From: Microcoleus sp. FACHB-DQ6
GTDB lineage: Bacteria; Cyanobacteriota; Cyanobacteriia; Cyanobacteriales; Microcoleaceae
Direction: 5' to 3'
DNA length: 34,626 nucleotides
Assembly: GCA_014695175.1 (NCBI GenBank)
Contig: JACJNV010000118.1
Coordinates: 1 to 34,626, forward strand
Shown here one piece after another: positions 1-34,626 of the stretch (position 1 is the stretch's first letter; the number at the start of each line of letters is the position of its first letter). Under the pieces are notes generated by a model. That model was not told the origin of the DNA. It did not search any database and was given only the letters and a program-made list of their open reading frames with translations. Both the position numbers and the translations under genes were made by a program.

Positions 1-1
1 T

Positions 2-268
2 ACCATATTGTTGCCAGAAGATTTGAAAGATGTTTTACAGCAGCAGTTCGATCGCCTATCCGAACTAGAAAAACAAGTAATCTCCTTGTTAGCGAAAGAA
101 AGCCAGCCAATCAACCGGGCAAAATTGCTAGAAAATGAGATAATTCCCGCTTCAGATTTGCTAAATGCCTTGCAATCTCTATCGCGGCGCTGCTTGATAG
201 AACAACAAGCAAATTTTTACACGATTTCACCTGTACTGAGGCAATATGCGATAGCCTATGCGATGTAA
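2..268 (+). CDS. C-terminal part of an NB-ARC/AAA-like ATPase effector protein (5' end outside window)
   Basis: The reading frame is open from the window edge (position 2) to a TAA at 266-268, so this is the 3' end of a longer gene. The last ~85 residues look like the winged-helix segment that follows the NTPase domain in many cyanobacterial NB-ARC proteins: a helix with LEKQVISLLA, then a segment containing LLNALQSLSRRCLIEQ, then FYTISPVLRQYAI. In that family the winged helix is often followed by WD40 or TPR repeats; here the protein stops soon after it, so it is a short variant, a truncated gene or a repeat-less signalling ATPase. The TTG at position 8 is not taken as the start because the frame is open upstream. 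Family assignment rests on resemblance of this short segment only. Confidence 0.55.
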   Translation, partial: TILLPEDLKDVLQQQFDRLSELEKQVISLLAKESQPINRAKLLENEIIPASDLLNALQSLSRRCLIEQQANFYTISPVLRQYAIAYAM

Positions 269-345
269 TTGATATCTCTTAGTCTGCGGAGGCAGACTTA
301 GTTTGTATAGCAATTTCAATCGCCGAGTGACTAAATACATAAAAT

Positions 346-383
346 CGCACAAACAAAAACCGGGCAACTCCACAGTTACCCGG
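346..383 (-). terminator. Rho-independent terminator of the aldolase gene
   Basis: Read on the minus strand, CCGGGTAACT (383-374) pairs with AGTTGCCCGG (369-360) around a GTGG loop, with one internal mismatch, and is followed by TTTTTGTTTG. It begins about 50 nt after the aldolase stop codon, which is where a terminator for that gene should be. Confidence 0.75.
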
Positions 384-434
384 CAATCCTAACTTTAGAC
401 TTCAGACAAATCTAAAATCTAAAACCTAAAATTC

Positions 435-1514
435 TTAAACAGCCACAGTCTTCTTAGCAGAAGAGCTCAATTCGCCCTTAGCATACTTAGCTGCAAAATC
501 GTCCAAAGACACTTGCTTAATCTTTGTACCGTTACCAGCGCAACCGAAAGAGTTGTAACGATCGCTACAAACCTTCTGCATATACTTGATCGACGGCTTC
601 AAGAAATGGCGGGGGTCAAACTCATCGGGCTTGGCAAACAAAGCTTCGCGCACTGCAGCAGTAATCGCCAAACGGTTGTCAGTATCGATATTGATCTTGC
701 GAACGCCGCACTTGATGCCCTTTTGGATTTCTTCCACAGGTACGCCGTAGGTTTCGCGGATTTTGCCACCGTTGCTGTTGATGATTTCCAGCAATTCTTG
801 GGGCACAGAAGAAGAACCGTGCATTACCAAGTGAGTATTCGGCAAGCGGCGGTGAATTTCTTCAATGCGGCTGATTGCCAAAATTTCGCCAGTCGGCTTG
901 CGAGTAAACTTGTAAGCGCCGTGAGAAGTGCCGATCGCGACTGCTAGAGCATCAACGCCGGTTTGCTCGACGAAATCAACAGCTTGTTCAGGATCTGTCA
1001 GCAACTGATCGTGAGAAAGCGCACCTTCAAAGCCGTGGCCGTCTTCTGCTTCGCCCATTCCTGTTTCCAGAGAACCCAAGCAACCCAGTTCGCCTTCAAC
1101 GCTAACGCCGATCGAATGAGCAACATTCACCACATCCCGAGTAACTTGAACATTGTACTCGTAGCTGGCCGGAGTCTTAGCATCCGCTTCCAGAGAACCG
1201 TCCATCATCACGCTCGTGAAACCTTGGCGCATGGCAGAATAGCAAGTGCCGGGGGCATTGCCGTGGTCTTGGTGCATGGAAATGGGAATGTGAGGATAGG
1301 TTTCAACTGCTGCCAAAATCAAGTGGCGCAGGAAATTTTCGCCAGCGTAGGAGCGAGCGCCGCGAGAAGCTTGCAGAATCACGGGGCTGTTGGTTTCGTC
1401 AGCAGCGCGCATGATCGCTTGGATTTGCTCCATGTTGTTGACGTTGTAAGCCGGTAGGCCGTAACCATTTTCAGCCGCGTGGTCGAGCAGCAATCGCATA
1501 GGTACAAGCGCCAT
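435..1514 (-). CDS. fbaA: Class II fructose-1,6-bisphosphate aldolase, Calvin-cycle subtype
   Basis: Zn-dependent aldolase that condenses dihydroxyacetone phosphate with glyceraldehyde 3-phosphate or erythrose 4-phosphate, giving fructose 1,6-bisphosphate or sedoheptulose 1,7-bisphosphate in the Calvin cycle, glycolysis and gluconeogenesis; cytosolic. At 359 residues it has the usual length of the CbbA/FbaA-like cyanobacterial form. Visible family motifs are the N-terminal [15 protein letters not shown], the zinc/catalytic region [11 protein letters not shown] near residue 80, the [10 protein letters not shown] segment, the second zinc-ligand region [10 protein letters not shown] and [11 protein letters not shown]. 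The start is well supported: the minus strand reads AGGAGG, then 7-8 nt, then ATG. It is monocistronic in appearance, with a strong terminator 50 nt downstream and a tRNA gene upstream on the same strand. Confidence 0.97.
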
Positions 1515-1707
1515 AGATATTCCTCCTAATTATTTGTGATTTTTGGGCAGTGAATTTTGGACAAGCTCAATTCTTACGATAATATTAAGACAATTTGCCA
1601 CCGATCGCGCACTATCTTTCCATATTTACTTAAAAGTTCAAAAAACAAAATTTTGAGTTCCGAGCATTCAACTCAAAACTCAAAATTCTCAACTTACAAA
1701 TTTTTTA

Positions 1708-1779
1708 TGGGTCGCCCGGGATTTGAACCCGAGACCAATCGGTTAAAAGCCGAATGCTCTACCGCTGAGCTAGCGACCC
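1708..1779 (-). tRNA. trnK: tRNA-Lys (anticodon UUU)
   Basis: The minus strand folds as a cloverleaf: acceptor GGGTCGC pairs with GCGACCC, the D arm is GCTC/GAGC, the anticodon loop is CTTTTAA (anticodon TTT) and the T loop is TTCAAAT. The discriminator base is A (position 1708), and CCA is not encoded, as is usual in cyanobacteria. The outermost anticodon-stem pair is a T-T mismatch. Confidence 0.96.
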
Positions 1780-1846
1780 GCGAAAACATTGTTACCGCAC
1801 ACAATTTCTAATAGTAGCACCCCTCATTTGAAATAGCAAGTCTTTT

Positions 1847-2725
1847 TTAAATAAAATTTGCAGTCATGCGAACCAGCATCTCGCAAGTGGCTCCCGGCTG
1901 CAAATAAATCATGTGTTCGCCAGTGTTGAGAGCATTTCGAGGAGCAGTCCAAGGTTCCAAACAGTAAAAATCCTTGCCCTTCAACATCCAGAAAACCAAC
2001 TTCCCATAGCTGGAGTTGTAACTGAGGGTGAGCCGCAAGCCTTGGGCGGCGTCAGTGACAGTAGCAGCAAGACCCGTGAGTTCGTCAAAGGAAACATCAA
2101 TTTCATCCAACGTCGGGTCAAAAACCCCAGTGAAGTAACCCTTTTGATTGGTGTTCTGATCTCTGTACTGCATCCCCGGAATCTCAAAGCGCAGCTTTGA
2201 TTTGTCCGTCGCCAAAAAGTAGGGGTGCAAACCACTAGAAAACGGCATGGGTTCAGCAGACAGATTGGTGTATCGCTGAAAAATTTCCAAAGAATTGCCT
2301 TTAATCTGATAAGTGAAGGCTAGTTGGAAATCAAAGGGATAAACAGCCAGCGTCTTGTCGCAGCTATTGAGAATTAGCGTAAGAGCGGCGCAACCCTCCG
2401 TAACTTGTTCGCCTATTGTCCAAGGCAAGTCTCGAGCAAAGCCGTGCTGTTTGAGCTGACGCTGCACTCCCTTGTGGGCGTAAGTATTGTCGGGGAGATT
2501 GCCGCAGATGGGAAACAGGATGGGAATCCCGCCACGTACAGTCAGATCGGGATTGGCGAACCGTTCCGCGTCCAAGTACAAGATTTCTTTGCCTTCAACC
2601 AGCCAGCTAGTGGCAATACCGCCCCGTTCCGGCACAACTTCTAGAGTAGAGTTAGCCGTTTCGTCGGAGAGGATATAGGTTTTGTACTGCTTTTGCTTGA
2701 GCGCGATCGCAAACACATTTGTCAT
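1847..2725 (-). CDS. Aldose 1-epimerase family protein (galactose-mutarotase-like)
   Basis: Member of the beta-sandwich galactose-mutarotase superfamily, which interconverts alpha and beta anomers of hexoses or hexose 6-phosphates in the cytosol. Family marks are the N-terminal strand region with ERGGIATSW, the sugar-binding segment RGGIPILFPICGNL, the later FSSGLHPYF with the conserved His of the active site, and CLEPWTAPRNALNTG near the C-terminus carrying the conserved Glu. Length (about 292 residues) fits. I prefer the ATG at 2725 (MTNVFAIAL) to the in-frame ATG at 2746, because the seven extra codons are low-complexity ATGATCAATGACC-type sequence; neither start has a convincing Shine-Dalgarno. 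The exact substrate (free hexose or hexose 6-phosphate) cannot be read from the sequence. Confidence 0.85.
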   Translation of the reverse strand: MTNVFAIALKQKQYKTYILSDETANSTLEVVPERGGIATSWLVEGKEILYLDAERFANPDLTVRGGIPILFPICGNLPDNTYAHKGVQRQLKQHGFARDLPWTIGEQVTEGCAALTLILNSCDKTLAVYPFDFQLAFTYQIKGNSLEIFQRYTNLSAEPMPFSSGLHPYFLATDKSKLRFEIPGMQYRDQNTNQKGYFTGVFDPTLDEIDVSFDELTGLAATVTDAAQGLRLTLSYNSSYGKLVFWMLKGKDFYCLEPWTAPRNALNTGEHMIYLQPGATCEMLVRMTANFI

Positions 2726-2853
2726 CGGTAGTAGGTCATTGATCATTGGTTGTCAGTAAATCGGTCGTTAATAATTGGCCGCTAGTATCTTGATGTTCAC
2801 CCATTACCGCCCCTATCCTCCCCCGGGCTCCTCGTTGTTCCGACCCCCATCGA

Positions 2854-4929
2854 CTAACCAATGCTCCCAGCTATAGGAGGCAGGGCGATCCGGTGCTTGG
2901 AGCGTTTGCTGCTGGTACCTGGAACGATCGCTGAGGTGGGCTGCTGTTTGAGTGCGACTTCAAAAGATACAGCCCTGGGGGGAAGATTGCTTTGGGGACT
3001 CGGCACTGCTCCTTGACTGGGAGATGGGGGCGAAATAAACGGTTCTTTGATGAATGGCTCTTTTGTAAATGGCTCTGGTTCCCGGCTGGGATTTTGAGGT
3101 TGAGTGGGGTAGATGCGCGGCGGCAAATTTTGATTCGGAGGCGGGTTTGACTCAATTGCAGGCCCTGTCCCGTTCGGGAAAAATGAGGAGTTGTCGGGCT
3201 GTTGGGGCGCAGCCGGCAAAGTCGGCAAAATCAAAGTAGGTTTGGGTTGTCCGGGGCTTTGCAGATTGCTTTCACCCGAGGTTCCCCCGGAACTTCGCCC
3301 GGGCTGGTATGTACCGCTCTTTGCCGATCCTGGCAATAGAGAATTTGGAGTTTTTAGTGTGGCTCCTGGCTGGACTAGGGCATCGAGAACTACAGAAGAT
3401 CCCATCGGTCGATCGAAAATACTAGAAATTTGCTCGACGCGTTTGAGGATGCGATCGGCAGCAGCTCCCTTAACCACCTTCGGCTGAAACTTTTTCACCT
3501 CCACAGGCAGAAACTCTACCTTCATATTCCGGTCTTTGAGCGATACTTTCAGGACTGCGGTATCGTAATCCCTGCGAGCATTCCCGCCGAATATAAAATT
3601 ACCCAGCGAGTAAACTATCGGGCGGCCCTTGTAAAGTTCTGCACCTTGCAGTACCTGGGGATGGTGTCCCACTACCAAATCAGCTCCTTGGTCGATCGTG
3701 AACCGAGCCAAATCAATCTGCCAGTCCCCCGGATAATCGGCCAATTCGACTCCCCAGTGGTAATTAACAATAATCCAGTCTACCTGACCCCTAAGAGCTC
3801 GAATATCCTCGGCCACGCGATTGTTGCGGCGGGGGTTAGTGCCCGCTTTCCCTTGGTCGGCGACGTGAAGCTCGGCATCGTAATAACCGAGATAGGCAAT
3901 CCGCTGACCCTTAACTTCAATAATATCTGGACGCCTCGCTTCTTTAATATCTCTGCCGGCTCCCAGGTGTTGAATCCCACTATTATCTAGAGTATTCATC
4001 GTCTCCACCAGCCCCGGTTCCTCGTAATCCATAGCGCGGCTATTTGCCAGATTGACAATATCCACTCCTCCGGCTGTTAATACTTTCACCGATTCTGGAG
4101 CGGCTTTAAAATTTAATTGTTTTTGGCCAGACCCCAATGTAGAGCGAGTCAGGGAGTTTTCTAGGTTAACCATCGCCACATCTGCTTGCCGGTACTCGTC
4201 CATATTGGCGAAAGCCCATTGGTGATCGTTGGCCGCAGATGCTCCGAGCGCATCCGATAGATTCACATTTCCTCCGAACATCAGCGTTACTGTTGGGTCG
4301 TAAGGATTAGCAACTTGCTTTTGCTGTACTACTGGTACCACTTCTAAGGCCGCTTGCACCGTATCCGCACGTTTTGGAGGTGGCCCCGACATGACCGCAG
4401 TTTGCTGGTAGCCGGATACTGGGGATACTAACCGCAGGGTCAGAGCTTCGTGGTAGCTGACCCAACACCCTAAAATAAATGAGGCAAGTGCCGATCCCAC
4501 TAGCAGCAGAGAACGATACGTTTTAAATTTAACCCAATCGACGGCCGGTAGGGAACGGTAACGCCGCCGCTGGCGGTTGGCGGGAGTGACAATTCGCACT
4601 GACTGTTTCCAGAGAATGTCTGCATCCCCAGCCAAGCGCGCGTGAATTCGCACTCCTTCTACTGCTGGCGAGTTGAGTCTCCAGAGTTGGTGGCAAATAA
4701 ATTTGACTAAGCCTTCCCGGAGAGTGCTCCCGAGTAATGTAGTATCTGGCGCAAATTCGCGCTGGAATTCTACGAGGATTTGGACGCAGCCTGCCTGAGC
4801 CTGTTCGACGCGGGCATAAATCCCTTCGGGTCGCAGCAAGCTGTCAATCCAATAATTTAGGGCTTGAAAGTTGCCCGATCGCGCTAGCTCCAAAATAGAC
4901 GGCTGCGACCAATTTTCTGCGTACACCAT
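2854..4929 (-). CDS. CapA family protein (PGA_cap metallophosphatase-like fold), membrane-anchored
   Basis: About 691 residues in four parts. Residues 1-130 are a cyanobacterial N-terminal domain I cannot name; 138-157 are a single transmembrane segment; about 212-470 are a CapA domain of the calcineurin-like phosphoesterase type; about 490-690 are a Pro/Ser/Gln-rich low-complexity tail. CapA motifs are present as MVNLENSLT, IVNLANS, NYHWGVE, VVGHHPQVLQG and VYSLGNFIFGG. Two usual metal-site positions differ: the GD at the start of the domain is GGN (N221), and the NNH element is NSR (S297, R298). The ATG at 4929 is chosen because AAGGAGG lies 7 nt upstream. In poly-gamma-glutamate systems CapA supports polymer export, but no capB/capC lies nearby, so the role here is unknown; a cell-surface function is inferred from the anchor. 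Confidence 0.85.
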   Translation of the reverse strand: MVYAENWSQPSILELARSGNFQALNYWIDSLLRPEGIYARVEQAQAGCVQILVEFQREFAPDTTLLGSTLREGLVKFICHQLWRLNSPAVEGVRIHARLAGDADILWKQSVRIVTPANRQRRRYRSLPAVDWVKFKTYRSLLLVGSALASFILGCWVSYHEALTLRLVSPVSGYQQTAVMSGPPPKRADTVQAALEVVPVVQQKQVANPYDPTVTLMFGGNVNLSDALGASAANDHQWAFANMDEYRQADVAMVNLENSLTRSTLGSGQKQLNFKAAPESVKVLTAGGVDIVNLANSRAMDYEEPGLVETMNTLDNSGIQHLGAGRDIKEARRPDIIEVKGQRIAYLGYYDAELHVADQGKAGTNPRRNNRVAEDIRALRGQVDWIIVNYHWGVELADYPGDWQIDLARFTIDQGADLVVGHHPQVLQGAELYKGRPIVYSLGNFIFGGNARRDYDTAVLKVSLKDRNMKVEFLPVEVKKFQPKVVKGAAADRILKRVEQISSIFDRPMGSSVVLDALVQPGATLKTPNSLLPGSAKSGTYQPGRSSGGTSGESNLQSPGQPKPTLILPTLPAAPQQPDNSSFFPNGTGPAIESNPPPNQNLPPRIYPTQPQNPSREPEPFTKEPFIKEPFISPPSPSQGAVPSPQSNLPPRAVSFEVALKQQPTSAIVPGTSSKRSKHRIALPPIAGSIG

Positions 4930-5110
4930 CAATTAGCCTCCTTAATACGCACGAGCGATGACTCCAATTTGTTTTGAACGGAACCGCAATTCTTTTAGCT
5001 TAACCGCCACAGGTTCCGCTGCCCGTTTTGAAGCTTGTTGTTGGCCGCCACCATTTTCTACATTTAGGGGCTGCCTGCTGTCAGTGATTTTTATCACACT
5101 TCGGTCAATC

Positions 5111-5142
5111 GATTTTAGATTTTAGATTTTAGATTTTAGATT
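5111..5142. repeat. Heptamer short tandem repeat, (GATTTTA)x4.5
   Basis: Four perfect tandem GATTTTA units plus GATT. The reverse complement, TAAAATC, is the same heptamer seen just before the glycosyltransferase gene at 10128 and, more weakly, near 403-426. Short heptamer tandem repeats of this sort are common between cyanobacterial genes. Confidence 0.85.
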
Positions 5143-5168
5143 GAGTTCACAGAGGGTACTCGGGGCCA

Positions 5169-5258
5169 GAACAAAAGTCGAAACAAAAGGTTTCTGGGGG
5201 AGTTGAGGTAGAAAAGAGGGAGGTTTATGAGGCAGAGTCTGTTGTTATTGTCGCTGTT
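5169..5258. repeat. Degenerate direct repeat, copy 1
   Basis: Shares GTCGAAAC, AGGTTTCTGGGGGA, TTGAGG and TGAGGCAGAGTCTGTTGTTATTGT, in the same order and spacing, with positions 5332-5421. Confidence 0.75.
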
Positions 5259-5331
5259 TGAGAGTCGCTTTAAAGCTTCGGCTTTGAAATTTGAGATTTA
5301 AGATTGAGCCAACAGGCGTTAGCGGGCGATC

Positions 5332-5421
5332 GCACAAACGTCGAAACCATAGGTTTCTGGGGGACTTGAGGCAAAAGAGATCGAGATTTTTGAGGCAGAG
5401 TCTGTTGTTATTGTTGCTGTT
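5332..5421. repeat. Degenerate direct repeat, copy 2
   Basis: Second copy of the segment at 5169-5258; the best-conserved block is the final TGAGGCAGAGTCTGTTGTTA. Confidence 0.75.
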
Positions 5422-5698
5422 AATCGCGTGCCGTCGTCAAGTCCTAATCCTCCGATCTATGCTGGCAAATGCCTCTCACGAGGGATGCCACTGGCTGCAC
5501 AACCTGTAATTGGATAAATGGCGTACTAGATAGATTTGGTGGTAAAATCAAATTTGGTAACTCCCATCGGTACCAAAGTTGCGGAAAACGTGAAACTGGC
5601 CAGTCCACACGGCTGTGCCTTCCGATGTAAAACCCAAAGTACGTTACGGTAAACAGACCATATTTTAAGCAAGTTACACTGCGCAGGAGAACTGACAA

Positions 5699-6010
5699 AT
5701 GCTACAGCGCAAAATCTATCAACTCTGTTGTGATGGTCGTGAGGTTTCTATTTTTCTTCGAGATCAGCAACGTTGGATAGAGCGCGCTCGTATCCTAGAT
5801 ATTGAAGGGGATCTAGTCACGCTGCGCTACGAAACCGACGAAGAAGACGAAATCAGCTCCTGGGAAGAAATGGTGCGTCTCGAAAGTATTGGCTCTGTGT
5901 CCCAGAAGTTGGCTTCGGTATCCCGAACTAACTGCGAACCCCTAGTTTCTGACGATTGTCCCGAAGCCGAACAAATTCGCAATCACTACCCGGACTCGAA
6001 TTTGGAATAG
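5699..6010 (+). CDS. Small conserved cyanobacterial protein, probably DUF6679 family
   Basis: 103 residues. The N-terminal ~70 are compact and look highly conserved: an opening RKIYQLCCDGREVSIFLRD strand pattern, WIERARILDIEGDLVTLRYE, then an acidic DEEDEISSWEEMVRLESI. The alternating strand pattern suggests a small beta-barrel-like or RNA/protein-binding fold, but that is inference. The C-terminal 30 residues look variable. Start choice is firm: AGGAGA is followed 7 nt later by ATG. The gene is flanked by its own strong terminator (6045-6077), so it seems monocistronic. I recall this family as DUF6679, of unknown function; the DUF number is from memory and is the least certain part of this entry. 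Confidence 0.75.
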   Translation: MLQRKIYQLCCDGREVSIFLRDQQRWIERARILDIEGDLVTLRYETDEEDEISSWEEMVRLESIGSVSQKLASVSRTNCEPLVSDDCPEAEQIRNHYPDSNLE

Positions 6011-6044
6011 TTTTGAGCTCGCGCTTGAGGCACAAGGAAAACTT

Positions 6045-6077
6045 GGGGGAAAAGAAAACGACTTTTCTCCCTTTTTT
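6045..6077 (+). terminator. Rho-independent terminator
   Basis: GGGGGAAAAG (6045-6054) pairs over ten positions, including one G-U, with CTTTTCTCCC (6062-6071) around a 7-nt loop, followed by TTTTTT. It lies 35 nt after the stop codon of the gene ending at 6010. The remaining bases to 6332 hold one AAACCGGGTTT palindrome (6250-6260) and nothing else I can name. Confidence 0.85.
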
Positions 6078-6332
6078 GTGGAGAAATTACGCCAAAAACC
6101 CAGTTTATGTCAAAAATATTCTGGGTTGTAACCGCATAAGCTATTTTGCCTTTAAATTTAAGCTTGATGGCGGAATCTCCCGCCCACCCCACAACAGCGT
6201 AAGTACACAGTAGTTTAAAAATTCAATACGGGACAGCTTACCCCTGCTGAAACCGGGTTTTTTGTGTGGGTGCGTCTAGGACTGTTCTTTTGTTTCCTTT
6301 GCCTGTGGGCTGGTTTCAAGGTGCCCGACAGC

Positions 6333-8042
6333 TTATTCGCCGTCTGTTTCGCCATCTAGGAAAAGTTCGGACTCCGGTATCGCTTTAAAGACGGGGCAGA
6401 AACCGTCGGGGGTAACTTTAAAGCCAAACAAAGCACTGGACTGGTTCCAACAGCGCTGGCTGCGGTAGTGCTGGCAATTACCGCAGCATTCGAGGTTGGC
6501 CTGAACGGCGCTGCCTTGAAAAAGGAGTTCCCGCTGGGAGATGCCGCGGAGTACCAGTTCTTCGCCTTGCCAGCGCGCTTCTACCAAACCGGTATCGGCA
6601 AAATTGGCCCACCGAGGATCGGCTGTAATCGGACTCGGCAAGCTAATTGCTACCTCTGTCCCCAATTCGCTGAGTTCTCCCTCATAGTTAGTTTCTGGGA
6701 TAGCGGGCTGCAAAAACATTTCTCCGATAGGCAATTCGACCAGTGTTCCGGCCGCCGGAGTGTGCAACTGGTAGCGGTTTCGCAGCTCGTCCAAGTTAGC
6801 CAAGTCAGCCAAATATGCAGGGGAACCGTGGAGTAAAATTACGTGCTGGGGACGCAAATTGTGGATGAGTTGGGTCGTCCCCGGCCCGTCGCAGTGTTCG
6901 GCTAGCAGATAAGTTTCGACACTTCTGATTCCACCAGATTCGGGCCTGTTGGGCAGCCAGTTGCTGACGGGATATCCTGGTTTTTGAGGCGCGAGCAAAA
7001 TCCAAGGATTTGTGCCATCGGCAACATACAAAGGCAAATCAGCTATTTGGTCAGTAATCACAATACAGGGCGTGGCTCCCAATCCGGGGCGTTGTTCGGG
7101 AGACAGCCGACGGACGCGGGGTTTCACCCTTTCGTCCCAAAACAAAGGTTGGTGCAGAGCAAAATTTTGGACGGCGGTGGGAAATTGGTGTAGCAGCTCC
7201 AGATAAGCGTCGCACCCGTCGGCGACAGTGCCGTCTACCCAAATATCCAAGTCGCGGCCCGTAAAGTAGTGGTGACTGCGGAGCAGCATCAGCATTTCTT
7301 GGCCCAAACCAAGGGCCGGCGCGGGCAGCAGTACCGAGTACCCGTCGGCGAGGGCGCGGTGGATGCGATCGGCTAACTGATTTTCTAGTTGTCGGCGGTG
7401 AGGGTGGCGCGCCGTGCCGTAACTGCCTTCCAAAATTAACACATCCGGCTTCATGCCCCTGAGTTCTCCCAGGGGCAAACCTTCCACCAAACGAGAATTG
7501 GACAGGAAAAAGTCGCCCGTGTAAACCACGGTGTAGGTGCGGTGCGGGGCGGCATAAGTCAGCAGCACAGTCGCCGCTCCGGGCAAATGACCCGACGGGA
7601 ACAACTGCACGCTCAGTCCTGGGCGCACTTCAAGCGGCGACTGCCAGGGCAGTCCCTGACAGAACCTGGACTCTGGCTGCTGAGCCAGTTCTGGCCAGTT
7701 GAGCGGTAGCAGTCGCGCTGTCACTTCGCTGGCGTAAATTGGCAAGTGGGGGAAAGATTGATGGAGTGCTAGCAAACCTCTGGCATGGTCAGAGTGGGCG
7801 TGGGTACACACCACAAAATCGGCTGGCAGCGATCGATTTAGTGTCGCTGACAGCGGTGCAATATCCTCTACACCGCAGTCGAGTAAAATGCGGTGCGGCC
7901 CCATTCGCACTAGGAGACAGACACCTTCTTGGGCGTGGCCTGCGCCGTAAGGTAAACAATCGAGATCCATCACTGCGGTTAGCTCCCTGCTTTGCACGCA
8001 ACTTGCAGTATCGCCACATTTAAAGATTGGTTGCGACTGCAT
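6333..8042 (-). CDS. MBL-fold metallo-hydrolase, beta-CASP/RNase J-like organisation
   Basis: 569 residues. The metallo-beta-lactamase core has the HxHxDH motif as HAHSDH at residues 81-86, followed by SGHLPGAA and VVYTGDFF, which carry further zinc ligands. After it come a LILEGSYGT segment and a beta-CASP-like insertion, then the returning HVILLHG strand with the last His. This organisation is that of RNA-processing or mRNA 3'-end-type MBL enzymes, so a nuclease activity is plausible but unproven. The C-terminus has a Cys cluster (CCGNCQHYRSQRCW, later FCPVF) that could bind metal. The real start may be the Met at codon 25 (position 7970, MDLDCLPYGAG), since the conserved part begins there and the 24 residues before it look unlike the family; neither start has a clear ribosome site. 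Confidence 0.8.
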   Translation of the reverse strand: MQSQPIFKCGDTASCVQSRELTAVMDLDCLPYGAGHAQEGVCLLVRMGPHRILLDCGVEDIAPLSATLNRSLPADFVVCTHAHSDHARGLLALHQSFPHLPIYASEVTARLLPLNWPELAQQPESRFCQGLPWQSPLEVRPGLSVQLFPSGHLPGAATVLLTYAAPHRTYTVVYTGDFFLSNSRLVEGLPLGELRGMKPDVLILEGSYGTARHPHRRQLENQLADRIHRALADGYSVLLPAPALGLGQEMLMLLRSHHYFTGRDLDIWVDGTVADGCDAYLELLHQFPTAVQNFALHQPLFWDERVKPRVRRLSPEQRPGLGATPCIVITDQIADLPLYVADGTNPWILLAPQKPGYPVSNWLPNRPESGGIRSVETYLLAEHCDGPGTTQLIHNLRPQHVILLHGSPAYLADLANLDELRNRYQLHTPAAGTLVELPIGEMFLQPAIPETNYEGELSELGTEVAISLPSPITADPRWANFADTGLVEARWQGEELVLRGISQRELLFQGSAVQANLECCGNCQHYRSQRCWNQSSALFGFKVTPDGFCPVFKAIPESELFLDGETDGE

Positions 8043-8071
8043 TCATTCGATCAAGTTCAGTCTCGGACGCT

Positions 8072-8142
8072 GAAACCGGGTTTGATGAACGAAAACACTT
8101 TGTTGTCGCCCTCGCTCCCGGTTAAAAAAACCCGGTTTATCA
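8072..8142. repeat. Inverted pair of AAACCGGGTTT palindromes
   Basis: AAACCGGGTTTGAT at 8073-8086 and its inverted form ATAAACCGGGTTT (read on minus, 8140-8128) face each other. The same AAACCGGGTTT unit recurs at 6250-6260 and 9776-9786, so it is a dispersed palindromic repeat in this genome. Confidence 0.7.
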
Positions 8143-8882
8143 AACTTCTGGTGCGTAAGCCCTGGAGCTAAATGTTTGCTCGAAGGCTCCGCTTCCCGTT
8201 AAAGGGAAGTAATTGCACTTAACATTTGATGCAGCGCCAAGAAGGCGATTTTCCGAAGGCATTTGCCTGACGGGCATTCAACCTTCCACAAAGTTCATGC
8301 TACTGGTTCTGGCATCAAAAGTTACATTTTATTGCACCATGTAAGAGTAGCCAACTCGATCTCATATTCTGAGTTTTAAACTTTTTTCCACAATTTGCGC
8401 CTGCTAAAAGCTAGTCTTTTTTATGAGAAGATTTTAATTCAGATGTCCAAAGATCTTGATAAAACTTTACAATTCTTCATTTTTAGGATGTTGAGGGCCG
8501 TGTATTGTCCAATCTGAAAAACGGAGAACCAGCATGGGGCTAGCTAACTGCTTTTGTCCGGGCAGACAGAGGCTTTATGAGTTTGCTCGGTTTCTTTGTA
8601 AAAGTTTGATACATTCTTCTAAGCAAACCTTGTGGCTATACAGGAGAGAGTTTAAATGGCTTTTTGACCCTGCCCAAAAACGGATGTAAGTTTCCCAGAG
8701 GAATCGCCAGCAGCCCAAAGTTTTAGACTCGTGTTCAAGCTCCAGATTCATCTGTGAAGTAAATCTCCAATCGTTCGACTGAGCGCGCCTCGACTGAGCT
8801 GGACTCGACGGCTCGCCCAACGTCTCGCCGAAGTCTCAAAACTCAAATCTAAAATCGGCTGACTGCCCCATAATAGGTTTGT

Positions 8883-9098
8883 TTACTCCGCTCCTTGACT
8901 AGGGGACAAAACGATCTCTTTTTTTGTTTTACCCCAAACATAACCAGATAAATCCCCCGACAATGGATGATATTTATCCTGTACAAATCCCACTAACTTG
9001 CCAGAAATAATCTCAGGTATATGAGTCTCCAACCAGTCTGTAACATTCGGTTTTTTATCATTTAGATATTCTTTGGAGTGGGGTTTTTGAGCTGTTTG
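8883..9098 (-). pseudogene. 3' remnant of an unidentified protein-coding gene
   Basis: The minus strand encodes 71 protein-like residues ending at a TAA (8885-8883), including KEYLNDKKPNVTDWLETHIP, SGKLVGFVQDKYHPLSG and YVWGKTKKEIVLSPS. There is no start codon near the beginning, and a TGA (9101-9099) stands immediately before it, so the 5' part of the gene is gone. Residue composition (Trp, Tyr, paired Lys/Glu, clear hydrophobic pattern) differs from neighbouring noncoding translations, which is why I call it genuine former coding sequence. I do not recognise the family. Confidence 0.5.
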
Positions 9099-9922
9099 TC
9101 AGCTAACCCGTGGCGGCTTAAATAGAGTGTAATAGCTTGGTTTTAAGTCAAACCTCACATCGTATTTCTCGAATAGTATCGTTGGAGTTGTGCTAGATTC
9201 CAGTTTTTTGACTGCCGTCAGCAAATGACTGCTGCGCTTTGCACAGATTCTAGATAACTGACTGAGCCTCGTCGTTCTGCCAATTTTAACCTAGAGATAC
9301 GAGTAGTTTATACAGTTTAGTTTATTAACCAATGAAGCCGGAACTGACTTATTTAACCTGCTTAATCTCGGTACTTATAGCCTTTAGTAAAGATTTTAAG
9401 TTAATATTGCTTAAATTCACGTGGTATGGATTGACCTCTATTAACTCATGTATGTCGGTTAAATAAGTAGGTAAAAATATAGCTAATGTAGGTCGATTGT
9501 TGAACTCATAAAGTGTTTATTATAGGAGGTTTTTTGAGCTCAAACGACCCCTACAAAACATAAAAAGTATTTGTTTGGGCGCAGTTTTACCTAGTGTTTT
9601 AGTTTTTTAATAGTTGTTAAGGGGCTGCCTCTAGATTCTAACAAGGGGGTTGGGATTGTTAGAGAATAATTACACTACTTGCAAAAGTTTTAATCGCGAG
9701 AGTGTTTAATTGTTTGGTAGGTTTTAGAGAATAGTACCCGATCGCAATTAAAGCTGGAATGAGGCGCGATCGCACAAACCGGGTTTAATCAAAAAATCGG
9801 GTTTTTAGATGTGGCATTAATGGAGAGACTGGGGAGCGCCCCGACTGCCAATAACACCTGCAATTGACACCTGCCTCGATGTGTGAAGGTTTTCGTCGAA
9901 AAATATTCTGTAGGGAAAAAAC

Positions 9923-9952
9923 TTGACATCAGCGGGTCCTCGAAAGTAAAAA
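9923..9952 (+). promoter_or_regulatory. Candidate sigma70-type promoter upstream of the glycan locus
   Basis: TTGACA at 9923-9928, an 18-nt spacer, then TAAAAA at 9947-9952 within an AT-rich stretch. It is correctly oriented for the glycosyltransferase gene 176 nt downstream. The -10 match is weak and there is no independent support. Confidence 0.3.
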
Positions 9953-10098
9953 TAAATAACACTCATAACAAAAATGAGGCTTGATGTTTGATTCGCAATC
10001 GGCGATCGGCAAGTAGGGCATTGAGAAGTTGCTATCCCCTAAAACAATTTCGGCTAAAATACATCGAAGAATATAGGGAGTATCTATGATTTTTTCGC

Positions 10099-10127
10099 AA
10101 TCTAAAATCTAAAATCTAAAATCTAAA
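10099..10127. repeat. Heptamer array (AATCTAA)x4 abutting a start codon
   Basis: AATCTAAAATCTAAAATC... runs in 7-bp steps directly into the ATG at 10128 of the first glycosyltransferase, occupying the place where a ribosome-binding site would lie. It is the reverse-complement orientation of the array at 5111-5142. Confidence 0.85.
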
Positions 10128-11318
10128 ATGGCAACAGCTATTCTTGACCTCGAAATATCCAAACTCCCGCCAGAAATTAGGGTTGAGGAGCGTTACAGCA
10201 AAGCCTTGGTTTTAATTCGGCTGGGGGGAAAACCGATCGGCCAAGCTCTATTGTCGCTCGTCGGAGGTCGCGCCGACTCCTCCCAATTGCGGGAAACACT
10301 GATGAACGCTGCGGGAGAGAACCTTTGGAAAAATTGGCTCTACGATACCCTCGCATGGGACGAACGCGGGCCTGTGCAGGCAATGCCGCTCGCCACAGTA
10401 GCGGTTTGCACGCGCGATCGCCCGGAAGATTTGCGGCGCTGTCTAGACGCGCTGATGCAGCTCCCAGACGAGGGTCAGGAATACTTAGTAATTGACAATT
10501 GTCCCAGCACGGACGCTACCAAGGAACTAATCAAAAATTACCCACAAGTCCGCTATGTGCGCGAAGACGTACCAGGCTCCAGCGCTGCCCGCAACCGAGC
10601 TTTACGCGAAGCTAAACATGAATTCGTAGCCTTTACAGATGACGATGCTGCCCCCGATCCGAACTGGCTGCGATCGCTCTTATGGAATTTTAGCGATCCG
10701 CGAGTTATGTGCGTCACGGGGCTGGTGATGCCCTGGGAACTGGAAACCGAAGCGCAAGAATGGTTTGAGTGGTACAGCCCGCACGGGCGGGGATTTGAGC
10801 GCCGAGTTTTTGATGGGGCGCAGTGCAATCCTCTGATTGTGCATCTTGTGGGAGTTTCGGCGAGTATGGCTGTGCGGAAAAGTTCGATCGACTACATTGG
10901 CGTGTTTGACGAAGCTTTGGGGGCGGGAACACCCACGGTGGGTGGCGAAGACTGTGAACTCTTTGCCCGCATTTTGCGCGCGGGCTACCGCATCGTCTAC
11001 GAGCCGAGAGCATTGAGCTGGCACCGCCATCGGCGCACTTGGGAAGAATTGCGAAAAACGCTCCAAGGCTACGGCATCGGAGTCTATGCTTTCTGGACGC
11101 GGCTGTTTGTAATCAACAGAGAATTCAGTGTGCCTCTATTAGCTTGGGGATGGCTGCGGTATAAGCAAATTCCTGAATTAATTGCTTCTTTGCGAAAGCA
11201 ACCGGATGCGGTTCCGAGGGATTTGCTGTGGGCTCAATTCCGGGGCTGCATTAGCGGGCCGAAGGCTTATTTTGCTTCTCGGAAGTTGTTACAAAAAATT
11301 AAGGGAAGCAATGAATAG
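10128..11318 (+). CDS. GT2-family glycosyltransferase with an N-terminal accessory module
   Basis: 396 residues. Residues 4-75 form an accessory module shared with other proteins of this locus (strand ILDLEIS, then LVLIRLGGKPIG at 27-38, then a helix with LRETLMNAAGENLWKNW). The GT-A domain follows at about 87-320: VAVCTRDRPEDL, a nucleotide-sugar-binding VIDN at 121-124, the acceptor-side RNRAL, and the metal-binding DDD at 171-173 in FTDDDAAPDPNW. Further GT2 signs are GGEDCELFARIL and the basic SWHRHRR. GT2 enzymes of this type are cytoplasmic or membrane-peripheral and extend lipid-linked glycans; donor and acceptor cannot be inferred. It is a paralogue of the gene at 12973, sharing the GTPTxGG segment and module placement. 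The start abuts a heptamer array and lacks a Shine-Dalgarno. Confidence 0.9.
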   Translation: MATAILDLEISKLPPEIRVEERYSKALVLIRLGGKPIGQALLSLVGGRADSSQLRETLMNAAGENLWKNWLYDTLAWDERGPVQAMPLATVAVCTRDRPEDLRRCLDALMQLPDEGQEYLVIDNCPSTDATKELIKNYPQVRYVREDVPGSSAARNRALREAKHEFVAFTDDDAAPDPNWLRSLLWNFSDPRVMCVTGLVMPWELETEAQEWFEWYSPHGRGFERRVFDGAQCNPLIVHLVGVSASMAVRKSSIDYIGVFDEALGAGTPTVGGEDCELFARILRAGYRIVYEPRALSWHRHRRTWEELRKTLQGYGIGVYAFWTRLFVINREFSVPLLAWGWLRYKQIPELIASLRKQPDAVPRDLLWAQFRGCISGPKAYFASRKLLQKIKGSNE

Positions 11319-11392
11319 GGATTTTTAGATTATTTTTAACGGCAGATGAAGGGAGATGAAATGCACATGAAATTAATTGTTGTAATGTAAAT

Positions 11393-12703
11393 ATGGAAAA
11401 TCTAACAGTTAGCATAATTATTCCTAGCCACAACCGAAGTTCTTCGCTGCGGCGGGCTTTGGATGCTTTGCACTTGCAGACTTATCCGATCGACCTGATC
11501 GAGGTTATTGTAGTGGCAGATAGCTGCATTGACGATACTTTGGCAATGCTACAAGACTACAAAGCTCCGTTTAAACTGCAGGCGATCGAGGTAAATTGCC
11601 GGAGTGCTTCAATGGCCCGCAATACGGGAGCGGCTTCGGCTACCGGGAAATTGCTGCTGTTTCTCGACGACGATATCGAAGCGCTGCCGCCTTTGGTGGA
11701 AAGCCACGCGCGGGTACACCGAGAGCGTCCGGGCTCGGCTGTCATGGGCCCCTATCCGCCTAAGTTGCACGGAGGAACTAGATTTTTTGACGTGGAAGTG
11801 CGCTCGTGGTGGGAAGAGAAGTTTTATCAGATGAGCCAGCCCGCTCACCGATTTACTTATCAAGATTTGCTCAGCGGCAACCTTTCTTTGGATGCAGAAC
11901 TGTTTGCTCGTCTCGATGGCTTTGATTCGGCTTTCGGGAACTGCGGCGGGGAAGATTACGAGTTTGGGGTGCGTTTGCTGAAAGCTGGTGTATCTTTTGT
12001 TCTGGCTGCTCAAGCAGTGGCTTATCATTACGAACACGAAACTAACAATCTCGATCGCTCTTTCCGCCGATCTCGTCAGGAAGGGCGATCGGATGTTTTG
12101 ATTGGTCAGCGACACCCGGAACTCAGACCGACGCTGCACATAAAAGACTACGAAACTCCTTATTCTGTGGTAGACAAGATTTTGGTGGCGATCGCGTTTT
12201 TGTGGCCGGCGGTTATGGATGGGCTGGCCCTGGGAGTCAGGAAATCTCTGGATTTGCTCGAAAGTTTGGGGATGCGGGGAACTTGGCGGTGGTTGCGGGC
12301 AAAATTGCGCGGTTATTGGTATTTGCGGGGTGTGATTGATGAGCTAAAAAGTCGATCGGCAATTTCTAGTTTTATGCAAGGAGGCCCGGCCCGTGCTGAT
12401 TTGGGCGGACATGAAATTAACATTGATTTGCAGCAAGGTTGGGAAGCGGCAGAAAGCCTGCTGGACGCGGAACGACCGGCTGGGGTTTACCTGTATTACG
12501 ACCAACTGACAGTCGGCCACATTTTTCCGCAAGCGGGCGCGGAACCGCTACGGGGCGCTCACTTGCGCTCAATTCTGGCGCTTCACTTGGCCGAACCCCT
12601 GGCTCGGGCGATCGCGGTTAACGGTTTGCCCCGCAGTGCTGAAACGCTTGAAGACAAACCTTTAGTTGCTTTTGAAACTTACGAGTTAGCAATTAATAGC
12701 TAA
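11393..12703 (+). CDS. GT2-family glycosyltransferase with a C-terminal accessory module
   Basis: 436 residues. The GT-A domain starts at once with VSIIIPSHNRSSSLRRAL, carries VVADSC, the RNTGAASATG segment, the metal-binding DDD at 92-94 (LLLFLDDDIEALP) and GNCGGEDYEFGVRLLKAG, the usual GT2 acceptor/base region. Residues about 210-330 are a helical, partly hydrophobic region (IAFLWPAVMDGLAL) suggesting membrane association. Residues about 340-409 resemble the accessory module found at the N-terminus of the neighbouring glycosyltransferases: strand EINIDL, then GVYLYYDQLTVGHIF, then a helix with LRSILALHLAEPLARAI. It lies 74 bp after the preceding gene on the same strand. No good Shine-Dalgarno precedes the ATG, but the domain begins at residue 4, so the start is credible. 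Confidence 0.9.
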   Translation: MENLTVSIIIPSHNRSSSLRRALDALHLQTYPIDLIEVIVVADSCIDDTLAMLQDYKAPFKLQAIEVNCRSASMARNTGAASATGKLLLFLDDDIEALPPLVESHARVHRERPGSAVMGPYPPKLHGGTRFFDVEVRSWWEEKFYQMSQPAHRFTYQDLLSGNLSLDAELFARLDGFDSAFGNCGGEDYEFGVRLLKAGVSFVLAAQAVAYHYEHETNNLDRSFRRSRQEGRSDVLIGQRHPELRPTLHIKDYETPYSVVDKILVAIAFLWPAVMDGLALGVRKSLDLLESLGMRGTWRWLRAKLRGYWYLRGVIDELKSRSAISSFMQGGPARADLGGHEINIDLQQGWEAAESLLDAERPAGVYLYYDQLTVGHIFPQAGAEPLRGAHLRSILALHLAEPLARAIAVNGLPRSAETLEDKPLVAFETYELAINS

Positions 12704-12972
12704 GTAAATAGGTGGAAATAAAGATTACATGATTCGGGCAGGTGAGTGCCTTCATCTTCTCACTTATATCTGGTTATCCTTAGCTAAACTACCCCCTAGA
12801 AGATATTTTTTTTCGTTCTTTTTTTCGTTCATATCTACTAAATTCGGGGAATTTAAACCAAAAACTCAAACCTCAAAAGTTGGGAAATTGGAAAGTTGCA
12901 ACCCCAAACTTAAAAGTCCCAAGTCAAAACTTTTCTATGTAGTTCCCACTGCAAAATTTTCAGGAGCAAATT

Positions 12973-14223
12973 ATGGCAATAAAAGTGATGGAGATTGAGT
13001 TTGCCGAACAGATTAATCCGATTCGGCAACTCGAACACTACGAAGGAGTTCGCATTTTAGTTCGCTACCGGGGACGGCCTCTGGGCTGGGCTTATGTTAG
13101 TAACAATCCCTGGGAACAAACAATTTCGGCCGATCGAGTGCGACAAACAATTGTGGAGCAGTTTGGCAAAGAGTTAGTGCGATCGACTTTACGAGAGCAG
13201 TTCGGCGCTGTTTCTGAAGCAGTGGCAGATCGCCACCTGCCGTCAATTAGCGTTGTCATCTGCACGCGCGATCGCACAGATTTGCTCAAAGGCGCTCTGG
13301 AAGCTCTGCTGGCACTCGACTATCCCCACCGCGAAATTATCGTTATAGACAACGCTCCTGCAAACAGCAGCACCGCTGAATTCGTCGCGCGATTGCCGGT
13401 ACGCTACGTCAAAGAAGAACGGCCAGGATTGGATTGGGCGCGCAATCGCGGGATCGCGGAAGCGCGACACGAGATTATTGCTTTTACTGACGACGACGCG
13501 CGGCCCGATCGCGGTTGGCTGCGGGCGATCGCTTCGGCTTTTGCTGACCCAGAAATTATGGCCGTGAGCGGTTTAGTGGCGGCAGCCGAACTGGAAACTT
13601 TGGCGCAACAGCAATTTGAACTGATATATGGCGGAATGCTGCAACACCTGGACCGCCGCAAAACCAACGGTAGCGAGCTTTCTGTGCAGCAGTTGCTGTG
13701 GGCGAGCGACTACGGTGTGGGGGCGAATATGGCTTTCCGGCGGCAAGTGTTCGCGGAAGTTGGTAATTTTGACCCTGCTTTGGATGTGGGGACTCCGACT
13801 CGGGGGGGTGGGGATATCGAGATGTTTCATCGGATTTTGGCGAAGGGATACTCGACTTTTTATGAGCCGAGAGCTTTTGTGTGGCACTTGCACCGGCGCA
13901 GCGCCGAGGCTTTGAGCCGACAGTTGCAGGATAACGGGCGCGGTTTTGGGGCTTATTTACTGACGTGCGATCGCAACCGCACTGTGCCGCGCTGGGAAAT
14001 TTTGAAATTTGCTATGTTTAATTGGTTGGGTTGGTGGCTGGTGCGCCGCTTGGGGGCTCCGGGTTTGCTGCCGCGCAAGTTGGTAGTCAGCGAGTTGCTA
14101 GGAGCTCTCGACAGTCCTTTTGCTTACAGAAAAGCGCAGTTGCAGGCGCAGCAGTTAGCTGAGATTGAGCCGGAAGAGCAGCTAGAGTCTGAACCGCAGG
14201 AAGTTGCCGGAGGTGTGCGATGA
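12973..14223 (+). CDS. GT2-family glycosyltransferase with an N-terminal accessory module
   Basis: 416 residues. Residues 5-73 are the accessory module (VMEIEFAEQ, then ILVRYRGRPLGW at 28-39, then VRQTIVEQFGKELVRSTL). The GT-A domain has VVICTRDRTDLL (about 94-105), IIVIDNAPANSS, the WARNRG segment and the metal-binding DDD at 173-175. RGGGDIEMFHRILAKGY occupies the base/acceptor region; its paralogue at 10128 has GGEDCELF there, so the acidic residue is shifted one place. YEPRAFVWHLHRR follows. AGGAG 6 nt before ATG fixes the start. Its TGA overlaps the next ATG (ATGA at 14220-14223), so it is translationally coupled to the ABC transporter permease; this makes it part of the glycan assembly/export operon. 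Donor and acceptor are unknown. Confidence 0.92.
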   Translation: MAIKVMEIEFAEQINPIRQLEHYEGVRILVRYRGRPLGWAYVSNNPWEQTISADRVRQTIVEQFGKELVRSTLREQFGAVSEAVADRHLPSISVVICTRDRTDLLKGALEALLALDYPHREIIVIDNAPANSSTAEFVARLPVRYVKEERPGLDWARNRGIAEARHEIIAFTDDDARPDRGWLRAIASAFADPEIMAVSGLVAAAELETLAQQQFELIYGGMLQHLDRRKTNGSELSVQQLLWASDYGVGANMAFRRQVFAEVGNFDPALDVGTPTRGGGDIEMFHRILAKGYSTFYEPRAFVWHLHRRSAEALSRQLQDNGRGFGAYLLTCDRNRTVPRWEILKFAMFNWLGWWLVRRLGAPGLLPRKLVVSELLGALDSPFAYRKAQLQAQQLAEIEPEEQLESEPQEVAGGVR

Positions 14224-15011
14224 GAAGTGTTCCAAAGCTGATTGACAGGCGCAAAATCGCTCATTTCTTCGATTTGCTGCGGGTGTTGGTCGATCGCGAT
14301 ATGAAATTACTTTACAAGCGATCGGCTTTGGGGATTGCTTGGACTTTAATCAATCCGCTGTTGCAGTTAGCTGTATTTTCCTTTGTGTTTCGTTCTGTTA
14401 TACCCATTAACATTCCGCAATTTTCTTCCTTTGCTTTCAGCGGTTTGTTAATCTGGAGTTGGTCTCAAACCGCATTATTTCAAGCAACGGGATTAATTAC
14501 CAACAATAAAGCGCTAATCAGACAGCCGAATTTCCCCACGGCAATTTTGCCGGTAGTCACGACTATGACGGGGCTAATTCACTTTCTGTTAGCTTTGCCG
14601 GTGTTGATTATCTTTCTGGCAATTGATGGCGTTCAGCCGAGTTCAGTGCTGTTTGTGTTGCCGCTGCTGATGGTTATTCAGTTTATTTTGACAGTCAGTT
14701 TGGCTTATCCCCTCGCCGCTTTGAATGTCACTTTTCGCGATACTCAGCACACTTTGGGCGTAGTTTTGCAGATGCTGTTTTACCTGACTCCGATTTTCTA
14801 CGACCTCAACAGCGTGCCGAAAGAATTTCAGCCTTTTTATCAGTTAAATCCCATGGTACCACTGCTTGAAGCCTACCGCACCATACTGCTCAAGGGTACG
14901 CAGCCGGATTGGCTGGCACTGTTAATTGTTAGCTTGGTTGTGGCTGCTCTTTTGCCGATCGGACTGGGAATTTTTAGACGGCAAAGCAATACTTTTGTGG
15001 AGGAATTGTAA
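14220..15011 (+). CDS. ABC-2 type polysaccharide/O-antigen export permease (Wzm-like)
   Basis: 263 residues with about six hydrophobic segments. Family signs are the N-terminal amphipathic part before VDRDMKLLYKRSALGIAWTL (the classical ABC-2 opening), NPLLQLAVFSFVF, the central LNVTFRDTQHTLG cytoplasmic element, QMLFYLTPIFYDL, and the terminal RRQSNTFVEEL. Wzm-like permeases move complete or growing glycan chains across the inner membrane with a Wzt ATPase, which is the next gene, separated by 0 nt (TAA followed at once by ATG). Start overlaps the previous stop by ATGA. Gene order GT2-wzm-wzt is typical for ABC-dependent surface polysaccharide loci. I leave the symbol blank because orthology to wzm, kpsM or tagG cannot be decided here. 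Confidence 0.93.
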   Translation: MRSVPKLIDRRKIAHFFDLLRVLVDRDMKLLYKRSALGIAWTLINPLLQLAVFSFVFRSVIPINIPQFSSFAFSGLLIWSWSQTALFQATGLITNNKALIRQPNFPTAILPVVTTMTGLIHFLLALPVLIIFLAIDGVQPSSVLFVLPLLMVIQFILTVSLAYPLAALNVTFRDTQHTLGVVLQMLFYLTPIFYDLNSVPKEFQPFYQLNPMVPLLEAYRTILLKGTQPDWLALLIVSLVVAALLPIGLGIFRRQSNTFVEEL

Positions 15012-17084
15012 ATGCGTCAAGCTATTGTGGTCAAGGGTTTGGGGAAACGTTTCAACCGCTACTCTGCCGATCGACCTTATACGATTATGCAGGCAGCTTT
15101 GGCGGGTTTTCGGCAGATGAAACCGCAGGCGCGTTTTTGGGCGCTGCGGGATATCAATTTCACGGTTTCTCCCGGGGAAATGCTGGGAATTCTCGGCAAG
15201 AATGGCGCGGGAAAATCGACGCTGCTGCAACTTATCGGCGGTATCGGCCACGCTCAAGAAGGAACTATTGAAGTTAATGGTAGAATTGGCGGTTTGTTGG
15301 ATTTGGGTGCGGGTTTTCACTCGGATTTAACGGGCAGAGAAAATGTGTTTGTGGGTGCGGTGGTGGCCGGTTTGACTCGTCGGGAAGCGGCGCGCCGGTT
15401 TGATGATATTGTTGAATTTGCGGAATTGCAACAGTTTATTGATAGTCCGATGCGGACTTACAGTACCGGGATGCAAATGCGGCTGGCTTTTTCGGTGGCG
15501 GTGCACACTGATCCAGAAGTGCTGTTAGTTGATGAACATTTGTCGGTTGGTGATGTGGCTTTTCAAACTAAATGTTTGAACAGAATCTCGGAGTTTAAGG
15601 CTCAAGGATGTGCGATTGTTTTGATTTCTCACAACGCGACGCAAATTCATAAACTGTGCGATCGGGCTTTGTGGCTGAAATCAGGTGAAATCGTCGCTTA
15701 CGGGGAACCAGAAGTGGTAGTCGGTCAGTATTTGTCGGAAATGCGCCCACCAACCGAAAAACGCACTCCCATGCTTCCCCCTGAAGTGACGAGTACAGGT
15801 TCGCAACTGCGAATCAATGACAATCGCTTCGGTTCTTTGGAAGTAGAAATTACGGATGTTAAAGTGTTGCCGGATGATGAGATAAACAGTGGCGATCCTA
15901 TTACTGTGGAAATTCATTATTCTGTACCGAAGCCAATTTCGGCGGCTATTTTTGGCGTGACAATCAGCCGGGAAGACGGTCAAAGTTGTTTTGAGACTAA
16001 TACTAATCAAATGGGCAGATTGCTGCCGCTGGCGGAAGGTAAAGGCACAATCCGCCTGCACGTAGACAGGCTGGATTTAGGAAACGGTCAGTATTACGTG
16101 AATCCTGGGGTTTACGAGAAGAGTTTGGCTTACGCCTACGATTATCATTGGCACACTTATCCGCTGTACGTGCGATCGACTGTCAACCAAAAAACGATTC
16201 TTTGTCCGCCCTACCGCTGGGAATTTGATGGCAAAATGCAGGTTGCGGATTTACCAGAACCAGCCTATAAAGTTCACGCCTTAAATAAGGATAATCCCGC
16301 CTATGCCCAGATTTCGACTCAGTTAAAAAATAAGCAGGAACCAGACTTTTTAATTATTGGCGCTCAAAAGTGCGGCACGGAACCTCTATCTGGCTATCTC
16401 GCAAACCACTTGCAAATTATCAAAGATGGTTCCCGCAACATTCACTTTTTTGATTTGAATTTTGAGCGGGGCGTTGATTGGTACAGCAAGCAGTTGACGC
16501 GCAGTGTGGCGGATGAGAAGGTGTTGCTGTGGGAAATGACTCCTTACTATATTTATCATCCGTTGGTGGCCGAGCGGGTTTACAAGTGTTTCCCAGATGT
16601 TAAGCTGATTGTAATGCTGCGAAACCCGGTCAAGCGAGCTTGGCTGCACTATCATTTAGAAGTGGCGATCGGGTGCGAAAAGCTGGATTTTGAAAAGGCG
16701 ATCGCTTCCGAGTCCGATCGCCTAAAAGGTGAAATTGAAAAAATCAAAGCAGATCAAAGTTATTACAGTTTCAACCACCAACATTATTCTTATTTGTCGC
16801 GAGGAGTGTATGTTGAACAAATCAGGAATTGGCTAGATTATTTTCCCAGGGAACAGTTGCTAATTCTCAAGAGCGAAGATTTTGAAGCAAATGCCGACAA
16901 AGTTTTTTCGGAAGTATTAGATTTCTTGGATATTAGTGCGATCGCCAGTAAAGAATATGAGATGAATACGATCGAGGAATACAGCAAAATACCAGCAGCA
17001 ATCGAACAACAATTGACAGATTATTTCCAACCTTACAATCAGGAACTTTCTGATTTGTTAAAACAGGATTTTACTTGGAGTTAG
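15012..17084 (+). CDS. Wzt-like polysaccharide-export ABC ATPase fused to a sulfotransferase-like domain
   Basis: 690 residues, much longer than ordinary Wzt (about 250-450). Residues 1-240 are the ATPase: Walker A GKNGAGKST ending at T70, signature YSTGMQMRL, Walker B VLLVDEHLSVGD, and H-loop LISHN. About 265-425 is a beta-rich domain of the Wzt C-terminal (substrate-recognition) type, with NSGDPITVEIHY and a PGVYEKSLAYAYDYHWHTYP region. About 445-690 is a sulfotransferase-like domain: IIGAQKCGTEPL at 448-459 (5'-phosphosulfate loop) and MLRNPVKRAWLHYH around R537 (3'-phosphate region). In the usual motifs the loop reads K-x-G-T-T/S and a Ser follows R-A-W/Y; here they are E457/P458 and L545, so PAPS binding is doubtful. 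GGAGG 8 nt upstream supports the start. It is expected to power export and bind or modify the glycan. Confidence 0.9.
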   Translation: MRQAIVVKGLGKRFNRYSADRPYTIMQAALAGFRQMKPQARFWALRDINFTVSPGEMLGILGKNGAGKSTLLQLIGGIGHAQEGTIEVNGRIGGLLDLGAGFHSDLTGRENVFVGAVVAGLTRREAARRFDDIVEFAELQQFIDSPMRTYSTGMQMRLAFSVAVHTDPEVLLVDEHLSVGDVAFQTKCLNRISEFKAQGCAIVLISHNATQIHKLCDRALWLKSGEIVAYGEPEVVVGQYLSEMRPPTEKRTPMLPPEVTSTGSQLRINDNRFGSLEVEITDVKVLPDDEINSGDPITVEIHYSVPKPISAAIFGVTISREDGQSCFETNTNQMGRLLPLAEGKGTIRLHVDRLDLGNGQYYVNPGVYEKSLAYAYDYHWHTYPLYVRSTVNQKTILCPPYRWEFDGKMQVADLPEPAYKVHALNKDNPAYAQISTQLKNKQEPDFLIIGAQKCGTEPLSGYLANHLQIIKDGSRNIHFFDLNFERGVDWYSKQLTRSVADEKVLLWEMTPYYIYHPLVAERVYKCFPDVKLIVMLRNPVKRAWLHYHLEVAIGCEKLDFEKAIASESDRLKGEIEKIKADQSYYSFNHQHYSYLSRGVYVEQIRNWLDYFPREQLLILKSEDFEANADKVFSEVLDFLDISAIASKEYEMNTIEEYSKIPAAIEQQLTDYFQPYNQELSDLLKQDFTWS

Positions 17085-17092
17085 AATGGGCA

Positions 17093-17120
17093 GGTTGGGT
17101 TCCAAGAACGAAACCCAACC
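17093..17120. repeat. Inverted repeat / small hairpin
   Basis: GGTTGGGTT (17093-17101) is the exact reverse complement of AACCCAACC (17112-17120), with a 10-nt loop. It lies 9 nt after the stop of the Wzt-like gene. No T-run follows, so it may be a dispersed palindrome or an RNA-stabilising hairpin and not a terminator. Confidence 0.55.
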
Positions 17121-17163
17121 CACCTCAAAATCTACGGTTAATTATAATTAATGGCAAAAGGTT

Positions 17164-19641
17164 ATGAAACGCATATTTCTCGTAGGATCGCCTCGCAGTG
17201 GCACAACAATTCTTCAAAGCTTGTTAGCGGCTCATCCAGAAGTTATTTCTTTTCCGGAATCTAAGTTTTTTCACTATTTGCTGTACGATCAGTTTGCGGG
17301 AAAGTTGCCAGGTAGAATGGAAGCTTTTTTTAAGGATGAGATTAAACGTCCTGAACTTTTGAAAGATTTTGATGACAGCCAAACTGTGGAAGCTAAAGCT
17401 AGTTGGTTTGTGAGAGTTTTGGATGGTTTGGCTGCTGAACAAAAAAAAAGCATTTGGTTGGAAAAAACGCCGGAACACATATATTTTATTGATGACATAC
17501 AGCGCTTTTTGCCGGATGCGAAATTCATACATATTTTGCGAAACGGTATGGATACAATAGCTTCTATGTATGAGGCTACTAGGAGTTTTAACGAATTGTG
17601 GGGCGTTGGTTGGGATTTAAACCACTGTATCGATCGGTGGGAACACGCGATGTTAACTAGCCACAAATATATTAATAAATCCAATCATATATTAGTTAAG
17701 TATGAGGATCTTTTAGATAACAAAACACAAATTCTAGGAAAGATTTGTAATTTCATGGGCATTGAATATGACAGTACAATGCTCGTTAACTATCAAGAAA
17801 AAGCCGCGAAGCTCAGTTTAAATCTACCTTGGCACAAAGGAATTGAGAGAGATGTCAAAAGTAGTAACGTTCACAAATATCATAAAATTTTCACTCGCAA
17901 GGAAATCAGATATATTTTAGATAAAATTCAGCGAGTCAAGGAGGAAATGGCCTGGAAAGTTACGGTGGAAGTGACAGAACCAATTTCGGATATTTACGCT
18001 TGGCAAATATGCGATCGCCTGTCCTGTACGATCAAACTAGAAGGAATTAAACTCGGTATTATTGAATTGCCGATTTGGGATGGCATGGTTGCGGCTTCGG
18101 TTTTGGCGGATGCGGTTGCAGCACAGTTTGCTTGGCAAATTCTCGATCGCTTCTTTCAACGCAATCGCTGCGAAAAAGGCAATAAATTGTGGGAAACTTT
18201 GCTGGAACCATTGCACCCTAAACATGACTGGACGCTATTTATGCAAGAATTATGGGGGCGTCCGCATTGGCATTTGGAGGATTTCTACAAGCCTGAAATA
18301 GCTGAGGAAGTCTCAACAATTACCGTAGAAAAAAAATTGATAGTCTTAGAAATTAGCGAGGGATTTGCTAATATAAAAGTTGAGCTTTCTGAAATAGACG
18401 TGCTGGTGAAAGTAGGCGGCGTGGCTGTCGGTATTGTAACTGTTGCGGTGGAAAATAATTTTGTTTCAGCTCAAAAATTGCGATCGACAATTACTCGAAA
18501 TATTGGTTTTGAGTTGTGCGTAGCCACAGTGCGAGAAGCTTTGCTGGGAAAACCACTCAACGGCAAGCAAGGGCTACGATCGCGCTTAGCCTCTTGTGCT
18601 CAACAAAGGTCTAATTTGCCCGACTGCTGGAATGCACCGGGTGCTGGGGGCATTTATCCCGAAAATGCGGTGATATTCGGCAGGCGATCGGGTGCGATCG
18701 GGACGAGTGTCAGCCGTCGCGCCTCACTCCCGGCGGCGGCGCTGCAGGAAATCGAGTCAGCCGCGGCAATCGCGGGGGAACCGACAATGCAAATTCCCCC
18801 AGAAAACGAGTTTCCAAAGCAAGTATTTTACGTGGGGGAACCGACAATGCAAATTCCCCAAGAAAACGAGTTTCCAAAGCAAGTATTTTACGCACCGGAA
18901 ATCATTGGCTCAAAATCTTCTTATCGGGAAGTTTCTCACTCGGTGAAACCTCAAGTTTTTGACAATCATAGCCTTACACAAAAACTCCCGATTCTCTCGT
19001 ACCGCCGCATTTCTCCTGACGGTTTAGACGCAGTTACGCCCCAGATTTTTGAACAACAGTTACACAATCTCAAAGATCATGGTTATTACAGTGCGAGTTG
19101 GGAAAATTGGCGAAGCGCGAAACTGGCTAAAACTCCTTTACCCGGTAAAGCTGTATTGATGACTTTTGATGGTGGCTATCTCGACTTTTTCCAATATGCT
19201 TGGCCTGTGCTAAAACGCTTTGATTTCACAGGAACTGTTTTTCTTGTAGCGGAGTCAATAGGCAAGACAAATAGTTGGGAAAAAGCCGAATTTGAAGAAG
19301 TGCCGTTAATGGGATGGCCGGAAATTTTGCAACTGCGGGATGCAGGGATTGAATTCGGTTCTATGTCTGCTACTCATCAACCTCTGACTGCATTGTCGCC
19401 GACAGAAATTGTGCGGGAGGCGGTCAAATCCCGTGCTATCTTGGGACGGGGATTAGAGAAATCTGTTAAATGCTTTGCCTATCCTTACGGGGATTTCGAT
19501 CCCATTGTAGCGCATTTAATTGGAGCTAGTGGATATACTTTTGGTGTATCATATCAATTAAATTTTAGCAGTTTTGACGATTCTTTATTGTCGCTGCCAC
19601 GCATTCAAGTCACCGCCGAAAATGCCTTAAAATTAGCTTAA
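17164..19641 (+). CDS. Sulfotransferase - two accessory modules - degenerate polysaccharide deacetylase fusion
   Basis: 825 residues. About 1-262 is a PAPS-dependent sulfotransferase with intact motifs: FLVGSPRSGTT (5'-phosphosulfate loop, 6-15) and HILRNGMDTIASMY (3'-phosphate site, R126 and S134). Residues 265-331 and 392-461 are two copies of the accessory module also present in the glycosyltransferases upstream. A low-complexity linker (about 462-605) contains a 20-residue tandem duplication. From about 606 to the end is a NodB/polysaccharide-deacetylase fold (LSYRRISPDG, TFDGGYLDF, GWPEILQLRDAGIEFGS, FAYPYGDFD). Its metal triad is damaged: the usual TFDDG is TFDGG (G670) and the usual first His of HSxxH is M734, with only H738 kept. 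Sulfation is the likely active function; the deacetylase may only bind glycan. It follows the Wzt gene by 79 nt on the same strand. The AAAAGG before the ATG is very close to it. Confidence 0.88.
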   Translation: MKRIFLVGSPRSGTTILQSLLAAHPEVISFPESKFFHYLLYDQFAGKLPGRMEAFFKDEIKRPELLKDFDDSQTVEAKASWFVRVLDGLAAEQKKSIWLEKTPEHIYFIDDIQRFLPDAKFIHILRNGMDTIASMYEATRSFNELWGVGWDLNHCIDRWEHAMLTSHKYINKSNHILVKYEDLLDNKTQILGKICNFMGIEYDSTMLVNYQEKAAKLSLNLPWHKGIERDVKSSNVHKYHKIFTRKEIRYILDKIQRVKEEMAWKVTVEVTEPISDIYAWQICDRLSCTIKLEGIKLGIIELPIWDGMVAASVLADAVAAQFAWQILDRFFQRNRCEKGNKLWETLLEPLHPKHDWTLFMQELWGRPHWHLEDFYKPEIAEEVSTITVEKKLIVLEISEGFANIKVELSEIDVLVKVGGVAVGIVTVAVENNFVSAQKLRSTITRNIGFELCVATVREALLGKPLNGKQGLRSRLASCAQQRSNLPDCWNAPGAGGIYPENAVIFGRRSGAIGTSVSRRASLPAAALQEIESAAAIAGEPTMQIPPENEFPKQVFYVGEPTMQIPQENEFPKQVFYAPEIIGSKSSYREVSHSVKPQVFDNHSLTQKLPILSYRRISPDGLDAVTPQIFEQQLHNLKDHGYYSASWENWRSAKLAKTPLPGKAVLMTFDGGYLDFFQYAWPVLKRFDFTGTVFLVAESIGKTNSWEKAEFEEVPLMGWPEILQLRDAGIEFGSMSATHQPLTALSPTEIVREAVKSRAILGRGLEKSVKCFAYPYGDFDPIVAHLIGASGYTFGVSYQLNFSSFDDSLLSLPRIQVTAENALKLA
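18774..18893. repeat. 60-bp in-frame tandem duplication
   Basis: Two adjacent 60-bp copies (18774-18833, 18834-18893) differ within GGGGGAACC...TATTTTACG at essentially one base (CCCCCAG against CCCCAAG). Each encodes 20 residues containing GEPTMQIP and NEFPKQVFY in the linker between the second module and the deacetylase domain. Confidence 0.95.
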
Positions 19642-19650
19642 ATTAGCTTA

Positions 19651-19715
19651 GTAAGGTGCGTCAATCAGCGAGATTTTTCCCTCAAATTAACAATCTATCA
19701 ACGGCCGCACCTTAC
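19651..19715. terminator. Inverted repeat between convergent genes, possible bidirectional terminator
   Basis: GTAAGGTGCG (19651-19660) is the exact reverse complement of CGCACCTTAC (19706-19715). It sits between the stop of the sulfotransferase-deacetylase gene and the stop of the convergent oxidoreductase, overlapping the latter. A similar GGTGCG/CGCACC hairpin lies at 21705-21721 after dxs, so it may instead be a dispersed palindromic repeat. The loop is long and there is no clear T-run. Confidence 0.4.
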
Positions 19716-20935
19716 AAGTGAAATTTATTAATAAATTCCTTAATTTTTCGCTGCAAATAACCGCCTAATCCTCGGGAAATTTTCTCAAATTTATAATAAA
19801 ATAAAATCTCCATAACATCTTCAGTTTTCATATACTTTAAATAAGAAATCATTTTATCTGTCAGTTCATCATTAACATCATCGATATATTTTCTCACGGC
19901 CAACCTTTCCGAAATATTCCATTTCTTATCAAACTTGCGGTGCATTTCCGTCTCATAATCTCGAAAATCTGAGATTTTCCCCTCCAAATACCTTTGAATA
20001 TATTTCCCGGCGATTTCCGCACCATCCATCCCGTGTCTAATTCCTTCGCCACCCAAAAAATTTACTGTCGAGACACTATCGCCGATCGCAATTATATTAT
20101 TATCCTTGCAATAAATATCCTTCAAACCAGGGCTGTACTTCAGCGTGGAACCGTGTTTGTCAATAATTTTATAATTTGTAGACTTCAGATATTCATCAAT
20201 CAGTAAATCAATATATTTTTTCAGCGGTGACAAATGCCTCACCGTTTTCGGATCTAAAAAAATGCGCCCCGCACCAACTTTCAGCCTGTTTGGTTCCATT
20301 GGGAATATCCAGGAATAACCCTTCGGCATCCATTTATCGCCCAAAAAGAAGATTAAATCACCCCTGTATTTATTGTAAACTTCCGGCTCTACTTCAATTA
20401 AATATTCGATTCCGGTTCCCGACAAAAAATCTGGCTTATCATTCTCTTTTTCGTACATAACCGCCCTAGCAAAGCCAGTAGCATCAACCAATACTTTCGT
20501 GCTAACTTTGATAATTTGACCGCTAGATAACTGTTTAAATTCTACGGTTGTTTCGCCCTTGGCTTGTGAATGTCTGGTGTACCGATAACCCAGCAAAACT
20601 TCACCGCCAAATCGCTCAGCTTCGCTGGCCAAAAATGCTCTAAATTTAGCAAAGTTGAGAACAACTCCCAAGCTTTCGGGAGACTCCCAACTTTGACTGA
20701 CTTTGCTAGTTTCAATAGTAAGTTTATGCCAAAAACTGCCGATTACGGATTCGGGTAAATTGAATTTTGAGAGGGTTTCTAGAGGCGTGGCGGCGCTGGA
20801 AAAGTCATTTTTATTAAAATTGTCGTTTTGCTCTGCCAGCAAGACTTTGTGGCCGGATTGGGCTAGGATTCTCGCGCAGTGACCGCCTGCTGGGCCGGCT
20901 CCTACTATTACTATGTCAAAACTTTTTAAAGTCAT
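19712..20935 (-). CDS. FAD-dependent oxidoreductase, geranylgeranyl-reductase/UbiH-like family
   Basis: 407 residues. The N-terminal Rossmann fold has IVIVGAGPAGGHCARIL followed by an acidic strand end (LLAEQ); the GD motif is NNIIAIGDSVSTVNFLGGEGIRHGMDGAE, which with the VLVDATG segment matches the geranylgeranyl-reductase-like group of flavoproteins. Such enzymes reduce isoprenoid double bonds or hydroxylate/halogenate small substrates in the cytosol or at the membrane surface. The central substrate domain (WMPKGYSWIFPMEPNRLKVGAGR) is also typical. The C-terminal 80 residues are Lys/Tyr-rich and may be membrane-facing. It is convergent with the glycan locus and not evidently part of it; dxs, an isoprenoid-precursor gene, lies 0.8 kb away on the same strand, but the link is only suggestive. 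Substrate unknown. Codon use is more AT-rich than in the glycosyltransferases. Confidence 0.82.
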   Translation of the reverse strand: MTLKSFDIVIVGAGPAGGHCARILAQSGHKVLLAEQNDNFNKNDFSSAATPLETLSKFNLPESVIGSFWHKLTIETSKVSQSWESPESLGVVLNFAKFRAFLASEAERFGGEVLLGYRYTRHSQAKGETTVEFKQLSSGQIIKVSTKVLVDATGFARAVMYEKENDKPDFLSGTGIEYLIEVEPEVYNKYRGDLIFFLGDKWMPKGYSWIFPMEPNRLKVGAGRIFLDPKTVRHLSPLKKYIDLLIDEYLKSTNYKIIDKHGSTLKYSPGLKDIYCKDNNIIAIGDSVSTVNFLGGEGIRHGMDGAEIAGKYIQRYLEGKISDFRDYETEMHRKFDKKWNISERLAVRKYIDDVNDELTDKMISYLKYMKTEDVMEILFYYKFEKISRGLGGYLQRKIKEFINKFHL

Positions 20936-20942
20936 CTTGCTT

Positions 20943-21311
20943 TTAACTCGCTTCCAATGTCAAAATACCCGCAGACATATCAACTACTAACCGCCGATTT
21001 TTCAGCCACTGGCGGCAGATTAAAATTTCCGGTACTCCGTCACCCACATGAACGGAAATGTCAAACTATTGCTCATCTATGCGTACTTTTTCTGCATAAA
21101 TATCGAAATCAAATTCTCCCTTTGCTGTTCGCATTTCTTGTCGCCTAATATAAATCTAATCCAGTCCCTCGAAATCTCGATCGTCCATTGCTACCCACCC
21201 CGAAAAACCTGTATCTAGCAGAGCATCACCAGGTAATTCTAAGCCGTTATTAGCAATCTATTCAACTTCAAAAAATAGCTCGTCCTCATCACCAAATCTT
21301 CCTTCAATCAT
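20943..21311 (-). pseudogene. Clan AA (retropepsin-like) aspartic protease gene with three in-frame TAG codons
   Basis: A continuous frame of 123 codons from ATG (21311) to TAA (20945-20943) reads as a small retropepsin-like protein, but is broken by TAG at codons 18 (21260-21258), 52 (21158-21156) and 82 (21068-21066). Around them the protein is well kept: ELPGDALLDTGFSGWVAM with the catalytic DTG-type motif at residues 33-35, AKGEFDFDIYAEKVRID, and EILICRQWLKNRRLVVDMSA, the C-terminal region usual in this family. Frame is preserved throughout, so decay is by substitution, not by indels. Its ATG overlaps the stop of the upstream gene (ATGA at 21311-21308), the signature of a two-gene unit. 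TGG-to-TAG and CAG/GAG-to-TAG changes would explain stops 2 and 3. Confidence 0.8.
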
Positions 21312-21625
21312 ATTGAGCCGCACGCCCCTGTATAGTTGATTCGGAAAAGGTAGGGGATAGCATTTGGGTGTTTCGGGCGACACATTTTGGTAGCCGCCAT
21401 ATCATCCTTGTCGATAAAATATTCCCCGCTGTCGGGTTCAACCGCCATGTACCAGTTGTAGTGAGTGTCAATTAATTGTGGTTTAAGGCGATCGAAAATT
21501 ACTTTGCAACGCTTGCGAAATGCCACTCTTTCAGCGCGCCACTGGGCTTTTTTTTCTTCTGACCACTGAATTTCGGGGAACAATCTTCCTCGCCGCACGG
21601 TACGATTTCGTTTCACGTTAGTCAT
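21308..21625 (-). CDS. Small conserved hypothetical protein coupled to an aspartic-protease pseudogene
   Basis: 105 residues, rich in Arg/Lys at the N-terminus (RNRTVRRGRLFPEIQWSEEK), then a folded-looking part with HYNWYMAVEPDSGEYFID and a C-terminus HPNAIPYLFRINYTGACGSI. I recognise this C-terminal pattern from small cyanobacterial proteins that precede retropepsin-like protease genes, but know no function. The stop overlaps the next start (ATGA), so the two were translated together; since the partner is now a pseudogene, this gene may be a remnant of a formerly two-part unit, possibly of toxin-antitoxin type, which is inference only. The frame is intact. Confidence 0.65.
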   Translation of the reverse strand: MTNVKRNRTVRRGRLFPEIQWSEEKKAQWRAERVAFRKRCKVIFDRLKPQLIDTHYNWYMAVEPDSGEYFIDKDDMAATKMCRPKHPNAIPYLFRINYTGACGSI

Positions 21626-21704
21626 TGTTTTTTCTCCCTTATCCTCAAACCTTCCTTAAATCATGCTGCTCTTTCACTGTCATAGATCGGATCTCGAATG
21701 ATAA

Positions 21705-21721
21705 GGTGCGCTAGGCGCACC
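21705..21721. repeat. GGTGCG/CGCACC hairpin downstream of dxs
   Basis: Six-bp perfect stem with a CTAGG loop inside AAGGTGCGCTAGGCGCACC, 17 bp after the dxs stop. Related to the inverted repeat at 19651-19715. There is no T-run, so a terminator role is uncertain. Confidence 0.5.
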
Positions 21722-21737
21722 CTACCATTCTAGTTAT

Positions 21738-23645
21738 TTACACGCTAACAGGAGACTGTTTGCGGCTGAATGTGGCTAAGATGCGATCGGCCATTTGCGG
21801 TGGAGTTAACCCTAAACTTGCAAATGATTGCTCTGGCGTTGCATGATCTACTAATGTATCCGGTACACCCAGCCGCATCAGCGGTACGAGGACATTATTG
21901 TCGAGCAAAGATTCGGCTACTGCTGAACCGAACCCGCCCATCAAACAGCCTTCTTCTAAAGTGACAACTCGCCCGATTCGCTGTGCTAAAGGCAAGATTA
22001 ATTCGGTGTCCAAAGGCTTGACAAAACGCGCATTGATGACAGTTGCTTCAATACCGTGCTCGCTCAAAGTCTCGGCGGTTTGCATTGCCGGATAAACCAT
22101 TGAACCGTAACCCAAGATCAGCAAATCGTCGCCGTTGCGGAGAATTTCGGCTTTGCCGATCGGCAACTCTTCCCAACCTTCTTCCATCAGAGGCACGCCG
22201 TAACCGTTGCCGCGCGGGTAACGCATGGTGATCGGGCCGCTGGTGTGGTTGATTCCTGTGACTACCATCCGCTGCAATTCTGCCTCATCTTTTGGCGCCA
22301 TAATTGTCATATTTGGCAGACACCGCAAGAAAGAAATGTCGTACATTCCTTGGTGGGTGGGGCCGTCAGCACCGACAATTCCAGCGCGATCCAAACAGAA
22401 GAAAACTGGCAAGTTTTGGATGCAAACATCGTGAATTATTTGGTCGTATCCCCGCTGCACAAATGTCGAGTAAATTGCTACAACCGGGCGCATTCCTTCG
22501 CAGGCTAAACCAGCGGCTAACGTCACGGCGTGCTGTTCGGCAATCCCGACATCAATGTACTGTTTCGGCAGTTTTTCATGAAGTTTATCCAAACCTGTTC
22601 CGGTTGCCATAGCAGCGGTAATGCCGACAACTTTCGGATTATCTTCTGCTAGCTTTACCAGGGCGTGGGCAAAGACTTTCGAGTAAGCTGGAGGCTTGGG
22701 TTTAGTGGAGGGAATGCCTTTGCCGGTGGCTAAGTTAAAGGGATTTTGGGCGTGATACCCTACTTGGTCTTTTTCGGCGATCGCATATCCTTTGCCCTTC
22801 ACCGTCACCACGTGAACCAACACCGGCCCTTGAATGGTATGAGCTTGTTTGAAAGTGGCAATTAACTCTTCCAAATTGTGCCCATCTACCGGGCCCATGT
22901 AAGTAAAGCCTAATTCTTCAATTACTGCTCCAACTTTCGACACTGCCAAGCGTTTCATCCCTTCTTTGAGGCGTTCCATTTCAGGAGTAAAAGTTTCGCC
23001 GACAAAAGGAATGTGTTTGAATTGTTCCTCTAAGTTATCTTTGAGAAACTGCACCGGCGGCGAGAGTCGCATCTTGTTCAAATAGCGGGTAATTGCGCCG
23101 ACGTTGGGCGAGATTGACATCTCGTTGTCGTTGAGCACAACTAACAAATTGGTTTTCGGCATATGGCCCGCGTGGTTGATCGCTTCGAGTGCCATGCCGC
23201 CAGTCAAGGCGCCGTCGCCGATGACTGCTACAGTTTTAAAGTTTTCGCCCTTTAGGTCGCGTGCCATCGCCATTCCTAAGGCTGCGGAAATACTTGTGGA
23301 AGCGTGACCGGCACCAAAATGGTCGAATTTGCTCTCGCAGCGCTTGAGATAGCCTGCAACGCCGTCTTTTTGGCGCAGGGTGTGGAATTGGTTGTAGCGG
23401 CCGGTGATTAATTTGTGAGGATAAGCTTGGTGGCCGACATCCCAGGTAACTTTGTCGCGATCGAGGTCGAGTGTTTGGTAGAGTGCTAAGGTCAGTTCGA
23501 CTACACCCAATCCTGGGCCGAGGTGGCCGCCGCTAGCGGCTACAGTTTCTAAATGCTTTTCTCGAATTTGTCGGGCAATTTGTTCGAGTTGATGAATCGA
23601 GAGGCCGTGTAATTGGTTTGGGTGAGTCAGTTGGCTGAGATGCAT
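21738..23645 (-). CDS. dxs: 1-deoxy-D-xylulose-5-phosphate synthase
   Basis: 635 residues, the normal length. Thiamine-diphosphate enzyme that condenses pyruvate with glyceraldehyde 3-phosphate to DXP, the first step of the MEP isoprenoid pathway feeding carotenoids, chlorophyll phytol and quinones; cytosolic. Visible features are [29 protein letters not shown], the ThDP-binding [20 protein letters not shown] ending in [20 protein letters not shown], the glutamate region [16 protein letters not shown], and [18 protein letters not shown]. All active-site segments appear intact. It stands alone on the minus strand, with a 293-bp leader upstream in which I see no clear regulatory element. Confidence 0.98.
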
Positions 23646-23938
23646 ATTTTAAAATCTTGCTCCTGTGAATCAGGACGAATCCTTAACAGCTATAGGTTGA
23701 GCCTGCGACGCTGGGGACGCGCAAACGTTAGAATAGTTTAGCTGTTATTTGGGGAAAACTGTTAGGCGTAACAATTTTATTATTTCTGACCTGGTAATTA
23801 TAGTTAATAAATATTACAGAGTCAATATAAAAACTGCTTATATTGTAATTTGCTAATCGCTAATTGTTAGCTTCTTGGGGATTCTTAGGAATTTCCAACT
23901 ACTTTTTGTAGTGAGGGCTGAGTTTTTAGCCATTTGGT

Positions 23939-24151
23939 TTATGCAAGCGGACTATGATGCAAAATCATTAACTGTGATTTGCCCAGCGCTTCTAGCGCGT
24001 AGGTACGATTTTGCAAATCGCTAAACTCAACCTCAACAAATTCTGCATCATATTCATCAACTACTGTTCCCACTTGACCGCGATATAAGTCCGGTTCTGG
24101 TAAATTTTCTAGTAATGCAACTACATCAAGCATTTTTATTGTAAAATTCAT
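23939..24151 (-). CDS. DUF4926 domain-containing small protein
   Basis: 70 residues matching the DUF4926 pattern: MLDVVALLENLPEPDLYRGQ, GQVGTVVDEYDAEFVEVEFSD, NRTYALEALGKSQLMILHH. The family is small, beta-rich and of unknown molecular function; members are often found beside restriction-like or toxin-like genes, and here an HNH nuclease gene lies 63 bp upstream on the same strand. The first ATG (24151) is preceded by AGGGAT at about 8 nt; the second in-frame ATG (24133) is a possible alternative because the conserved part begins there. Confidence 0.82.
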   Translation of the reverse strand: MNFTIKMLDVVALLENLPEPDLYRGQVGTVVDEYDAEFVEVEFSDLQNRTYALEALGKSQLMILHHSPLA

Positions 24152-24214
24152 TTTTATATCCCTTTTTCATGGAGTATAACATAGCTGATGTCAAGTTGGG
24201 TTTCGCGAGCGCAC

Positions 24215-24667
24215 TTATTCTAATTGACGAGGATCTTCCGCAGGTGGATGCCAACCGCCTTGCACCCAAAACCTGCGCGATCGCCGAATCGAATCCTCTT
24301 CATCATAACGTTCATCATTAAGGTCGAGCCGATTGCAAGTTGCTCGACCTACTGGAGTTTTACTGACAATATTTAGACCATCTGCAGTCCAGATAAAATG
24401 CTCTGACCAGTGCTGCTGACGAGGATTAAATAAGGAAACCTCTTGCTGAGTTTCCGGGTCAATTCCCTTGGTAAAATTGTAGTGGCGTTCGTTGCAGCGA
24501 TGGCAAGCTAATGCTAAATTTTCACTTTCATCAGACCCGCCGAGAGATTTGGGCATGAGATGATCTATGGTAAAGCGATCGGGGCTTAGATATTCGGGAG
24601 AGTGGCAGTATTCGCAGAGGTATTTAGCTCGTTGTCGTATAAGTTGTCGAGTTCGATCGGACACCAT
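24215..24667 (-). CDS. HNH endonuclease family protein
   Basis: 150 residues. The HNH motif is complete: CEYCHSPEYL (first Cys pair), DRFTIDHLMPKSLGGSD (catalytic His), ENLALACHRCNERH (Asn and second Cys pair). The N-terminal RTRQLIRQRAKYLCEYC is typical of cyanobacterial stand-alone HNH proteins. It should fold as a metal-dependent DNA nuclease; a C-terminal part (LFNPRQQHWSEHFIWTADG, GRATCNRLDLND) is family-typical too. No intron, intein or methylase is adjacent, so its target is unknown. Its first codons overlap the 3' end of a frameshifted gene on the same strand. Confidence 0.88.
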   Translation of the reverse strand: MVSDRTRQLIRQRAKYLCEYCHSPEYLSPDRFTIDHLMPKSLGGSDESENLALACHRCNERHYNFTKGIDPETQQEVSLFNPRQQHWSEHFIWTADGLNIVSKTPVGRATCNRLDLNDERYDEEDSIRRSRRFWVQGGWHPPAEDPRQLE

Positions 24668-24952
24668 TTGGCTTGAGTGGAAAGTTGGGCGTTAATAAAC
24701 GTAAAAATTCGGGATAATTCGATGATGCCAGCTAATTCAGGAATTTCATCGGCAGTTAGCAAATCTAGTTTTTTTCTCTCTAGCAATTCTTCCATACGAG
24801 ATTGGATCTCGTCGGTAAATCTGAATAAGTAAATATTCCCAAACTCTACCATTACGATGCCTTGGGGCATCAAGGATGAAGGTTTCACCATTAATTGAGT
24901 ATTCATAGGGATCAAAACTCTCAGATACTCTTGAAATATTGTAGCCGATCAA
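24586..24952 (-). pseudogene. Frameshifted small gene upstream of the HNH nuclease
   Basis: The 5' part, from ATG at 24952, reads MIGYNISRVSESFDPYEYS then NGETFILDAPRHRNGR; beyond about position 24860 protein-like sequence continues only in another frame: VEFGNIYLFRFTDE, ELLERKKLDLLTADEIPELAG, IELSRIFTFINAQLSTQ. Joining the two at GGTAGAGTTTGGG gives one continuous protein of about 120 residues, so a one-base insertion (or two-base deletion) is the simplest explanation. The second frame runs on to 24586 and overlaps the HNH start by 82 bp, which suggests its original stop was also lost. Function unknown. A sequencing error cannot be excluded. Confidence 0.55.
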
Positions 24953-25019
24953 TTGTCAAGTGAATTTTATGAAGGAACGATCGCACTTGTTGTAAAAGCC
25001 GATCGCCCCCATCGATTCA

Positions 25020-25253
25020 TTAGAGTATTCGTTCTAATTCAGCCGATCGAACTTCTGGCAATTTCTCGGCCCCAGTCGTATCAAATACGATCGCGTGTTT
25101 AGCCACCGGCAACAACCGCCGTAAAATCTGCATATATCCCTCTGCATCGCCCCGGCGGTGGAATCGAGCAACCACCAATCGCTGCATATTTGGCAATTGC
25201 CGCACGATACACCAGGGATGAGTGTTTAATTTGGGCTTTGATGTTGGTATCAT
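25020..25253 (-). CDS. Small conserved cyanobacterial hypothetical protein
   Basis: 77 residues from ATG at 25253 (MIPTSKPKLNTHPWCIVRQL); an upstream in-frame GTG at 25271 is less likely because GGAAGGA lies about 9 nt before the ATG. The central segment MQRLVVARFHRRGDAEGYMQILRRLLP, then KHAIVFD, looks like a compact alpha/beta fold and is the sort of small protein repeatedly seen in cyanobacteria; I know no function. A perfect CCCCACG/CGTGGGG hairpin lies just before the ribosome site. The downstream 70 bases to the next gene are featureless. Confidence 0.65.
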   Translation of the reverse strand: MIPTSKPKLNTHPWCIVRQLPNMQRLVVARFHRRGDAEGYMQILRRLLPVAKHAIVFDTTGAEKLPEVRSAELERIL

Positions 25254-25265
25254 AGGGTAATCCTT

Positions 25266-25281
25266 CCCCACGTTCGTGGGG
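25266..25281. promoter_or_regulatory. Perfect 7-bp hairpin abutting a ribosome-binding site
   Basis: CCCCACG-TT-CGTGGGG is a perfect palindrome. On the minus strand its 3' arm runs straight into GGAAGGA, the ribosome site of the gene starting at 25253, so the fold could mask or present that site. No ligand-type structure is visible. Confidence 0.35.
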
Positions 25282-25386
25282 TGTGGTAGAAAAGGCGATC
25301 GCCCTCAAGTTTTCGAGGCTAGGTGGGCGATCGTTTTGAGTTATTCTGATATTTAAGGTTAATACTAACCTGTTGTCAAGGGCAAA

Positions 25387-25599
25387 ATGGGGCGAGTTAG
25401 ACTAAAGATTCGAGAATTGGCAGAAGAAAAGGGCTGGACGCTGCAAGATGTCGCCGATCGCTCTGGGGTTAATTACAACACGGTTAAGGGTTATGCTAGA
25501 CGGGATGACGGCATGAATACGGTTGACCTTAGCGCCGTTCAGAAGATCGCCCTTGCTTTTGACGTAATGATTGAAGATTTGGTCGAGTTTTTGGAATAG
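25387..25599 (+). CDS. XRE/Cro-C1 family small DNA-binding regulator, copy 1
   Basis: 70 residues, a stand-alone helix-turn-helix: RVRLKIRELAEEKGWTLQDVADRSGVNYNTVKGYA is the HTH with recognition helix around VNYNTVKGYARR, followed by IALAFDVMIEDLVEFLE, the helix that usually closes the Cro/C1 fold. Probably a local DNA-binding repressor. The TAG at its end is 17 bp from a near-identical second gene. It is divergent from the hypothetical gene ending at 25020, so the 133-bp gap between them may contain operators; I see no obvious palindromic operator apart from the hairpin at 25266. Confidence 0.88.
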   Translation: MGRVRLKIRELAEEKGWTLQDVADRSGVNYNTVKGYARRDDGMNTVDLSAVQKIALAFDVMIEDLVEFLE

Positions 25600-25616
25600 T
25601 AGGGGCGATCGCACTA

Positions 25617-25829
25617 ATGGGCTACGTTAGACTGCGGATTCGAGAACTAGCTGAGCAAAAGGGTTGGACGTTTAGAGAAGTGGCCGATCGCTCGGGAGTG
25701 AATTACAACACTGTTAGAAGCTACGTTCAGCGCGATGCTTTGAACACGGCCGATATTTCTGCTGTCTACAAAATAGCCCGCGCCTTCGACGTGACGATGG
25801 AAGATTTGGTTGAGATTTTGGAAGATTAA
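25617..25829 (+). CDS. XRE/Cro-C1 family small DNA-binding regulator, copy 2
   Basis: 70 residues and a clear tandem paralogue of the preceding gene: VRLRIRELAEQKGWTFREVADRSGVNYNTVRSY, with differences mainly in the turn and after the recognition helix (YVQRDALNTADIS against ARRDDGMNTVDLS). The recognition-helix core VNYNTV is shared, so the two could bind overlapping sites. The spacer between the genes carries a HIP1 site (GCGATCGC) and no good Shine-Dalgarno, which suggests translational coupling. A one-residue indel separates the copies between the HTH and last helix. Confidence 0.88.
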   Translation: MGYVRLRIRELAEQKGWTFREVADRSGVNYNTVRSYVQRDALNTADISAVYKIARAFDVTMEDLVEILED

Positions 25830-25951
25830 GGGGCAGACTGAAGATGCGATTCCTTCCGGGTAAAAGATAATCTACTTCTTCCTTCTGCTTCCTCCTTCTT
25901 CCTTCGCGTCCTTGGTGTCTTCGCGGTTCAATAATATAGACAGTATTGGTG

Positions 25952-28039
25952 CTAAACTCGCGTTTGACTTTGCCAAATTTCCTCCAACAGCCGCTCTTGA
26001 GTTTTCGCCGGTTCTTTGCAAGTTAAACACTCGCAAACTAACCCGATAACACCTTCAGGCAAATCAGCCTCAATCTGACAGACAGCAGTCGGATAATACT
26101 GCGAAATCAACCCGGAAATCTGGTCGGGTGACGTGCGAATCAGGGTAGAATGCTGATACCAATCCAGAGCAGCAAGTAGACTCGGACAAGCTTGCGGAGC
26201 ATCTTGTACAATACTGCTGAAAGCTTGCAAAGCTTGTTGGGCGCGATCGAGATATTCTAAATTCGGGCCCAACAGCGCGAGGCGAACCAACGAGGCGATC
26301 GCAATTCCATTCGCCGCCGGAGTTGCATTGTCTATATAGCTGCGTTCCCGCACCAACAAATCTCCGCTAGCATCCTTAGCAGTATTGTAATACCCTCCCA
26401 ATTCCACGCTCCACAAAAACTCATCAAACTCTTCTTGCACCTGCACAGCTTTCTCCAACCAAAACTGAGAATTCGGCAACTGTTTTGCCTCTTCCCCGTT
26501 CCCTAAAGTCAAACTCGCTTGGTGCAAATCCAACAAAGCTTTCACAAACAAAGCATAATCTTCCGACTGCGCGGTTACAGCAGAGTGTCCGTCATAATTC
26601 AACCGCTGAAACCGCCCATCCGTCCACTGATTGTCTAAAATAAAATTAGCAGTTGTCACAGCTAATTCCAGATATTCCCAATTTCCAAAAACAGCCGCAG
26701 CGCGGGCCAAGCCCGAAATCATTAAGCTATTCCAAGCAGCAATCATTTTCGTGTCAGTAACTGCGGGAATTCTACCCGGCCAACTGTCGTTTTTAGCTTC
26801 TTGATTGTTGCGGGCTGGCGGAAAGGTTTTTACAGTATCAGGATTGCCACCGTAGCGAACTTGAAAGAGTTTAGCCAAAGCCGTTTCTACCGTGTCGCTC
26901 AGTTTTCCCGGATGGCGGCGCTGCAATACATTCTTGCCTTCAAAATTGCCGTTGCGACTAACAGTAAACTGTGCTTTAATTTCCGTTAATTCCTCAGCAG
27001 TTAACAGTTCTTCCAGTTCGGCATAAGTCCAGACATAAAATGCTCCCTCTTCCGGTTCAACTTCCTCTGAAGTGTTAAAGCTGTCAGCATCCTGTGCGGC
27101 ATAAAAATAACCTGTCGGCGCGGTCATTTCTCGCTTCAACCATTCTACTGTGCCCGCGATCGCAGTTTCAAAAGCGGGTTCTTGTATTCCCGCGCTCCAC
27201 AAATTTGCTAAATACTCAACAATTTGACCGTTGTCGTAGAGCATTTTTTCAAAGTGTGGCACAGTCCAAGTCGCATCAACGGTGTAGCGGTGAAATCCGC
27301 CTGCTACGCGGTCGTAAATGCCGCCCAACGCTAAGTCTAATCCGCGCTGAGTGCAGACTTGTTTGCTGTCGTATTTTGATTCAAAATTAAATCGGGCTCC
27401 CCGCAGTGCTAGCTCAGCATAAGGTATCATCGGAAAACTGGGACCGGGGTTGTGGCCGGCAACAATTCCGGTGTTGATTTCTAAGCCTTTTTGAAATATT
27501 TCGCGATTTAATTCGGCCGTTACTCCTGACAGCGCTGCCGTCTGTTGGAGGTTGCCTAAAATCTCTGCTTTGAAGGATTCTACTTTGCCTTTTTCTGTGT
27601 CGTAAAAGCGGCGAATTGCTTGCAAAACTTCTAAAAATCCCGGCCGTCCATATCGCGGTTCTACGGGGAAATAAGTGCCTCCGTAGAATGGAACTCGCTC
27701 GTCTGGAGTGAGAAAAACGTTGAGCGGCCAACCGCCTTGACCGGTCATCATTTGCAAGGTTTGCATATAAATGCTGTCGATGTCCGGGCGTTCTTCGCGA
27801 TCGACTTTTATCGGTATAAAATGCGAATTCATGTATTCGGCGATCGCCCGATCGGAAAATGCTTCCCCTTCCATCACAGTACACCAGTGGCAGCTAGAGT
27901 AGCCAATTGACAGGAAAATCGGTTTATTTTCGCTCCGGGCCGTTTCTAAGGCTTCGTCGCACCAGGGCCACCAGTCGATCGGATTTTCGGCGTGTTTCCG
28001 CAGGTAAAGGCTTTGGGATTGAGCAAGACGGTTGACCAT
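25952..28039 (-). CDS. DUF255 thioredoxin-like domain protein (YyaL/SSP411 family)
   Basis: About 695 residues. The N-terminal thioredoxin-like DUF255 domain has AENPIDWWPWCDEAL, IFLSIGYSSCHWCTVMEGEAF with the CxxC motif CHWC, GQGGWPLNVFLTPD and GGTYFPVEPR; the remainder is an (alpha/alpha)6 barrel like N-acylglucosamine 2-epimerases (GGIYDRVAGGFHRYTVD, VPHFEKMLYDNGQIV, WNSLMISGLARAA). Family length (about 680) agrees. Molecular function is unknown; a redox or sugar-binding role is inferred from the folds. The ATG at 28039 (MVNRLAQS) is preferred over a TTG two codons upstream. It is divergent from the beta-propeller gene, sharing a 127-bp intergenic region that has a decayed second copy at 30.3-30.45 kb. 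Confidence 0.92.
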   Translation of the reverse strand: MVNRLAQSQSLYLRKHAENPIDWWPWCDEALETARSENKPIFLSIGYSSCHWCTVMEGEAFSDRAIAEYMNSHFIPIKVDREERPDIDSIYMQTLQMMTGQGGWPLNVFLTPDERVPFYGGTYFPVEPRYGRPGFLEVLQAIRRFYDTEKGKVESFKAEILGNLQQTAALSGVTAELNREIFQKGLEINTGIVAGHNPGPSFPMIPYAELALRGARFNFESKYDSKQVCTQRGLDLALGGIYDRVAGGFHRYTVDATWTVPHFEKMLYDNGQIVEYLANLWSAGIQEPAFETAIAGTVEWLKREMTAPTGYFYAAQDADSFNTSEEVEPEEGAFYVWTYAELEELLTAEELTEIKAQFTVSRNGNFEGKNVLQRRHPGKLSDTVETALAKLFQVRYGGNPDTVKTFPPARNNQEAKNDSWPGRIPAVTDTKMIAAWNSLMISGLARAAAVFGNWEYLELAVTTANFILDNQWTDGRFQRLNYDGHSAVTAQSEDYALFVKALLDLHQASLTLGNGEEAKQLPNSQFWLEKAVQVQEEFDEFLWSVELGGYYNTAKDASGDLLVRERSYIDNATPAANGIAIASLVRLALLGPNLEYLDRAQQALQAFSSIVQDAPQACPSLLAALDWYQHSTLIRTSPDQISGLISQYYPTAVCQIEADLPEGVIGLVCECLTCKEPAKTQERLLEEIWQSQTRV

Positions 28040-28166
28040 AATCAAATATACTTTAACTCGTAGTCAGTAAGCTTGTTATTTCTCTCGTAGTGTAGCGTGA
28101 GATGTTTTAGTTGAGTTGTTGCCGATAATCATGTTTTAATATTATGGCTGAGTATCTCGATCTAAC

Positions 28167-29741
28167 ATGAGTTTATCATCTCGGAGAACCTTCAATCAAC
28201 GGCTCGGACAATTTTTGCTGAGCGCGGCAGTTCCTCCTACTGTTTCCCAACTGTACCAAACTGAATATTCGGACCAAGCTTTATTAGAAACGAATCTTAA
28301 CAATTTTCTGGCGAAAGCAGACCCAGAAATAGAATTATTAGTCCCGACCTTTTTAGGTAACGACAAGCGCCGCTTCTACGGTCGAGGTGTGCCGAAAAGC
28401 TTGAAATTAATCGACAAATTTCAACTCGGTAGCGGACGGACTTTTCTGGGAAGGCGATCTGTAGTTTGGAGCGGTGCGGGTTGGACTGGCCAGCCGACAA
28501 TTACCAGAGACGGGGGAAAAACTTATTTAATTATAGGTGCTTATGACCACAATTTGCGGAAAATAGATATTGCTACTAATAAAGAAGTTTGGCGCTATAA
28601 GTTTGATGATATAATCAAAGGTTCATCAACAATTTATATCGATGAAAAAGCCAGCGCCGAAAACAGAATTGTGATTTTGCAAGGCAGCCGCAGCGGTGGC
28701 GGTGCCCAAAAAGTCGTGCCGAGTTTTAGGGCAATATCTTTTAGAACTGGCAAGGAACTTTGGAAATTGGACATCAGGAAAACACCCAGCTACAGCCGGG
28801 ATAACGACAGCAGCGCTTTGGACCTCGGCGGTGGCGTTTTGTTCAATGCGGGGGAAAATGCGATCGGCTATTTTCTCGATAGTTCCACAAGCCAAGCCAA
28901 AATTAAACAAGGAATCAAGCAGCCCAATGTCTTGTCGGAAGTACAGCTTTATGCAGCAGGAGATATTAGCAAGCACAGGGGAAACCTGGTCGCGGAATCA
29001 TCACCATCAAGACTCAAAGATCGAATATTTATAGCGGCTGGTTCCGGTCATATTTACGGTATTAGCATTGAAACTAAAAAGATAGTCTGGGATTTCTATA
29101 CAGGTTCAGATTTGGACGGAAGTGCTGTAATTTCTAAATCGGGAAAACTGTTTTGTGCCATTGAAAAACAATACATTCAGGGCAACGGCGGCGTGCTGAA
29201 GCTAAATCCCAACAAGGAACCGAATGCCAGCGTCGAATGGTTTTTACCTACCGGAAATCGCCGCCTTTCTAGCTGGGAAGGGGGGATAATTGGCTCGGTG
29301 GCATTGAATGACGAGTACAATTCAGGGGAGTTTCCGGCGCTGTTTGCCACAAATGCGATCGACGGCAATTTGTACATCGGTTCCCAAGATATGATTACAG
29401 GTAAAAAAACTTCTGTGCCTTGGCGAAACCAGTCTTACGATACTCCGGTAATAGTATTTAAAAAAGCGATTGGTTCTTCAATTTCGACTCCAATTTTTAC
29501 CGATGGCAATAAACTGATAAGTGCGGGATACAACGGTGTTTATTTGTTCAATTTGAATTGGGAACGAGCGAAGTCGGGGGATGAGAATGCGTTGAAAAAT
29601 GCTAAAGGGGAGTTTTACCGTTTGAAAGTAATAGAATCGGGGAGATTTAAACCGGGTTTGTCATTTGAGGCGACGCCTGTAGTTTGGGACGGAATTGTGA
29701 GGATTTGTGCGAGGGATGGCTGGATGTATACTTTGGGTTAG
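28167..29741 (+). CDS. PQQ-type beta-propeller repeat protein, probably Tat-exported
   Basis: 524 residues. The start MSLSSRRTFNQRLGQFLLSA resembles a twin-arginine signal (SRRTFNQ) with a short hydrophobic stretch, so export to the periplasm or thylakoid lumen is likely. The rest is a series of PQQ/quinoprotein-like blades: IIGAYDHNLRKIDIATNKEVWRYKF, FRAISFRTGKELWKLDI, AAGSGHIYGISIETKKIVWDFYTGS, ATNAIDGNLYIGSQD, ISAGYNGVYLFNL, RICARDGWMYTLG. Such propellers can bind PQQ or serve as non-enzymatic scaffolds; the alcohol-dehydrogenase catalytic pattern is not apparent. It is transcribed divergently from the DUF255 gene, and its first ~75 codons were copied into a decayed duplicate 2.3 kb downstream. 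A GGAACAGGCA palindrome pair follows the stop. Confidence 0.85.
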   Translation: MSLSSRRTFNQRLGQFLLSAAVPPTVSQLYQTEYSDQALLETNLNNFLAKADPEIELLVPTFLGNDKRRFYGRGVPKSLKLIDKFQLGSGRTFLGRRSVVWSGAGWTGQPTITRDGGKTYLIIGAYDHNLRKIDIATNKEVWRYKFDDIIKGSSTIYIDEKASAENRIVILQGSRSGGGAQKVVPSFRAISFRTGKELWKLDIRKTPSYSRDNDSSALDLGGGVLFNAGENAIGYFLDSSTSQAKIKQGIKQPNVLSEVQLYAAGDISKHRGNLVAESSPSRLKDRIFIAAGSGHIYGISIETKKIVWDFYTGSDLDGSAVISKSGKLFCAIEKQYIQGNGGVLKLNPNKEPNASVEWFLPTGNRRLSSWEGGIIGSVALNDEYNSGEFPALFATNAIDGNLYIGSQDMITGKKTSVPWRNQSYDTPVIVFKKAIGSSISTPIFTDGNKLISAGYNGVYLFNLNWERAKSGDENALKNAKGEFYRLKVIESGRFKPGLSFEATPVVWDGIVRICARDGWMYTLG

Positions 29742-29767
29742 TTATTGGTATTTTGTACCTCTATCGG

Positions 29768-29832
29768 GAACAGGCAAGATGCCTGTTCCACAATAAGTAG
29801 ACTCTGTTGTGGAACAGGCATCTTGCCTGTTC
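29768..29832. repeat. 26-bp perfect inverted repeat with self-palindromic arms
   Basis: GAACAGGCAAGATGCCTGTT plus CCACAA (29768-29793) is the exact reverse complement of 29807-29832, with a 13-nt loop. Each arm is itself palindromic (GGAACAGGCA-AGA-TGCCTGTTCC), so it can form one long hairpin or two small ones. It lies 27 bp after the propeller gene; it may act as a terminator, but it has the look of a dispersed palindromic element. Confidence 0.9.
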
Positions 29833-29838
29833 TTAAAA

Positions 29839-29896
29839 GGGTGTTGAAATCCGCGACCTATTCCTACCTGCGGTTTAACTGCGGTTATATGTATGA
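29839..29896. repeat. Dispersed repeat, copy 1
   Basis: GGGTGTTGAAATCCGC, then CTACCTGC and GTTTAACTGCG, match positions 34457-34514 in order with one indel. Both copies are noncoding and lie downstream of genes. Confidence 0.7.
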
Positions 29897-29930
29897 GAGA
29901 AATAATTTCGGAAATTATCGGAAACTCGTT

Positions 29931-30062
29931 ATGGCAACTCATGAAACTCAAATCAGTCAAGTTTACGGTTCAGAGGATGCTCAAGGTATTTTACAGCTTG
30001 CGATCGCGCGATCGCAAAATGCTTCACCTTCCATCACCCTACACCAGTGGCAGCTAGAGTAG
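29931..30062 (+). pseudogene. Truncated gene start fused to duplicated DNA
   Basis: From ATG 29931 the frame gives [20 protein letters not shown] then LQLAIARSQ, a start I recognise from cyanobacterial 2TM/DUF-type small proteins ([14 protein letters not shown]). After this, at the HIP1-like CGATCGCGCGATCGC around 30001-30015, the DNA switches to the duplicated DUF255 fragment read in the wrong sense ([14 protein letters not shown]), and the frame stops at 30062. So only about 29 authentic codons remain. The identity of the original gene is tentative. Confidence 0.5.
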
Positions 30063-30328
30063 CGAATTGACAGAAAAATCGCTTTATTTTCCCTCCGCGC
30101 CCTCTCTCATATCATTTCCGGTTACACCGGAATGATGTTGACGGTTGACTGTTGACTGTTCACGGCGTCAACAGTCAACCGTCAACCGTCAACAGTGAAC
30201 TCGAATTTACTATTCCGATGCTAACGGATTTGATATCAGGCTTCCTCGCACCAGGCCCACCAGTCGATCGGATTTTCGGTGCGTTTTCGCAGGTAAAGGC
30301 TTTGGGATTGAGCAAAACGGTTGACCAC
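30012..30328 (-). pseudogene. Degenerate copy of the 5' end of the DUF255 gene
   Basis: Positions 30001-30104 and 30236-30328 match 27842-27944 and 27946-28041 (e.g. CACCAGTGGCAGCTAGAGTAG, CACCAGTCGATCGGATTTTC, AGGTAAAGGCTTTGGGATTGAGCAA), in the same orientation as the intact gene. The start codon complement CAT is now CAC (30326-30328), and a foreign segment (about 30105-30235) splits the copy. It cannot be expressed as protein. It is part of a larger duplication with the next entry. Confidence 0.85.
30105..30235. mobile_element. Small insertion carrying an inverted heptamer array
   Basis: A segment absent from the parental copy. It starts near a palindrome TCATTTCCGGT/ACCGGAATGA and contains GTTGACGGTTGACTGTTGAC (30137-30156) with its exact reverse complement at 30167-30186; the unit is the heptamer GTTGACT/GTTGACG. 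ATATCA occurs at both ends (30109-30114 region and 30230-30235 region), a possible target duplication. No protein is encoded. Confidence 0.5.
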
Positions 30329-30455
30329 AATCAAATCCACTTGAACTCGTGCGGGGTAAGCTTGTCAGTTCTCTAGCAGTTTAGCGCGAGATGTTTTAGC
30401 TGAGTTGCTGCTGATAATCCTGTTTTCATAGGATCGCTGATAATTTAGATGTCAA

Positions 30456-31095
30456 ATGAGTCGATCGTCTCGGAGAACCTTCAATCAACGGCTGGGAAAA
30501 TTTTTGCTGACTGCGACGGTTCCTCCTGCTGTCCTCAAACAGTGCCAAATTGCATTTGGGAATTGACGGGGTGACAACGCCACTGAAACCTTGAGATTTA
30601 TAGGGTTTAGGCTCTTGAACCTCCCTCAAGAGAGTAGCAATTATCAGAAGTCTATTGACAATTTTGATGGTAGCGATCGCCAACGATCCTCATTCGACCG
30701 TGTAGAAAGTTTCAAAAGTAGCGATCGCACGCACACATTTTTTTGATGACAAGCTACTCAAACCCATACTGCGTCAAGCATTTCTACTTGCTTATCACCC
30801 GTTAAATCTTGGAATCGAGCTTTTTCGGAAAAATAATATTAACCACTTTTTAGCCAAAGCAGACCCAGAAATAGAATTATTAGTCCCAACATTTTTAGAT
30901 AACGACCACCGCGCCTTCTACGGTAGACGCAGGGCTGTTTCATTCTCTTGTAGGGGCTGCCCCCCGTGGCTGCCGCAATCCCACCAAATGCCTAACAAAT
31001 CCTGGATGGGTCGGGTCGGCATTCTTGGCACGACCCGTACAAAAAGTTGGTTTTCCTGAGAATGAAACAGCCCTGACGGTAGACCTGTTCCGAAA
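30456..31095 (+). pseudogene. Degenerate, twice-interrupted copy of the 5' end of the beta-propeller gene
   Basis: From ATG 30456 the copy reads MSRSSRRTFNQRLGKFLLTA, paralogous to the intact gene's start, then TVPPAV, and stops soon after. Homology resumes at about 30817 (GAGCTTTTTCGG), continues through AAAGCAGACCCAGAAATAGA and TTCTACGGTAGAC, is interrupted by the 147-bp element at 30929-31075, and ends near 31095 (CTGTTCCGAAAA). About 265 bp between about 30548 and 30810 have no counterpart in the parent and contain a CTCTTGA/TCAAGAG hairpin. Together with the preceding pseudogene it shows that the whole divergent promoter region was copied once. Confidence 0.85.
30929..31075. mobile_element. 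147-bp MITE-like element with 18-bp terminal inverted repeats and 9-bp target duplication
   Basis: CAGGGCTGTTTCATTCTC (30930-30947) is the exact reverse complement of GAGAATGAAACAGCCCTG (31058-31075). ACGGTAGAC flanks it on both sides (30920-30928 and 31076-31084). The parental propeller gene has the corresponding uninterrupted sequence (TTCTACGGTCGAGGTGTGCCGAAAA), so this is a real insertion. It has no coding capacity and would need a transposase in trans; the family is unknown. Confidence 0.9.
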
Positions 31096-31191
31096 ACTAT
31101 ATCCCAGAAAGTCGAGTCGTCCCTTTACTCGGTCAAAGTTCCGGCGTCACAGATAATAACGACCACCGAAACCATTGGTCTCTAAACTGAG

Positions 31192-31315
31192 ATGTTGCAC
31201 CATGATCAATAAGCCGGTTTTGGGCGATCTCTCCTGCCCAACCCCTACTCCCCACAAGAAAACTCATTCTTTGTGGAACGGGCCGGAGAGCCGGTTCTGG
31301 GTAATGGTGCAACAT
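31192..31315. mobile_element. Candidate MITE-like element with 12-bp terminal inverted repeats
   Basis: ATGTTGCACCAT (31192-31203) and ATGGTGCAACAT (31304-31315) are exact reverse complements bounding 124 bp, with internal related blocks (AAGCCGGTTTTGGG near the left, GAGCCGGTTCTGGG near the right). TCTAAA lies just outside both ends, but not at equal distance, so no clear target duplication is claimed. Confidence 0.5.
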
Positions 31316-31840
31316 ATAAGTCTAAATGGCGCTTGTTGCTGAATCGGAAAGCCAGAATCGACGCACCGAATATGATCCAAGATTTTGCCCTGAGTTATAG
31401 TCCAGATTCCGCAGCTTCAACTGTCACCATCGGTTTTTACTTATTTTTACCCAGCCATCAAGCTATCACTTAAACTTTTCTACCGTACATTAACGGATAA
31501 AAAAAGAATTAAGGGCATAAATTAGAGCTTAAAAAGAGTTTTATCAGTAATTATGCTGTGTGAAAACCCAGGTTAGGAAGGTGGGTAATAGCTTTTTTAA
31601 AGACAGAAAATTCAGGAATAAAATCCGGGTGGCAGCACCCCTATTTTTTGAGGTAGGCCATAGCAAATAGCTAGCTATAACTCATCAATTTAGGCATTTT
31701 GGCTAAATCGAATCCGCGTATTCTCAATCTTCATCGAATCTTTATCAAACCTACTTGCATTAACTTGTGCTTCGGTTTACATTGAATATGTGAAGGGAAA
31801 AAACCTGCTTCCAGTCAACTTAAAAATAAAGGTGTCAACC
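31316..31840. other. Intergenic region upstream of the PEP-CTERM gene
   Basis: No supported gene. It contains a short GGGTG-GCAG-CACCC hairpin followed by TATTTTTT (31627-31649), which could be a weak terminator or attenuator in the leader, and ordinary AT-rich sequence. Frames around 31316-31473 have a protein-like look (SKWRLLLNRKARIDAPNMI) but no recognisable family. Confidence 0.5.
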
Positions 31841-32524
31841 ATGAAATTCCAATTAAACTTAGTCAAATCTATTTTAGCTGTTGCCGGTGTCGCCGCTCTT
31901 AGTGCAGTATCCGCAGCACCTGCCTCCGCCTTCGGCTTTGGTAATATCGCTGGTGGCGATAATCAGTATGGAGATGCTTATTTTAATGACTTTAGCTTTG
32001 ATGTCACAGATGGTGGCTCAGATAACGTTATCTTCAAGATTGCAAATAATGCATCCGTAGCCGACATGTTTATTGGTGGAGTTTACTTTGACACAGGTTC
32101 TAATAGCAATTTATTGAGCGCCTTTGGTGTTGATGTTGGTAATAGTGGCACAGTTAATTTTGAAGATAGTGGAACTGCTAATATGGCACAAAGTGGGAAC
32201 CTTAGTGCTTGGTCTACTGATTTTTCAGCTACGAAAAAAGGTGCTGCGTCTAACGGTGTTCACGGTGGTGAGGTTTTGGGGTTGAGTTTTACTGGAAATT
32301 ATAATAACGTAGTTTCCGCGTTGAATGCTGGTACTTTAAGATTAGGGTTGCACGTCCAGGGTATTGGTCCTAAAGCTGAGTATAGCGATAGTTTCGTCAG
32401 CACCATTAGTGCTGCCAACACTGAAGCTACTCCTGAACCTTTAACAATGCTTGCTGCTGGAGCCGCTGTTGGGTTTGGTACTATGTTCAAAAAGCAACGC
32501 GCTCGGGATCAAAAAGCTGAATAG
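31841..32524 (+). CDS. PEP-CTERM sorting domain protein, exported
   Basis: 228 residues. The N-terminus MKFQLNLVKSILAVAGVAAL...APASAFG is a clear Sec signal peptide with an ASA cleavage site. The body is Gly/Asn/Ser/Asp-rich and beta-like (GGDNQYGDAYFNDFSFDV, GGVYFDTGSNSNLLSAFGVD, LRLGLHVQGIGPKAEYSDS). The C-terminus has the sorting signal TPEPLTMLAAGAAVGFGTMF followed by basic KKQRARDQK: PEP motif, hydrophobic span and positive tail. Such proteins are processed by exosortases and end up in the envelope or extracellular matrix, and a cyanoexosortase is encoded about 1 kb downstream. I choose ATG 31841 over an in-frame GTG at 31790 because the signal peptide begins there and AAAGGTG precedes it by about 6 nt. 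The function of the body is unknown. Confidence 0.9.
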   Translation: MKFQLNLVKSILAVAGVAALSAVSAAPASAFGFGNIAGGDNQYGDAYFNDFSFDVTDGGSDNVIFKIANNASVADMFIGGVYFDTGSNSNLLSAFGVDVGNSGTVNFEDSGTANMAQSGNLSAWSTDFSATKKGAASNGVHGGEVLGLSFTGNYNNVVSALNAGTLRLGLHVQGIGPKAEYSDSFVSTISAANTEATPEPLTMLAAGAAVGFGTMFKKQRARDQKAE

Positions 32525-32590
32525 GCTATCATTTGAACTGGTTTTCGATCCTGGCTTGATTCCAAACTGATTATTTTATGTTCGAGCTAA

Positions 32591-32619
32591 AAACCTGGTT
32601 TCACCAAGAAACCAGGTTT
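32591..32619 (+). terminator. Strong hairpin, probable terminator of the PEP-CTERM gene
   Basis: AAACCTGGTTTC (32591-32602) pairs perfectly with GAAACCAGGTTT (32608-32619) around ACCAA, followed by CTTATTATC. It is 67 bp after the stop codon. The T-tract is weak, and the AAACCTGGTTTC palindrome may also be a dispersed repeat. Confidence 0.6.
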
Positions 32620-33541
32620 CTTATTATCTAATAGCGCGCCACCGTGAAAACCCCGGGCTTGGAAGTCGATTTCAAACACATTTGCAGCGCTACGGCTGTT
32701 ATTAAGATCTATAATTGAGTCCAGAGAATCAAGTGTATCAACTAGGCATAGAAACATCGTAGAGGGCGAGCAATCTCCGCAGCGGACTGAGCCGAATTGA
32801 TGCGGAACAGTTAAACGGCGAATAATCGCTAGACGGGTGGCGTCATTACAGCACCCCAGGGTAGTGGTATTGAACGTCAAGTCGCCCCTAGACAGCGCAT
32901 TTAAGAACTATCGTAAGGCTGTTTCTTAATAATTTCCGATCTAAAGACACTGAGATTCTTTAAAAGGAGATAATCACCATTGATCATTGCTCGAACTCTA
33001 ACTCGCTCAGCCGTATTTACTCGAACCTCCGTGTCACACCGTGCGCGGTGCCAATTGCGTCTACTCTCAAAAAATTCCAGCCTCATTAAGGCTACTTATT
33101 TTTAATTATTGTTGATTCACTCCCTTTTTAGTCTTTGCTTACAGCGGCTGAGTAAGCAAGTGCTAGGCACCCAACCAATCATTTCGAGTAGCCGTCTTTT
33201 CACTAGGTGTCCTAATGCTGAGCTATGCGTTGCCTCTGAGTCTCACCATCCATCAAATTCCAGAGTGTCTACTAACATCATCTCCTAGATTTACGGCCTT
33301 TAAAATCCCCCAAGTCCTTTCCGTAGTAGGGGTTCAAGCTACTGAGTTGTCCACATCCCGTACTATTTTTATGATATGATCTAACAATAGTCTGGACTGT
33401 TTTTAGTTCGTAGTCTCAAACCCTCGATTTTCCGTTGCTACTTTGATTGCCGAATCGCCTGGAAACCCTTATTCTACGGTTGGCAATCAAAAACTGTCCC
33501 AAGTATGGCTTTAATCAATCAACTAATAACTAATATCTAAA
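32620..33541. other. Gene-poor region before the exosortase gene
   Basis: No frame with convincing protein character. There are a CACCG-TGCG-CGGTG palindrome at about 33038-33051, an AT-rich CTATTTTTATGATATGATC stretch (about 33363-33382) that contains a good -10-like TATGAT, and a TAATATCTAAA leader directly before the next ATG. Some of it (33290-33400) has the feel of an insertion-sequence end, which I could not confirm. Confidence 0.45.
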
Positions 33542-34378
33542 ATGTTCAAGAGAAAACTTTTTTGGCTCATCATTATCGCCACAGCTTTAGTAACTCTGAA
33601 TATGACACTCCTGTGGAAAATGGACGATATTGCTCATTTTTGGATGAGTATAGTTTTTTGGTGCGCTGTGGGTTCCCTGCTTTGGGACAACCAGGATATT
33701 CTCAAACAGAGTGAGATCAAAAGTGACCTATTATCGAGAGTAGCAGGGACGCTATTAATAGCTTTTATTTTATTTAAAAGTGCTGGGGTTTCCAGTAAAT
33801 TCGATCCTTTTTTAAGACTTGCACCTTTTTTGTCGGGTTTAGGTTTGAGCCTACTTGCGGTAGGTTTTCAGAACTTAAAACTATATTGGCGTGAATTGGT
33901 AATACTATTTTTTCATGGCACCCCCAGTGTAATTACCTTACCTTTAGTGGATTTTATTACCTCGCTTACTGCTAAATTTGCTTATTATTCTTTGTGGTAT
34001 GTCGGTTTTAATGTAACACGTGACGGTAATTATGTTGCTTTACCGACAGGAAGAGTGTTGGTAAATGGGGGTTGTTCGGGTATAGAGGCAATGAATTACT
34101 TATTAGGTTTAGCTGTAGTTTGTTTAGTGATGTTTCCTACTAAACAAAATAAGGCTTTGGTAATAGGTGTCGCTGTCATTTTTGGTTTTATTGTTAATGT
34201 TTTTCGAGTGGCGGGAATGGCATTGTTAGTTGCATCTAATCGCCTAGATTTGTTTAAATATTGGCATGAGGGTGAAGGTTCTTTAGTCGTGGGAATGATT
34301 GCGGTGATTTTGTTTGGGATATTTTATCAATTTATGTTGAAACGAGATAGCCAACTTAGTCAAAGTTCGGGAAATTAA
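33542..34378 (+). CDS. Cyanoexosortase (exosortase family transpeptidase-like protein)
   Basis: 278 residues, a multi-pass membrane protein with about eight hydrophobic segments. It has the exosortase catalytic pattern: LVNGGCSGIEAMNYLLG with C178, IVNVFRVAGMALLV with R222, and FKYWHEGEGSLVVGM with H242. Exosortases cut after the PEP motif of PEP-CTERM proteins at the cytoplasmic membrane and probably attach them to a lipid or glycan carrier. The gene is most like the cyanobacterial group often called cyanoexosortase A, but the subgroup name is a judgement from memory. A PEP-CTERM protein lies about 1 kb upstream, on the same strand. The ATG is preceded by AT-rich sequence without Shine-Dalgarno. 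The partner gene that often follows cyanoexosortase A is not seen before the window ends. Confidence 0.92.
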   Translation: MFKRKLFWLIIIATALVTLNMTLLWKMDDIAHFWMSIVFWCAVGSLLWDNQDILKQSEIKSDLLSRVAGTLLIAFILFKSAGVSSKFDPFLRLAPFLSGLGLSLLAVGFQNLKLYWRELVILFFHGTPSVITLPLVDFITSLTAKFAYYSLWYVGFNVTRDGNYVALPTGRVLVNGGCSGIEAMNYLLGLAVVCLVMFPTKQNKALVIGVAVIFGFIVNVFRVAGMALLVASNRLDLFKYWHEGEGSLVVGMIAVILFGIFYQFMLKRDSQLSQSSGN

Positions 34379-34456
34379 TTAGTTGGAATTTGAGGTAATA
34401 TATCGGTTCTTCGATTTCCCCTCCAATACTCAGGAGTCTCAATCACTCAAATGTCC

Positions 34457-34514
34457 GGGTGTTGAAATCCGCCAATGTCACTACCTGCCGTTTAACTGCG
34501 TCTATATCTATCAT
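34457..34514. repeat. Dispersed repeat, copy 2
   Basis: Matches 29839-29896: GGGTGTTGAAATCCGC, ACTACCTGC, GTTTAACTGCG, in the same order. Found 80 bp after the exosortase stop; no supported gene lies between here and the window end. Confidence 0.7.
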
Positions 34515-34626
34515 AGGGCTTGCTGGATAAGTGCAGAAAGGTTACACGGCTTGGTTATGCGATCGTCCGATCAAGGAAAGTGTGCAAGATAAACAGGTAA
34601 AATAGTACAAAAGCCTTGCATCACCC

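What the first reader, a model, noticed from the sequence alone, without database searches (positions are those of the whole stretch)
10137..18546. An unnamed module of about 70 residues appears five times in four proteins of one glycan locus
Seen: five segments share one pattern: a first strand of type h-x-h-E/D-h (LDLEI, MEIEF, VTVEV, IVLEI, INIDL), about 12-20 residues, then a hydrophobic strand ending in x-G-x-x-h-G (LVLIRLGGKPIG, ILVRYRGRPLG, CTIKLEGIKLG, VLVKVGGVAVG; the fifth has VYLYYDQLTVG), then 13-18 residues and a helix with L/V-R-x-x-h plus a later G/A-x-x-L. Positions: N-terminus of the GT at 10128 (residues 4-75) and of the GT at 12973 (5-73); C-terminus of the GT at 11393 (about 340-409); and twice (265-331, 392-461) in the 825-residue protein at 17164. 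Established: GT2 enzymes and sulfotransferases do not normally carry this; I recall no named domain. Inference: a shared docking or glycan-binding module that gathers glycosyltransferases and modification enzymes, or a membrane-interaction element.
Basis: partly seen in the sequence, partly recalled or inferred. Interest (0 to 1): 0.85.

Follow-up and report, generated by a model that had tools for sequence, protein, structure and literature searches.

The report
Unnamed accessory domain of glycan enzymes
A small unnamed protein domain occurs five times in one sugar-polymer gene block of a filamentous cyanobacterium and, more thinly, in glycosyltransferases of many bacterial phyla; it is probably an add-on that holds sugar-building enzymes together, which has not been tested here.

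Summary
Four of the five segments are related by direct sequence comparison and profile search. The fifth, the C-terminus of the GT at 11393, is too divergent for that but is supported by profile-profile comparison (score 27.8; best of 200 column shuffles 17.35) and bridging proteins. No convincing Pfam, NCBIfam or PDB sequence match. AlphaFold2 gives beta-beta-beta-alpha. It is not confined to this locus: it sits at the N-terminus of one GT2 subfamily in several phyla, sporadically (22 of 386 cyanobacterial genomes, 12 of 201 Chloroflexota, 12 of 296 Actinomycetota), usually near an ABC ATPase (61 of 73 loci), and as a tandem pair (MM) in ST-MM-CE4 and GT2-MM-NodS-CE4 fusions. Each cassette position has its own module lineage (11 label changes, shuffled mean 107). 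Best reading: a non-catalytic docking-type domain of an ABC-exporter-coupled glycan cassette; contact is inferred, not shown. Side result: the CE4 domain of ST-MM-CE4 proteins has lost metal ligands (22 of 23 read), while 11 of 11 NodS-bearing relatives keep them.

The parts
10137..10352 (+). Module S1, N-terminus of the GT2 at 10128 (residues 4-75)
   Evidence: profile match 1.4e-24; E 1.8e-6 to the GT at 12973 by phmmer
10128..11318 (+). GT2 enzyme with N-terminal module (396 aa)
   Evidence: PF00535 6.5e-24; TIGR03965 MftF 136.9 bits, cut-off 280
12404..12622 (+). Module S3, divergent, C-terminus of the EpsD-like GT (about residues 338-410)
   Evidence: hhalign 27.8 against shuffled maximum 17.35; bridges L202 and L203/L245
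11393..12703 (+). EpsD-like GT2 with C-terminal module (436 aa)
   Evidence: NF041875 5.5e-52, 177 bits, cut-off 370
12982..13203 (+). Module S2, N-terminus of the GT2 at 12973 (residues 4-77)
   Evidence: profile match 1.4e-26; AlphaFold2 strands 2-9, 23-32, 35-43, helix 53-77, ten-residue mean pLDDT 93-98 over residues 1-70
12973..14223 (+). GT2 enzyme with N-terminal module (416 aa)
   Evidence: PF00535 6.4e-22
14220..15011 (+). ABC-2 type permease (Wzm-like)
   Evidence: PF01061 1.5e-19
15012..17084 (+). ABC ATPase - Wzt_C - sulfotransferase fusion (690 aa); no module match
   Evidence: PF00005 1.3e-21, PF14524 2.2e-21, PF00685 4.3e-14; no match
17953..18168 (+). Module S4 (MM1), residues 264-335 of the 825-aa protein
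   Evidence: profile match 1.3e-25; AlphaFold2 beta-beta-beta-alpha
18334..18543 (+). Module S5 (MM2), residues 391-460 of the 825-aa protein
   Evidence: profile match 6.4e-22; AlphaFold2 beta-beta-beta-alpha
17164..19641 (+). Sulfotransferase - M - M - CE4-like domain (825 aa); CE4 metal ligands missing (TFDGG, GSMSATH)
   Evidence: PF13469 7.8e-34, PF01522 1.2e-19; motif comparison

Best explanation
The module is a non-catalytic beta-beta-beta-alpha domain of about 70 residues that belongs to a glycan-assembly cassette coupled to an ABC exporter and spread over several phyla. It most likely works as a domain-domain contact (docking) element: fused to a GT2, a sulfotransferase or a deacetylase/N-methyltransferase chain, it holds that enzyme against a particular partner (its own catalytic domain, a second module, or another cassette member), so that the glycan is built and modified as one assembly beside the exporter. 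Shown here: relatedness of the copies, host range, cassette context, tandem pairing and separate lineages per position; the fold is predicted. Inferred: that it makes such contacts, which ones, and that these organise the pathway.
For: (1) The module is N-terminal to GT2 domains, C-terminal on the EpsD-like GT, and internal between other catalytic domains, as expected of an adaptor. (2) Modules keep company: 20 of 22 cyanobacterial genomes with a match have two or more; 50 of 73 module-bearing loci of the GT-based scan hold two or more. Module-GTs also occur fused as M-GT2-M-GT2, and in L203/L245 the EpsD-like GT with its C-terminal module is fused to module-GT2, which puts two modules next to each other. 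(3) The MM pair stays a pair while the N-terminal enzyme is a sulfotransferase or a GT2 and NodS is present or absent. (4) Modules sort by position in the cassette: 8 labels need 11 changes on a tree of 159 modules, minimum 7, shuffled mean 107.4, as low in 0 of 200. (5) 61 of 73 loci hold an ABC ATPase homologue in the fetched stretch. (6) AlphaFold2 pTM 0.92 for module plus GT2 and 0.78 for MM suggest fixed packing; I saw no PAE and no coordinates, so this is inference.
Against: Single-module genomes are common outside cyanobacteria: 7 of 12 Chloroflexota, 8 of 12 Actinomycetota and 2 of 2 alphaproteobacterial genomes with a match show one, so pairing between different modules cannot be obligatory. 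High pTM for module plus GT2 fits a purely intramolecular role as well. Position-specific lineages also follow from simple co-inheritance with the host enzyme. The tree has few columns; 71 of 156 inner branches are below the support threshold, and C1 and C2 need 5 and 4 changes. No complex was predicted and no binding measured. No known docking fold was matched. No background rate for ABC ATPases near GT genes was measured.
Confidence: 0.42

Rival explanations
1. The module is a fixed accessory subdomain of the GT2 catalytic domain: it packs on the GT-A fold of the same chain, shapes the acceptor site or stabilises the enzyme, and makes no contact with other proteins. The MM proteins are later re-use.
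For: Most hosts carry it directly N-terminal to one GT2 subfamily; AlphaFold2 models module plus GT2 with pLDDT 94.3 and pTM 0.92; single-module hosts are frequent.
Against: It also sits at the C-terminus of the EpsD-like GT and as a pair between sulfotransferase or another GT2, methyltransferase and CE4 domains.
Confidence: 0.32
2. The module binds the growing glycan, like a carbohydrate-binding module, and so presents the chain to each enzyme of the cassette.
For: All classified hosts are glycan-active; the MM proteins carry polysaccharide-modifying domains, and the CE4 domain of the sulfotransferase version appears non-catalytic, which would fit substrate-holding parts.
Against: No Pfam carbohydrate-binding family is among the 25 families shown (of 26 matched at E up to 1 by any of 70 modules); conserved positions are mainly hydrophobic, the G-x-P-[LIV]-G turn and one acidic residue in strand 1 (E/D in 93%), with a tyrosine at 66% as the best conserved aromatic; a different lineage in every position does not suit a shared substrate.
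Confidence: 0.17
3. Membrane-interaction element that brings soluble enzymes to a lipid-linked glycan.
For: Cassettes sit next to ABC exporters; S5 has a 19-residue stretch with mean hydropathy 2.14, and 56 of 285 modules exceed 1.6.
Against: Predicted compact beta-beta-beta-alpha fold at high confidence; median best 19-residue hydropathy 1.07 over 285 modules, 24 above 2.0; charges are near balance in S1, S2, S4 and S5, and S3 is acidic.
Confidence: 0.05

Closest known systems
MftF, mycofactocin glycosyltransferase (TIGR03965)
   Same: Best NCBIfam match of both N-terminal-module GTs of the window: a GT2 with a stretch of about 80 residues before the catalytic domain.
   Different: 136.9 and 134.6 bits against a cut-off of 280; the profile match begins at protein residues 51 and 60 (profile 42 and 45), so the three strands of the module are not matched. 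That MftF has a PqqD-like N-terminus is recalled, not tested.
EpsD exopolysaccharide glycosyltransferase (NF041875)
   Same: Best NCBIfam match of the GT at 11393, 177 bits.
   Different: Below the cut-off of 370; the match ends at residue 324, before the C-terminal module.
Nod-factor enzyme set (NodC/NodB/NodS/NodH-NoeE, NodIJ)
   Same: The fusions combine GT2, a NodS-type methyltransferase and a CE4 domain; the window has a sulfotransferase weakly like NoeE (E 5.2e-8) and an ABC-2 exporter.
   Different: Joined in one chain through the MM pair; the sulfotransferase-fused CE4 lacks its metal ligands; the ABC proteins are Wzm/Wzt-like. The roles of the Nod enzymes are recalled.
Docking domains of polyketide synthases; RiPP recognition elements (both recalled)
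   Same: Small non-catalytic domains that bring enzymes or substrates together; a works-like comparison only.
   Different: No PqqD or docking-domain family among the 25 of 26 families shown for 70 modules, and Foldseek finds no PDB fold for MM at E up to 0.001.

Membership tests
Glycosyltransferase family 2 (PF00535) | profile match over the curated cut-off | tested here: met
   69.4-85.2 bits against 23.3 for all three GTs
MftF equivalog (TIGR03965) | score over the curated cut-off of 280 bits | tested here: not met
   136.9, 134.6 and 77.8 bits
A named Pfam domain for the module | match over a Pfam gathering score | tested here: not met
   70 diverse modules, best E 0.0036 (Methyltranf_PUA, 3 members), 25 of 26 families shown; the GT at 12973 gives 16 bits to it against a cut-off of 27.6
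A named NCBIfam family for the module | match over a curated cut-off | tested here: not met
   6 families at E up to 0.1, best E 0.008, one member of 70 each
A solved fold | significant PDB match by sequence or structure | tested here: not met
   sequence: best E 0.3; Foldseek of MM: 0 of 103 matches at E up to 0.001; for the whole GT the 50 rows shown are glycosyltransferases and related synthases, alignment ranges not given, so a match on the module alone is not excluded
InterPro or CDD entries outside Pfam and NCBIfam | profile match | not testable with these tools
CE4 polysaccharide deacetylase (PF01522) | profile match over the cut-off | tested here: met
   70.9 bits against 23.1
CE4 polysaccharide deacetylase, active | metal triad Asp-His-His (motif recalled; present in the NodS-bearing relatives) | tested here: not met
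   window: TFDGG and GSMSATH; 22 of 23 sulfotransferase-fused proteins have G for the Asp, one is truncated; 11 of 11 NodS-bearing have D/H/H
Wzt-type ABC ATPase | ABC ATPase plus Wzt C-terminal domain | tested here: met
   PF00005 78.0 bits, PF14524 76.8 bits
Docking domain (function) | demonstrated specific protein-protein contact | not tested
   no complex prediction or binding data

The most novel reading that the evidence does not exclude
A docking code for bacterial glycan assembly: position-specific copies of one small domain (GT before EpsD, EpsD C-terminus, GT after EpsD, MM1, MM2, and the two GTs after the ~600-aa ABC protein) pair in set combinations to build an assembly line beside an ABC exporter, comparable to docking domains of polyketide synthases, and the MM pair is an exchange socket into which evolution plugs a sulfotransferase or a GT2 with an N-methyltransferase.
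Probability: 0.27. Interest if true: 0.8.

Novelty: new variant of a known kind. Interest (0 to 1): 0.57.

Why it matters
It gives a searchable signature (profile A7; an [ED] in strand 1 and a V-R-x-x-G-x-P-[LIV]-G hairpin) for a family of ABC-exporter-coupled glycan cassettes that I could not find under a name, in cyanobacteria, alphaproteobacteria, Chloroflexota, Verrucomicrobiota, Bacteroidota and others. How cytoplasmic glycosyltransferases and tailoring enzymes are kept together in ABC-dependent polysaccharide pathways is, to my knowledge, poorly known; deleting or swapping a 70-residue module makes that directly testable. It also suggests what the products carry: N-methylated glucosamine where NodS and an intact CE4 sit together, and sulfate, without deacetylation by this protein, where the sulfotransferase takes their place.

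Tried and rejected
Heterocyst polysaccharide link: I suspected that the two module-GTs after the ~600-aa ABC protein were alr2836/alr2837 of Anabaena 7120. Coordinates in PMC2211374 (passages) give 969 and 975 bp, too short for about 400 aa; dropped.

NDST-like bifunctional deacetylase/sulfotransferase for the 825-aa protein: dropped, because its CE4 metal ligands are gone.

GAF domain: a 662-aa protein in three genus genomes matched at E 0.0017-0.0028. The one fetched (L054) is a GAF-histidine kinase by Pfam, the match falling at the end of its GAF domain. It reached 5e-12 when drawn into the iterated profile (it was then also in the 'module' set) and 4.1e-3 with a profile built without it. 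I treated it as a chance or structural likeness and left it out of A3 and A7.

Known fold: Foldseek PDB on MM gave only non-significant matches; on the whole GT, glycosyltransferase folds. Literature: searches; I saw listings and opening lines of abstracts, plus passages of PMC2211374 and PMC7491314. Searches returned no paper; none of the listed titles or abstract openings describes such a domain. Most subscription journals are not held, so absence from print is not established.

Dropped before counts: 44 modules labelled 'other', plus identical and short rows, before the tree of 159; eight locus ids before the CE4 table, of which seven repeat contigs or stretches already counted, while L114 was dropped by mistake (its contig differs from L050) and is added back in the text. 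My ORF picker missed some GC-rich hosts; checked by frame: L190, L219, L221, L226 and L228 have GT2, L223/L232 lies at a contig end and stays unclassified. Of 152 plasmid records with a match I fetched 7.
Full report
THE OBSERVATION. The five segments are real and related. Direct phmmer between single sequences already connects S1 and S2 (E 1.8e-6), S2 and S5 (0.0021), S1 and S5 (0.0055), and S4 and S5 (0.016) in a six-protein database. A profile from four of them, iterated over 28 fetched loci and the window, included 108 segments at E up to 1e-3, one of them the GAF outlier discussed under rejected leads. S3 was the doubtful one: phmmer finds nothing, and the module profile gives the window copy only E 0.55. 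Three things rescue it. Weak matches fall on the same C-terminal place in most homologues of that GT. Profile-profile alignment of the module against 23 S3 rows scores 27.8 (E 2.4e-5, one comparison), while 200 column-shuffled versions reach at most 17.35; subsets of the module scored lower, from 8.2 to 23.2. And there are bridges: L202, a Chloroflexota homologue of that GT (E 4.5e-71), has a clear module at residues 345-424 (E 1e-9), and L203/L245 is a homologue over residues 2-411 (E 4e-117) that is fused onward to module-GT2. Reversed and shuffled versions of 2123 ORFs gave no match below E 0.01, against 384 in the real set.

WHAT IT LOOKS LIKE. AlphaFold2 on the GT at 12973 with 98 other rows gives mean pLDDT 94.3 and pTM 0.92; the module is strand 2-9, strand 23-32, strand 35-43, helix 53-77. 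The tandem pair of the 825-aa protein, with only 13 rows, gives pLDDT 79.7 and pTM 0.78 and twice the same order. Conserved positions in 70 diverse modules: E or D in strand 1 (93%), hydrophobic strand positions, R at the end of strand 2 (54%; K 9%), the hairpin G-x-P-[LIV]-G (P 69%, last G 81%) and L-x-x-x-I in the helix. None of the 70 matches a Pfam or NCBIfam family convincingly, no PDB sequence matches below E 0.3, and Foldseek finds no fold for the pair at E up to 0.001. InterPro and CDD could not be searched.

WHERE IT OCCURS. In the window's genus 28 of 29 genomes carry it (the genus is read as Microcoleus and relatives from record titles of matching contigs). Evenly drawn samples, the centre genomes included, give 22 of 386 cyanobacteria, 2 of 289 alphaproteobacteria, 12 of 201 Chloroflexota, 2 of 240 Verrucomicrobiota and 12 of 296 Actinomycetota. 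In many genomes only part of the first-look candidates was scored, so these are lower bounds. A named scan with 15 module-GT proteins brought 79 loci, 73 of which carry the module, from cyanobacteria, Rhizobium and relatives, Chloroploca, Verrucomicrobia, Bacteroidetes, KSB1, Ignavibacteria and others; several repeat genus contigs already held. Of 152 plasmid records with a match to a module-GT I fetched 7: Rhizobium, Sinorhizobium, Shinella, Gloeothece, Deinococcus and Dietzia carry the module, the Kitasatospora GT has no convincing one (E 0.12). So it is a thinly but widely spread accessory domain, not a peculiarity of this locus.

THE CASSETTES. Three layouts recur. A: module-GT, EpsD-like GT, module-GT, Wzm-like permease, Wzt-like ATPase, often followed by an MM protein: the window's genus, Gloeothece (L104, no MM protein seen), L091/L170 (Scytolyngbya) and Nostoc (L162), and, for the GT trio with the ABC pair in varying order, Chloroploca (L151), Verrucomicrobiales (L165) and Ignavibacteriales (L188). 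B: a protein of roughly 600 aa with an ABC ATPase, then one or two module-GTs, sometimes a GT2-MM-NodS-CE4 protein: many cyanobacteria and alphaproteobacteria, where the second GT often shows only a weak module match. C: M-GT2-M-GT2 in one chain with Wzm and Wzt beside it: Verrucomicrobia, Chloroploca and some cyanobacteria. Of 19 genus loci fetched (L031-L049), 14 have the complete trio; L040, L044, L048 and L049 show no third GT and L035 only a fragment. An ABC ATPase homologue lies within the fetched stretch in 61 of 73 module loci; stretches reach at most 10 kb either side, some are cut by contig ends, and no background rate was measured.

THE MM PAIR. In the window the two modules lie between a sulfotransferase and a CE4-like domain. 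In other genera the same pair lies between a GT2 and CE4, with a NodS-type methyltransferase between MM and CE4 in all but one read, and in one Chloroflexota contig only NodS and CE4 are visible behind MM. The GT2-type MM regions are 36-45% identical to the window's, so MM is one conserved unit whose N-terminal enzyme differs. Catalysis follows the company: all 11 NodS-bearing proteins read have the D, H, H of an intact CE4 metal site (10, plus L114; NodS); of 23 sulfotransferase-fused ones 22 have G for the Asp, the first His is M or L in the 20 that the motif search read and L in the two read by eye, the second is H (10) or Y (12), and one protein is truncated. The one GT2-MM-CE4 without NodS keeps D but has R for the first His. 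L239 (CE4-M-GT2) has TFDDAY and GSHGHAH. The window's CE4 domain is thus probably non-catalytic, and the protein is probably not a bacterial N-deacetylase/N-sulfotransferase.

POSITION-SPECIFIC LINEAGES. Labelling 159 modules by position (before EpsD, after EpsD, first and second after the ~600-aa ABC protein, first and second in M-GT2-M-GT2, MM1, MM2), the tree needs 11 changes; 7 is the minimum, shuffles average 107.4, as low in 0 of 200. The alignment is short, 71 of 156 inner branches are open, long branches meet, the two M-GT2-M-GT2 labels need 5 and 4 changes, and near-copies help such clustering, but the copies clearly do not mix freely. MM1 and MM2 each need 2 changes with both sulfotransferase and GT2 hosts included, so the pair is probably older than the swap.

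MECHANISM. I favour a domain-domain contact domain that holds cassette enzymes in place (0.42). The adaptor-like placement, repeated fusion of neighbours, constancy of the MM pair under enzyme swaps and separate lineages speak for it. The main rival, a fixed part of the GT2 catalytic unit (0.32), is supported by the confident module-GT2 model and by single-module hosts. Glycan binding (0.17) and membrane contact (0.05) are less likely. None was tested by experiment, and I had no PAE, coordinates or complex prediction.

KNOWN OR NEW. The host GTs are ordinary GT2; the closest NCBIfam relative of the two N-terminal-module GTs is MftF, far below its cut-off and with no match to the three strands of the module. 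PMC7491314 (passages) places MftF in GT2 and shows that it adds a beta-1,4-glucan chain to mycofactocin. That Wzt-type exporters can recognise a modified chain end is stated in the abstract of PMC9445017 (seen in the listing). No paper on this module surfaced in nine text searches (listed under rejected leads), which does not prove absence. I file it as a new variant of a known kind: an unnamed accessory domain family of glycan enzymes, with docking as the hypothesis.

Noticed in passing
19135-19542: CE4-like domain with TFDGG and GSMSATH instead of the metal ligands; G for the Asp in 22 of 23 sulfotransferase-MM-CE4 proteins (one truncated), intact triad in 11 of 11 NodS-bearing relatives.
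   Followed up: yes
15012-17084: ABC ATPase, Wzt_C and a sulfotransferase in one 690-aa chain; present in all 19 genus loci L031-L049, while Wzt-type ATPases outside the genus in the set show no sulfotransferase match. The sulfate could be the chain mark read by Wzt_C (inference).
   Followed up: partly
L038, L039, L042, L046: An insertion of about 30 residues splits the first MM module at the hairpin between strands 2 and 3 (two partial matches; alignment of the same contigs as L178 and L183).
   Followed up: no
18775-18894: Near-perfect tandem repeat of 20 residues (GEPTMQIPxENEFPKQVFYx) in the linker after the second module of the 825-aa protein (sequence, read by eye).
   Followed up: no
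L035:6419-6988: Only a fragment of the third GT (189 aa) remains in one genus genome, and four others (L040, L044, L048, L049) show none there.
   Followed up: no
L239:4015-6267: CE4-module-GT2 in one 750-aa chain in a Chloroflexota genome, CE4 motifs kept (TFDDAY, GSHGHAH).
   Followed up: no
19712-20935: FAD-dependent oxidoreductase with a geranylgeranyl-reductase match (PF22578, 2.1e-7, 31.2 bits, cut-off 27) next to the cassette on the other strand.
   Followed up: no
31790-34378: A protein that looks like a PEP-CTERM substrate (31790-32524) and an exosortase-like membrane protein (33542-34378), by eye and recall only.
   Followed up: no
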